This document shows positions 1-38,361 of a stretch of 38,361 nt of DNA, in pieces; position 1 is the stretch's first letter; each line of letters opens with the position of its first letter. The notes under the pieces were generated by a model. That model was not told the DNA's origin, made no database searches, and saw only the letters and a program-made list of their open reading frames with translations. Made by a program: the position numbers and the translations under genes. Source of the DNA: Eubacteriaceae bacterium (GTDB lineage: Bacteria; Bacillota; Clostridia; Eubacteriales; Alkalibacteraceae); NCBI GenBank assembly GCA_013335935.1, contig JAAXUP010000013.1:1-38361 (forward strand). The letters are read 5' to 3'.

Positions 1-136
1 CCAAAATCCTCGTTTTTTGTGATGAAAACGGAGATTTATCTTAGGGGGGGTCGCACCTTTACGCGAATATAAACAAATGCGCGGAATTGATAGGATTCTG
101 CGTAATGACTATGAATTGATCAAAGGAGAATTATGA
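1..136 (+). pseudogene. C-terminal fragment of an unrecognised gene, probably frameshifted
   Basis: Codons reading PLREYKQMRGIDRILRNDYE run to a TGA at 134-136. Upstream, this frame is closed by a TGA at 20-22, while another frame reads ILVFCDENGDLS. The two could be joined by a frameshift at the run of G at 44-50. The gene begins outside the window and I do not recognise the family. A weak echo (RISRNGYEL) is encoded near 1743-1775. It adjoins other broken genes, which supports decay rather than a real terminus. Confidence 0.3.
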
Positions 137-465
137 GTTTTTGTAATTGTGTCAAGAAAAAAATCCGATTAATTAAAAGAATTTAACTAGAGTGCGTCAT
201 ATCTGGAGTTTATTTTATTAATTTGTGTGAACATATTACAAAAAATGGGTATCAAATGATAATTAGTAATAATAAATTTCAAAAAATGAGTTCTGCTTTG
301 GAGAGTTTAATGAAAATCTCGAAAAAAATATTTCGCTCTGCAGAGTATCAAAAAAGAAATGTAGGGAAGTGATGAAATGCACAAGGTTGAAAAATTAAAG
401 TTGGAATCGGGTTTGCAACTGGGCGGAAAAATTTTCAAAAGGTACTAAAAACATACGTACATGGG
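137..465. other. Gene-free, A+T-rich stretch
   Basis: No convincing gene was found. A 23-codon open frame begins at 377 and stops before the glycosyltransferase remnant. It may be part of that remnant's lost 5' end, but it has no recognisable similarity. No tRNA, terminator or repeat was seen. Confidence 0.4.
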
Positions 466-1474
466 TTGAATGAGTGCAGTTTTTTGAAAAATAAACGATT
501 CAGTTTCAATCTTATTGTCGCATATGATCTTACATATAATAAAACTAAAGCCACAGATTACACTAAAATTTCATCGGAAATAATCGAACAGATTGAGAGC
601 AGCAGATTTATTGGAAGGACTTCAATAAAAGATGAGATTGACTATCTAGCTCAAGAAAACATAGTCAGCGATAATGAAGCTCACATAATTTTTGGAAAAG
701 GCTATGCGGCAAGGCGTAATGCTGTGTTATATAACGCTATAAAGTACAAGATGGATTACTGATTTTTCTGGATGATGACGAATATCCAGTAGCAGTAACT
801 AAAACGCATAAAAACGCAGTTTGGGGTGGGCAAAATGTTTTGACTACTCATCTTAAAAATATTACCCAAGCAGACATCACCCATGGACATCATTGCGGCT
901 ACATATCTCCGATTCCTTTTATTGAATTTAATGATAAAATGACTGAATCTGATTTCCGTTCTTTCATCGAAGCGATAAGTAATGATATCCTGAACTGGGA
1001 TAATATCAAGACTGTTATGGAACAGGGTGGTGTGACATATGCCGATACTAAAATATTGACCACTGATGATGCGATAGAGGTAAAGGAAATCAATCATGCC
1101 AAATTCATTTCAGGGGCTAATCTATGTATTAATCTTACTGATCCTCGCCGAATTTTCCCATTTACAATCCACCGGGCGCGAGAGGAGAGGATACTTTTTT
1201 AAGTACATGCTTGAGTGAACGTAAAGTTCTACGTGTGCCATGCTATACATTCCATGATGGATTTTGGTCTTGGAATGTACAGCGTGGTGTAGTGATCATC
1301 CCAAAATCTTCTCGTGTAGAAAGTATGGATCAGAATCTGGATATCTGGGACTTTACTCTTACTGATGAAGAAATGGAAACAATTTCATCAAAGGATATGG
1401 GACATTCTGAAATCATCAATCATTTTCAACCAGAGGTAGTAAAGATGATTCTGGGTATGAAGATTCACGAATAA
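466..1474 (+). pseudogene. Broken glycosyltransferase-like gene fused to an aldo/keto reductase tail
   Basis: Three frames read as one decayed gene. Frame 1 ends at 760 after KYKMDY. The next frame continues directly with LIFLDDDEYPVAV, a DDD motif as in GT-A glycosyltransferases, so one base is missing near 757-760. A second shift near 1158-1166 moves from RRIFPF to YNPPGARGEDTFLSTCLSE. The reading then reaches HDGF at about 1260 and changes character. WNVQRGVVIIPKS followed by LDIWDFTLTDEEM is the classic C-terminal part of aldo/keto reductases (NADP-binding IPKS loop and the helix after it), ending at 1474. The protein is therefore a fusion of two unrelated genes and is not expected to work. 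Both family calls come from motif memory, and the reductase tail is the surer one. Confidence 0.7.
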
Positions 1475-1494
1475 ACTACCAAATAACAAAGGAT

Positions 1495-1530
1495 AAGCCC
1501 TGTAGACAAGTATCTACACAGGGCTTTATT
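1495..1530 (+). terminator. Rho-independent terminator after the reductase remnant
   Basis: AAGCCCTGTAGA pairs with TCTACACAGGGCTT across a short loop, with a small bulge, and is followed by a T-rich tail. It is probably the original terminator of the donor aldo/keto reductase gene. Confidence 0.75.
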
Positions 1531-1854
1531 ATACAGTTAAATGATTATCTCGTTAGTAAAATGAATGGTGTGAGCCGGTAACTGATGAAGAATATGATAA
1601 GCTGAAATAAATCATAACGTGTAAATAGGCCACCGGTCAAGGAGAATAAGTTCTTGGTTTGTGGCTTCTATTTGAGATAAATTGAAAAATTCATGATATT
1701 AGATTATTATTAGATTATGGAATCTAACGAAATGACGTAATTCACAGGATTTCTCGTAATGGTTATGAATTAACTATAAAAATGACTATAAATATAGACT
1801 ATGAACTCATCACCATATTGTGCGGTGGAGAGAGAAATAACTGGAGGGTTGAAT
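1531..1854. other. Gene-free stretch
   Basis: No supported gene. A short frame ending TDEEYDKLK near 1580-1607 and the RISRNGYEL echo near 1743-1775 look like coding debris. An open frame beginning at 1801 runs into the next gene, but its first 18 codons have no ribosome binding site of their own. Confidence 0.4.
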
Positions 1855-2058
1855 ATGATAGACTTTACATCCGAAGAACTGAGCGAAGCTCATAGAGCAC
1901 TGTTATCTACGCTCCACAAGTGTGAGAAGATGGACATTACGAAACTGGGCAAGTCACAGCAGACTCTTCTTGAACGACGAATTGTCGCCCTGAAGATTGC
2001 ACTGACATTGATCGAGAAGGAACAAGGCAAAAAAGGGAGAGGAGAGAAAAAGCTATGA
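1855..2058 (+). CDS. Small hypothetical protein (67 aa) upstream of DUF2200 gene
   Basis: This is a 67-residue, charged and probably all-helical protein with a lysine-rich tail ([13 protein letters not shown]). I do not recognise the family. I chose the ATG at 1855 because GGAGGG sits at about 1842-1847 with good spacing; an in-frame ATG at 1801 lacks one. Its last codon overlaps the start of the next gene by four bases (ATGA), so the two are almost certainly translationally coupled. Without a recognised domain the function is open. Confidence 0.6.
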
Positions 2059-2402
2059 AACCGAGAATGTTTACGACTGCTTTTTCAAAAGTCTACCCGT
2101 TGCTTGTCCAAAAAGCGGAGAAAAAGGGTCGCACAAAAGAAGAAGTCGATACGGTCATTTGTTGGCTGACTGGATATGACGAGAATGGCTTGCAGACGCA
2201 AATCAATAAAGGGGTTACCTATGAGACGTTCTTTGCAGAAGCCCCGAAAATCAATCCAAACACCCATAAAATCACGGGAGTAGTCTGTGGCGTTCGTGTG
2301 GAAGAACTCGAAGACCCCCTCATGCAGAAAATCAGGTGGCTTGACAAACTGGTTGATGAATTGGCAAAAGGCAAGCCATTGGCGAAAATTTTGAGAAACT
2401 GA
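2055..2402 (+). CDS. DUF2200 family protein
   Basis: The whole 115-residue length matches the DUF2200 (COG4898) family as I know it: an N-terminal RMFTTAF-KVYPL segment, the [15 protein letters not shown] block, [42 protein letters not shown] and a C-terminal LAKGKP-KILR segment. The molecular function of the family is not established. The start overlaps the stop of the 67-aa gene, and GAGAGGAGAG lies just upstream. The next gene begins 40 bases later and may share the transcript. Confidence 0.9.
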
Positions 2403-2441
2403 GAGTGAATGGTACCTATATCAATTAAGAGGTGAAATAAG

Positions 2442-3191
2442 ATGGATACTCAATTCGACCCAAATAACAATATTATTAAACTATGTCTTCGGGGTATGGG
2501 CATGGAAGATAGTGGAAAACCTGAAGATGCAAGCTTGCTGTTTCTTAAAGCCTGGAGTGAAGCAACAGACGACTTTGAAAGATTTATTGCTGCTTATTAT
2601 GTAGCCCGACATCAAAAAAATATTTCAGACAAATTAAAATGGTTGGAAACATCTTTGCAGTTTGCGTTAAAACTAAATGATGATACCGTTAAGAGTGCGT
2701 TCCCATTGTTATATTTAAACATTGCAAAATGCTATGAGGAGTTAGGCGATCCTGACAAAGCAAAAAAGAATTATGAATTATCAAATTCGTATAAGATTGC
2801 CCCTTCTGACAAGGGTCCCTTTTATCATGGGACAAAAGCAGATTTGCAGGTTGGTGATCTACTGACAGCAAAGGGGGACTCGAATTACAAACCTGATCTT
2901 AAAATGAACCACATTTATTTCACAGCCCTTATTAATGGTGCGAGACTTGCAGCTGCATTAGCAAAAGGGGAAGGAAGTGAACGTGTTTATATTGTAGAAC
3001 CGACGGGGAAATTTGAAAACGACCCAAATGTTACAGACAAGAAATTTCCAGGCAATCTGACACGCTCATATCGATCACAAGAACCTTTGAAAATTGTTGG
3101 CGAAGAAACAGAGTGGGTGCGGCAAACGCCTGTGGAACTTCGCCTATGGCGTGAAAAGTTGGCCAATAACAAAGGAGAAATTATTAATTGA
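2442..3191 (+). CDS. arr: NAD+-rifampin ADP-ribosyltransferase with helical N-terminal extension
   Basis: Residues from about 125 to 249 are a full Arr domain: FYHGTKADLQVGD, SNYKPDLKMNHIYFTA, AKGEGSERVYIVEPTG, DPNVTDKKFPGN and SYRSQEPLKIVGE. Arr transfers ADP-ribose from NAD+ to the C23 hydroxyl of rifamycins and inactivates them in the cytoplasm. Stand-alone Arr proteins are about 140 residues. Here about 120 residues are added in front, with TPR-like helix pairs (LYLNIAKCYEELGDPDKAKKNYE at about 87-109), so the protein is nearly double length. An AGGTGAAAT-type ribosome site precedes the ATG. The catalytic domain is a confident call; the role of the extension is unknown. Resistance is predicted, not shown. 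Confidence 0.92.
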   Translation: MDTQFDPNNNIIKLCLRGMGMEDSGKPEDASLLFLKAWSEATDDFERFIAAYYVARHQKNISDKLKWLETSLQFALKLNDDTVKSAFPLLYLNIAKCYEELGDPDKAKKNYELSNSYKIAPSDKGPFYHGTKADLQVGDLLTAKGDSNYKPDLKMNHIYFTALINGARLAAALAKGEGSERVYIVEPTGKFENDPNVTDKKFPGNLTRSYRSQEPLKIVGEETEWVRQTPVELRLWREKLANNKGEIIN

Positions 3192-3284
3192 GGATATTTC
3201 AATATTTCAAATTGATTACTTCGAACAGGTAGAATCAAATCCTTAAAAAGTATTCGGATTTCTGCCTTCAAGTTTTAATATCAC

Positions 3285-3322
3285 ACTATAAAAACATGTT
3301 GATTTAATGATGTTTTTATAGT
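3285..3322. terminator. A+T-rich hairpin after arr
   Basis: ACTATAAAAACAT and its exact reverse complement ATGTTTTTATAGT are separated by 12 bases. The hairpin can act in either direction between the convergent arr and ABC-F genes. The stem is weak in G+C, so its efficiency is uncertain. Confidence 0.5.
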
Positions 3323-3345
3323 ACTTCATCATAAAACCAAGAAAA

Positions 3346-3398
3346 CCAAGGGGACTGTCCGAGACAAGTGAAATACTGGTCTCGAACAGTTCACTTGG
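3346..3398. repeat. Long imperfect palindrome with 20-base arms
   Basis: The arm at 3346-3365 pairs with 3379-3398: 17 Watson-Crick pairs, one G-T pair and two mismatches around a 13-base spacer. It lies just past the stop of the ABC-F gene and could end its transcript. The GGGGACTGTCC core also resembles the foldback elements scattered between clostridial genes, so a small mobile or REP-like element is an alternative. Confidence 0.55.
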
Positions 3399-3410
3399 TT
3401 TCAAGCTAAA

Positions 3411-5144
3411 CTAAAGCAACTTAATCAGCTCTTCTAACTCGGTAGAGTAAGCTTTTGCTAGTTCAAAATTAGTATCTGTTAAAGCTAAGGCTATTTTCGT
3501 TTCGACTGATTTTTTCTTTTGTTCAATTTCCAAATAGTCTCGATCAAAGTGACTCGCGTAAATCATCTTTCGAAATTTTCGAATACTCATCTTTCGAATG
3601 GTTTTATCTTCAATTATTAAAACATAATCCACACAGTTTACAATTGAATAAAAGTCATGAGAAATCATTAAAATGGCACCTTTATAGTTTGCTATTGCTT
3701 TTTCCAGCGCTATCTGCGAGTAGGTATCTAAATGGCTCGTCGGCTCATCAAGAAGGAATAGGTCATTTTTAAGAGCGGAAACTTTAGCCAGTTGAAGTAT
3801 GTTTTTTTCTCCACCAGACAAATTTGCAATTTTTTGATGGAGGTCTTCTTCGTTAAAACCATAGTTTGAAACATATAGTACAATTTTTTCATAGGTTTTA
3901 AACCCAGAATCGAAAAACTCTTCAAGTATTGTATTGGATTCATTTAATATTTCTCCTTGAAGCTGAGATAAATAAGCTACCTTCACGTTTTCATTTAGTT
4001 TAATAGAATCATGATTGTTTTTAAAGATTTCCCGGAGCAAAGTCGTTTTCCCGGTGCCATTTGAGCCGATTAGGGCTACTTTATCAGTAGATTTAATCTC
4101 AAAGTTAATATTTTGCAGGAGCATTTCATCGAAGGCAATACTCCAATCAGTAACTTTTAAAATGGTTTCTTCCATTTTATTATTAGAAATAAAACGGAAG
4201 TTCGGATGTTTAATATCAACAAATGGCAGTTTAATTCTACGCGCTTCTAATCTTTCCTGTACTTTAACTCGAGCTTTTAAAGATTTTCCTTTTGAGGCTT
4301 CTGAATTATTCGTTGCAATAAATCTTAGTCTATTGATTAAAATTTCATTTCTTTCAATTTCTTCAGTATCAGCAATAGCCAGTTCTTGTGCTTCGATTTT
4401 ACTTTGAAGTAAGGTGAAGTCATATTCAATATATCTTCCATTAAATTCCTGGAGTTCCATGTTTTCGAGGTGAATGATCTTATTAAAACAATGATTTAAT
4501 AGATATCTGTTGTGCGTAATAACGAGGATTATTCCCTTGTGTGAATTAATCAGATATTTAAGAGCTTTAAGGTTTTCAAAGTCTAGGAACACGTCAGGTT
4601 CATCCATAATCATTAAGTCTGGAACAGTCAGCATTTCCTTGATTACTTGAATAAGTTTGAATTCTCCTCCACTAAGTTCAGATACCATTACATTTTCAAG
4701 TTTCGCTAAGTTTGCTTGATTTAGTTTCTTAGTAATGTTGCTTTCAAAATTATCCCCATCAATTGCCTCAAAAGCGTTTAATACTTTTTGGTACCTTTCA
4801 AGCAAAGAATCGATATCCGAAGATGTTTCCATTTCAGTACAAATAGATGTTATTTCATTTTGTAGCTTAATAAATTCTTCTCCTATATATTCGAAAACGG
4901 TTTTTTTTGTTTTGTCTAATTGGATGAACTGGCTTACATACCCAACTCTACAGTTTGGGTCAATCTCTAATCTTCCATCGAACATATATTTATCGGGATC
5001 CGTCAGTATGTTTATCAGTGTGCTTTTACCACTGCCACTTCTTCCTATAAAAGCACAATGTTGACCATCTTCTAAAGTAAATGAAATCTCCTTAAAAAGT
5101 TCTTTCTGGGGAAATGAGTAAGATAAATTATCAACTTTTATCAT
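3411..5144 (-). CDS. ABC-F family ATPase, likely ribosomal protection / antibiotic resistance
   Basis: A 577-residue protein with two ABC ATPase domains and no membrane segments, as in ABC-F factors that bind the ribosomal E site. Domain 1 has Walker A GRSGSGKST (about residues 33-41), signature LSGGE and Walker B LMIMDEP. Domain 2 has Walker A GSNGTGKTT, signature LSGGEK, Walker B LFLLDEPTSHLD and a switch histidine (ISHD). Between them lies the charged interdomain linker with an ARVKVQERLEARR segment. I start at the ATG at 5144, which has AGAGAGG nearby, rather than seven codons earlier. The length and upstream attenuator fit Lsa/Vga/Msr/VmlR-type resistance factors dislodging lincosamides, pleuromutilins, streptogramins or macrolides. 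The drug class cannot be read from sequence, and a housekeeping role is possible. Confidence 0.85.
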   Translation of the reverse strand: MIKVDNLSYSFPQKELFKEISFTLEDGQHCAFIGRSGSGKSTLINILTDPDKYMFDGRLEIDPNCRVGYVSQFIQLDKTKKTVFEYIGEEFIKLQNEITSICTEMETSSDIDSLLERYQKVLNAFEAIDGDNFESNITKKLNQANLAKLENVMVSELSGGEFKLIQVIKEMLTVPDLMIMDEPDVFLDFENLKALKYLINSHKGIILVITHNRYLLNHCFNKIIHLENMELQEFNGRYIEYDFTLLQSKIEAQELAIADTEEIERNEILINRLRFIATNNSEASKGKSLKARVKVQERLEARRIKLPFVDIKHPNFRFISNNKMEETILKVTDWSIAFDEMLLQNINFEIKSTDKVALIGSNGTGKTTLLREIFKNNHDSIKLNENVKVAYLSQLQGEILNESNTILEEFFDSGFKTYEKIVLYVSNYGFNEEDLHQKIANLSGGEKNILQLAKVSALKNDLFLLDEPTSHLDTYSQIALEKAIANYKGAILMISHDFYSIVNCVDYVLIIEDKTIRKMSIRKFRKMIYASHFDRDYLEIEQKKKSVETKIALALTDTNFELAKAYSTELEELIKLL

Positions 5145-5166
5145 GGTAATACCTCTCTTTATCACT

Positions 5167-5192
5167 AAAAAAAAGCCTATTAAAAATAAGCT
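5167..5192 (-). terminator. Attenuator terminator in the ABC-F leader
   Basis: On the minus strand AGCTTATT (5192-5185) pairs with AATAGGCT (5181-5174) around a three-base loop and is followed by eight T. It lies 23 bases before the ABC-F start codon, so it would stop transcription before the gene unless overridden. That position is typical of attenuators of ribosome-protection genes. Confidence 0.7.
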
Positions 5193-5197
5193 CTTTA

Positions 5198-5254
5198 TTA
5201 ATATAATTTTTCCAATCGCAATTGATGCAACTGATGATTATGTAGCAAAGACAT
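5198..5254 (-). CDS. Possible leader peptide (18 aa) of the ABC-F attenuator
   Basis: An ATG at 5254 opens an 18-codon frame, MSLLHNHQLHQLRLEKLY, whose stop at 5200-5198 lies six bases before the terminator stem. A purine-rich AAAAGA precedes the start. A ribosome stalled on this frame by an antibiotic could change folding and let polymerase read through, as described for vmlR- and erm-type leaders. The placement is the evidence. The ribosome binding site is weak and I could not identify a specific antiterminator pairing. Confidence 0.45.
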   Translation of the reverse strand: MSLLHNHQLHQLRLEKLY

Positions 5255-5274
5255 TCTTTTAAGTTTACTGTTGA

Positions 5275-5303
5275 AGCATAACACTTTTTACCGTTAAGTT
5301 CAA
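5275..5303 (-). promoter_or_regulatory. Candidate promoter for the ABC-F leader transcript
   Basis: On the minus strand TTGAAC (5303-5298) is followed after exactly 17 bases by TATGCT (5280-5275). Transcription would start near 5268, giving a leader of about 125 bases containing the small frame and the terminator. A second -10-like TATAAT lies at 5316-5311 with a poorer -35. Confidence 0.45.
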
Positions 5304-5345
5304 TCATTTCATTATAAAGTCTCCGCTGCTTACTTTTCATTTTCT

Positions 5346-6899
5346 TTAAACACTAAAAATCTTAGCATATTCCAATATTTTCAAAGACAGATACAGGTAA
5401 TTAGTGACTTCGTGATTTTCCCAATCAATATCGATAATGCTTTTTATTTTTGTTATTCTACTATGTAATGTATTACGATGTACGTGCAAGGTATTTGCTG
5501 CAAAAGTAATGCTCTTTTCATATTTAATATAAGCGAATAAGCTTTTTAAAAGTTCAGTCCCATTTTTATTGTCATATTCTTTGAGGGTAAATATCACAGG
5601 ATGGCATATGGACACAATATCTCCTGATTTTGAACAAATTTCCAATAAATGATGATATGCGTACTCTTCGTATTTGCAAATAATCTTAGCGTCATTTATA
5701 TGCTGACTTAATTCCAAAGCTTTTTTAGACTGGTTAAAGTATTTTTTCATATCACCAATGTAACTAAAACATAAACTTAACCCTCCAGAGAGGTTTCTTT
5801 TTTTCAGATATTTTTCTAGATCTTTAAAACTAGAAGCTTTAATATCATCGGTAGAATCCAGGCTAAGTAAGGTAACGACATAAGACTGATAAGGAAAGGA
5901 TATACCATCACTTAGAATGCTTGACAGGTCATCTATGATACTTTCATTATCGAGAGTATTCTTTTTATGAATACTCGTATCTATCGTAAAGACGTAATTA
6001 AACTTTTTTAAAGTCATTTCTGAATAAACGACTCTATTTTTGATTTCATTGTCATCATAAATCCTCTCTTCGAGAAGGTCGTTAAGAAAATACTCAAAAA
6101 TCAAACCTTTATTAATGTAGTTATATTTGCTTTTTTGCATCTCTATTGACAATATCTCACTTATAAAAGATAAGATTTCACCTTCATTTTCACTGTATTT
6201 TTTACAAATTTCTAATAAACCAATGCTTGCTACAAGCTTGTTTTCTATAAAGATCCCTGAAATAAAGTTTCTTGGAAGATTTGGTTTACTGCAAATATTG
6301 GGAGTTTTACTCATCAGACATTTTCGCATTTCTTTCCATGTTTTAACACTAATGGCATAGTCGCTATCAAAATACCGTTTTTCAAAAATGATATTATCCC
6401 AAAATTCGTTATTCAAATTAATATCAGTGCGTGCCAATACTTTATATCCGCAATCTACAATTACCAGAGGATTTCCAAGAATCTCATAGGCGATATTTAC
6501 GATTCTCTGCATGCTGTTTTTTTCAAGCAAACATTTAAACAATCTTTGTTTATTGCTCGCTAACCAGGTCTCATTTATAAACATGTCATGAACTTGATTA
6601 AATATTCTCAAAATATCAATGGAAGGGTCTTTGATTATTATTAAATTAAGTGATTCGCGTATACTTTGGCATTTTATTATAGAACCATCAGAAACACATA
6701 AAATATTGATGAGACCTTCTTCGGGAAATGATTTTGGAAAATCATGAACCTTTACCAGGTATAAAATACCAGGGTCAAATGATTTTTGTTGATGCTCTAA
6801 AAATTTAATTTCTCTAATCACGACACTGTCACTGTTTGCGACACTTGTTTCTAGAGAATAATCATGTAATCTTTTAATAATAGAATTTAAAGCAATCAT
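5346..6899 (-). CDS. PucR/CdaR-family transcriptional regulator
   Basis: This 517-residue protein ends in the PucR C-terminal helix-turn-helix: a KSITFAANTLHVHRNTLHSR segment, then ITKIKSIIDIDWENHEV and a leucine-rich helix. The long N-terminal part carries no DNA-binding motif and includes a segment with NPLVIVDCGYKVLAR, a common start of a sensory domain in this family. Relatives activate catabolic genes in response to pathway metabolites. AAGGAGT precedes the ATG. The gene is divergent from the flavin reductase across about 300 bases, so it probably controls that gene and perhaps itself; the ligand is unknown. It ends about 200 bases before the ABC-F start, but the terminator there argues against a simple operon. 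Confidence 0.85.
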   Translation of the reverse strand: MIALNSIIKRLHDYSLETSVANSDSVVIREIKFLEHQQKSFDPGILYLVKVHDFPKSFPEEGLINILCVSDGSIIKCQSIRESLNLIIIKDPSIDILRIFNQVHDMFINETWLASNKQRLFKCLLEKNSMQRIVNIAYEILGNPLVIVDCGYKVLARTDINLNNEFWDNIIFEKRYFDSDYAISVKTWKEMRKCLMSKTPNICSKPNLPRNFISGIFIENKLVASIGLLEICKKYSENEGEILSFISEILSIEMQKSKYNYINKGLIFEYFLNDLLEERIYDDNEIKNRVVYSEMTLKKFNYVFTIDTSIHKKNTLDNESIIDDLSSILSDGISFPYQSYVVTLLSLDSTDDIKASSFKDLEKYLKKRNLSGGLSLCFSYIGDMKKYFNQSKKALELSQHINDAKIICKYEEYAYHHLLEICSKSGDIVSICHPVIFTLKEYDNKNGTELLKSLFAYIKYEKSITFAANTLHVHRNTLHSRITKIKSIIDIDWENHEVTNYLYLSLKILEYAKIFSV

Positions 6900-7201
6900 T
6901 ATTCAAACTCCTTAGATAGCTTATATTTTAAGTTCACTTAATACCTATTGTATCTCAAAACTATCTAAAATTAATTATTTAATATTAAAAATATCAATAA
7001 AAGTGAATTAAATAACCCGATGATCACTAAAGCGAACATACCAATAGGCACGATTGCTTAACATAGGTCATATTTAACGTGCTGTTAACACAATGATTGT
7101 AAATATTAAAGATGATATGATTATTACAAGTTATAAGCATTTAGAAACATTTATCGGAGAAATAGTATGATCTTTAATAAATATTGGAAGGATGTTAGAG
7201 A
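6900..7201. promoter_or_regulatory. Divergent intergenic control region (PucR regulator / flavin reductase)
   Basis: About 300 bases lie between the two start codons. The half nearest the regulator is very A+T-rich. The half nearest the reductase contains a GTTAAC motif (7084-7089). A 12-codon frame at 7167-7205, with GGAGA in front, ends inside the reductase start codon. I could not fix -35/-10 boxes with confidence. Confidence 0.4.
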
Positions 7202-9193
7202 ATGAGTTCGAATTATCCAAATGTTTTTCAGTCAATCAGAATTAGAGGTGTCGATTTTAAAAATCGTATTGAGATGGCACCACCTTCACCCAATCGAGCG
7301 GACAGTGCTGGAAGAGTATCTCAGGAGTTTGTTGATTGGTTTAGACCTCTGGCACAGGGTGGGACAGGAGTAATTCACGTAGGTAACTCTGTTATCGACA
7401 GTGATGAGTCTAGTGACGAAGAGCGTCAGCTGGATGTAGGTTCTGATGGTTGTATTCTTCCGCTTTCACAGTTTGTTGAAATGTGTGAAAGCTATGGCTG
7501 CCACGCATCCTTAGAGATTAATCATTGCGGTAAGGATTCTGATCCCGCGAAAATTGGCAGACCTGCAATCAGCGCTTCATCAATCATCACCACCGCTGAG
7601 ATAATGCGAGCAAAAATGAATAACCGAGAGCCTATCCCCACCATTGAGATGGACCACGCAAAGATAAAGGAAACGGTTGAAAAATATGCTATGGCTGCAT
7701 ATCGTTGTAAGAAAGCAGGGATGAAAATCACGATGATCCACGGTGGGCATGGGAATCTGATCTCCCAGTTTGCGAGCCGTCTGTTCAACAAACGTTCTGA
7801 TGAATATGGAGGATCTCTGGAGAACAGAGCCCGTTTCTGCATTGAGGTTCTGGATGCTGTTCGTGAAAAAGTCGGAGAAAATTTCGTTATTGAGTTTCGT
7901 ATTTCTGCAGATGAGATCGATCCTGAAGGAATGCACTTTGAAGAAACGCTGCAATTCATAGAATTAATTAAAGATAAAATTGATATTCTCCACGTGTCCG
8001 CTGGTCTGCATGAGTTCGACTACATGCGTTACTGGTGGCAAAACTCCATGATGGACAGAATGTACAATGTACACTTTGCTGAAGACATTAAGAAGAAGTT
8101 TCCAGATCTACTGGTTTGTACAGTAGGTTCTATCATGAGCATCAAGCAAGCTGAAGAAATTATTTCAACAGGGAAGGCTGACTTCGTTGCAATGTGCCGT
8201 CCTCTCATCGCAGACCCTGAGATGCCCCGTAAGTATGCACTAGGTAAAGAAGAAGACCATCGTCCCTGTATAAGATGCCAATACTGTGGCCTTCGCCTTA
8301 TCATGCCAAGAGTTATTGGTTGCGCTGTTAATCCATTCTGTGCAAACACTACGGAGTATCCCGATGCGAGAGTTCCCCAGGCTAATCTTAAGAAGAAGGT
8401 TGCTGTTGTCGGCGGTGGACCTGCTGGTATCCAGGCACTGATGACTTTATGTGAGCGTGGTCATGACGTAACACTATATGAAATGAGTGACAGGTTGGGG
8501 GGAAATGTTATTTCTGCTGCGGCTCCTAAGTTTAAGCTTGACATGCAAGATTATCTTGATTATTTGCTGCGTCAGGCGAACAAGGCACCCGCACGCATCC
8601 TCTTAAACACAGAGGCGACAAAGGAAGTTCTTGATGCTGAAAATTACGAAGCAATCATTATTGCAGTAGGAGCAAGCCCGTTGGTTCCTAACTTGCCTGG
8701 TGTCACAAAACCTCACGTCCATTGGGCTCCCCATGCTGAAATGGGCATGGTTGAAGTGGGAGAAAAGACGGTTATTGTTGGTGCCGGCGCTGTTGGGATT
8801 GAGTGTGCTATCGGTCTTAAGAGAGAGGGTAAGAATGTGGTTGTCATTGAAATGGCGCCCGATTTATCTAACCTCATGATGACTTCTAGTGGAACGATGC
8901 AAAATCTCTTGGAATGCGTAGATGAACTAGAAATACCCATCCACTTGAACTGTAAGCTTGATGGAGTTACAGATACAGCTGTTCTCTGTACAAATATCAA
9001 TACAGACGAAAAGATTGAGTTTCCTGCAGACTCTGTTCTTCTGGCAATAGGTATGTGCCCAAGACATGATGTGGTAGATGCTCTTCGCCATAGCGCTCCC
9101 GAAACAGAAGTGTTCGTTGTTGGAGATGACGTTGAAGTTGGAACTATTTTTGAGGCAGTAAACTCTGCTTTTAAGGCTGCTGCACATATTTAA
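7202..9193 (+). CDS. FMN/FAD/[4Fe-4S] oxidoreductase, 2,4-dienoyl-CoA / enoate reductase family
   Basis: A 663-residue, three-part enzyme of the FadH/enoate-reductase/BaiCD type. Residues about 5-340 form an old-yellow-enzyme TIM barrel, with HGGHGNLISQF and NKRSDEYGGSLENR as the FMN/substrate signature. Cysteines 356, 359, 362 and 374 (CIRCQYC then GCAVNP) hold a 4Fe-4S cluster. A C-terminal dinucleotide-binding region follows, with GGGPAGIQA for FAD and GAGAVGIE for NAD(P)H. Such enzymes pass electrons from NAD(P)H through FAD and the cluster to FMN and reduce an activated C=C bond. Members act on dienoyl-CoAs, enoates, bile acids and plant phenolics, so the substrate is not deducible. The divergent PucR gene suggests a substrate-inducible catabolic role. 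Full length, no defects seen. Confidence 0.88.
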   Translation: MSSNYPNVFQSIRIRGVDFKNRIEMAPPSPNRADSAGRVSQEFVDWFRPLAQGGTGVIHVGNSVIDSDESSDEERQLDVGSDGCILPLSQFVEMCESYGCHASLEINHCGKDSDPAKIGRPAISASSIITTAEIMRAKMNNREPIPTIEMDHAKIKETVEKYAMAAYRCKKAGMKITMIHGGHGNLISQFASRLFNKRSDEYGGSLENRARFCIEVLDAVREKVGENFVIEFRISADEIDPEGMHFEETLQFIELIKDKIDILHVSAGLHEFDYMRYWWQNSMMDRMYNVHFAEDIKKKFPDLLVCTVGSIMSIKQAEEIISTGKADFVAMCRPLIADPEMPRKYALGKEEDHRPCIRCQYCGLRLIMPRVIGCAVNPFCANTTEYPDARVPQANLKKKVAVVGGGPAGIQALMTLCERGHDVTLYEMSDRLGGNVISAAAPKFKLDMQDYLDYLLRQANKAPARILLNTEATKEVLDAENYEAIIIAVGASPLVPNLPGVTKPHVHWAPHAEMGMVEVGEKTVIVGAGAVGIECAIGLKREGKNVVVIEMAPDLSNLMMTSSGTMQNLLECVDELEIPIHLNCKLDGVTDTAVLCTNINTDEKIEFPADSVLLAIGMCPRHDVVDALRHSAPETEVFVVGDDVEVGTIFEAVNSAFKAAAHI

Positions 9194-9199
9194 TCACTG

Positions 9200-9221
9200 C
9201 CACCGTAAAACGGGTGGTTTT
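9200..9221 (+). terminator. Short terminator after the flavin reductase
   Basis: CCACC pairs with GGTGG around a small loop and is followed by four T, six bases after the stop codon. A second, stronger hairpin follows downstream. Confidence 0.5.
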
Positions 9222-9260
9222 GAATGAAAAACGGAAGTTTTAAATTAATACAATCAATAC

Positions 9261-9299
9261 AAAATACGCCGCAGCTATACTCATAATGCGGCGTATTTT
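9261..9299. terminator. Strong bidirectional-type hairpin
   Basis: AAAATACGCCGCA and TGCGGCGTATTTT are perfect 13-base complements with a 13-base loop, ending in TTTT on the plus strand and AAAA in front. It separates the flavin reductase from the DUF1508 gene. Confidence 0.8.
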
Positions 9300-9454
9300 G
9301 AGTGCACCCGACATGGGCGCGAATTAAGCCCCAATGCATGTTGAGACAGTCGTTCTCGTAAATACAGAAAGTATAATAAAAATTACCTGTAATCTTAGTG
9401 AATTTCAGATAATTAGGGGTATAATTAAATTAGTTAGAGAAGGAGGGATTTTCA

Positions 9455-9832
9455 ATGGCAGGTAAATTTGTAATTGGTAAAGTAGATGAAGGATTTAGGT
9501 TTGATCTAAAAGCTGTAAATGGCGAAATTATTTTAAGCTCTCAACCTTACTCATCTCTTGCAGCATGTAAAAAAGGTATAGAAAGTATAAGGGCAAATGC
9601 TCCTATCGCGCCCGTTGAAGACCAAACCATTGAGGGGTTTACAACAGAGAAGAATCCAAAATTTGAGGTATACGAATATAGAAACGGCGATTATCGTTTT
9701 AGATTAAAGGCGAAAAATGGAGAACTTATAGGTAGTGGAGAAAGATACAAATCCAAAGCTGGATGTAAGAATGGGATAGAGTCTGTAAAGAAAAATTCAG
9801 TAGAAGCAATAGTCGTTGAAGAAAAAAACTAG
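9455..9832 (+). CDS. Tandem DUF1508 (YegP-like) protein
   Basis: A 125-residue protein made of two copies of the DUF1508 fold. The first runs about residues 3-50 (FVIGKVDEGFRFDLKAVNGE, then SLAACKKGIESIRANA). The second runs about 67-115 (FEVYEYRNGDYRFRLKAKNG, then SKAGCKNGIESVKKN). The family is widespread, small and cytoplasmic, and its biochemical role is not established. AGAAGGAGGG gives an excellent ribosome site, and a TATAAT at 9420-9425 may be its -10. Terminators bound it on both sides, so it is a single-gene transcript. Confidence 0.9.
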   Translation: MAGKFVIGKVDEGFRFDLKAVNGEIILSSQPYSSLAACKKGIESIRANAPIAPVEDQTIEGFTTEKNPKFEVYEYRNGDYRFRLKAKNGELIGSGERYKSKAGCKNGIESVKKNSVEAIVVEEKN

Positions 9833-9858
9833 TGTAAATTTATGCACACAATTTACTG

Positions 9859-9899
9859 AATCGCCGTATTATTTAGAAATGAGTAATACGGCGATTTTT
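9859..9899 (+). terminator. Rho-independent terminator after the DUF1508 gene
   Basis: AATCGCCGTATTA and TAATACGGCGATT are perfect 13-base arms with a 12-base loop and a T tail. Confidence 0.85.
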
Positions 9900-9944
9900 C
9901 GGCATCGAGGCGATTAACGACTGATCGATGAAGAGGGGAAGAAC

Positions 9945-10472
9945 ATGCCAAAAACACGAAAGATGTTAAGCGACTGGAAAGCACCATATATTCATTCGCT
10001 TATGAAGTTAATTGAAACACAAAGTAAGGCGACACTTGTGATTTGGGCAGTTGATTATTCCCAGCGGGTTATATTGCCCCTGTGGAGTAAGTACTATCCG
10101 GATGATTTGCGTCCTCAAAACGCTTTAAACGCTGCCCGTGACTGGCTGTCAGGTGCAATCAAACTACCCCAGGCGAAAACGGCAATTCTTGAGTGTCATG
10201 CGGCTGCCCGTGAGGCAGAGGGAAATCCCGTTGCACAGGCGTCGGCGAGAACAATAGGTCAATGCTCCTCGACCATCCATTCAGCACGTCATTGTATCGG
10301 ACTTGCCTTTTATGGAGGGCTAGCAGTCGCTTATGACCGGCTGGGGACTGATGCGCCCTGGGGACAAATTGAACAATGCGCCGCAGAAGAGTGCAGACGT
10401 ATGGAAGCAGCCCTGCGTGCCGTTGCCGTGGAGAACGAGCCCAATCCGGCGAAAATACAATGGAAATGCTGA
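9945..10472 (+). CDS. Putative immunity protein, Imm5-like
   Basis: A 175-residue, alanine-rich helical protein. It matches in length and motifs the Firmicutes proteins annotated as 'putative immunity protein / Imm-5-like': WKAPYIHSLMKLIETQSKAT, LRPQNALNAARDWLSGAIKL, ILECHAAAREAEGNP, IHSARHCIGLAFYGGLAVAYDR and EECRRMEAALR. The family name comes from polymorphic-toxin neighbourhoods. No toxin or secretion gene is nearby, so it stands as an orphan and a true immunity role is unproven. GAAGAGGGGAAG upstream serves as ribosome site. The G+C content looks higher than that of the flanking genes. Confidence 0.75.
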   Translation: MPKTRKMLSDWKAPYIHSLMKLIETQSKATLVIWAVDYSQRVILPLWSKYYPDDLRPQNALNAARDWLSGAIKLPQAKTAILECHAAAREAEGNPVAQASARTIGQCSSTIHSARHCIGLAFYGGLAVAYDRLGTDAPWGQIEQCAAEECRRMEAALRAVAVENEPNPAKIQWKC

Positions 10473-10682
10473 CTGTTGTGAAAACCATCCATTAGCGGAA
10501 TTTCGGTTGAAGTCTGAGAGTGGGAATGTGTCCTGATTTAGTCAAGTTTTAAAAAAACATTATAAGGGTATAAATAAATATGACAAAAATCTTTGGAGCA
10601 TAAACAACTGGGACTTATGAAAGCTTATATCCTGTTGCGAGCTTACATTGTAGCCCACGTGAAGAAGAAAGGAAGATGAAAA

Positions 10683-10892
10683 ATGGCAGTTGTTAAAGTT
10701 ATCGAAATTCTGGCAGAATCTAATGAAAGCTGGGAGGCCGCCGCTCAAGATGCAGTTGCAGAGGCCGCTAAGACAGTGGACAGCATTCATGAAGTCAGTG
10801 TCACAAACTTTAAGGGCATAGTTGAAGGTAATAAGATCGTCAAGTATCGTGTAAATGCCAAGATCTCATTTGTTGTTAAAGAATCAGTATAA
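10683..10892 (+). CDS. Dodecin, flavin-binding storage protein
   Basis: The 69-residue length and sequence fit dodecin: a short strand VVKVIEILAES, a helix SWEAAAQDAVAEAAKTV, then HEVSVTNFKGIVEGNKIVKY and KISFVV. Dodecins assemble into hollow dodecamers that bind flavins and buffer free riboflavin, FMN or coenzyme A species. GAAAGGAAG precedes the ATG. It lies in a flavin-rich neighbourhood (flavin reductase upstream, flavodoxin-fold reductase downstream) but is transcribed alone, with its own terminator. Confidence 0.93.
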   Translation: MAVVKVIEILAESNESWEAAAQDAVAEAAKTVDSIHEVSVTNFKGIVEGNKIVKYRVNAKISFVVKESV

Positions 10893-10912
10893 TTTTGTTT
10901 ATGAAATGAATA

Positions 10913-10956
10913 GGGATGTAACAGAATTAAAAAAATCTGTTGCATCCCCAGCTTTT
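10913..10956 (+). terminator. Rho-independent terminator after dodecin
   Basis: GGGATGTAACAGA pairs with TCTGTTGCATCCC (one G-T pair) around a short A-rich loop, followed by CAGCTTTT. Confidence 0.8.
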
Positions 10957-11092
10957 AGTGGTTGTACTCCTGTTCAAAGAGATACTTTAAAAGTCGATAT
11001 AGCCGGGTGATAAACCAGGCAAGAAAAGGACTTAAAGAAAAGAATTTGTTTAAGCCTGTTAAATTAGTTTAGCAAGGAGAGGAGAAAGAATC

Positions 11093-11167
11093 ATGGGCAA
11101 AGGAATGGGTGTTTTAGGGGTAGTCATCGTAGTTCTCGTAGTTTTATGGCTTTTGGGCATAATATAA
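11093..11167 (+). CDS. 24-residue hydrophobic membrane peptide
   Basis: The ATG at 11093 is preceded by AAGGAGAGGAG, one of the best ribosome sites in the window. It opens a 24-codon frame: MGKGMGVL, then a solid hydrophobic stretch of valine, isoleucine and leucine with one tryptophan, ending GII and TAA. It would form one transmembrane helix with a short positive N-terminus. A terminator hairpin begins 37 bases after the stop. I know of no assigned function; a small regulatory membrane peptide or a type I toxin-like peptide are both possible. Confidence 0.65.
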   Translation: MGKGMGVLGVVIVVLVVLWLLGII

Positions 11168-11204
11168 TTATTTTAATGAAAATTGTATAGTAGGGTTATA
11201 AAAT

Positions 11205-11258
11205 AAAATCTGGTTAACCAACATATCTTTATTAGATAGTTTGATTAACCAGATTTTT
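11205..11258. terminator. Terminator shared by two convergent small membrane genes
   Basis: AAAATCTGGTTAA and TTAACCAGATTTT form perfect 13-base arms, with T runs outward on both strands. It serves the plus-strand 24-aa gene and the minus-strand 51-aa gene. Confidence 0.8.
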
Positions 11259-11304
11259 GGTGGCATTAGAAATCACTTGTTTTCTTGTTATACGAATAAG
11301 ATGT

Positions 11305-11460
11305 TTACTTTTGAAGCAGAATCAATGCACCTGAAGCAATGGCGAGAATTGCTAGTATAATACCAATGGATGGAATTGGAATGCTGACCACTTGCATTAA
11401 TCCTGTAATAATGAGCCATATACCTAATAATAACATTCCCAGGTTCTTTGTTGTTTTCAT
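11305..11460 (-). CDS. 51-residue membrane protein with two helices
   Basis: The ATG at 11460 has AGAGGTG just upstream. The product begins MKTTKNLGMLLLGIWLIITG, then a short SIPIPSIG turn and a second hydrophobic helix ILAILAIASGALILL, ending QK. This is a common type of tiny two-helix membrane protein in Firmicutes. The annotated functions I recall are only generic. A longer frame on the same strand at 11288-11491 is out of phase and lacks these features, so I reject it. Confidence 0.75.
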   Translation of the reverse strand: MKTTKNLGMLLLGIWLIITGLMQVVSIPIPSIGIILAILAIASGALILLQK

Positions 11461-11697
11461 AGGGTTCACCTCTTTCTATAATGATACCCATAATGAAAAG
11501 GATTGAATCTTATGCATTTTTCTTGTTAGATAACAAAGTATAATGTTGAATAGTTCGACTTTGTCGTAGGCAATAAATCTGGTGGATAGACTTCATATAC
11601 CCAAAAAACACTGTTGCTGTTGCCTGTGCAACAAGGATATGTTAACATGAACGGACGGAACAAATGGGATAGTACTTTAATTTGAGGAGGGCACGTC

Positions 11698-12819
11698 ATG
11701 AAAATTTCAAAGAACGATGCGTTGATATGGTTTGACTTTTTTTCGCAATTGACTGAGGATGAGGAAATTAGCACAAAATATGAAGAAATCATTTACGCTA
11801 CCTTTGCACAAATTGAGGCAGCGATTGATCATAGAAATGATACGTTAATGTCAGAAATTAAAAGTTTGAAAACTTTGGAGAATAGAACATTCTTTGTGGG
11901 GAATGAAAACAAATTCCCGGATGGATGTCGTTCTTGTCTGTTGGGCACTGGTTTGAGTGCCATTCGAAAAACGAACAAATGTAACTTAGTGTGTAAGTTC
12001 TGTTATAATTATGGCCATCTGGACAATATTCCTCCGGTGGGGGAAGATATGTGGGAATTTGGGGGCACTAAATTTTATGAGAAAGATTTTGATTTGCTGC
12101 TTTCCATCTACCAGAAGCCCACTGGCATTTCCTATGTTTATTTAGAGCCATTCATGGAAATTGAAAAATACTATTCGGTTATTAAGAAATTTAGTGATGC
12201 TCAAATTTATCAGCATTTATATACAAATGGCACTTTGGCCACGGAAGAGACCTTGAAAGCATTAGGCGAAGCGGGTCTTAACGAGATCCGTTTTAATTTA
12301 GGTGCTTCTGGATGTTCAGACAAAGTTATTGAAAATATAGGAATAGCAAAAAAATATATTAAAAGTGTAGGGATAGAAACACCAATGACGCCTGAATTTT
12401 TCGAAGGTTTTTTCAAGAAAAAGCAAGCAATCTTAGAGACGAACCTTGATTTTATCAATTGTGCAGAATTGCATTTAAACGAGAATAACATAGACAATTA
12501 TTATGGAGAAAACATGTATATTTCCAGACAGGGCTATATATCTCCTGTTTGGAGTCGGGAATTAACACTAAAATTCATGAAAATTGCTGAAAAAGAAAAT
12601 TGGGATCTGGCAGTTCATGATTGTTCAAACTATACAAAATTTGCAAGAGGTTTAAACTTGAACAGCAAAGAGGGTATGGGCTTCGGCGCCAGTAATTATG
12701 CCTGTGAGTTTTCCAGAATTCCATACGAAGTATTTATACCCATACTGAATGATGATAATTTTGAATTTTTAAGTGAAGAAGAATTGCCTGACGACTATAA
12801 ACCAGTATTGGCATATTGA
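11698..12819 (+). CDS. Radical SAM enzyme of unknown substrate
   Basis: A 373-residue protein. Cysteines 95, 99 and 102 (CNLVCKFCYN) form the CxxxCxxC motif that binds the 4Fe-4S cluster and S-adenosylmethionine. Residues after it (YVYLEPFMEIEKY, HLYTNGTLATEETLKALGEAGL, EIRFNLGASG) follow the TIM-barrel pattern of the superfamily. A second pair, CRSC, lies about 15 residues ahead of the motif, and two more cysteines lie near the C-terminus. An extra metal site is possible but unproven. GAGGAGGG precedes the ATG. No partner peptide or glycyl-radical enzyme lies beside it, so the substrate cannot be inferred. Confidence 0.85.
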   Translation: MKISKNDALIWFDFFSQLTEDEEISTKYEEIIYATFAQIEAAIDHRNDTLMSEIKSLKTLENRTFFVGNENKFPDGCRSCLLGTGLSAIRKTNKCNLVCKFCYNYGHLDNIPPVGEDMWEFGGTKFYEKDFDLLLSIYQKPTGISYVYLEPFMEIEKYYSVIKKFSDAQIYQHLYTNGTLATEETLKALGEAGLNEIRFNLGASGCSDKVIENIGIAKKYIKSVGIETPMTPEFFEGFFKKKQAILETNLDFINCAELHLNENNIDNYYGENMYISRQGYISPVWSRELTLKFMKIAEKENWDLAVHDCSNYTKFARGLNLNSKEGMGFGASNYACEFSRIPYEVFIPILNDDNFEFLSEEELPDDYKPVLAY

Positions 12820-12846
12820 GAATCTCCCGGACTATGAGTGAAATCA

Positions 12847-12897
12847 AATAAGCAAGGCACACTACGTAAATAACGTAAAGTGCCTTGCTTATTTTTT
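12847..12897. terminator. Bidirectional terminator, radical SAM / XRE-pentapeptide genes
   Basis: Arms 12847-12867 and 12873-12893 match at 19 of 21 positions around a very short loop, with a T run after the right arm. It lies between two convergent genes. Confidence 0.88.
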
Positions 12898-12914
12898 GTT
12901 AGTTCTTCCATATA

Positions 12915-13790
12915 TTATGGCGTTAGCAAGGTTATACCGGTCATGATCGCTTTTCCATTTTTCAAAAAAGCATAAGTTAACTTATCCGCCTTGCAGTCAA
13001 TAAATCGAATCCGTTTTAGGCTCTTGTTTTTGAAGAAAGTGTTGGTGAGGGTAGCATTCTGGAAGGTCACTCTGGAAAATTCACAGTTTTCAAAGGAACA
13101 GTAGGCGAAGTTTCCGTCGAATACGATGTCGGCAAACTGGGTGGTATTAAAAGTGGTGCGATTCCAAACAGCATTCAACATTGTATTTTTCAGCAAGCTA
13201 CTGGATTTGATGGATGCCCCCGTAAAATCGGCGCCGGAAAAGTCACAGCTTTTAATTTGGCTGCTTGAAAACGTAGCTTCTTTTAAGGAACAGTTGCGAA
13301 ACAAACTGTTTACAATATTGGAACCCTGAATATGACTATTACTGATATCGGAATCGGAGAAGTCGCACTCGTTCACATTATTGTTTTTCAGCAGAAGCCC
13401 TGACATCTCCGACCCGATAAAAAGGCATCTTTGCATGTTGGAGGAACTGAACTTTTCGTGCAAATTATTTAGTCCGGAAAAGTCCGCGTCAACCCAGTTC
13501 CCACTGGACATATCCCAGCCGAGCTTTTTCACTGTGTTTTCGGATGGCGGTTCGGCAGATGTCTTTTCAGTGGTGTCTGCTTGGAAACTTTCTGAAAAAT
13601 AATTTAAGTCTACCTCCAGAACCTCCGCAAGTCGATTAAAAGTAATGATGTCCGGCATTGACTCGCCTCGTTCCCATTTTCCGACGGCTTGTGAACTAAT
13701 GGAGAGCAGTTGTGCAAGCTGGACCTGAGAAAGTTTTTTCTCTTTTCGTGCTTCTAAAATTTTATTTCCTATCATTACTGATGTTAACAT
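12915..13790 (-). CDS. XRE-type regulator with pentapeptide-repeat domain
   Basis: A 291-residue protein. Residues about 7-62 form a Cro/CI helix-turn-helix (KILEARKEKKLSQVQLAQLL, ISSQAVGKWERGESMPDI). After a linker, residues about 95-270 show repeated A/C(D/N)(F/L)XX units such as CDFSGADFTGASIKSSSL and CSFENCEFSRVTFQNATL. These build the right-handed beta-helix of pentapeptide-repeat proteins. The fusion is common in Firmicutes and its signal is unknown. Pentapeptide helices can mimic DNA, as in Qnr, but nothing here shows that. AAGGAGAGGA lies ahead of the ATG at 13790; a second ATG at 13775 is an alternative start. Confidence 0.88.
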   Translation of the reverse strand: MLTSVMIGNKILEARKEKKLSQVQLAQLLSISSQAVGKWERGESMPDIITFNRLAEVLEVDLNYFSESFQADTTEKTSAEPPSENTVKKLGWDMSSGNWVDADFSGLNNLHEKFSSSNMQRCLFIGSEMSGLLLKNNNVNECDFSDSDISNSHIQGSNIVNSLFRNCSLKEATFSSSQIKSCDFSGADFTGASIKSSSLLKNTMLNAVWNRTTFNTTQFADIVFDGNFAYCSFENCEFSRVTFQNATLTNTFFKNKSLKRIRFIDCKADKLTYAFLKNGKAIMTGITLLTP

Positions 13791-14187
13791 AGTGAGGATC
13801 CTCTCCTTATTTAATTTCGTCTACACTATTATTCTATCCATATTCAAGTGGCATTTCAATACGAAACATGAAACCATCAGTTGCTTTAGTGCTACTTATA
13901 GTTGTATTGAGGCGAAATATAGAAATTGTCAAATATAATCTATCCAGAAACTGGAGAAAATTAATGGCAGAGTGACTTATTGCACACTTACTATTTATAA
14001 TCAGTATGGTATAATAATCATAAAGTGATTAAATTATGGAAGATGGAATCTCCTGGAGCAGATCCAATCAAAGCAAATGTACAAGCACAATAAAATAACT
14101 GTCATTAAAAAGTATCTGACTTATTGGTTTGATACTTTTTGTATATGAGAAATATATAGAGACGCAAGGTCAAAGGAGCGTAGGCAT
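13791..14187. other. Gene-free control region before the PTS gene
   Basis: About 400 bases lie between divergent genes. It holds an extended -10 (TGGTATAAT at 14007-14015), a 20-codon frame at 14035-14097 without a good ribosome site, and a hairpin at 14107-14140. Together these suggest a short transcript that ends before the PTS gene: either a small RNA or an attenuated leader. Confidence 0.4.
14107..14140 (+). terminator. Hairpin terminator upstream of the PTS IIC gene
   Basis: AAAAAGTATC and GATACTTTTT pair exactly around a 14-base loop, ending in TTTTT. It lies 48 bases before the PTS start, so it either ends a small transcript or attenuates the PTS gene. Confidence 0.65.
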
Positions 14188-15540
14188 ATGGATGGTGTTA
14201 TTCGATTTTTTGATATTCTTAGCAGCCTGGGGGCTAGCGTGATGATGCCTGTTATCATCACTGTTTTCGCCCTGCTTTTAGGCACGGGATTTGGCAAAGC
14301 CATCAGGGCGGGGTTGATGGTGGGTGTAGGTTTTGTGGGACTGAACACCATCATCGTACTTCTGGGTGCCAATCTTGGGCCGGCTGCCCAGCAGATGGTT
14401 CAAAACGTGGGACTTGAGCTGAACACCATCGACGTAGGCTGGCCCTCCGCTGCGGCGATCGCATTCGGGACGAAGGTGGGAAGCCTCATAATCCCCTTAG
14501 GGATCATGATCAATCTCCTCATGCTTTTTGCCCGGGCTACAGAGACCATGATTGTAGATATTTGGAATTACTGGCATTTCGCTTTCACGGGATCGCTGGT
14601 CGCCATTCTCACCGGAAGTACTGGCTGGGGTCTCTTTGCCGCAGCCATGAATATGATCATCGTGCTGGTCATCGCTGATGTGACGGCGCCCTTATTCGAG
14701 GAATACAACGGTTTGTCCGGAGTCTCCTTGCCCCATGGATTTTCAGGGGCTTATGCGCCCATCGCATGGGCGGTGAACAAGGTGATGGACCATATTCCTA
14801 TCATCCAGTCCATCGATGTCGACGCAGGTAAGCTGGAAAAGAAACTGGGCGTATTTGGCGAGCCCATCCTCATGGGAACCCTGATCGGTCTGGGAATCGG
14901 CGCACTGGCCTACGGAATAGGAGACTACGGACGGATCCTGCCCTTAGCCATCACTATGGGTGCGGTGCTGGTGCTGATTCCGAAGATGGCACAGATACTC
15001 ATGGAGGGATTGACACCGGTGTCAGAAGCGGCTAAGGTTTTTCTGCAGAAACGGTTCTCCACCGGTAGAAAAATTTACATCGGACTGGACTCCGCCGTCG
15101 CCCTGGGACATCCTGTTACCCTGGCCGTTGGCTTGATCCTGACTCCGGTGACTATTTTGCTGGCACTCGTCGTGCCGGGAAACCAGTTCATTCCTTTTGC
15201 GGACCTTTCATCCATCCCTTTCATGCTGATCTTTGTGGTCCCCATCTGTCGTGGAAATGCCTTCAGGACATTTGTGGTTGGCCTTGTCATTCTGTCTGCG
15301 GGACTTTTGATTGCCACAGGCCTTGCACCTCTATACACCCAGGCGGCCATGGAAACATCGTTTCAGATGCCTGAAGGGGTGAAATACATCTCCTCCATCT
15401 GCGATGGGGCCAACCCTCTGACCTGGACATTTGTCACAGCGGTGAACCTGGCTGGAAGTACAGGAGGAGCTGCGGTACTGGGAGCCATGTCTCTGGGACT
15501 TGCTGGTTGGAACCGGTACAGGATTGGACGAAAAGAATAA
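14188..15540 (+). CDS. gatC: PTS galactitol-type EIIC permease, orphan
   Basis: A 450-residue, highly hydrophobic protein with about a dozen membrane segments. It matches the EIIC subunit of the galactitol PTS family: GFVGLNTIIVLLGANLGPAAQ, TIDVGWPSAAAIAFGTKVG, IWNYWHFAFTG, LSGVSLPHGFSGAYAP, GEPILMGTLIG, and a C-terminal SICDGANPLTW segment. The EIIC transports the polyol while EIIB phosphorylates it. No GatA, GatB or catabolic enzyme gene lies next to it, so it needs partners elsewhere. GTCAAAGGAG precedes the ATG. The gene is visibly richer in G+C than both neighbours, which suggests recent acquisition. Galactitol itself is only the family name; related EIICs move other sugars. Confidence 0.88.
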   Translation: MDGVIRFFDILSSLGASVMMPVIITVFALLLGTGFGKAIRAGLMVGVGFVGLNTIIVLLGANLGPAAQQMVQNVGLELNTIDVGWPSAAAIAFGTKVGSLIIPLGIMINLLMLFARATETMIVDIWNYWHFAFTGSLVAILTGSTGWGLFAAAMNMIIVLVIADVTAPLFEEYNGLSGVSLPHGFSGAYAPIAWAVNKVMDHIPIIQSIDVDAGKLEKKLGVFGEPILMGTLIGLGIGALAYGIGDYGRILPLAITMGAVLVLIPKMAQILMEGLTPVSEAAKVFLQKRFSTGRKIYIGLDSAVALGHPVTLAVGLILTPVTILLALVVPGNQFIPFADLSSIPFMLIFVVPICRGNAFRTFVVGLVILSAGLLIATGLAPLYTQAAMETSFQMPEGVKYISSICDGANPLTWTFVTAVNLAGSTGGAAVLGAMSLGLAGWNRYRIGRKE

Positions 15541-15593
15541 TGAAGATGGTATACTTTAGTTATTACAAAATAAAATATTAAGGAGTGGAGTTT

Positions 15594-16214
15594 ATGACAG
15601 TATTGTTAATTAATGGAAGTCCAAATGCGAAAGGCTGTACATACACAGCATTGAGTGAAGTAGAAAACAAATTAAATGAACAGGGAATAAAGACGGAAAT
15701 TATCCATGTAGGAAATAAAGATATCAGAGGATGTATTGGATGCCGTAAATGCAAAACCACAGGGAAATGTGTGTTTGATGATCTGGTTAATGAAGTAGCA
15801 ATAAAATTTGAGCAAGCCGACGGTATCGTGATTGGATCACCGGTATATTTTGCGTCAGCAAATGGAACACTGATATCATTTATCGACCGTCTGTTCTATA
15901 GTGTCCCTGCTGATAAGAGTATGAAGGTAGGGGCAGCCGTTGTATCCGCAAGAAGAGGAGGCTGCTCAGCAACCTTTGATGAAATCAATAAATATTTTGC
16001 AATTTCAGGTATGCCGATTGTTTCCAGCCAATACTGGAACAGCGTTCATGGCAATACACCAGAGGAAGTGCGAAAAGATGAAGAAGGAATGCAGACAATG
16101 CGCACATTAGGTAAAAATATGGCGTTTTTAATCAAAAGTATTGCGTTAGGAAAAGAAAAGTTTGGCTTGCCAGAAAAAGAGACAAGAATCGGGACCAATT
16201 TTATTCGATCATAA
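15594..16214 (+). CDS. Flavodoxin-fold NAD(P)H:FMN reductase / iron-sulfur flavoprotein-like
   Basis: A 206-residue protein. It opens with VLLINGSPNAKGCTYTAL, the FMN phosphate loop of the NADPH-dependent FMN reductase family. A cysteine-rich segment GCIGCRKCKTTGKC follows, then GIVIGSPVYFASANGTLISF and FDRLFY-like contacts. The cysteine cluster resembles that of iron-sulfur flavoproteins, which move electrons in anaerobes, but the exact spacing may simply be structural. The start is the ATG at 15594 with AAGGAG eight bases upstream, not the GTG nine bases earlier. The electron acceptor is unknown. The gene follows the PTS permease by about 50 bases without a terminator, so co-transcription is possible though functionally odd. 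Confidence 0.85.
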   Translation: MTVLLINGSPNAKGCTYTALSEVENKLNEQGIKTEIIHVGNKDIRGCIGCRKCKTTGKCVFDDLVNEVAIKFEQADGIVIGSPVYFASANGTLISFIDRLFYSVPADKSMKVGAAVVSARRGGCSATFDEINKYFAISGMPIVSSQYWNSVHGNTPEEVRKDEEGMQTMRTLGKNMAFLIKSIALGKEKFGLPEKETRIGTNFIRS

Positions 16215-16219
16215 AACAG

Positions 16220-16284
16220 TTAACATACAGATAACACGTTGTTAACGTTAGCTAAATCAAAGAAGGAATCTACTCAGTTATAAT
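16220..16284 (+). promoter_or_regulatory. Pho box and promoter of pstS
   Basis: TTAACA (16220), ATAACA (16231) and TTAACG (16242) recur every 11 bases, matching the Bacillus PhoP direct-repeat consensus. A TATAAT -10 at 16279-16284 begins 37 bases after the last repeat starts. Activation by phosphorylated PhoP under phosphate limitation is the natural reading. Confidence 0.8.
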
Positions 16285-16326
16285 AAGGATATAAAATTAT
16301 TAATTAATTGAGAGGAGATTCACAAT

Positions 16327-17166
16327 TTGAAAAGATTTAGTTCGATTTTTATGGTTTTACTTATGTCTGCAGTATTATTTGCAGGTTGTAGTTCAGGGGG
16401 CGCCAGCACAGATGATGCAGCAAAGGTTACAGGTGAAATCATTGCAGGAGGTTCAACATCAACGAAAAATATCATGGAAGCTTCAGGGGAAGAATTTAGT
16501 GCCCTTAATCCGGATGTAGCTTTCGAATATAATGCAACAGGTTCTTCTGATGGAGTAAAGGGTGCAAATGAAGGAACCTACATGCTGGGCACAGCTTCAA
16601 GAGAAATCAAAGAAGATGAAAAAGCCTGGAAGCTTACTGAAAAGGTATTTGCTTATGATGGGATTGCAGTAGTAGTACATCCATCTAATGAAGCATTTTC
16701 AGACATCACAACTGAACAAATCGCTCAGATATTCAAAGGAGAAATTACGAACTGGTCAGAATTAGGTGGCGCTGATGCTCCAATCGTTGTAGTCAGCAGA
16801 GAAGATGGTTCAGGTACAAGAGGCGCTTTTGAAGAACTCTTAGGGTTTGAAGATGCGCTTACTCAGGAAGCTACTATTGCAGAAGGAAATGGAAATGTTC
16901 AATCTACAGTAGCTGGAAATGAAAATGCAATTGGTTATGTGTCATTCACTTATATCGACGAGACTGTTAAAGCTTTAAAGGTTGAAGGCGTTGCTCCTAC
17001 AACTGAGGATGTTCTTAATGAAACCTATCCGATTTCCAGACCATTTGTTATGATTTATCATGAAGATAATCTTTCTGATGCAGCAAAAGCATATATCGAT
17101 TTCCTCATGAGTGCTGATGGACAGAAAATCGTTGAAGATGAAGGCGGAATACCGCTAGCAAAATAA
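16327..17166 (+). CDS. pstS: Phosphate ABC transporter substrate-binding lipoprotein
   Basis: A 279-residue protein with a lipoprotein signal: positive KR, a hydrophobic core and lipobox LFAGC, with the cysteine at residue 21. The mature part has PstS motifs: AGGSTSTKNIMEASGEEF, FEYNATGSSDGVKGANEG (phosphate-binding serines), GTASREIKEDE, FKGEITNWSELGG, VVSREDGSGTRGAFEELLG and a C-terminal YIDFLMSADGQKIV. It captures phosphate outside the membrane for PstCAB. The start is TTG, placed by GAGAGGAGA upstream. The pstC, pstA and pstB genes are absent here; a terminator follows pstS directly, so the permease must be encoded elsewhere. The Pho box upstream supports the call. Confidence 0.93.
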   Translation: MKRFSSIFMVLLMSAVLFAGCSSGGASTDDAAKVTGEIIAGGSTSTKNIMEASGEEFSALNPDVAFEYNATGSSDGVKGANEGTYMLGTASREIKEDEKAWKLTEKVFAYDGIAVVVHPSNEAFSDITTEQIAQIFKGEITNWSELGGADAPIVVVSREDGSGTRGAFEELLGFEDALTQEATIAEGNGNVQSTVAGNENAIGYVSFTYIDETVKALKVEGVAPTTEDVLNETYPISRPFVMIYHEDNLSDAAKAYIDFLMSADGQKIVEDEGGIPLAK

Positions 17167-17182
17167 TTACAAATAACTTCTT

Positions 17183-17214
17183 CAGAAAAACTCCTTTTTT
17201 AGGGAGTTTTTCTG
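17183..17214 (+). terminator. Terminator after pstS
   Basis: CAGAAAAACTCC and GGAGTTTTTCTG are exact 12-base complements around an eight-base T-rich loop. It isolates pstS from the next gene. Confidence 0.75.
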
Positions 17215-17254
17215 CGTGATTCTTCCGCCGGTTTGTTAAAAAGAACTGAATTGT

Positions 17255-17318
17255 TTAACATAAATGTAACAGTAACTTAACAAGGGCCCGATGAAAAAAT
17301 TCCTTATTTTGATATACT
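17255..17318 (+). promoter_or_regulatory. Pho box and promoter of the coiled-coil gene
   Basis: TTAACA (17255), GTAACA (17266) and TTAACA (17277) are spaced exactly 11 bases apart. TATACT at 17313-17318 starts 36 bases after the last repeat, nearly the same geometry as at pstS. Confidence 0.78.
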
Positions 17319-17349
17319 GGGGGAAAAAGAGAATAGGAGTTTTAGAATA

Positions 17350-17688
17350 ATGAAAAGTCCAAAATATGACCATATTATTTCTGAAGAGGAAAAGGTACTT
17401 TTATATGATGATTTAAAGAGAATATTAACACGGGAAAAACGTCGTATAGAGGATCAGATTTGTGATTTCAAGTTAGATATCTTGGATAACGACCTATTAT
17501 TTTTGATTAATGAGGAAAAAGATAGAAGTAAGATCGAAATGATTCCTCAGGAAATAAAAAGATTATGCAAGAAAATCAACGAAAAAAACCAGGTTATTAT
17601 CGAAATCAATGAGAAATTGGAAATTATCCACCATCAAAAAGAAAAACTTAAACACTTATCAAGTTGCAATGAAGATACATCCGTTTGA
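17350..17688 (+). CDS. Unknown coiled-coil protein in the Pho regulon (112 aa)
   Basis: A 112-residue, strongly charged protein with no signal peptide or membrane segment. Residues about 10-100 are rich in E, K, L and I in heptad-like order (EEEKVLLYDDLKRILTREKR; LCKKINEKNQVIIEINEKLE), so a coiled coil is likely. I do not recognise the family. Its own Pho box, and its place between pstS and the alkaline phosphatase, predict that it is made under phosphate starvation. A PhoU-like helical signalling role is conceivable, but no PhoU motif is visible. AGGAG lies ten bases before the ATG. Confidence 0.75.
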   Translation: MKSPKYDHIISEEEKVLLYDDLKRILTREKRRIEDQICDFKLDILDNDLLFLINEEKDRSKIEMIPQEIKRLCKKINEKNQVIIEINEKLEIIHHQKEKLKHLSSCNEDTSV

Positions 17689-17754
17689 GCGTTTCCGTTG
17701 ATTCATATTTCTTCCTTTATTAAATCTGATTAGAGCATTGGGGTCATGGGAGTT

Positions 17755-17819
17755 TTAACAGAAACTTAAATGATCCTTAACTTTTTGTTCCTTCGGAAAT
17801 AACATTCAAACGGTACGAT
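17755..17819 (+). promoter_or_regulatory. Pho box and promoter of the alkaline phosphatase gene
   Basis: TTAACA (17755), TTAAAT (17766) and TTAACT (17777) again recur every 11 bases. TACGAT at 17814-17819 starts 37 bases after the last repeat. The -10 is weak, as expected for an activator-dependent promoter. Confidence 0.75.
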
Positions 17820-17876
17820 GTAATAGGTGGTAGAAATCACCAGAGTATGAGATTTGATTCTAAAGGAGGAAATTTG

Positions 17877-19259
17877 ATGAAGATTAAGAAATTCAAAAAA
17901 TCAGCCGCAGCTGTTTTGCTGGCTGGGATCATGCTGGCAGGTTCCATTGCTCCGGCTATGGCAGCAGGGAATACGGCGAAACTCACAGGAAACGGCAAGG
18001 ATGTCAAAAACGTCATCGTATTGATATCTGACGGATGGGGATACAATCAAATTCTGGCAACGAATTATTTTACGGAAGGTACGGCAAAAGCCCAGGAATA
18101 TGAGAATTTCCCGACCAAGACGGCCATGAGCACATATTCTTTTGGAGCAACCGGTGTAGCTGACGATGAAGAATCAATTTACACACCATCACTTTGGAGT
18201 GACTTTGATTTATTCAAGAACAATCCAACAGATTCAGCAGCTGCCGGAACTGCAATGTCCACTGGCACAAAAACCTATGATGCGGCTATCGGTGTAGATC
18301 AGGAATTGGAAGACCTGAAGCACATTTCAGAGGATTTTGAAGAGCTGGGCAGGGCGACGGGTGTTATTTCTTCGGTTGAATTCAGTCATGCAACCCCTGC
18401 AAGCTTTGTCGCACACAATGCAAGCCGGAACAACTACAGCGATATCGCAAACGGAATGATTTCCAGTGCAACAGACGTGATCATGGGCGCAGGAAATCCT
18501 TGGTATGACGACAATGGAAATCTGAGAACTAAACCAGATTATAGATATGTGGGTGGACAGGCAACCTGGGATGCTCTTGTAGCTGGGACATCGGGTAGTG
18601 ATGCTGACAATGATGGTGATACAGATAATTGGAATCTGATCCAGACCAAGGATGCATTCGAAGCCCTTCAGACAGGAGAGACGCCAGACAGACTGATCGG
18701 TGTGCCTCAGGTAATTACGACACTTCAGCAAAACAGAAGTGGTGATAAAAAAGCGGATGCTTATGACGTTGATTTCAATGACAATGTACCTACGCTTGAA
18801 ATCATGACTAAAGGCGCATTAAATGTTCTTGACAACGATGAGGATGGGTTCTTCCTGATGGTTGAGGGTGGTGCCATCGATTGGGCCGGGCATGCCAACC
18901 AGAGCGGTCGCCTTATCGAGGAACAAGCAGAGTTTAACGATGCGGTTGATGCTGTCATCGAGTGGGTAGAAACCAATAGCAGCTGGAGCGAGACTTTGGT
19001 CATCGTTACAGGAGACCACGAAACTGGATACCTGACTGGGAGCTTGGGAGTATACGACGAGGTCGTGAATAACGGCGAGGGCGTGATGCCGACGATGGCC
19101 TGGAATAGCGGTGACCATACCAATCAGTTGATTCCTTTCTTTGCCAAAGGAGCTGGCGCTGAGATCTTCAAAAAAGCAGCTGATGAGAAAGATCCTGTGA
19201 GAGGAAGCTACCTGGACAATACGGAACTTTCTGTTGTGATCCGCGAATTGATCAACTGA
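17877..19259 (+). CDS. phoA: Secreted alkaline phosphatase
   Basis: A 460-residue protein. Residues 1 to about 29 are a Sec signal peptide (KIKKFKKSAAAVLLAGIM, cleavage near APAMA-AG). Catalytic motifs of the PhoA superfamily follow: ISDGWG (metal aspartate), PTDSAAAGTAMSTG with the nucleophile Ser120, SSVEFSHATPA, VEGGAIDWAGHANQ, VTGDHETGYLTG and WNSGDHTN. It hydrolyses phosphate monoesters outside the membrane, probably with two Zn and one Mg. An acidic DADNDGDTD loop near residue 242 could bind calcium. The ATG at 17877 follows AAAGGAGGA; a frame opening at 17847 has no signal-peptide logic. The Pho box upstream predicts induction by phosphate starvation, so the enzyme would feed PstS. Confidence 0.93.
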   Translation: MKIKKFKKSAAAVLLAGIMLAGSIAPAMAAGNTAKLTGNGKDVKNVIVLISDGWGYNQILATNYFTEGTAKAQEYENFPTKTAMSTYSFGATGVADDEESIYTPSLWSDFDLFKNNPTDSAAAGTAMSTGTKTYDAAIGVDQELEDLKHISEDFEELGRATGVISSVEFSHATPASFVAHNASRNNYSDIANGMISSATDVIMGAGNPWYDDNGNLRTKPDYRYVGGQATWDALVAGTSGSDADNDGDTDNWNLIQTKDAFEALQTGETPDRLIGVPQVITTLQQNRSGDKKADAYDVDFNDNVPTLEIMTKGALNVLDNDEDGFFLMVEGGAIDWAGHANQSGRLIEEQAEFNDAVDAVIEWVETNSSWSETLVIVTGDHETGYLTGSLGVYDEVVNNGEGVMPTMAWNSGDHTNQLIPFFAKGAGAEIFKKAADEKDPVRGSYLDNTELSVVIRELIN

Positions 19260-19268
19260 TAAGAATCT

Positions 19269-19316
19269 AAAATAGAAGCCCTCGTGATCATTGAGATCTG
19301 CGAGGGCTTCTATTTT
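19269..19316. terminator. Strong terminator, phoA / arsC
   Basis: Arms 19269-19284 and 19301-19316 are perfect 16-base complements with AAAA and TTTT at the outer ends, so it can act for both convergent genes. Confidence 0.9.
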
Positions 19317-19330
19317 GATTATAGTTTTTT

Positions 19331-19768
19331 TTAGTCAGCATAATTTACGAATTCATCCACCAGTGTTTCAATTTTGTCTCGAAGAATTCGGGCCTCCTCC
19401 AGTTTTTCTTCAAGGGTACCTGTGAATTCCTCGGGATCCTCCAGATCCCAGTTCATGCGGTTTCGTATGCCAGGGAAGATTGGGCACTGTGCCTCAACTT
19501 CTTTGCTGCAGACGGTAATAATATAATGATAAAGACGGCCTTCCTTATAGAAATCGAAAACGCTATCGACGCTGTGTTGGGAGATGTCGATTCCATATTC
19601 CTTCATCACTTGAATGGCGAGGGGACTGATCTCCTTTTTTTCTAGACCAGCACTTTCGGCAATAAAATGCTCACCGTATTTGTGATTCAAGATGGTCTCT
19701 GCTATCTGGCTGCGAAAGGAATTGTGGACACAGACGAACAAAACTTTGATTTTTTGTTTTTTTAACAT
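19331..19768 (-). CDS. arsC: Arsenate reductase, low-molecular-weight phosphatase type
   Basis: A 145-residue protein with the P-loop CVHNSFRS (Cys13 to Arg19, CX5R) of LMW protein tyrosine phosphatases and thioredoxin-linked ArsC. Further motifs are ESAGLEKKEISPLAIQVMKE, GIDISQH, ITVCSKE-EAQCP and the NWDLEDPEE region with its general-acid aspartate. Cysteines in TVCSKEVEAQC could form the relay of arsenate reductases. It would reduce arsenate to arsenite. No arsB/acr3 pump or ArsR is adjacent, so a tyrosine phosphatase role is the alternative. AAAGGAGA precedes the ATG. Sitting next to phosphate-uptake genes is suggestive, because arsenate enters through phosphate transporters. Confidence 0.85.
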   Translation of the reverse strand: MLKKQKIKVLFVCVHNSFRSQIAETILNHKYGEHFIAESAGLEKKEISPLAIQVMKEYGIDISQHSVDSVFDFYKEGRLYHYIITVCSKEVEAQCPIFPGIRNRMNWDLEDPEEFTGTLEEKLEEARILRDKIETLVDEFVNYAD

Positions 19769-19796
19769 CGCGGTTCTCCTTTCAAATGGATTTTTA

Positions 19797-19879
19797 TAGA
19801 CGAGGAAAGTTCGACTAGCTCGCTGGGGTCCAAACTTTCCTAGTCTACTTGACTAACGCGTCGAAGACGCTATTCTTGT
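19797..19879 (+). repeat. 83-bp palindromic dispersed repeat, copy 1
   Basis: It matches 29537-29619 in the same orientation, with 6 differences in 83 bases. The first 46 bases fold into a hairpin: TAGACGAGGAAAGTT pairs with AACTTTCCTAGTCTA with one mismatch. In this copy the tail GCGTC-GAA-GACGC makes a second small hairpin. It lies between the HAD gene and arsC. Confidence 0.85.
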
Positions 19880-19882
19880 AAA

Positions 19883-20476
19883 TCAAATAACGAGCTTCAA
19901 ACTTTCGGGTACTCTTCGGGAATGATCCCCAATAATTTTTTCAATCTGAAACCAGTGGGATACCCGGAACACATTGTGGGGTAGGTAACCCCTATTATAG
20001 GAACAATCAATAAGCAATACCTGGATACCGGCTTCTGCAAGTTCCAGTGCATTCTCGTATCGGTCTTCAATAAAGAAATCAGCTTGAAGTTCTAATGCTT
20101 TCTCTACCTTGTAATGGCTGCCGAGATGTGTGATAGAATCCAATGGGATCTGATGTTTTTGTAACCATTGAACACTGATATCCGTAAGTTTTTCTTCCCT
20201 TGCCGTAACGAAATGGAGGTAGTGATGATTGTGAAGGTTAGTAAGCACAGAATGAACACCGATTCGGATATCTGCCTCGGAATGAAGCTGTTCGCAGTTT
20301 TGTTGGTAGAAGTTGTGGTAAATCGCCTGATCCACACCAAGAAGTTTATGGATCTCGTACATAGTCACATCCTCAGGTTGCAAGTTCGACTTAAAATACG
20401 CATTTGCACTTGCAAGCCAATAGTAGGGCTCTGTGATCGTTCCATCAATATCGATACAAAGATTTAAACTTTTCAA
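19883..20476 (-). CDS. HAD-family 5' nucleotidase-like phosphatase
   Basis: About 197 residues. Motif I is NLCIDIDGTITEPYYW (DxDGT). Motif II is the FVTAREEK segment. The C-terminal FFIEDRYENALELAEAGI supplies the acidic metal ligands, and VLLIDCSYNRG follows. This is the pattern of NT5C/YqfW-like nucleotidases of the haloacid dehalogenase superfamily, which remove phosphate from (deoxy)nucleotides; the substrate is unproven. I prefer the TTG at 20476, which has AAGGAGG at ideal spacing and starts where relatives start. An ATG at 20500 with AGGAG is the alternative and adds eight residues. Confidence 0.82.
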   Translation of the reverse strand: MKSLNLCIDIDGTITEPYYWLASANAYFKSNLQPEDVTMYEIHKLLGVDQAIYHNFYQQNCEQLHSEADIRIGVHSVLTNLHNHHYLHFVTAREEKLTDISVQWLQKHQIPLDSITHLGSHYKVEKALELQADFFIEDRYENALELAEAGIQVLLIDCSYNRGYLPHNVFRVSHWFQIEKIIGDHSRRVPESLKLVI

Positions 20477-20683
20477 CAGGGATTCCTCCTTAAATTTCAT
20501 TATACTCCTATTGTAGCATCTGGAATAACAGGATTTTTTATAAGCAGGTTAAGTTTTGGTAAAGTTCTGTGATTTAAGAACCTTTCATGTGCCATTACTC
20601 GTAAGAGCTGTTGTAATATTACAATCACTGAATTATAATTTAAATAATGATGAAGATATGACCATTAGCAAAGTCGCAGAAAT

Positions 20684-20896
20684 TTACCTTGTCTCACTTT
20701 GATATTCCAGAATATCTCCCGGTTGACAATCTAAAGCTTTGCATATAGCCTCCAATGTTGAGAATCTTATGGCTTTTGCTTTTCCATTTTTCAATATGGA
20801 GAGATTTGCCATCGTTATTCCGACTTTCTCGGTAAGTTCAGTTACACTCATTTTTCTTTTTGCCAGCATCACATCAATATTGATTATTATCGCCAT
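20684..20896 (-). CDS. Small XRE-type regulator (YozG-like)
   Basis: A 70-residue single-domain Cro/CI protein: NIDVMLAKRKMSVTELTEKV, then GITMANLSILKNGKAKAIRF and TLEAICKALDCQPGDILEY. The ATG at 20896 follows GAGGTGG. It starts 11 bases after the stop of the DUF2975 membrane gene, so the two form an operon. The YozG-type regulator plus DUF2975 pair is frequent in Firmicutes, where the regulator is thought to be controlled with or by its membrane partner. Confidence 0.88.
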   Translation of the reverse strand: MAIIINIDVMLAKRKMSVTELTEKVGITMANLSILKNGKAKAIRFSTLEAICKALDCQPGDILEYQSETR

Positions 20897-20906
20897 TTTA
20901 GCCACC

Positions 20907-21383
20907 TCATACAGTTAAATCATTTTCTGATTTTATGTCCAGAGCTTCTTTCAGTAGCCTTTCAAGTACGGCGGCAAAGACAGAAACTACCAGCGCAGCA
21001 AAAACAGGGGCTGCTCCAACGAGAATAAGGCCTGGAGAATCATCCTTCTCTGCGATGAGATAAACGAAAGGCAGCATCAACAGGTACAAAGCACTGATTG
21101 TGCCTGCGCAATATTTGATAGTTTTCAAAGCTTGTACTGATCGTTCAGAAAATGCCTTGTTCATGTCGATATAGCCTAAAAGTTTAAAAGTTTGATACAG
21201 AGCAAAGTAAAAAATCATCGCGGTAACATACATGCCGATTAACACCGGATATAACATATGGGCATAATCTGGATTTACCGGATTATTGGCCAACCAGGGC
21301 AATCCCAATATCGACATAGCGAGGACAGGGATACCAATAAGGATAACAGCAGATTTTAAAAATAGTGTTGTTCCATGTTTCAT
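20907..21383 (-). CDS. DUF2975 membrane protein
   Basis: A 158-residue protein with four hydrophobic segments: about residues 7-28, 45-65, 88-110 and 118-140. Between helices 2 and 3 is the charged LGYIDMNKAFSERSVQALKTIKY segment typical of DUF2975. The ATG at 21383 has GAGGTG upstream. It is co-transcribed with the small XRE gene behind it. The function is unknown. It is divergent from the Wadjet operon across about 150 bases, so both starts share one control region. Confidence 0.85.
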   Translation of the reverse strand: MKHGTTLFLKSAVILIGIPVLAMSILGLPWLANNPVNPDYAHMLYPVLIGMYVTAMIFYFALYQTFKLLGYIDMNKAFSERSVQALKTIKYCAGTISALYLLMLPFVYLIAEKDDSPGLILVGAAPVFAALVVSVFAAVLERLLKEALDIKSENDLTV

Positions 21384-21529
21384 AAAAAGCACCTCACAGA
21401 ATTAGTGTTATTTATATCATAACAAAAAATATATCGTTTATCAATAAATATTTATTCTTAATGATGTTTGCATTATTAGAATTATTCGACTATATTCGAT
21501 TAAATATAATCAGAATCAGAGGTGAGACT

Positions 21530-22939
21530 GTGAATCTATTTCAAATTATCCCACAGGATTTATTTAAACCATTAACGAGCAAATACAAGGAAACCTATCT
21601 CGATTGTCTGCAACTGATTTATAACACTTACAAAACTGAGCTATCCTTTGGAGTAGACAAGGAAATCATCGTGGACGCACTGGAACATTATTTTGATAAT
21701 GAACCTGCCTTGGAAATGGTGTTTGACGAGGATGATAGTGAGGTTGCCAGGGATTCCCGAGCCAAAGCCAATGCCATTCTAAGACGGCTGAGAGACAGCG
21801 GCTGGATCGAATATGAACCTGCCAACGACTTCAAGACCAGAGTCAACCTCCTTGACTATGCGGCTACCCTGATTGAATCCTTCGATAAAATCATCCGAAA
21901 TGACGAAATGGAGTATCAGAGTCTGGTTTCCCAGATCCACGCGACTTTGCTGAATCAGAATGGTTATGTAAAGCCTTACGAATATATCATCAAGCGGGTT
22001 TTAGAAAATACCGAGGAACTGATGGTGGGATTCAAGAAGCTGAACTCCAATATCAAGAAATATATCGATGCCATCACCAATGAAAAGTCAGCTGGGGAGA
22101 TCGTCCAGGATTTCTTTGTCTATCAAAAGGATATCGGCTCAAAAGCCTACCACCGCATTAAGACCAGTGACAACATCTCCCATTTCAGGTCTGCAATTAT
22201 CGAAAAGCTCTACGAGATCCTTAATGATGATCAGATTTTCAGTCGGGCGGTACAGGGCTACATGGAAATTGAACAGCTTTCGGATACAACAATAGCAACT
22301 GATTCCCTCAGAGGGAAAATTGTCATCATGATTTCTGCCTTTCGAAATTATGATGAAATCATTTCAGAGATCGACTATAAGCATTCTAAGTACATGGGGA
22401 GCGCTATTGCCCGGGCTAAGTTTTTATTGACCAATACGAACAATGCGGAGGGCAAAATTGCGAGAATCCTGGCGTATCTTTCAGAAGAATTCAATAGGGA
22501 AGCTGCACTGGATCTAAATGATGAACTCGACGATGCCATGCTTGAGATTTTCAATATCTTTCCCCAAGGCTTTCTCGACAGTGATTCCTTGTACGTGATG
22601 CCTATTTCCAGAAAAATGTCTTTGCCCGAGGTGCTCAGCGGAGATCTCGGAATTTCCGATGAAGAAAGGATGCTTCGAAAACTGGCTATGCAGGAGAGGA
22701 GCCACAGCAGGTTTTCGAGAAAAAATATCAACGCTTATGTGGATGAGATCCTGAAGGAAAATAAAGCGGTTCTGGCTTCGACACTGCCGTTGGATTCCAA
22801 AAGAGATCTGATCCGAGTGATATTCATCAGTCTTTACGGGCGGGACAAAAAGTCAAAATATAAATCGATTTCTAAGGATGAGATTGTAGCGATTAATCAT
22901 TTTAAGTTCTGCGATTTTATGATTGAAAGGAGTGAGTGA
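21530..22939 (+). CDS. jetA: Wadjet system subunit JetA (kleisin-like)
   Basis: A 469-residue helical protein beginning NLFQIIPQDLFKPLTSKYKE, as in the JetA/DUF5716 group of Firmicutes Wadjet systems. It contains YLDCLQLIY, a winged-helix-like RAKANAILRRLRDSGWIEYE at about 85-105, and long charged helices after that. In Wadjet, JetA is the kleisin that bridges the JetC ATPase heads and JetB. The GTG at 21530 has AGAGGTGA in front; the longer open frame upstream starts inside the promoter region, where a TATAAT lies at 21505-21510. It is the first gene of a tightly overlapping four-gene operon. Identification rests mainly on context plus the N-terminal motif. Confidence 0.88.
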   Translation: MNLFQIIPQDLFKPLTSKYKETYLDCLQLIYNTYKTELSFGVDKEIIVDALEHYFDNEPALEMVFDEDDSEVARDSRAKANAILRRLRDSGWIEYEPANDFKTRVNLLDYAATLIESFDKIIRNDEMEYQSLVSQIHATLLNQNGYVKPYEYIIKRVLENTEELMVGFKKLNSNIKKYIDAITNEKSAGEIVQDFFVYQKDIGSKAYHRIKTSDNISHFRSAIIEKLYEILNDDQIFSRAVQGYMEIEQLSDTTIATDSLRGKIVIMISAFRNYDEIISEIDYKHSKYMGSAIARAKFLLTNTNNAEGKIARILAYLSEEFNREAALDLNDELDDAMLEIFNIFPQGFLDSDSLYVMPISRKMSLPEVLSGDLGISDEERMLRKLAMQERSHSRFSRKNINAYVDEILKENKAVLASTLPLDSKRDLIRVIFISLYGRDKKSKYKSISKDEIVAINHFKFCDFMIERSE

Positions 22940-23568
22940 TGAAGATGGATGTTTTCAAAGAGAGCCAGGTTCAGAAAGAAAAATTTAGATTGGCAGCCAA
23001 TAAACTTTTAAACAGCTGTTTTGTCATTAAGAAAAAAGAAGACACAAGAAACGATTACATCTTCATCCTTCAAAATAAAGAGCTTTTTGTGGAGTATTTC
23101 GAAATGCTCGGATATAAAATTGAAATTAATGAAAACCAGGGAGTTGCAACCCTTATCAATATAAACGGGACCGGAAGGCTGAGACTAAAAAAGATCGAAA
23201 GTATCCTTCTGTTGATCCTGAGACTTTTGTACATTGAGAAGCGTATGGAATTGAGTCTGACGGAAGATGTTGTGGTGCTGGCAGATGAGATCTTTCAGAA
23301 ATATGGAATGCTCAAGATCGAAGCCAAGGCAAATTTGGATAAGACGACGATCCGGGACGTCATCCGATTGTTCAAGCGTTATAATATTGTTTCAAATATT
23401 GATCGGGATGTCACCTTGTCTGATGCCCGGATCAAAATCTTCCCATCCATTCTGTTCGCAGTGCCCAACGAAAGTCTCAACAGCATTTACGATGCGGTCA
23501 ATGCGAAATTGAATCAATATGCATTTGGAGGTGAGTCAAAAGATGACGAAGAAACTGACCAGGATTAG
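22939..23568 (+). CDS. jetB: Wadjet system subunit JetB (MukE/KITE-like)
   Basis: A 209-residue protein of winged-helix character: LAANKLLNSCFVIKKKEDTR, FVEYFEMLGYKIEIN, a central RLRLKKIESILLLILRLLYI helix, and a DKTTIRDVIRLFKRYNIVSN wing-helix. This matches the size and layout of JetB proteins (DUF4194/DUF6063-type), which play the KITE role in the SMC-like complex. The ATG at 22939 overlaps the jetA stop (TGATG). Its 3' end overlaps jetC by 26 bases, giving coupled translation. Without the neighbours it would be hard to name. Confidence 0.85.
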   Translation: MKMDVFKESQVQKEKFRLAANKLLNSCFVIKKKEDTRNDYIFILQNKELFVEYFEMLGYKIEINENQGVATLININGTGRLRLKKIESILLLILRLLYIEKRMELSLTEDVVVLADEIFQKYGMLKIEAKANLDKTTIRDVIRLFKRYNIVSNIDRDVTLSDARIKIFPSILFAVPNESLNSIYDAVNAKLNQYAFGGESKDDEETDQD

Positions 23569-26500
23569 ACTGATCAATTGGCACTATTTTGTTAACGAAA
23601 CGATTAGTGTGAACGGATCCTTTCTGATTAGCGGAGAGAATACTGCTGGTAAATCCACAGTCCTCGATGCCATCCAGCTGGTTTTGACTACCAACCACAG
23701 AAAATTCAACACGGCAGCTAATGAAAAAAGCAGCCGTGACCTGAAGGGCTATGTCCGCTGCAAAACGGGAAATGAAGACAATGCGTATATTCGAACAGGA
23801 AGCGTCATCACCTATGTTGCTCTGGAGTTCTACGAGGAGAAGGCGGCAAGGTACTTTACATTAGGAGTGAAGATCGACTCCCCGGACGAGGAGAGCAAGC
23901 TGACAATCAAATGGTTCAGAGAAGAGGGCCGTTTGGAAGAACTGAGTTTTTTGACCAGTGGAAGGCCATCTATGACAGAGGAATTTAGAAGAAACGACCG
24001 TAAGGTCAACCTGATATCACAGATTTCCGAGGCTAAGGCAAGATTTGGACAAAGGCTTGGAAATCTGGAGGACCGTTTTTTTGATATGATTCCAAAATCT
24101 CTGGCTTTTAAGCCAATGGATAACGTGAAGGAGTTCATCAACCGGTTTATCCTCGCTGAAAAGACCATCGAGGTTGCGACACTGAGGAACAATATCGCAT
24201 CCTTGAAAGAACTCGAGGATCTCATGTGCATTACAAAAGAAAAAATCGACGATCTGAAGTCGATACTTTCCAAAAACGAAGAAATCATCGTAAAAGATCG
24301 AGAAATTAAGACCAACGAGGTTTTGATCAGAAAAGCTGAAATCGAGGCAAAAAAGCTGGAAGTTGAATTTTTGGAAAAAAACAGCCAAATGATCAGTCAC
24401 GAGCTTCAAAGTGAGCAAAACAGATTTGAAAGATTGAGTTCCAGCCTTCAAAACGAACGAGATCGTCAGACAAGCCTCCAGGTGGCTATGGGACAGAATG
24501 AGACGGTACAATTAATCAAGGATACCAGACATCGGATTGAAATTCTGAAAAAAGACAAGGACAATGCCCAACAGTCATTAGATAAACTGAATAAAATGCT
24601 GAAGAATATGTCTGAAGCGTTGACCCTGCTCAACCAGTTTGAAGTCTATGTTATCTCCAGGGAAAATCTGATGTCCCTGGGATCTGCTGAAATCGATGCT
24701 GGGTTAAAATCTGAGCACCTCTTCTTGCTAAAAAAAGAGCTTTCCGCTCTACTGGATGATTACAGCTCTGACAACGTCAGGCAGAAGGACCTGTTGGAAA
24801 ACTATAAAAGTCAGAAAATCAAGCTCGAGCAGGAGATCCGCAATCTGAAAAATAAGAAGATGACCTATCCAGAAAATACAGTGAAGCTTGTGATGGCACT
24901 GAATAAGGAGTTCCTGAGACAGGGAATCCGAAGTGAACCCAGAATATTGTCCGACCTGCTGGAAATTACCGATCCAAAATGGCAAAATGCAGTAGAAGGC
25001 TACCTGAATACCCAGCGATTCTATATCATTGTTGAACCTCAGCACTATAAGGTTGCCCTGGAGGTATACAACAGAATAAAAAAAGAAGTCCACACGGTCG
25101 GTCTGGTCAATACAGGCAAGCTGGATATCAAGGTCGGCGCGGACAGGGAGGCCCTTGCCTACGTGATGAAAAGCGAAAACCGGTGGGCAAAAGCCTATGT
25201 TATCTACCTTCTTAATCGGGTCTTCCGTTGCGAGGATGTGGAACAACTGAAGGACCACAAGGTGGCGATAACACCTGATTGCATGCTGTACCAGAATTTT
25301 GCCGTCAGAAAAATAGATGAAAAAGTCTACCGCACTCCCTTTATCGGAACCTACGCATATGAAGTTCAGCTGAAAATCAAGGAGGCTGAACTTGAAACCG
25401 TCGACATTGAGATTGCGGATGCACAAAAGAATTTGAAAAGGTTGCAATCGGTCATCGAAAAGCTGGCAGCATGCAGCGTTGAGGTCCTGGAGGAGAATAT
25501 GGAGGCTCCCTTTGGATTAAAAACCGCCAATGATCAGATACAGAAGGAAACCCTGGAGCTGAAAAAGGCGGAAAGCGACCCCAGCTATATCCAGATTCAG
25601 ATCCAGATCGAGGAATGTGAAAAACTGATCAAAAAGCTTCAGGAAGATGTGAATCGAACCAACATGCGTATCGGAAGCCATGAAAATCAAATCAAGAGCA
25701 ATCAAAAAATGATCAGTGAGGTCACATTTTATATTCAAACCCTGGAAAACAATTTCAGGGAGCTATGCGAAAGCGACATTGAATCCGCTGAGCTTGGGCT
25801 GAATAAATTCCGAGAACAGGTCAAGCAAAAAGCGCCGGCGACCATCGTACAGAATTTTTCACCCATGAAGACTGGAATGCAGAATAAGAAAAGTGAGTTG
25901 ACTGGTGAACTTGTCAAACTACAGATCAACTACTGCAGCAAAAATGATTGCGATTTGGGATCGGGGGATGAGCAGATCCAGGAATACATTAATGAACATC
26001 ATAAACTTGTGGCTTCTGATATCGTTAAATATGAGGAAGATTTGGAAAAGGCCAAGGAAAATTGCCACATGGAATTCAGGGAGTCCTTCCTTGCCAGCCT
26101 TAAGGAATATATTGGAGACGCCAAAACTGAATTTAGAAACCTCAACGCAGCCTTAAAGGATATCTACTACGGAGAGGATAGTTATAAGTTTGAGTTGACC
26201 TCAAACAAGAAAAAAGAGAGTATCTATCAGATGATCACTTCCAGGAGGAACGAGGAAGGATTCAATTTGTGGTCCTCGTCCTTTGAGGAGGAATACAAGG
26301 AGGAGATGGAGGATCTCTTCGCTAAGCTCACTGCATACGACGACAGGGGTGAAAAAGTCCTGGCGGAGTACACGGATTACCGGAGTTATCTGGATTATGA
26401 CATCATTGTCGAGAAAAAGGACGGTACCGTCCAGCGTTTTTCCAAGATCTACGGAGAAAAAAGCGGAGGAGAGACACAGACACCTTATTATGTAGCTATC

Positions 26501-26746
26501 GCGGCATCCTTTGTTCAACTTTATAAACTGGGGGATACCATTCGGATCATCATGCTGGATGAAGCCTTCGACAAAATGGATGACAACAGGATAGCCACCA
26601 TGATGGATTTCTTGAATAGCCAGAATTTCCAAATTATCCTGGCTACTCCTCCTGCGAAACTTGAAGTGATTGGTGAAAAGGTGGATACGATCCTGATGGC
26701 CATGCGGGAAGGGACGAACAGCATTATCGAGGAGTATGATTTATGA
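23543..26746 (+). CDS. jetC: Wadjet system SMC-like ATPase JetC
   Basis: A 1067-residue SMC/MukB-type ATPase. Walker A SGENTAGKST lies at about 30-39, after a RIRLINWHYF strand. Two long coiled-coil arms (about 230-450 and 620-880) surround a hinge-like globular part (about 470-600, with DLLEITDPKWQNAVEGYLNT). The signature YGEKSGGETQT is at about 970 and Walker B IIMLDEAFDKMD at about 1000. It should drive DNA loop extrusion on small circular DNA, which Wadjet uses to sense plasmids. GGAGGTGAG precedes the ATG at 23543. The stop overlaps jetD (ATGA). Confidence 0.95.
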   Translation: MTKKLTRIRLINWHYFVNETISVNGSFLISGENTAGKSTVLDAIQLVLTTNHRKFNTAANEKSSRDLKGYVRCKTGNEDNAYIRTGSVITYVALEFYEEKAARYFTLGVKIDSPDEESKLTIKWFREEGRLEELSFLTSGRPSMTEEFRRNDRKVNLISQISEAKARFGQRLGNLEDRFFDMIPKSLAFKPMDNVKEFINRFILAEKTIEVATLRNNIASLKELEDLMCITKEKIDDLKSILSKNEEIIVKDREIKTNEVLIRKAEIEAKKLEVEFLEKNSQMISHELQSEQNRFERLSSSLQNERDRQTSLQVAMGQNETVQLIKDTRHRIEILKKDKDNAQQSLDKLNKMLKNMSEALTLLNQFEVYVISRENLMSLGSAEIDAGLKSEHLFLLKKELSALLDDYSSDNVRQKDLLENYKSQKIKLEQEIRNLKNKKMTYPENTVKLVMALNKEFLRQGIRSEPRILSDLLEITDPKWQNAVEGYLNTQRFYIIVEPQHYKVALEVYNRIKKEVHTVGLVNTGKLDIKVGADREALAYVMKSENRWAKAYVIYLLNRVFRCEDVEQLKDHKVAITPDCMLYQNFAVRKIDEKVYRTPFIGTYAYEVQLKIKEAELETVDIEIADAQKNLKRLQSVIEKLAACSVEVLEENMEAPFGLKTANDQIQKETLELKKAESDPSYIQIQIQIEECEKLIKKLQEDVNRTNMRIGSHENQIKSNQKMISEVTFYIQTLENNFRELCESDIESAELGLNKFREQVKQKAPATIVQNFSPMKTGMQNKKSELTGELVKLQINYCSKNDCDLGSGDEQIQEYINEHHKLVASDIVKYEEDLEKAKENCHMEFRESFLASLKEYIGDAKTEFRNLNAALKDIYYGEDSYKFELTSNKKKESIYQMITSRRNEEGFNLWSSSFEEEYKEEMEDLFAKLTAYDDRGEKVLAEYTDYRSYLDYDIIVEKKDGTVQRFSKIYGEKSGGETQTPYYVAIAASFVQLYKLGDTIRIIMLDEAFDKMDDNRIATMMDFLNSQNFQIILATPPAKLEVIGEKVDTILMAMREGTNSIIEEYDL

Positions 26747-27915
26747 TAGGGAAATACGAAAAGACGATCCTGAATTCGCTTCTGGATAAATATGAAAAGA
26801 GCAAGAGCTTTACCGGTGGCAACAAGGTAAATCAAAGGTTTTTTGCCAAGGTTGCAGCGCTGTTTCCGAAATACGCCGATCATGCGAACTTCGAAGTGTT
26901 CCAAGTAGTGAATGAAGCTATCGACATCTTAGCGCGAAAAGGAATGATCACGGCAAAAATCAGCAAGGCAAATGTATGCAGTGAAATCACCCTGAACCCG
27001 GAGGAGATCCAACAATCGTATCATTACATTGGCAGGATCCAGAAAAAAGAGGTCAATTTCGCTGTACTAGAGCTGCTCGACAAATATAAGGACAGGAACG
27101 ATATCCTCCAGCGATTTTGCCAAATACAGATTGAAAGGATCCAGGAGAACCGATCCATTCAGTTTTTCGGCGGAGACCTACAGGAATTTGGAAACATCCT
27201 TCGGGCGGTGGATCTCATTTTCAAAGTCGAATCGGAAACCTTTGTCAGAGATTTTTCTGTTCGGGTTTTCAAGGATTCAAAAATATTCGACCATATCCGT
27301 TTCAAGGTAGTGAGTTTACTTTACGAGTATGGTGACTTTCCGGAAAAGGACCAGGTACTTGAAAGCCTGAATATTATTAAAAACCCCACTTATATAAACT
27401 TCAAGGGGGCAGGTGCAATTTCCATATCAAGGCAGCGGATCGATATGAACTTGTTCAAGGGCGACATTGCAATCTCTTCATCAATGCTTGGAGATGTGGA
27501 CCGAATTGAAATCACAGGAAAGATCGTAATGACTGTTGAGAATCTTACAAGCTTTCATACCGTAGAAGGCAAAGATGCATTTTTGATTTATTTGGGAGGA
27601 TTTCATAACCGTATCCGACGAGAATTCATTAAAAAAATTCATCTACAAAACCCCAACGCAGAATTTTATCATTTTGGAGATATCGATGCAGGAGGATTCC
27701 ATATTCTTGAGCATCTGAGGAAAGCTACAGGAGTGGAATTCAAACCTTATAAAATGGATTTGGATACGCTTAAGTGTTATCAGAATTACTCAAAGAGTTT
27801 AACCGAAAATGATAAAGAGAGATTGAAAAGGTTCAAAGACAGCGAGTTTGCCGAGGTAATTGACTATATGTTGGAGAATAACTGCAAGCTGGAACAGGAA
27901 GCGATACAGCCTTGA
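26743..27915 (+). CDS. jetD: Wadjet nuclease subunit JetD
   Basis: A 390-residue protein with an N-terminal DNA-arm region (DUF3322-like, about 1-200) and a C-terminal Toprim/DUF2220 nuclease domain. The Toprim core is visible: Glu266 in MTVENLTSFH, then FLIYLGGFHNRIRREFI, and Asp313/Asp315 in FGDIDAGGFHI, which hold the metal. JetD cuts the circular DNA that the JetABC motor has scanned. It shares four bases with the end of jetC. All catalytic acids are present, so the system looks functional. Confidence 0.93.
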   Translation: MIGKYEKTILNSLLDKYEKSKSFTGGNKVNQRFFAKVAALFPKYADHANFEVFQVVNEAIDILARKGMITAKISKANVCSEITLNPEEIQQSYHYIGRIQKKEVNFAVLELLDKYKDRNDILQRFCQIQIERIQENRSIQFFGGDLQEFGNILRAVDLIFKVESETFVRDFSVRVFKDSKIFDHIRFKVVSLLYEYGDFPEKDQVLESLNIIKNPTYINFKGAGAISISRQRIDMNLFKGDIAISSSMLGDVDRIEITGKIVMTVENLTSFHTVEGKDAFLIYLGGFHNRIRREFIKKIHLQNPNAEFYHFGDIDAGGFHILEHLRKATGVEFKPYKMDLDTLKCYQNYSKSLTENDKERLKRFKDSEFAEVIDYMLENNCKLEQEAIQP

Positions 27916-27959
27916 AACGTCCCCCCTGTCCGCGTTAATTAGTTTATGGAGGTGTTAAC

Positions 27960-28415
27960 ATGCTTAATAAAGCCTTGCTTATTGCTATAAATGCCCATCA
28001 GGGTCAAACGGATAAAGCAGGACAGCCATACATTTTGCATCCTTTGAGAGTGATGTTATCAAGAAAAAATGAACTTGAGAGAGTTTGTGCGGTACTTCAT
28101 GATGTAATAGAAGATACGGATATCACATTTGATGATTTAAGAAATGATGGCTTTACTGAAGAAATGATAGCAGTATTAGATGCCCTAACAAGGCGAGATG
28201 GGGAAACTTATGAAGAGTTTATTGATAGAGTCATTGATAATAAGATCGCATGTAATGTAAAGTTAGCTGATTTGTATGACAATATGGATTTATCACGGAT
28301 TGAAACTCCTTCAGAAGACGACTATAAAAGGATTGAAAAATATCGTAAAGCGGCAGCTCGAATTCTTTTAACTCTTGAAGAAGAAGGGGAAACGAAAATA
28401 GCTACTCGGGGGTGA
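27960..28415 (+). CDS. SpoT/MESH1-like HD-domain hydrolase
   Basis: A 151-residue HD phosphohydrolase: NAHQGQTDKAGQPYILHPLR, VCAVLHDVIEDTDITFDDL (the HD and EDT metal/catalytic motifs) and CNVKLADLYDNMDLSRI. This is the hydrolase half of RelA/SpoT without a synthetase, as in MESH1. (p)ppGpp hydrolysis is possible, but related small HD proteins act on other nucleotides. GGAGGTG is well placed before the ATG. It begins 44 bases after jetD with no terminator between, so it may be on the Wadjet transcript, and it ends six bases before the ADP-ribosylglycohydrolase. Confidence 0.88.
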   Translation: MLNKALLIAINAHQGQTDKAGQPYILHPLRVMLSRKNELERVCAVLHDVIEDTDITFDDLRNDGFTEEMIAVLDALTRRDGETYEEFIDRVIDNKIACNVKLADLYDNMDLSRIETPSEDDYKRIEKYRKAAARILLTLEEEGETKIATRG

Positions 28416-28421
28416 TTCTTT

Positions 28422-29468
28422 ATGAAGAGAACGAGAGAATATTTTAGAGGGTGTCTAGTTGGCGGTGCTATTGGTGATGCACTAGGTTGGCCGGTAGAAT
28501 TTATGAAGGCAAGCGCAATTACCCGAGAATTTGGGCCTGAGGGCGTTCAAGATCTGCAAATTTCATCTTCTGGAAAAGCAGAGATTACTGACGACACTCA
28601 GATGACGCTTTTTACAGCTGAAGGCATATTAAGAGCCCAAACGAGAGGTCATCTTAAAGGCATTTGTCATGAGTCCTCAGTAGTGTTTTTTGCATATCAG
28701 AGGTGGCTGCTTACACAAGGGTATCCACGAGTAAAAGAATACGACTGGATTTATGATGGCTGGCTTTTAGAAATCAGGGAACTTCATGCAAGAAGAGCCC
28801 CTGGTAACTCATGCTTATCTGCACTTTTAAGCAAGAAGCAGGGAATAAGGAGCGAACCGATTAACAATAGTAAAGGCTGTGGCGGAGTAATGAGGGTCGC
28901 GCCTGCAGGATTATTTTATCGACAAGAGTCGGCGTTTACTATGGCTGCCGATTTTGCTGCGCTTACTCATGGGCATCCCTCGGGTTATCTGTCAGCCGGA
29001 GCACTGGCATATCTGATAGCCTTGGTTATAGAAGGTTCTGACCTTGAAACGGCAGTATGTCGTACTCTGAGGGAACTTGAACATTTTGATAATCATGAGG
29101 AATGCAGGCAAAGTTTAGAAAAGGCTGTGGAACTTTCAAAGACCAATATTTCAGATGCTGAAGCAATCAGCCGAATTGGGGAAGGTTGGACAGGTGAAGA
29201 GGCCTTAGGGATTTCAGTATACTGTGCATTAAAACACCAGGATGATTTTAAGAAAGCCTTGATTGCGGCGGTAAACCACAACGGAGATAGCGATAGCACA
29301 GGTGCGATTACCGGAAATATTCTCGGTGCCTATTTGGGACTAAGCAAAATTCCAATTGAATGGATCGAACATGTTGAACTAAAAAATATCCTGATCCAAA
29401 TTGCAGATGATTTGATAATTGAGTATAATGAGGATAACGTAGACTGGAATCGGTATCCCGGATATTAG
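28422..29468 (+). CDS. ADP-ribosylglycohydrolase (DraG/ARH family)
   Basis: A 348-residue protein with the family's metal-site motifs: GCLVGGAIGDALGWPVEF near the start, EITDDTQMTLFTAEGIL at about 53-70 (TDDT), KGCGGVMRVAPAGLF near 160 and NHNGDSDSTGAITGNILGA near 290 (D-S-D). These di-magnesium enzymes remove ADP-ribose from proteins or small molecules. It is translated six bases after the HD gene, so the two act as a pair. Its target is unknown. Possible links are reversal of a host- or phage-encoded ADP-ribosylation, or ADP-ribose turnover after NAD stress. Confidence 0.92.
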   Translation: MKRTREYFRGCLVGGAIGDALGWPVEFMKASAITREFGPEGVQDLQISSSGKAEITDDTQMTLFTAEGILRAQTRGHLKGICHESSVVFFAYQRWLLTQGYPRVKEYDWIYDGWLLEIRELHARRAPGNSCLSALLSKKQGIRSEPINNSKGCGGVMRVAPAGLFYRQESAFTMAADFAALTHGHPSGYLSAGALAYLIALVIEGSDLETAVCRTLRELEHFDNHEECRQSLEKAVELSKTNISDAEAISRIGEGWTGEEALGISVYCALKHQDDFKKALIAAVNHNGDSDSTGAITGNILGAYLGLSKIPIEWIEHVELKNILIQIADDLIIEYNEDNVDWNRYPGY

Positions 29469-29536
29469 AAGTTCGAAACGTCAACACGTCCACCTGGTAG
29501 TATTTTATAGCTCTCATTATTGGGAGTCTTTTTTTT

Positions 29537-29619
29537 TAGACTAGGAAAGTTCGACTAGCTCGCTGGAGTCCAAACTTTCCTAGTCTACTTGAATAACGCC
29601 CCGCAGACGCTATTCTTGT
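29537..29619 (+). repeat. 83-bp palindromic dispersed repeat, copy 2
   Basis: The second, more regular copy: TAGACTAGGAAAGTT and AACTTTCCTAGTCTA are perfect complements, and an inner GACT/AGTC also pairs. It has the same orientation as copy 1, about 9.74 kb away. It follows the ADP-ribosylglycohydrolase gene. Confidence 0.85.
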
Positions 29620-29684
29620 TGTGCGGCTATATATTTGCGTAAAAAATGAACATTTTGGGGTCATAAGGGAGAGCATAAAATTAG

Positions 29685-29713
29685 TTGACTAAATAGTTTT
29701 TATACAGTATAAT
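29685..29713 (+). promoter_or_regulatory. BCCT promoter with palindromic operator
   Basis: TTGACT (29685-29690), a 17-base spacer and TATAAT (29708-29713) give a near-consensus promoter. The perfect palindrome TTATACAGTATAA (29700-29712) covers the -10 box, where a bound repressor would block polymerase. Confidence 0.82.
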
Positions 29714-29819
29714 TTCGACATAAGAGCAATTTTGTAAAACTGTCAATAAGAACAAAATGAATGGGAACTAAAATGAGAAAGTTTCAAGAAATTCACTATA
29801 CTGAGGTGCAGGTGATCTT

Positions 29820-31448
29820 ATGAACAAACCAAAAGTAAATTATTATGTTTTTCTTCCGGTATTTTTGCTCCTTGCAGGCTGTATCATTTTTAGTGTCGCC
29901 GATAATAAAACATTTGTTGATCTGACGGTTAGCCTATATTATTCAATCTTAGATCAATTTGGATGGCTTTTCTTATTAACGACAGTTGTAATGCTGATTG
30001 TTTGCATCTGGCTTTATTTCTCGCCATTTGGCGAAACAGTGATCGGTGGTAAAAAAGCAGTACCCCTAATGGACAGGTGGAGCTGGTTTACGATCACCCT
30101 ATGTACGACTATCGCATCCGGCATTGTATTTTGGGGAGCTGCCGAGCCGGTTCAGCATATTCTCAATCCTCCTGTGTCGTCTGGACTTGCAGCATCATCA
30201 CCTCAAGCAGCGGTGTTTGCAATGTCTACGATTTATACCCACTGGACGGTTCTGCCCTATTCGATATATACCTTAACCGGTCTGATGTTCGCATTCGGGT
30301 ATTACAATATGAAAAGAAAGTTTTCACTTGGGGCGGCGATTGCTCCCCTGCTAAAAAAAGAAGATAATATATGGATCAATTCCATCATCGATATTATCTG
30401 TGTTTTTGCGCTTGTTGCAGGACTTGCGGCATCCCTGGGAATCGGAGTACTGAATATCAGCGGCGGGTTTTCCAAATTGACTGGAATTGAAGTAAATCGC
30501 GGAATGTGGGCAGTCACAATCATCATCATTGTATGTATGTTTATGATATCATCAGTCTCCGGGATCATGAAGGGTGTAAGGATACTCTCGAACATAAATA
30601 CGTACTTTTATATTGGCATGCTGCTGGTCATTTTACTCTTTGGTGGAACGGTATTTATACTGTCATTTGGGATGGAAGGATTGGGATCATTTATCGATAA
30701 TTTTTTCAGTAAGGCTTTATTCACCGGAGCAATATCAAATGATCCCTGGGCAAAGGATTGGCCGATGTTTTATTTTGGGAACTGGATGGCATGGGCACCA
30801 ATATCTGCTGTTTTTTTGGGAAGGATCGCTTATGGTAGAAAAGTAAAAGAATTTATCCGAATGAACTTGTTTGCCACATCTGCCTTCAGCGTTGTCTGGT
30901 TTATGATTATCTCTGGAGCAACAGTGAACATGCTTTTCAACCATCCTGGAAGTGGGATACTTGAAGCATACCAAATGGGTTACGAGAATGTGATTTACCA
31001 GCTTTTTCAAAATCTCCCACTGCCAGCCATCATGATCCCTCTGTATTTGTTTGTTGTGATCATTTCATTTGTAACCGCATCTGATTCTACTACCATAGCG
31101 ATTGCCGGAGTATGCAGCAAGGGAATCACCTTGGATAGTCCTGAATCTTCACAATCCTTAAAAATTGCCTGGGGGGTTATAATTGCTGCCCTAACCTGGA
31201 TCATGCTCAGTGTAGGAGATGGAATTACAGGGGTTAAGATGCTTTCTAATATTGGAGGACTGCCAGCACTGTTTTTTACGATTGTAGTGACAGTGGGTGC
31301 AATCAAAGTTGGTCTGCATCCTGGAAGATATGACAAAACTTCGGATGAGGTTGAGGAATCGATCCAGCATGAAATAACAAAGGATGAAAACAATGAAAAT
31401 TCATATCAGGTCAATAGTAGCGTTGGGTTATTGGATGAAATAGATTAA
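29820..31448 (+). CDS. BCCT-family betaine/carnitine/choline transporter
   Basis: A 542-residue membrane protein with about twelve helices. Family marks include TTIASGIVFWGAAEPVQHI (the glycine-rich/aromatic region of helix 3), STIYTHWTVLPYSIYT, and NWMAWAPISAVFLGRIAYGR (the WxxWAP substrate box of helix 8). The C-terminal tail is acidic and cytoplasmic. BCCT carriers import quaternary ammonium compounds by Na+ or H+ symport or by exchange. AGGTG lies near the ATG, and the promoter carries the palindrome shared with the first MttB-like gene. It probably imports the substrate of those methyltransferases; the exact betaine is unknown. Confidence 0.92.
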   Translation: MNKPKVNYYVFLPVFLLLAGCIIFSVADNKTFVDLTVSLYYSILDQFGWLFLLTTVVMLIVCIWLYFSPFGETVIGGKKAVPLMDRWSWFTITLCTTIASGIVFWGAAEPVQHILNPPVSSGLAASSPQAAVFAMSTIYTHWTVLPYSIYTLTGLMFAFGYYNMKRKFSLGAAIAPLLKKEDNIWINSIIDIICVFALVAGLAASLGIGVLNISGGFSKLTGIEVNRGMWAVTIIIIVCMFMISSVSGIMKGVRILSNINTYFYIGMLLVILLFGGTVFILSFGMEGLGSFIDNFFSKALFTGAISNDPWAKDWPMFYFGNWMAWAPISAVFLGRIAYGRKVKEFIRMNLFATSAFSVVWFMIISGATVNMLFNHPGSGILEAYQMGYENVIYQLFQNLPLPAIMIPLYLFVVIISFVTASDSTTIAIAGVCSKGITLDSPESSQSLKIAWGVIIAALTWIMLSVGDGITGVKMLSNIGGLPALFFTIVVTVGAIKVGLHPGRYDKTSDEVEESIQHEITKDENNENSYQVNSSVGLLDEID

Positions 31449-31462
31449 ATTGACCAAAGTAC

Positions 31463-31504
31463 AAAGTGGGATATATTCATTTTTCGATGAATATATCCCA
31501 CTTT
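31463..31504. terminator. Bidirectional terminator, BCCT / TetR
   Basis: Arms 31463-31480 and 31487-31504 are perfect 18-base complements around a six-base loop, between the convergent BCCT and TetR genes. Confidence 0.9.
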
Positions 31505-31515
31505 ATTAGGTAGTA

Positions 31516-32157
31516 CTATTCCGGACGCAGCAAGCGAATGTTCTGAATTGGAATCTCTTCTAAAAACTTCTCGGCTTCTTCAATAGCGGACTTTATTTTC
31601 TCTAAAGGCAGACCCATGTATGTCCAGCGGGTGATGTCCGTAGCATCTCTGATTTCTTTATGGGTCAAATCAATGATCCCGTTCAACTTTGCCCGGTATA
31701 ATCCCGACCAGACACTGTCCCCCATAAGTGTAGATTTTTTTACAATATGCGCATCTACAGGCAGTGACAGCTCTTTTGCTGCCGTGTAGTTTTCAATAAA
31801 AAGAGTATGCTTTGGACGGTATTCCGACCAGGCCTCAATATAAAACATCATGTCTCTATCGTTCGCCAGGATTTCCCTGGAAATAAACCGGAGGGATACT
31901 AAGGTATAGAACAGATAACTGTCGGTCTTGAAATGTTCCCGAAGAATTTTTAAGCATCTTTTTGAGTGAGCGGCAATCAGTTTATAGGCAACATCAGTCT
32001 TGCCATTAGGGAAATAATAATAAATAAGCGAATGATTGATTTTTGCCAGTCGGGAAATCTCCCGGATTTTCGTACCATCGAAGCCGTTTTCATAAAATAA
32101 TTCTGTTGAAATGTCCAGAAGCTTTTGTGAGGTTATTTTACTTTTTTTATTTTCCAT
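31516..32157 (-). CDS. TetR-family regulator of the quaternary-amine locus
   Basis: A 213-residue protein. Residues about 8-55 form the TetR helix-turn-helix: KLLDISTELFYENGFDGTKI, REISRLAKINHSLIYYYFPN, GKTDVAYKLI. The rest is a helical ligand-binding domain with no family name. It is divergent from the first methyltransferase gene and convergent with the transporter gene. Three copies of TTATACWGTATAA, two in its own upstream region, are its likely operators. The leftmost (32241-32253) also contains a minus-strand TATAAT, so autoregulation is plausible. The inducer is probably the transported betaine, which is inference. Confidence 0.88.
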   Translation of the reverse strand: MENKKSKITSQKLLDISTELFYENGFDGTKIREISRLAKINHSLIYYYFPNGKTDVAYKLIAAHSKRCLKILREHFKTDSYLFYTLVSLRFISREILANDRDMMFYIEAWSEYRPKHTLFIENYTAAKELSLPVDAHIVKKSTLMGDSVWSGLYRAKLNGIIDLTHKEIRDATDITRWTYMGLPLEKIKSAIEEAEKFLEEIPIQNIRLLRPE

Positions 32158-32240
32158 AATCCCTTTTCCTAATCTAAGATGTACTCATTATAGCACAATT
32201 AAGTGAGATATTAACAATATAAACAGAAATATTCTAAAAA

Positions 32241-32253
32241 TTATACTGTATAA
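32241..32253. promoter_or_regulatory. Palindromic operator in the TetR/MttB gap
   Basis: TTATACTGTATAA, a perfect palindrome around its central base, lies 35 bases centre-to-centre before the copy in the MttB promoter. On the minus strand it contains TATAAT and may be part of the TetR gene's own promoter. Confidence 0.7.
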
Positions 32254-32260
32254 AAAATAG

Positions 32261-32289
32261 TTGACGCGGTAGTTTTTATACAGTATAAT
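32261..32289 (+). promoter_or_regulatory. Promoter of the first MttB-family gene with operator
   Basis: TTGACG (32261-32266), a 17-base spacer and TATAAT (32284-32289). TTATACAGTATAA at 32276-32288 overlaps the -10, exactly as at the BCCT promoter. The shared stretch continues left as TAGTTTT in both. Confidence 0.83.
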
Positions 32290-32369
32290 TTGTGCATGAG
32301 AACGAATTCATCAGCCGGAAAAAAGGCTGACTGGATGAGGAAAAAAATGAAACACGAGAGGAGTTATTA

Positions 32370-33812
32370 ATGAAATCCTATGAACAGTATGTTTCAAAGA
32401 CCGATGTAGAAAGGATCCACGAAAATACACTGAGGATCTTGTCTGAAGTCGGTGTCAGATTTGAAAGTGAAAAAGCTATTGAAGTATTTAAAAACCATGG
32501 CGTTAAGGTAGAGGGTGACACCGTTTACATCGATGAAGACACTCTGAAGAAATGCCTTGCTACAGCCCCCAGTACTTTTGAAATGGTCGTAAACCATGAT
32601 GGAACCCGGCAAACCTTAGGTGCCGGTGCAATGCTCACCTGCGTAATCGGACATCCGGCTTACATTGCAAAAGAAGGCAGAATTGAACAGATCACCAGCC
32701 AGGACTCCATTGATCAATTCAAAATGTCGGAGTCATCTGCTGTTGCAAATTCATCGAACTTGAATTTCGCATTTTTGAATGGGCTACACCCAACAGAGGA
32801 ACAACAGGCATTAGGCCAAATTGCATTTTTGCTGAAATACTCGAATAAATATAAAATCCATAGTGACCCTTTTGTCATAGGGTTTTCAGCGGATAAGTCT
32901 TATGAGTATTCGAAAAAAGGCATCGATTTGATGAAAAACTTCTTTGGTTTACAGGATAAGCATGTGATGCTTACCATTATCAATCCTCTTTCACCGCTTT
33001 GTTTTGATGCTGGTCCCATAAATAAGATGCTTGCCTATACGGAAGAAAATCAGGTCTGTGCCATATCCCCTTGCGGAATGCCCCTTCTGACTTCCCCAGC
33101 TTCATTAGCTGGGATGATGTCTGAAACAAACGCAGAAGTACTGGCAGGTTTGGTTTTTATACAATTAGTAAAACCGGGGACACCAGTCATCTACGGCACC
33201 ACATCCGGAGCTACAGATATGAGAACGATCCAATTAGGCATTGGTACCCCTGAAGCCTCCCTGGTAAGTTATGCAACCGCAGCACTTGCTGACTTTTATC
33301 AACTACCTTTCCGGACAGGCGGGGCTTTAAGTGATGCAAAAGATCTTGACGTCCAGGCCGGTGCAGAAAGCATGCTGATGATGCATACCACCTACAATGT
33401 GAAACCGGACTTTGTACTCCATCATATTGGTTGTATGGGAACCTTCAATGTTGTAAGCCTGGAAAAATTTATTGTGGATGAAGAGATTGCCATGATGGTT
33501 CAGCGTCAGCTAAAGGGAATAGATACCTCTGATGAGAGGCTTTGTTTCAATGAAATCAGCAAAGTTGGTCCAAGAGGATCATTTCTCCAGGGGCGAACAC
33601 CGAGCATGTACCGAAAGGAATTCTGCATGGCAAAAGTCTTTAATAAAGATGATCCCAATAACTGGCAAAATACGGGTTCCAAATCAGTTTTCCAAAATGC
33701 CCGGGAAGAAGTCCAGAGAAGAATCTCAAGTTATACGCCTCCTGAATTAACAAAAGAACAGATCAATTTGGTTAAACCATACCTGCCGGATGTATTTAAA
33801 GAAACCATATAG
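32370..33812 (+). CDS. MttB-family methyltransferase (non-pyrrolysine), copy 1
   Basis: A 480-residue member of the trimethylamine methyltransferase superfamily: RIHENTLRILSEVGVRFESE at the start, SPCGMPLLTSPASLAGMMSE, LVKPGTPVIYGTTSGATDMR, LPFRTGGALSDAKDLDVQAG, and PSMYRKEFCMAKVFNKDDPN near the end. The frame has no internal TAG, so it lacks pyrrolysine. Relatives of this kind (MtgB, MtpB, MtcB, MtyB) move a methyl group from glycine betaine, proline betaine, carnitine or gamma-butyrobetaine to a corrinoid protein. GAGAGGAG precedes the ATG. It is about 46% identical by eye to the second copy. Which betaine it uses cannot be told; no corrinoid protein lies in the window. Confidence 0.9.
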   Translation: MKSYEQYVSKTDVERIHENTLRILSEVGVRFESEKAIEVFKNHGVKVEGDTVYIDEDTLKKCLATAPSTFEMVVNHDGTRQTLGAGAMLTCVIGHPAYIAKEGRIEQITSQDSIDQFKMSESSAVANSSNLNFAFLNGLHPTEEQQALGQIAFLLKYSNKYKIHSDPFVIGFSADKSYEYSKKGIDLMKNFFGLQDKHVMLTIINPLSPLCFDAGPINKMLAYTEENQVCAISPCGMPLLTSPASLAGMMSETNAEVLAGLVFIQLVKPGTPVIYGTTSGATDMRTIQLGIGTPEASLVSYATAALADFYQLPFRTGGALSDAKDLDVQAGAESMLMMHTTYNVKPDFVLHHIGCMGTFNVVSLEKFIVDEEIAMMVQRQLKGIDTSDERLCFNEISKVGPRGSFLQGRTPSMYRKEFCMAKVFNKDDPNNWQNTGSKSVFQNAREEVQRRISSYTPPELTKEQINLVKPYLPDVFKETI

Positions 33813-33852
33813 CAATTCATGTTGAAAGATATTAAAAATAAGGAGAATGAAC

Positions 33853-35139
33853 ATGGAAAATAAAACTAAACTAAGAGCTATTCTGCAGTTCATCTGTCTT
33901 TGCGCAGGTGGTTGGTCCATTTATCAGGTAACCTATATGAGGTACTCGTATTACGATGCTTTCCTGAAAGCATTTACAATGACTAATGAGCAGTTTGGCG
34001 TTCTATTCAGCGTATATGGAACCTTGACCATAGCGACCTATTTTTTAGGAGGGGTTGTCGCAGATAAAATTTCCCCAAGAAAACTGTTAACCTTCTCATT
34101 TGTATCCACGGGACTTCTGAATCTTTGGTTCGGCACGCTTCCGGGATATAACACAGCACTTATCATTTATGCACTTCTGGGAATCACCTCGACTCTTACT
34201 TTTTGGGCAGCTCTTATTAAAGCGACCAGACAGGTGGGCAAGGTTGTAGGGGAAGGAAAAGCACTGGGCGGACTTGAAGGTGGAAGACAGCTATTCAACA
34301 TGGTGGTTGGTACCATGCTGGTCGCCTGGTTCGGAACTTTTGGAAACATGGTGGGAGGCCTTCAGGCTGTAATCTACTTTTATGGAGGATTCCTGATTGT
34401 TGTGGGTATTATAACTTACCTGGTGTTCCCTGATGAAAAAGAAGGTGTGGCAACAGAGAATCCATTTAAGGTAGCAATTGAATGCCTGAAAAATCGGAAT
34501 ATTTGGGTCATGTCATTGATCATTCTTGGCGCATATGCCATGACGAGCACAGTAACAGGATATATTTCAAATTATTCTACACAGGTTTTCGGACTCTCCG
34601 CAGTATTCGCAGCATATATCGGCATGTTCCAGGCATATTTTAGTCCATTAGGCGCATTGGGCGGTGGTGTCATCGCGGATAAAATTGGTATCTCGAAGAT
34701 GCTGATGATTGGTGCTCTGGGAATGGTAGCAACAGTTTTGATCATAGGTTATATGCCAAATGGCGCATCAATGGTCATCGCATTTCTGGCTCTTTTTGCA
34801 CTGTTCAATGTATTTATGGGTGTTGCAAGAGGGCTGTACTATGGCACTATGAAAGAATCCGGAATTCCCATGAGACTTTCTGGAACGGCAATTGGTATCA
34901 TGGCTACTATTGGTTATTTGCCAGATGTATTTTTATCACCGTACATCGGTAAGATCCTGGATATGAATCTGAATGCTCCTGATGTTGCTTATAAGACGAT
35001 CTTTACCATACTTGCAGGCTTTGGAATATTCTGCGCAGTGATGATCCTGGTATTCAGACACATGAACAAAGACACAATCAAACAGCTGGATGATGAAAGA
35101 AGAGCAAAAAAGGAACATAAAGCAATCATTGCGGAATGA
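33853..35139 (+). CDS. MFS transporter between the two methyltransferase genes
   Basis: A 428-residue, twelve-helix carrier of the major facilitator superfamily. The loop between helices 2 and 3 reads GGVVADKISPRKLL, the MFS motif A, and its counterpart in the second half is GGGVIADKIGISKML. AAGGAG at 33840-33845 best fits the ATG at 33853 rather than 33847. It sits 40 bases after the first methyltransferase and 35 before the second with no terminators, so all three form an operon. It may import a second substrate or export the demethylated product; the direction is not readable from sequence. Confidence 0.88.
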   Translation: MENKTKLRAILQFICLCAGGWSIYQVTYMRYSYYDAFLKAFTMTNEQFGVLFSVYGTLTIATYFLGGVVADKISPRKLLTFSFVSTGLLNLWFGTLPGYNTALIIYALLGITSTLTFWAALIKATRQVGKVVGEGKALGGLEGGRQLFNMVVGTMLVAWFGTFGNMVGGLQAVIYFYGGFLIVVGIITYLVFPDEKEGVATENPFKVAIECLKNRNIWVMSLIILGAYAMTSTVTGYISNYSTQVFGLSAVFAAYIGMFQAYFSPLGALGGGVIADKIGISKMLMIGALGMVATVLIIGYMPNGASMVIAFLALFALFNVFMGVARGLYYGTMKESGIPMRLSGTAIGIMATIGYLPDVFLSPYIGKILDMNLNAPDVAYKTIFTILAGFGIFCAVMILVFRHMNKDTIKQLDDERRAKKEHKAIIAE

Positions 35140-35174
35140 TCTGATATTGAGATAATTAAACCAGGAGGTGTGTT

Positions 35175-36611
35175 TTGAAGGCATATGAGCAATTTATAAG
35201 CAAAAATGATATTGAGAAGCTCCATGAAAACGTGGTGAGAATTTTATCGGAAGTTGGTGTTATATTCGAGAATCCAAGAGCACTTGAGCTATTCAAAAGA
35301 AATGGTGCTCGTGTTGAGGGCAATAAGGTATTTATTCAAAGAGACATGCTGGAGGATGCAATAAAATCTGCCCCTGAAAAATTCACTATTCATTCAACAA
35401 CAAATGGCGATGCAAATATCGGTGGAGGGAGTATGCTCGCTGGAGGAATCGGTGGGAATATTTATATTCAAGATAACGGGGAAATAAGAAAAATGACGAA
35501 TACGGATGTAATCAATCAGTTTAAGCTCCATGATACTAGTCCTGTCATTGATTATAATTTTTTTAACATGCTGATGGATTATTCAGGATGTACCGAGGAA
35601 GAAATCGCATTTGGTGGAGTAGCCATGTCTTTAAAATATAGCTCGAAATATCATATCAATAGTTATGTTAACACTTCAGGAATGAATCACGATAAAGTTT
35701 ACGATGCTGTCAGAAAAGGTGTAAAGCTGATAAAAAGGTTCGAAGGATTGGAAGACAAGGTGGTCAATATGGAAGGGATCAACCCACTATCACCATTAGC
35801 ATTCGATTTTGATCCTATTGAAAAAATATTTGCGAATTGCCATGAAGGTCAAGCCATATGGTTTACGCCTTGCTCAATGCCTCTGTTAACGGCTCCAGCA
35901 TCGATAGTTGGGCTGCTTTCAACAACAACTGCAGAGATTTTAGCGGGCCTTGTATTGACACAATTAATTAAACCGGGAACTCCAGTTATATTTGGAAATA
36001 CTTCAGCAGCGACGAATATGCGGACCATACAGTTAAGTATTGGAGCTCCAGAAACGACATTGATCAGTTATGCGACTGCTGCATTAGCAGATTATTATAA
36101 GCTCCCGTTCAGAACAGGTGGAGCATTAAGTGATGCAAAAGATTTTGACGCACAGGCAGGTGCCGAAACCATGATGCTCCTTTATGCCACCTTGAATTGT
36201 AAACCAGATTATATCCTGCATCAGTGTGGAGTACTGGGAACCTTCAATGTAGTAAGCTTTGAAAAAATAATTTTGGACGAAGAGGTCATTTCTATGGTGA
36301 AAAGACAACTGGAAGGGATAGATTTCAGCGATGAAAAACTCAGTTTTGATGAAATCAAATCCGTTGGACCAAGAGGAAAATTTTTAAGGGGGAGAACTCC
36401 CAAAATGTACAGGGAAGAATTCTTTATGCCCTCTTTATTTAACAAAGAAGATCCCAATCAATGGCAAAATACGGGATCAAAATCCCTTCGAGATGCGGCA
36501 AAGGAAAAGGTATATGAAAGATTGTCAAGCTATACAGCACCTGAAAGGTCTCAGGAACAACTGAAGTTATTGGAACAGTATATTCCCCCACAGTACAAAA
36601 AAACCATTTAA
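35175..36611 (+). CDS. MttB-family methyltransferase (non-pyrrolysine), copy 2
   Basis: A 478-residue paralogue of copy 1, co-linear throughout: KLHENVVRILSEVGVIFENP, TPCSMPLLTAPASIVGLLST, LIKPGTPVIFGNTSAATNMR, LPFRTGGALSDAKDFDAQAG, and a C-terminal NQWQNTGSKSLRDAAKEKV. The start is TTG, fixed by AGGAGGTG seven bases upstream. There is no in-frame amber codon. Pocket-facing residues differ in several places (SPCGMP against TPCSMP; TSGATD against TSAATN), so the two copies may take different betaines or successive demethylation products. It ends the operon; a hairpin follows. Confidence 0.9.
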   Translation: MKAYEQFISKNDIEKLHENVVRILSEVGVIFENPRALELFKRNGARVEGNKVFIQRDMLEDAIKSAPEKFTIHSTTNGDANIGGGSMLAGGIGGNIYIQDNGEIRKMTNTDVINQFKLHDTSPVIDYNFFNMLMDYSGCTEEEIAFGGVAMSLKYSSKYHINSYVNTSGMNHDKVYDAVRKGVKLIKRFEGLEDKVVNMEGINPLSPLAFDFDPIEKIFANCHEGQAIWFTPCSMPLLTAPASIVGLLSTTTAEILAGLVLTQLIKPGTPVIFGNTSAATNMRTIQLSIGAPETTLISYATAALADYYKLPFRTGGALSDAKDFDAQAGAETMMLLYATLNCKPDYILHQCGVLGTFNVVSFEKIILDEEVISMVKRQLEGIDFSDEKLSFDEIKSVGPRGKFLRGRTPKMYREEFFMPSLFNKEDPNQWQNTGSKSLRDAAKEKVYERLSSYTAPERSQEQLKLLEQYIPPQYKKTI

Positions 36612-36945
36612 AGACAGAAATAAAAAAACAAAAGAGAGCCCTATCAAGTAGATTCCGATTAATTTGCTTGATAAGGCTCTATATATATCAGTGGAAGGTA
36701 TGTAGACATTCTAATATGAATATGTTGTGAGCGTGACAACGTTAATTAAAGTGAAAAAAGAAGCGATGATTTTGTCAGGATTTTGGCGGAAACTATTTCG
36801 GTCCGCTATAAGATATTGCGATATCTCGTTTTTTGATTAAAATTATATTGTAAAGGGAATATATAACGAGAGAGTATTACTTTATGAAAAAATGCTTCTT
36901 CATGAAATTAAATAGGGGAGATAATATGTGACAAAGGGAGGAATT
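36612..36945. other. Intergenic region after the methyltransferase operon
   Basis: Besides the hairpin at 36635-36680, the stretch is A+T-rich. It contains a perfect inverted repeat AGATAT-TGCG-ATATCT (36811-36826) about 120 bases before the next gene and a TTGATT at 36833-36838 that may be a -35. I see no gene. Confidence 0.5.
36635..36680 (+). terminator. Hairpin after the methyltransferase operon
   Basis: AGAGCCCTATCAAG pairs with CTTGATAAGGCTCT with one mismatch. There is no T run, only ATATATAT, so termination may be partial. Confidence 0.55.
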
Positions 36946-37335
36946 ATGGATATAAAGAAATTGAAGTTGGACAAGTATGACCGAATAAAAGCCGTAAATT
37001 TTCCAGAAAAATATGATTTGGGAATCACAACCGTTGATAATCGACCAGAGGTTATCATCTACTATATTAACGAAATTTTAGATGTTGTTGACTTTGTAGA
37101 AATGGTGAAAACTTCAGGTCTTCCAACAGATAATCGTGTCATATTTGTCTATGAGAAAGGACGAAAAGACGGTGTAAACAGAGACACTATTTTTGCGCCT
37201 TTCAAAGATGGCATCTATACTGGTTTCAAAATGAGAAGCCCAATGATGTGTTCGCTGTCAAAGGAGCTGAGTGCGTTTGTGCAGTCCTATGAAAATATCA
37301 ACCCGAAAGATGGAATTCAAATAGAAGGAGAATGA
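36946..37335 (+). CDS. Hypothetical protein (129 aa)
   Basis: I do not recognise this 129-residue soluble protein. It has a mixed alpha/beta pattern (LGITTVDNRPEVIIYYINEI; NRVIFVYEKGRKDGVNRDTI; YTGFKMRSPMMCSLSKELSA) and no signal peptide or membrane helix. The ATG at 36946 follows AAAGGGAGG, which beats the upstream in-frame start. It begins a run of closely spaced genes (VOC, NTF2-like, SDR) and its stop overlaps a potential start of the VOC gene, so it probably belongs to the same pathway. Confidence 0.7.
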   Translation: MDIKKLKLDKYDRIKAVNFPEKYDLGITTVDNRPEVIIYYINEILDVVDFVEMVKTSGLPTDNRVIFVYEKGRKDGVNRDTIFAPFKDGIYTGFKMRSPMMCSLSKELSAFVQSYENINPKDGIQIEGE

Positions 37336-37337
37336 GT

Positions 37338-37709
37338 ATGAGCATTGGAGCATTTTCGATTAGTCTGACGGTTAAGGATATCAAAGCATCTAAAATATTT
37401 TATGAAAAACTGGGGTTCACTGTTTTTATGGGAGAATTGGAGCAGAACTGGCTGATCATGAAGAATGGTGAATGTACGATTGGTTTGTTTCAGGGTATGT
37501 TCGACAAAAACATGTTAACCTTCAATCCTGGGTGGGACAGCAATGCAGAAGAAGTAAATCCATTTAAGGATGTGCGGGTGCTGCAGGAGGAATTCCGGGA
37601 GAAGAAGATCGATTTTATATCCGAAGTCCAATCAGGATCAGAAGGTTCAGGAAGTTTTATGATTGAAGACCCTGATGGGAACCCAATCCTATTTGATCAA
37701 CATCGATAA
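37338..37709 (+). CDS. VOC/glyoxalase-fold protein
   Basis: A 123-residue vicinal-oxygen-chelate protein: AFSISLTVKDIKASKIFYEK, then LGFTVFMGE, WLIMKNGECTIGLFQGMF and MIEDPDGNPILFDQHR at the end. The closing glutamate/DPDGN pattern is the usual VOC C-terminus. Members include glyoxalases, dioxygenases, fosfomycin-resistance enzymes and binding proteins, so no reaction is assigned. Of two near starts (37332, 37338) the second has AGAAGGAG at the right distance; the first overlaps the previous stop. Confidence 0.82.
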   Translation: MSIGAFSISLTVKDIKASKIFYEKLGFTVFMGELEQNWLIMKNGECTIGLFQGMFDKNMLTFNPGWDSNAEEVNPFKDVRVLQEEFREKKIDFISEVQSGSEGSGSFMIEDPDGNPILFDQHR

Positions 37710-37716
37710 AACAGGC

Positions 37717-37739
37717 CCCTGGGGCTTGATGCCCCAGGG
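37717..37739 (+). other. G+C-rich hairpin between VOC and NTF2-like genes
   Basis: CCCTGGGGC and GCCCCAGGG pair perfectly around a five-base loop, and no T run follows. It lies inside an apparent operon, just before the next ribosome site (ATGAGGTG), so it may tune mRNA stability or translation rather than terminate. Confidence 0.55.
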
Positions 37740-37757
37740 AAGATGAGGTGAACAACT

Positions 37758-38204
37758 ATGGAGGAATACAATATTAATCTCACAGAGGAAACTGTTCGAG
37801 AGCTTTGGTCCCAAACGTATAATACTGAGGGTAAACCTGATTGGTCTCATATATTTCCATATTATCACCCGGAAATTGTCTTTCAGGATGCTATTCAAAG
37901 GCTTGATGGTATAGAAAATTTTAAAGCCATGTGTGAAAGGCTCACCAATCGATGCAAGAGCCTGAGAATGGATATCAGCACGGTTGCGAAGGAATCCAAC
38001 ATTATTATTATGGAATGGAAGATGACGATGTCCTTTCGAAAGTCACCTGACACGCCGATTTATGGATGTACAAAACTAACCCTTCATGAGGATGGAAGAA
38101 TCATTGAACAAAGAGATTACTATGATCTTTGGGGAGATATTTTTAATGGCGTACCAGGTTTTTCAAAATTGTACAGAAGATTTATGCATAGATATTTTGG
38201 CTAG
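37758..38204 (+). CDS. NTF2-like (SnoaL-type) protein
   Basis: A 148-residue protein with the cone-shaped NTF2/SnoaL layout: an N-terminal helix (ETVRELWSQTY), DWSHIFPYYHPEIVFQDAIQ, then GIENFKAMCERL and paired strands (NIIIMEWKMTMSF; CTKLTLHEDGRIIEQRDYYD), ending with WGDIFNGVPGF. Such proteins are isomerases, cyclases or ligand binders. GATGAGGTG precedes the ATG. It is followed 13 bases later by an SDR gene; this pairing suggests a small-molecule modifying pathway. Confidence 0.8.
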   Translation: MEEYNINLTEETVRELWSQTYNTEGKPDWSHIFPYYHPEIVFQDAIQRLDGIENFKAMCERLTNRCKSLRMDISTVAKESNIIIMEWKMTMSFRKSPDTPIYGCTKLTLHEDGRIIEQRDYYDLWGDIFNGVPGFSKLYRRFMHRYFG

Positions 38205-38216
38205 GAGGATATGAGG

Positions 38217-38361
38217 ATGAAGCTGGAACTGCCTGATGAATTGATCTTTATCAAAAATGGAAAAGCAGTGCAGAAGAAGAGCACAACGATCATGGAAGGC
38301 AAAGTATGCGTAATAACTGGCGCAACTTCAGGAGTAGGGCTTGAGGCATCCAAAAGACTGG
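38217..38361 (+). CDS. Short-chain dehydrogenase/reductase, N-terminal part
   Basis: Only the first 48 codons lie in the window; the gene continues past the right edge. After a short lead (KLELPDELIFIKNGKAVQK) comes EGKVCVITGATSGVGLEASK, the TGxxxGxG NAD(P)-binding motif of SDR enzymes. AGGAGGA lies about eight bases before the ATG at 38217; an ATG at 38211 is too close. It is adjacent to the NTF2-like gene. Confidence 0.88.
   Translation, partial: MKLELPDELIFIKNGKAVQKKSTTIMEGKVCVITGATSGVGLEASKRL

Follow-up and report, generated by a model that had tools for sequence, protein, structure and literature searches.

A conserved leader and probable transcription attenuator in front of a divergent clostridial ABC-F gene

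An ABC-F gene encoding a 577-residue protein lies on the minus strand of the window (the whole 38,361-nt stretch of DNA that was analysed) at 3411-5144, with its ATG at 5144; the assignment is based on Pfam and NCBIfam matches, relatives, a tree and a structure model. Direct reading of the DNA upstream on the same strand revealed a -35 element TTGAAC (5298-5303), an extended -10 element TGtTATGCT (5275-5283, with TATGCT at 5280-5275) after a 17-nt spacer, an 18-codon frame MSLLHNHQLHQLRLEKLY (5198-5254, ATG at 5254 and TAA at 5200-5198) and the Shine-Dalgarno region AAAGAGAGG of the ABC-F gene (5152-5160). Folding predicted two hairpins in this leader, namely P1, formed by CAGUUGCA/UGCGAUUG (5213-5233), and an intrinsic terminator (5167-5196) with the arms AAAGAGCTTATT (5196-5185) and AATAGGCTTTTT (5181-5170) and eight T at 5174-5167. 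The promoter, the 18-codon frame, the hairpin with its T-tract and the ABC-F start were each found where the first-pass annotation had placed them. The closeness of the frame's stop to the stem was also correct; the gap, given there as six bases, is 2 bases when A-U pairs are counted.

The protein has two ABC domains, a helical linker, no membrane domain and an ABC-F fold, which are the features that define an ABC-F protein. It does not reach the NCBIfam cut-off of any named resistance ABC-F family, with 244 bits for Vga (cut-off 725), 224 for CplR (780) and 166 for OptrA (1450); the curated cut-offs of Msr, Lsa and Sal are likewise missed, and the general ribo_prot_ABC_F model gave 294 bits against a cut-off of 380. 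Relatives with 72-82% identity occur in Clostridia, Paenibacillus and Cohnella, and a single Clostridium-like genus holds further ones with identities as low as 62%. The distribution is patchy, the gene being carried by 16 of 391 Clostridia genomes and in 12 of 223 genera; given how similar the copies of different classes are, this suggests that the gene has spread horizontally. When placed in a tree among other ABC-Fs, the family forms a separate long branch (1.71 changes per column); its deep placement is unsure, as several reference branches are also long. The distance from Walker A to the signature motif, 123-124 residues as in EttA, indicates an Arm, and the linker, though short, is about 10 residues longer than that of EttA. 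The structure model, which has a mean pLDDT of 76 and a linker of poor quality, is most like PoxtA (TM 0.69/0.74) and EttA, sharing with them the Arm insertion in NBD1 and the ABC-F fold with two NBDs. However, identity to PoxtA, OptrA and EttA is only about 25%, and the family is separate from them on its long branch. The gene represents a divergent lineage in no named resistance ABC-F family, and any antibiotic inducibility of it is therefore only inferred.

From the window alone, the case for the leader elements is modest, because a consensus scanner listed neither the promoter (8 of 12 matches) nor the terminator (too few G-C pairs). The folding energy of the terminator segment is -10.3 kcal/mol compared with -4.5 in shuffled sequences (z -3.3; 1 of 200 shuffles was equally good), and its stem contains a G-U pair that is G-C in most relatives. 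No Rfam family was found in the window above the gathering threshold, and the matches at the leader were at chance level. A 69-residue open reading frame (5131-5340) spans both the promoter and the terminator and was considered spurious. It was the comparison across relatives that confirmed the promoter, the terminator and the Shine-Dalgarno site.

The DNA upstream of the ABC-F gene was aligned for 54 distinct clostridial copies. Mean column identity in these leaders was 0.90 for the -35 element, 0.96 for the -10 element, 0.92 for the terminator stem and 0.95 for the Shine-Dalgarno region, and 0.78 for the ATG of the small frame, the same as in the flanking leader, and 0.79 for codons 6-9. Judging from this alignment, the promoter, P1, the terminator and the Shine-Dalgarno site are under conservation while the intervening DNA drifts. 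P1 showed 22 compensatory cells compared with 6.3 in shuffles that leave relatedness in place, and none of 1000 shuffles equalled it; a second alignment, covering P1 and the terminator, agreed with the first (16 compared with 4.3, 0 of 500). In controls in which the structure was slid along the alignment, at most about 54% of cells were paired, against 91% for the real structure, and one such control came near it in compensatory cells (13 versus 16). This covariation indicates that P1 is selected as a structure. The terminator is paired in 95-97% of cells in the relatives and shows only slight covariation, most of it from a single pair at which G-U and A-U alternate, because its sequence is almost invariant. 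A further hairpin, P0 (GGUAAA/UUUACU), around the start of the small frame seemed compelling in two single sequences (L036 and L061); it was dropped, having zero compensatory cells in 53 leaders. In one leader (L115), about 80 nt are inserted downstream of the terminator and ahead of the Shine-Dalgarno site; the insert contains a large, hairpin-like inverted repeat and might be a small mobile element.

The leader is specific to this gene. A covariance model of the leader gave 14 matches in the 391 Clostridia genomes, all 14 directly before this ABC-F gene, and these cover 14 of the 16 genomes that hold it. The genes beside the other ABC-F copies are unrelated to the neighbours in the window; because the neighbours change, the leader and the ABC-F gene can be regarded as a unit. 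The upstream neighbour has the same orientation in 44 cases and the opposite one in 28, and its identity varies too, so the terminator is not one that serves the upstream gene. Control by the adjacent PucR-type gene was also considered and rejected, as no relative of PucR or Arr was found beside any other ABC-F copy. At 2442-3191 on the plus strand, the window encodes a rifampin ADP-ribosyltransferase (Arr-ms) domain behind TPR-like repeats, in a gene convergent with the ABC-F gene; it was not found beside other copies of the ABC-F gene.

A promoter and a predicted terminator thus lie upstream of the ABC-F gene and are dedicated to it. The order of promoter, structured leader, terminator, Shine-Dalgarno site and gene is kept across lineages with changing neighbours, for which transcription attenuation is the best explanation. 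The proposal in the first-pass annotation of an attenuator at this place gained strong comparative support from the conserved order, the covariation and the 14 of 14 model matches, and the conserved leader very probably controls the ABC-F gene as a true attenuator.

Known ABC-F leaders attenuate through terminators (PMC9226507, PMC10201436, PMC10314930). The vmlR leader of Bacillus subtilis likewise has a promoter, a 5' small frame, a further hairpin, an intrinsic terminator and the ABC-F gene within about 220 nt (PMC9226507). However, vmlR has a conserved MIN frame with a Shine-Dalgarno site, an anti-antiterminator/antiterminator system and a hairpin that sequesters the Shine-Dalgarno site of the gene (PMC9226507), none of which was found in the window leader, and no sequence similarity is claimed. 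The cplR leader of Clostridia also places a terminator in front of a clostridial ABC-F gene, with a conserved MR[I/M] uORF and a terminator hairpin that sequesters the Shine-Dalgarno site (PMC10201436). In the window, by contrast, the Shine-Dalgarno site lies outside the terminator, and the protein stays at 224 bits against the CplR cut-off of 780. In the msrD leader of Streptococcus, the terminator similarly lies between a small frame and the ABC-F gene (PMC10314930), and there the leader peptide msrDL is the tested sensor, whereas the frame in the window leader is not conserved. Three features of the uORF-attenuator class, a conserved translated uORF, a conserved position of its stop relative to the terminator and a vmlR-type antiterminator, were looked for and not found here. 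A literature search found no publication on this leader.

We favour, with moderate confidence, a reading in which the leader is a conserved attenuator of transcription that serves a single divergent ABC-F family, with impaired translation as the most likely trigger and P1 as part of the switch. RNA polymerase would start from the extended -10 promoter and transcribe a leader of about 110 nt, which would fold into P1 and then into the intrinsic terminator, so that most transcripts would stop before the gene. Read-through would give the full mRNA, in which the Shine-Dalgarno site lies just past the U-tract. By analogy with vmlR, cplR and msrD, the trigger would most likely be impaired translation or impaired transcription-translation coupling in the leader. 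A fixed position of a frame beside the terminator would not be required, and lineages that keep the start codon may sense early arrest. A search with RNAalifold for an antiterminator conserved among the leaders, which extended to the terminator loop (without the 3' arm of the terminator), recovered only P1, and this counts against the reading.

The first-pass annotation had further assigned the control to a ribosome on the 18-codon frame, stalled at a stop next to the stem. As a mechanism of the family, this is not supported by the relatives. At the position homologous to the start codon, 28 of the 54 leaders have NTG (25 ATG, 2 GTG and 1 TTG); 8 have ATA and 2 have ATT, and the codon is destroyed or deleted in the rest (L113 and L133 are examples of leaders without NTG). 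On the ABC-F protein tree, the state of the start codon changed at least 18 times, an approximate count because the tree (FastTree) has many open forks. At least ten leaders (10 of 52) have no ATG between the promoter and the terminator, 2 of 52 have no ATG, GTG or TTG before the terminator, and all of them keep the terminator, which counts in favour of the attenuator reading. With rough leader boundaries, 42 of 53 leaders contain an ATG, compared with 37 expected from base-shuffling. The conservation of codons 2-5 is the same whether or not a leader has the start codon, and these codons thus carry no coding signature, nor was a codon-position signature found in the small frame of the 54 leaders. 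The stop varies in position from before or inside P1 to beyond the terminator. In the closest relative (82% identical protein), the frame has 7 codons (MSLLDNS) and ends far upstream, and MSLLHKNQV followed by a stop is found in many Clostridium leaders; the frame of L038 reads through into the terminator, and that of L044 is in frame with the ABC-F gene. The stop next to the stem is therefore specific to the window, where the 18-codon frame has no good Shine-Dalgarno site before it. An alternative frame near the transcription start, beginning MVNSVECLYY, was dropped because its start is non-conserved and too near the -10 element. Taken over the alignment, the 18-codon frame cannot be the general sensor of the family. 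Ribosome control through it is possible in this one sequence, and we infer that it is at most an accessory sensor in some lineages.

Early-codon sensing, limited to the lineages that keep the start, is a tentative alternative, and we consider it rather unlikely. Drug-arrested ribosomes on MSLLH would alter folding or RNA polymerase pausing, so that the start of the frame and not its length matters, in likeness to the MIN frame of vmlR and MR[I/M] of cplR. Several families retain MSLLH and its start in spite of the shifting stop, the ATA and ATT replacements (10 of 54) might be weak starts, and in known ABC-F leaders the uORFs are very short and arrest ribosomes directly after initiation (PMC10201436). 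However, the conservation of codons 2-5 is indifferent to the start codon, the hairpin flanking the start lacks covariation support, and the search for an antiterminator gave none. A similarly low probability is given to a terminator-gated leader that senses ribosome trouble without any conserved leader peptide, e.g., through P1 or the coupling of RNA polymerase and ribosome, with the Paenibacillus/Cohnella clade rebuilt to a terminator-free form with a conserved Shine-Dalgarno block.

Steric stalling as in MsrD is improbable. In this model, a drug would arrest the ribosome close to the last codons of the 18-codon frame, where the ribosome would mask the 5' arm of the terminator and thereby allow read-through into the ABC-F gene. 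In its favour, the frame is intact in the window and only 2-6 bases separate its stop from the stem, so that a ribosome at the stop would overlap the terminator, and in msrD, the closest known case to this model, the stalled ribosome obstructs the terminator (PMC10314930). But even the 82% relative does not share this geometry, about half of the leaders lack the start codon and at least ten lack ATG altogether, and neither a codon-position signature nor a good Shine-Dalgarno site accompanies the frame. Furthermore, the overlap occurs only with a ribosome at the stop, so the sign of the response would depend on where the drug acts, and an early-stalling drug would leave the terminator free, with the opposite effect. 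A constitutive role, in which a leaky terminator sets a low constant ABC-F level or the short terminated transcript is itself functional, would suit the nearly invariant terminator and the failure to find a conserved sensor or antiterminator, but it is also improbable, as a weak promoter would be cheaper, known ABC-F terminators are regulated and P1 appears to be selected as a structure.

The analysis adds a conserved, apparently undescribed leader together with a divergent family of ABC-F genes whose occurrence in Clostridia and Paenibacillus is scattered. If induction is shown, the existence of natural leaders that have or lack the small frame would allow a test of whether ABC-F attenuation needs a leader peptide.

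The leader or its terminator has been lost in the Paenibacillus/Cohnella clade, in part of Clostridium and in Hungatella/Lacrimispora, and the regulation is therefore not indispensable. The sampled Paenibacillus and Cohnella copies form one clade (plus one record titled Bacillus) nested among terminator-type copies, and the loss of the terminator in it is one change on the tree. These copies (L048-L110) are terminator-free and carry, in the last 60 nt before the ABC-F gene, a highly conserved block AATAGTCAC....TTTAGTTATAAAGAAAGGTAA that ends in the Shine-Dalgarno site. The block can be read as a 17-codon frame, MFxNTSNNSHxFSYKER, with its stop ending four bases before the ABC-F start. As a coding frame it was rejected, since identity is flat by codon position (0.886/0.907/0.881), and the block might rather function as an element of the RNA or DNA. 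These features suggest that, in this clade, the switch was either remodelled to act on translation or lost. A ZMP/ZTP riboswitch was observed in the flank of one Paenibacillus locus (L048:361-440, plus strand). Three Clostridium-like copies (L135, L137 and L140) have lost the terminator and keep a fragment, AATCAAGTGTAAAATT, that resembles the 5' half of P1; their upstream DNA is possibly a decayed leader.
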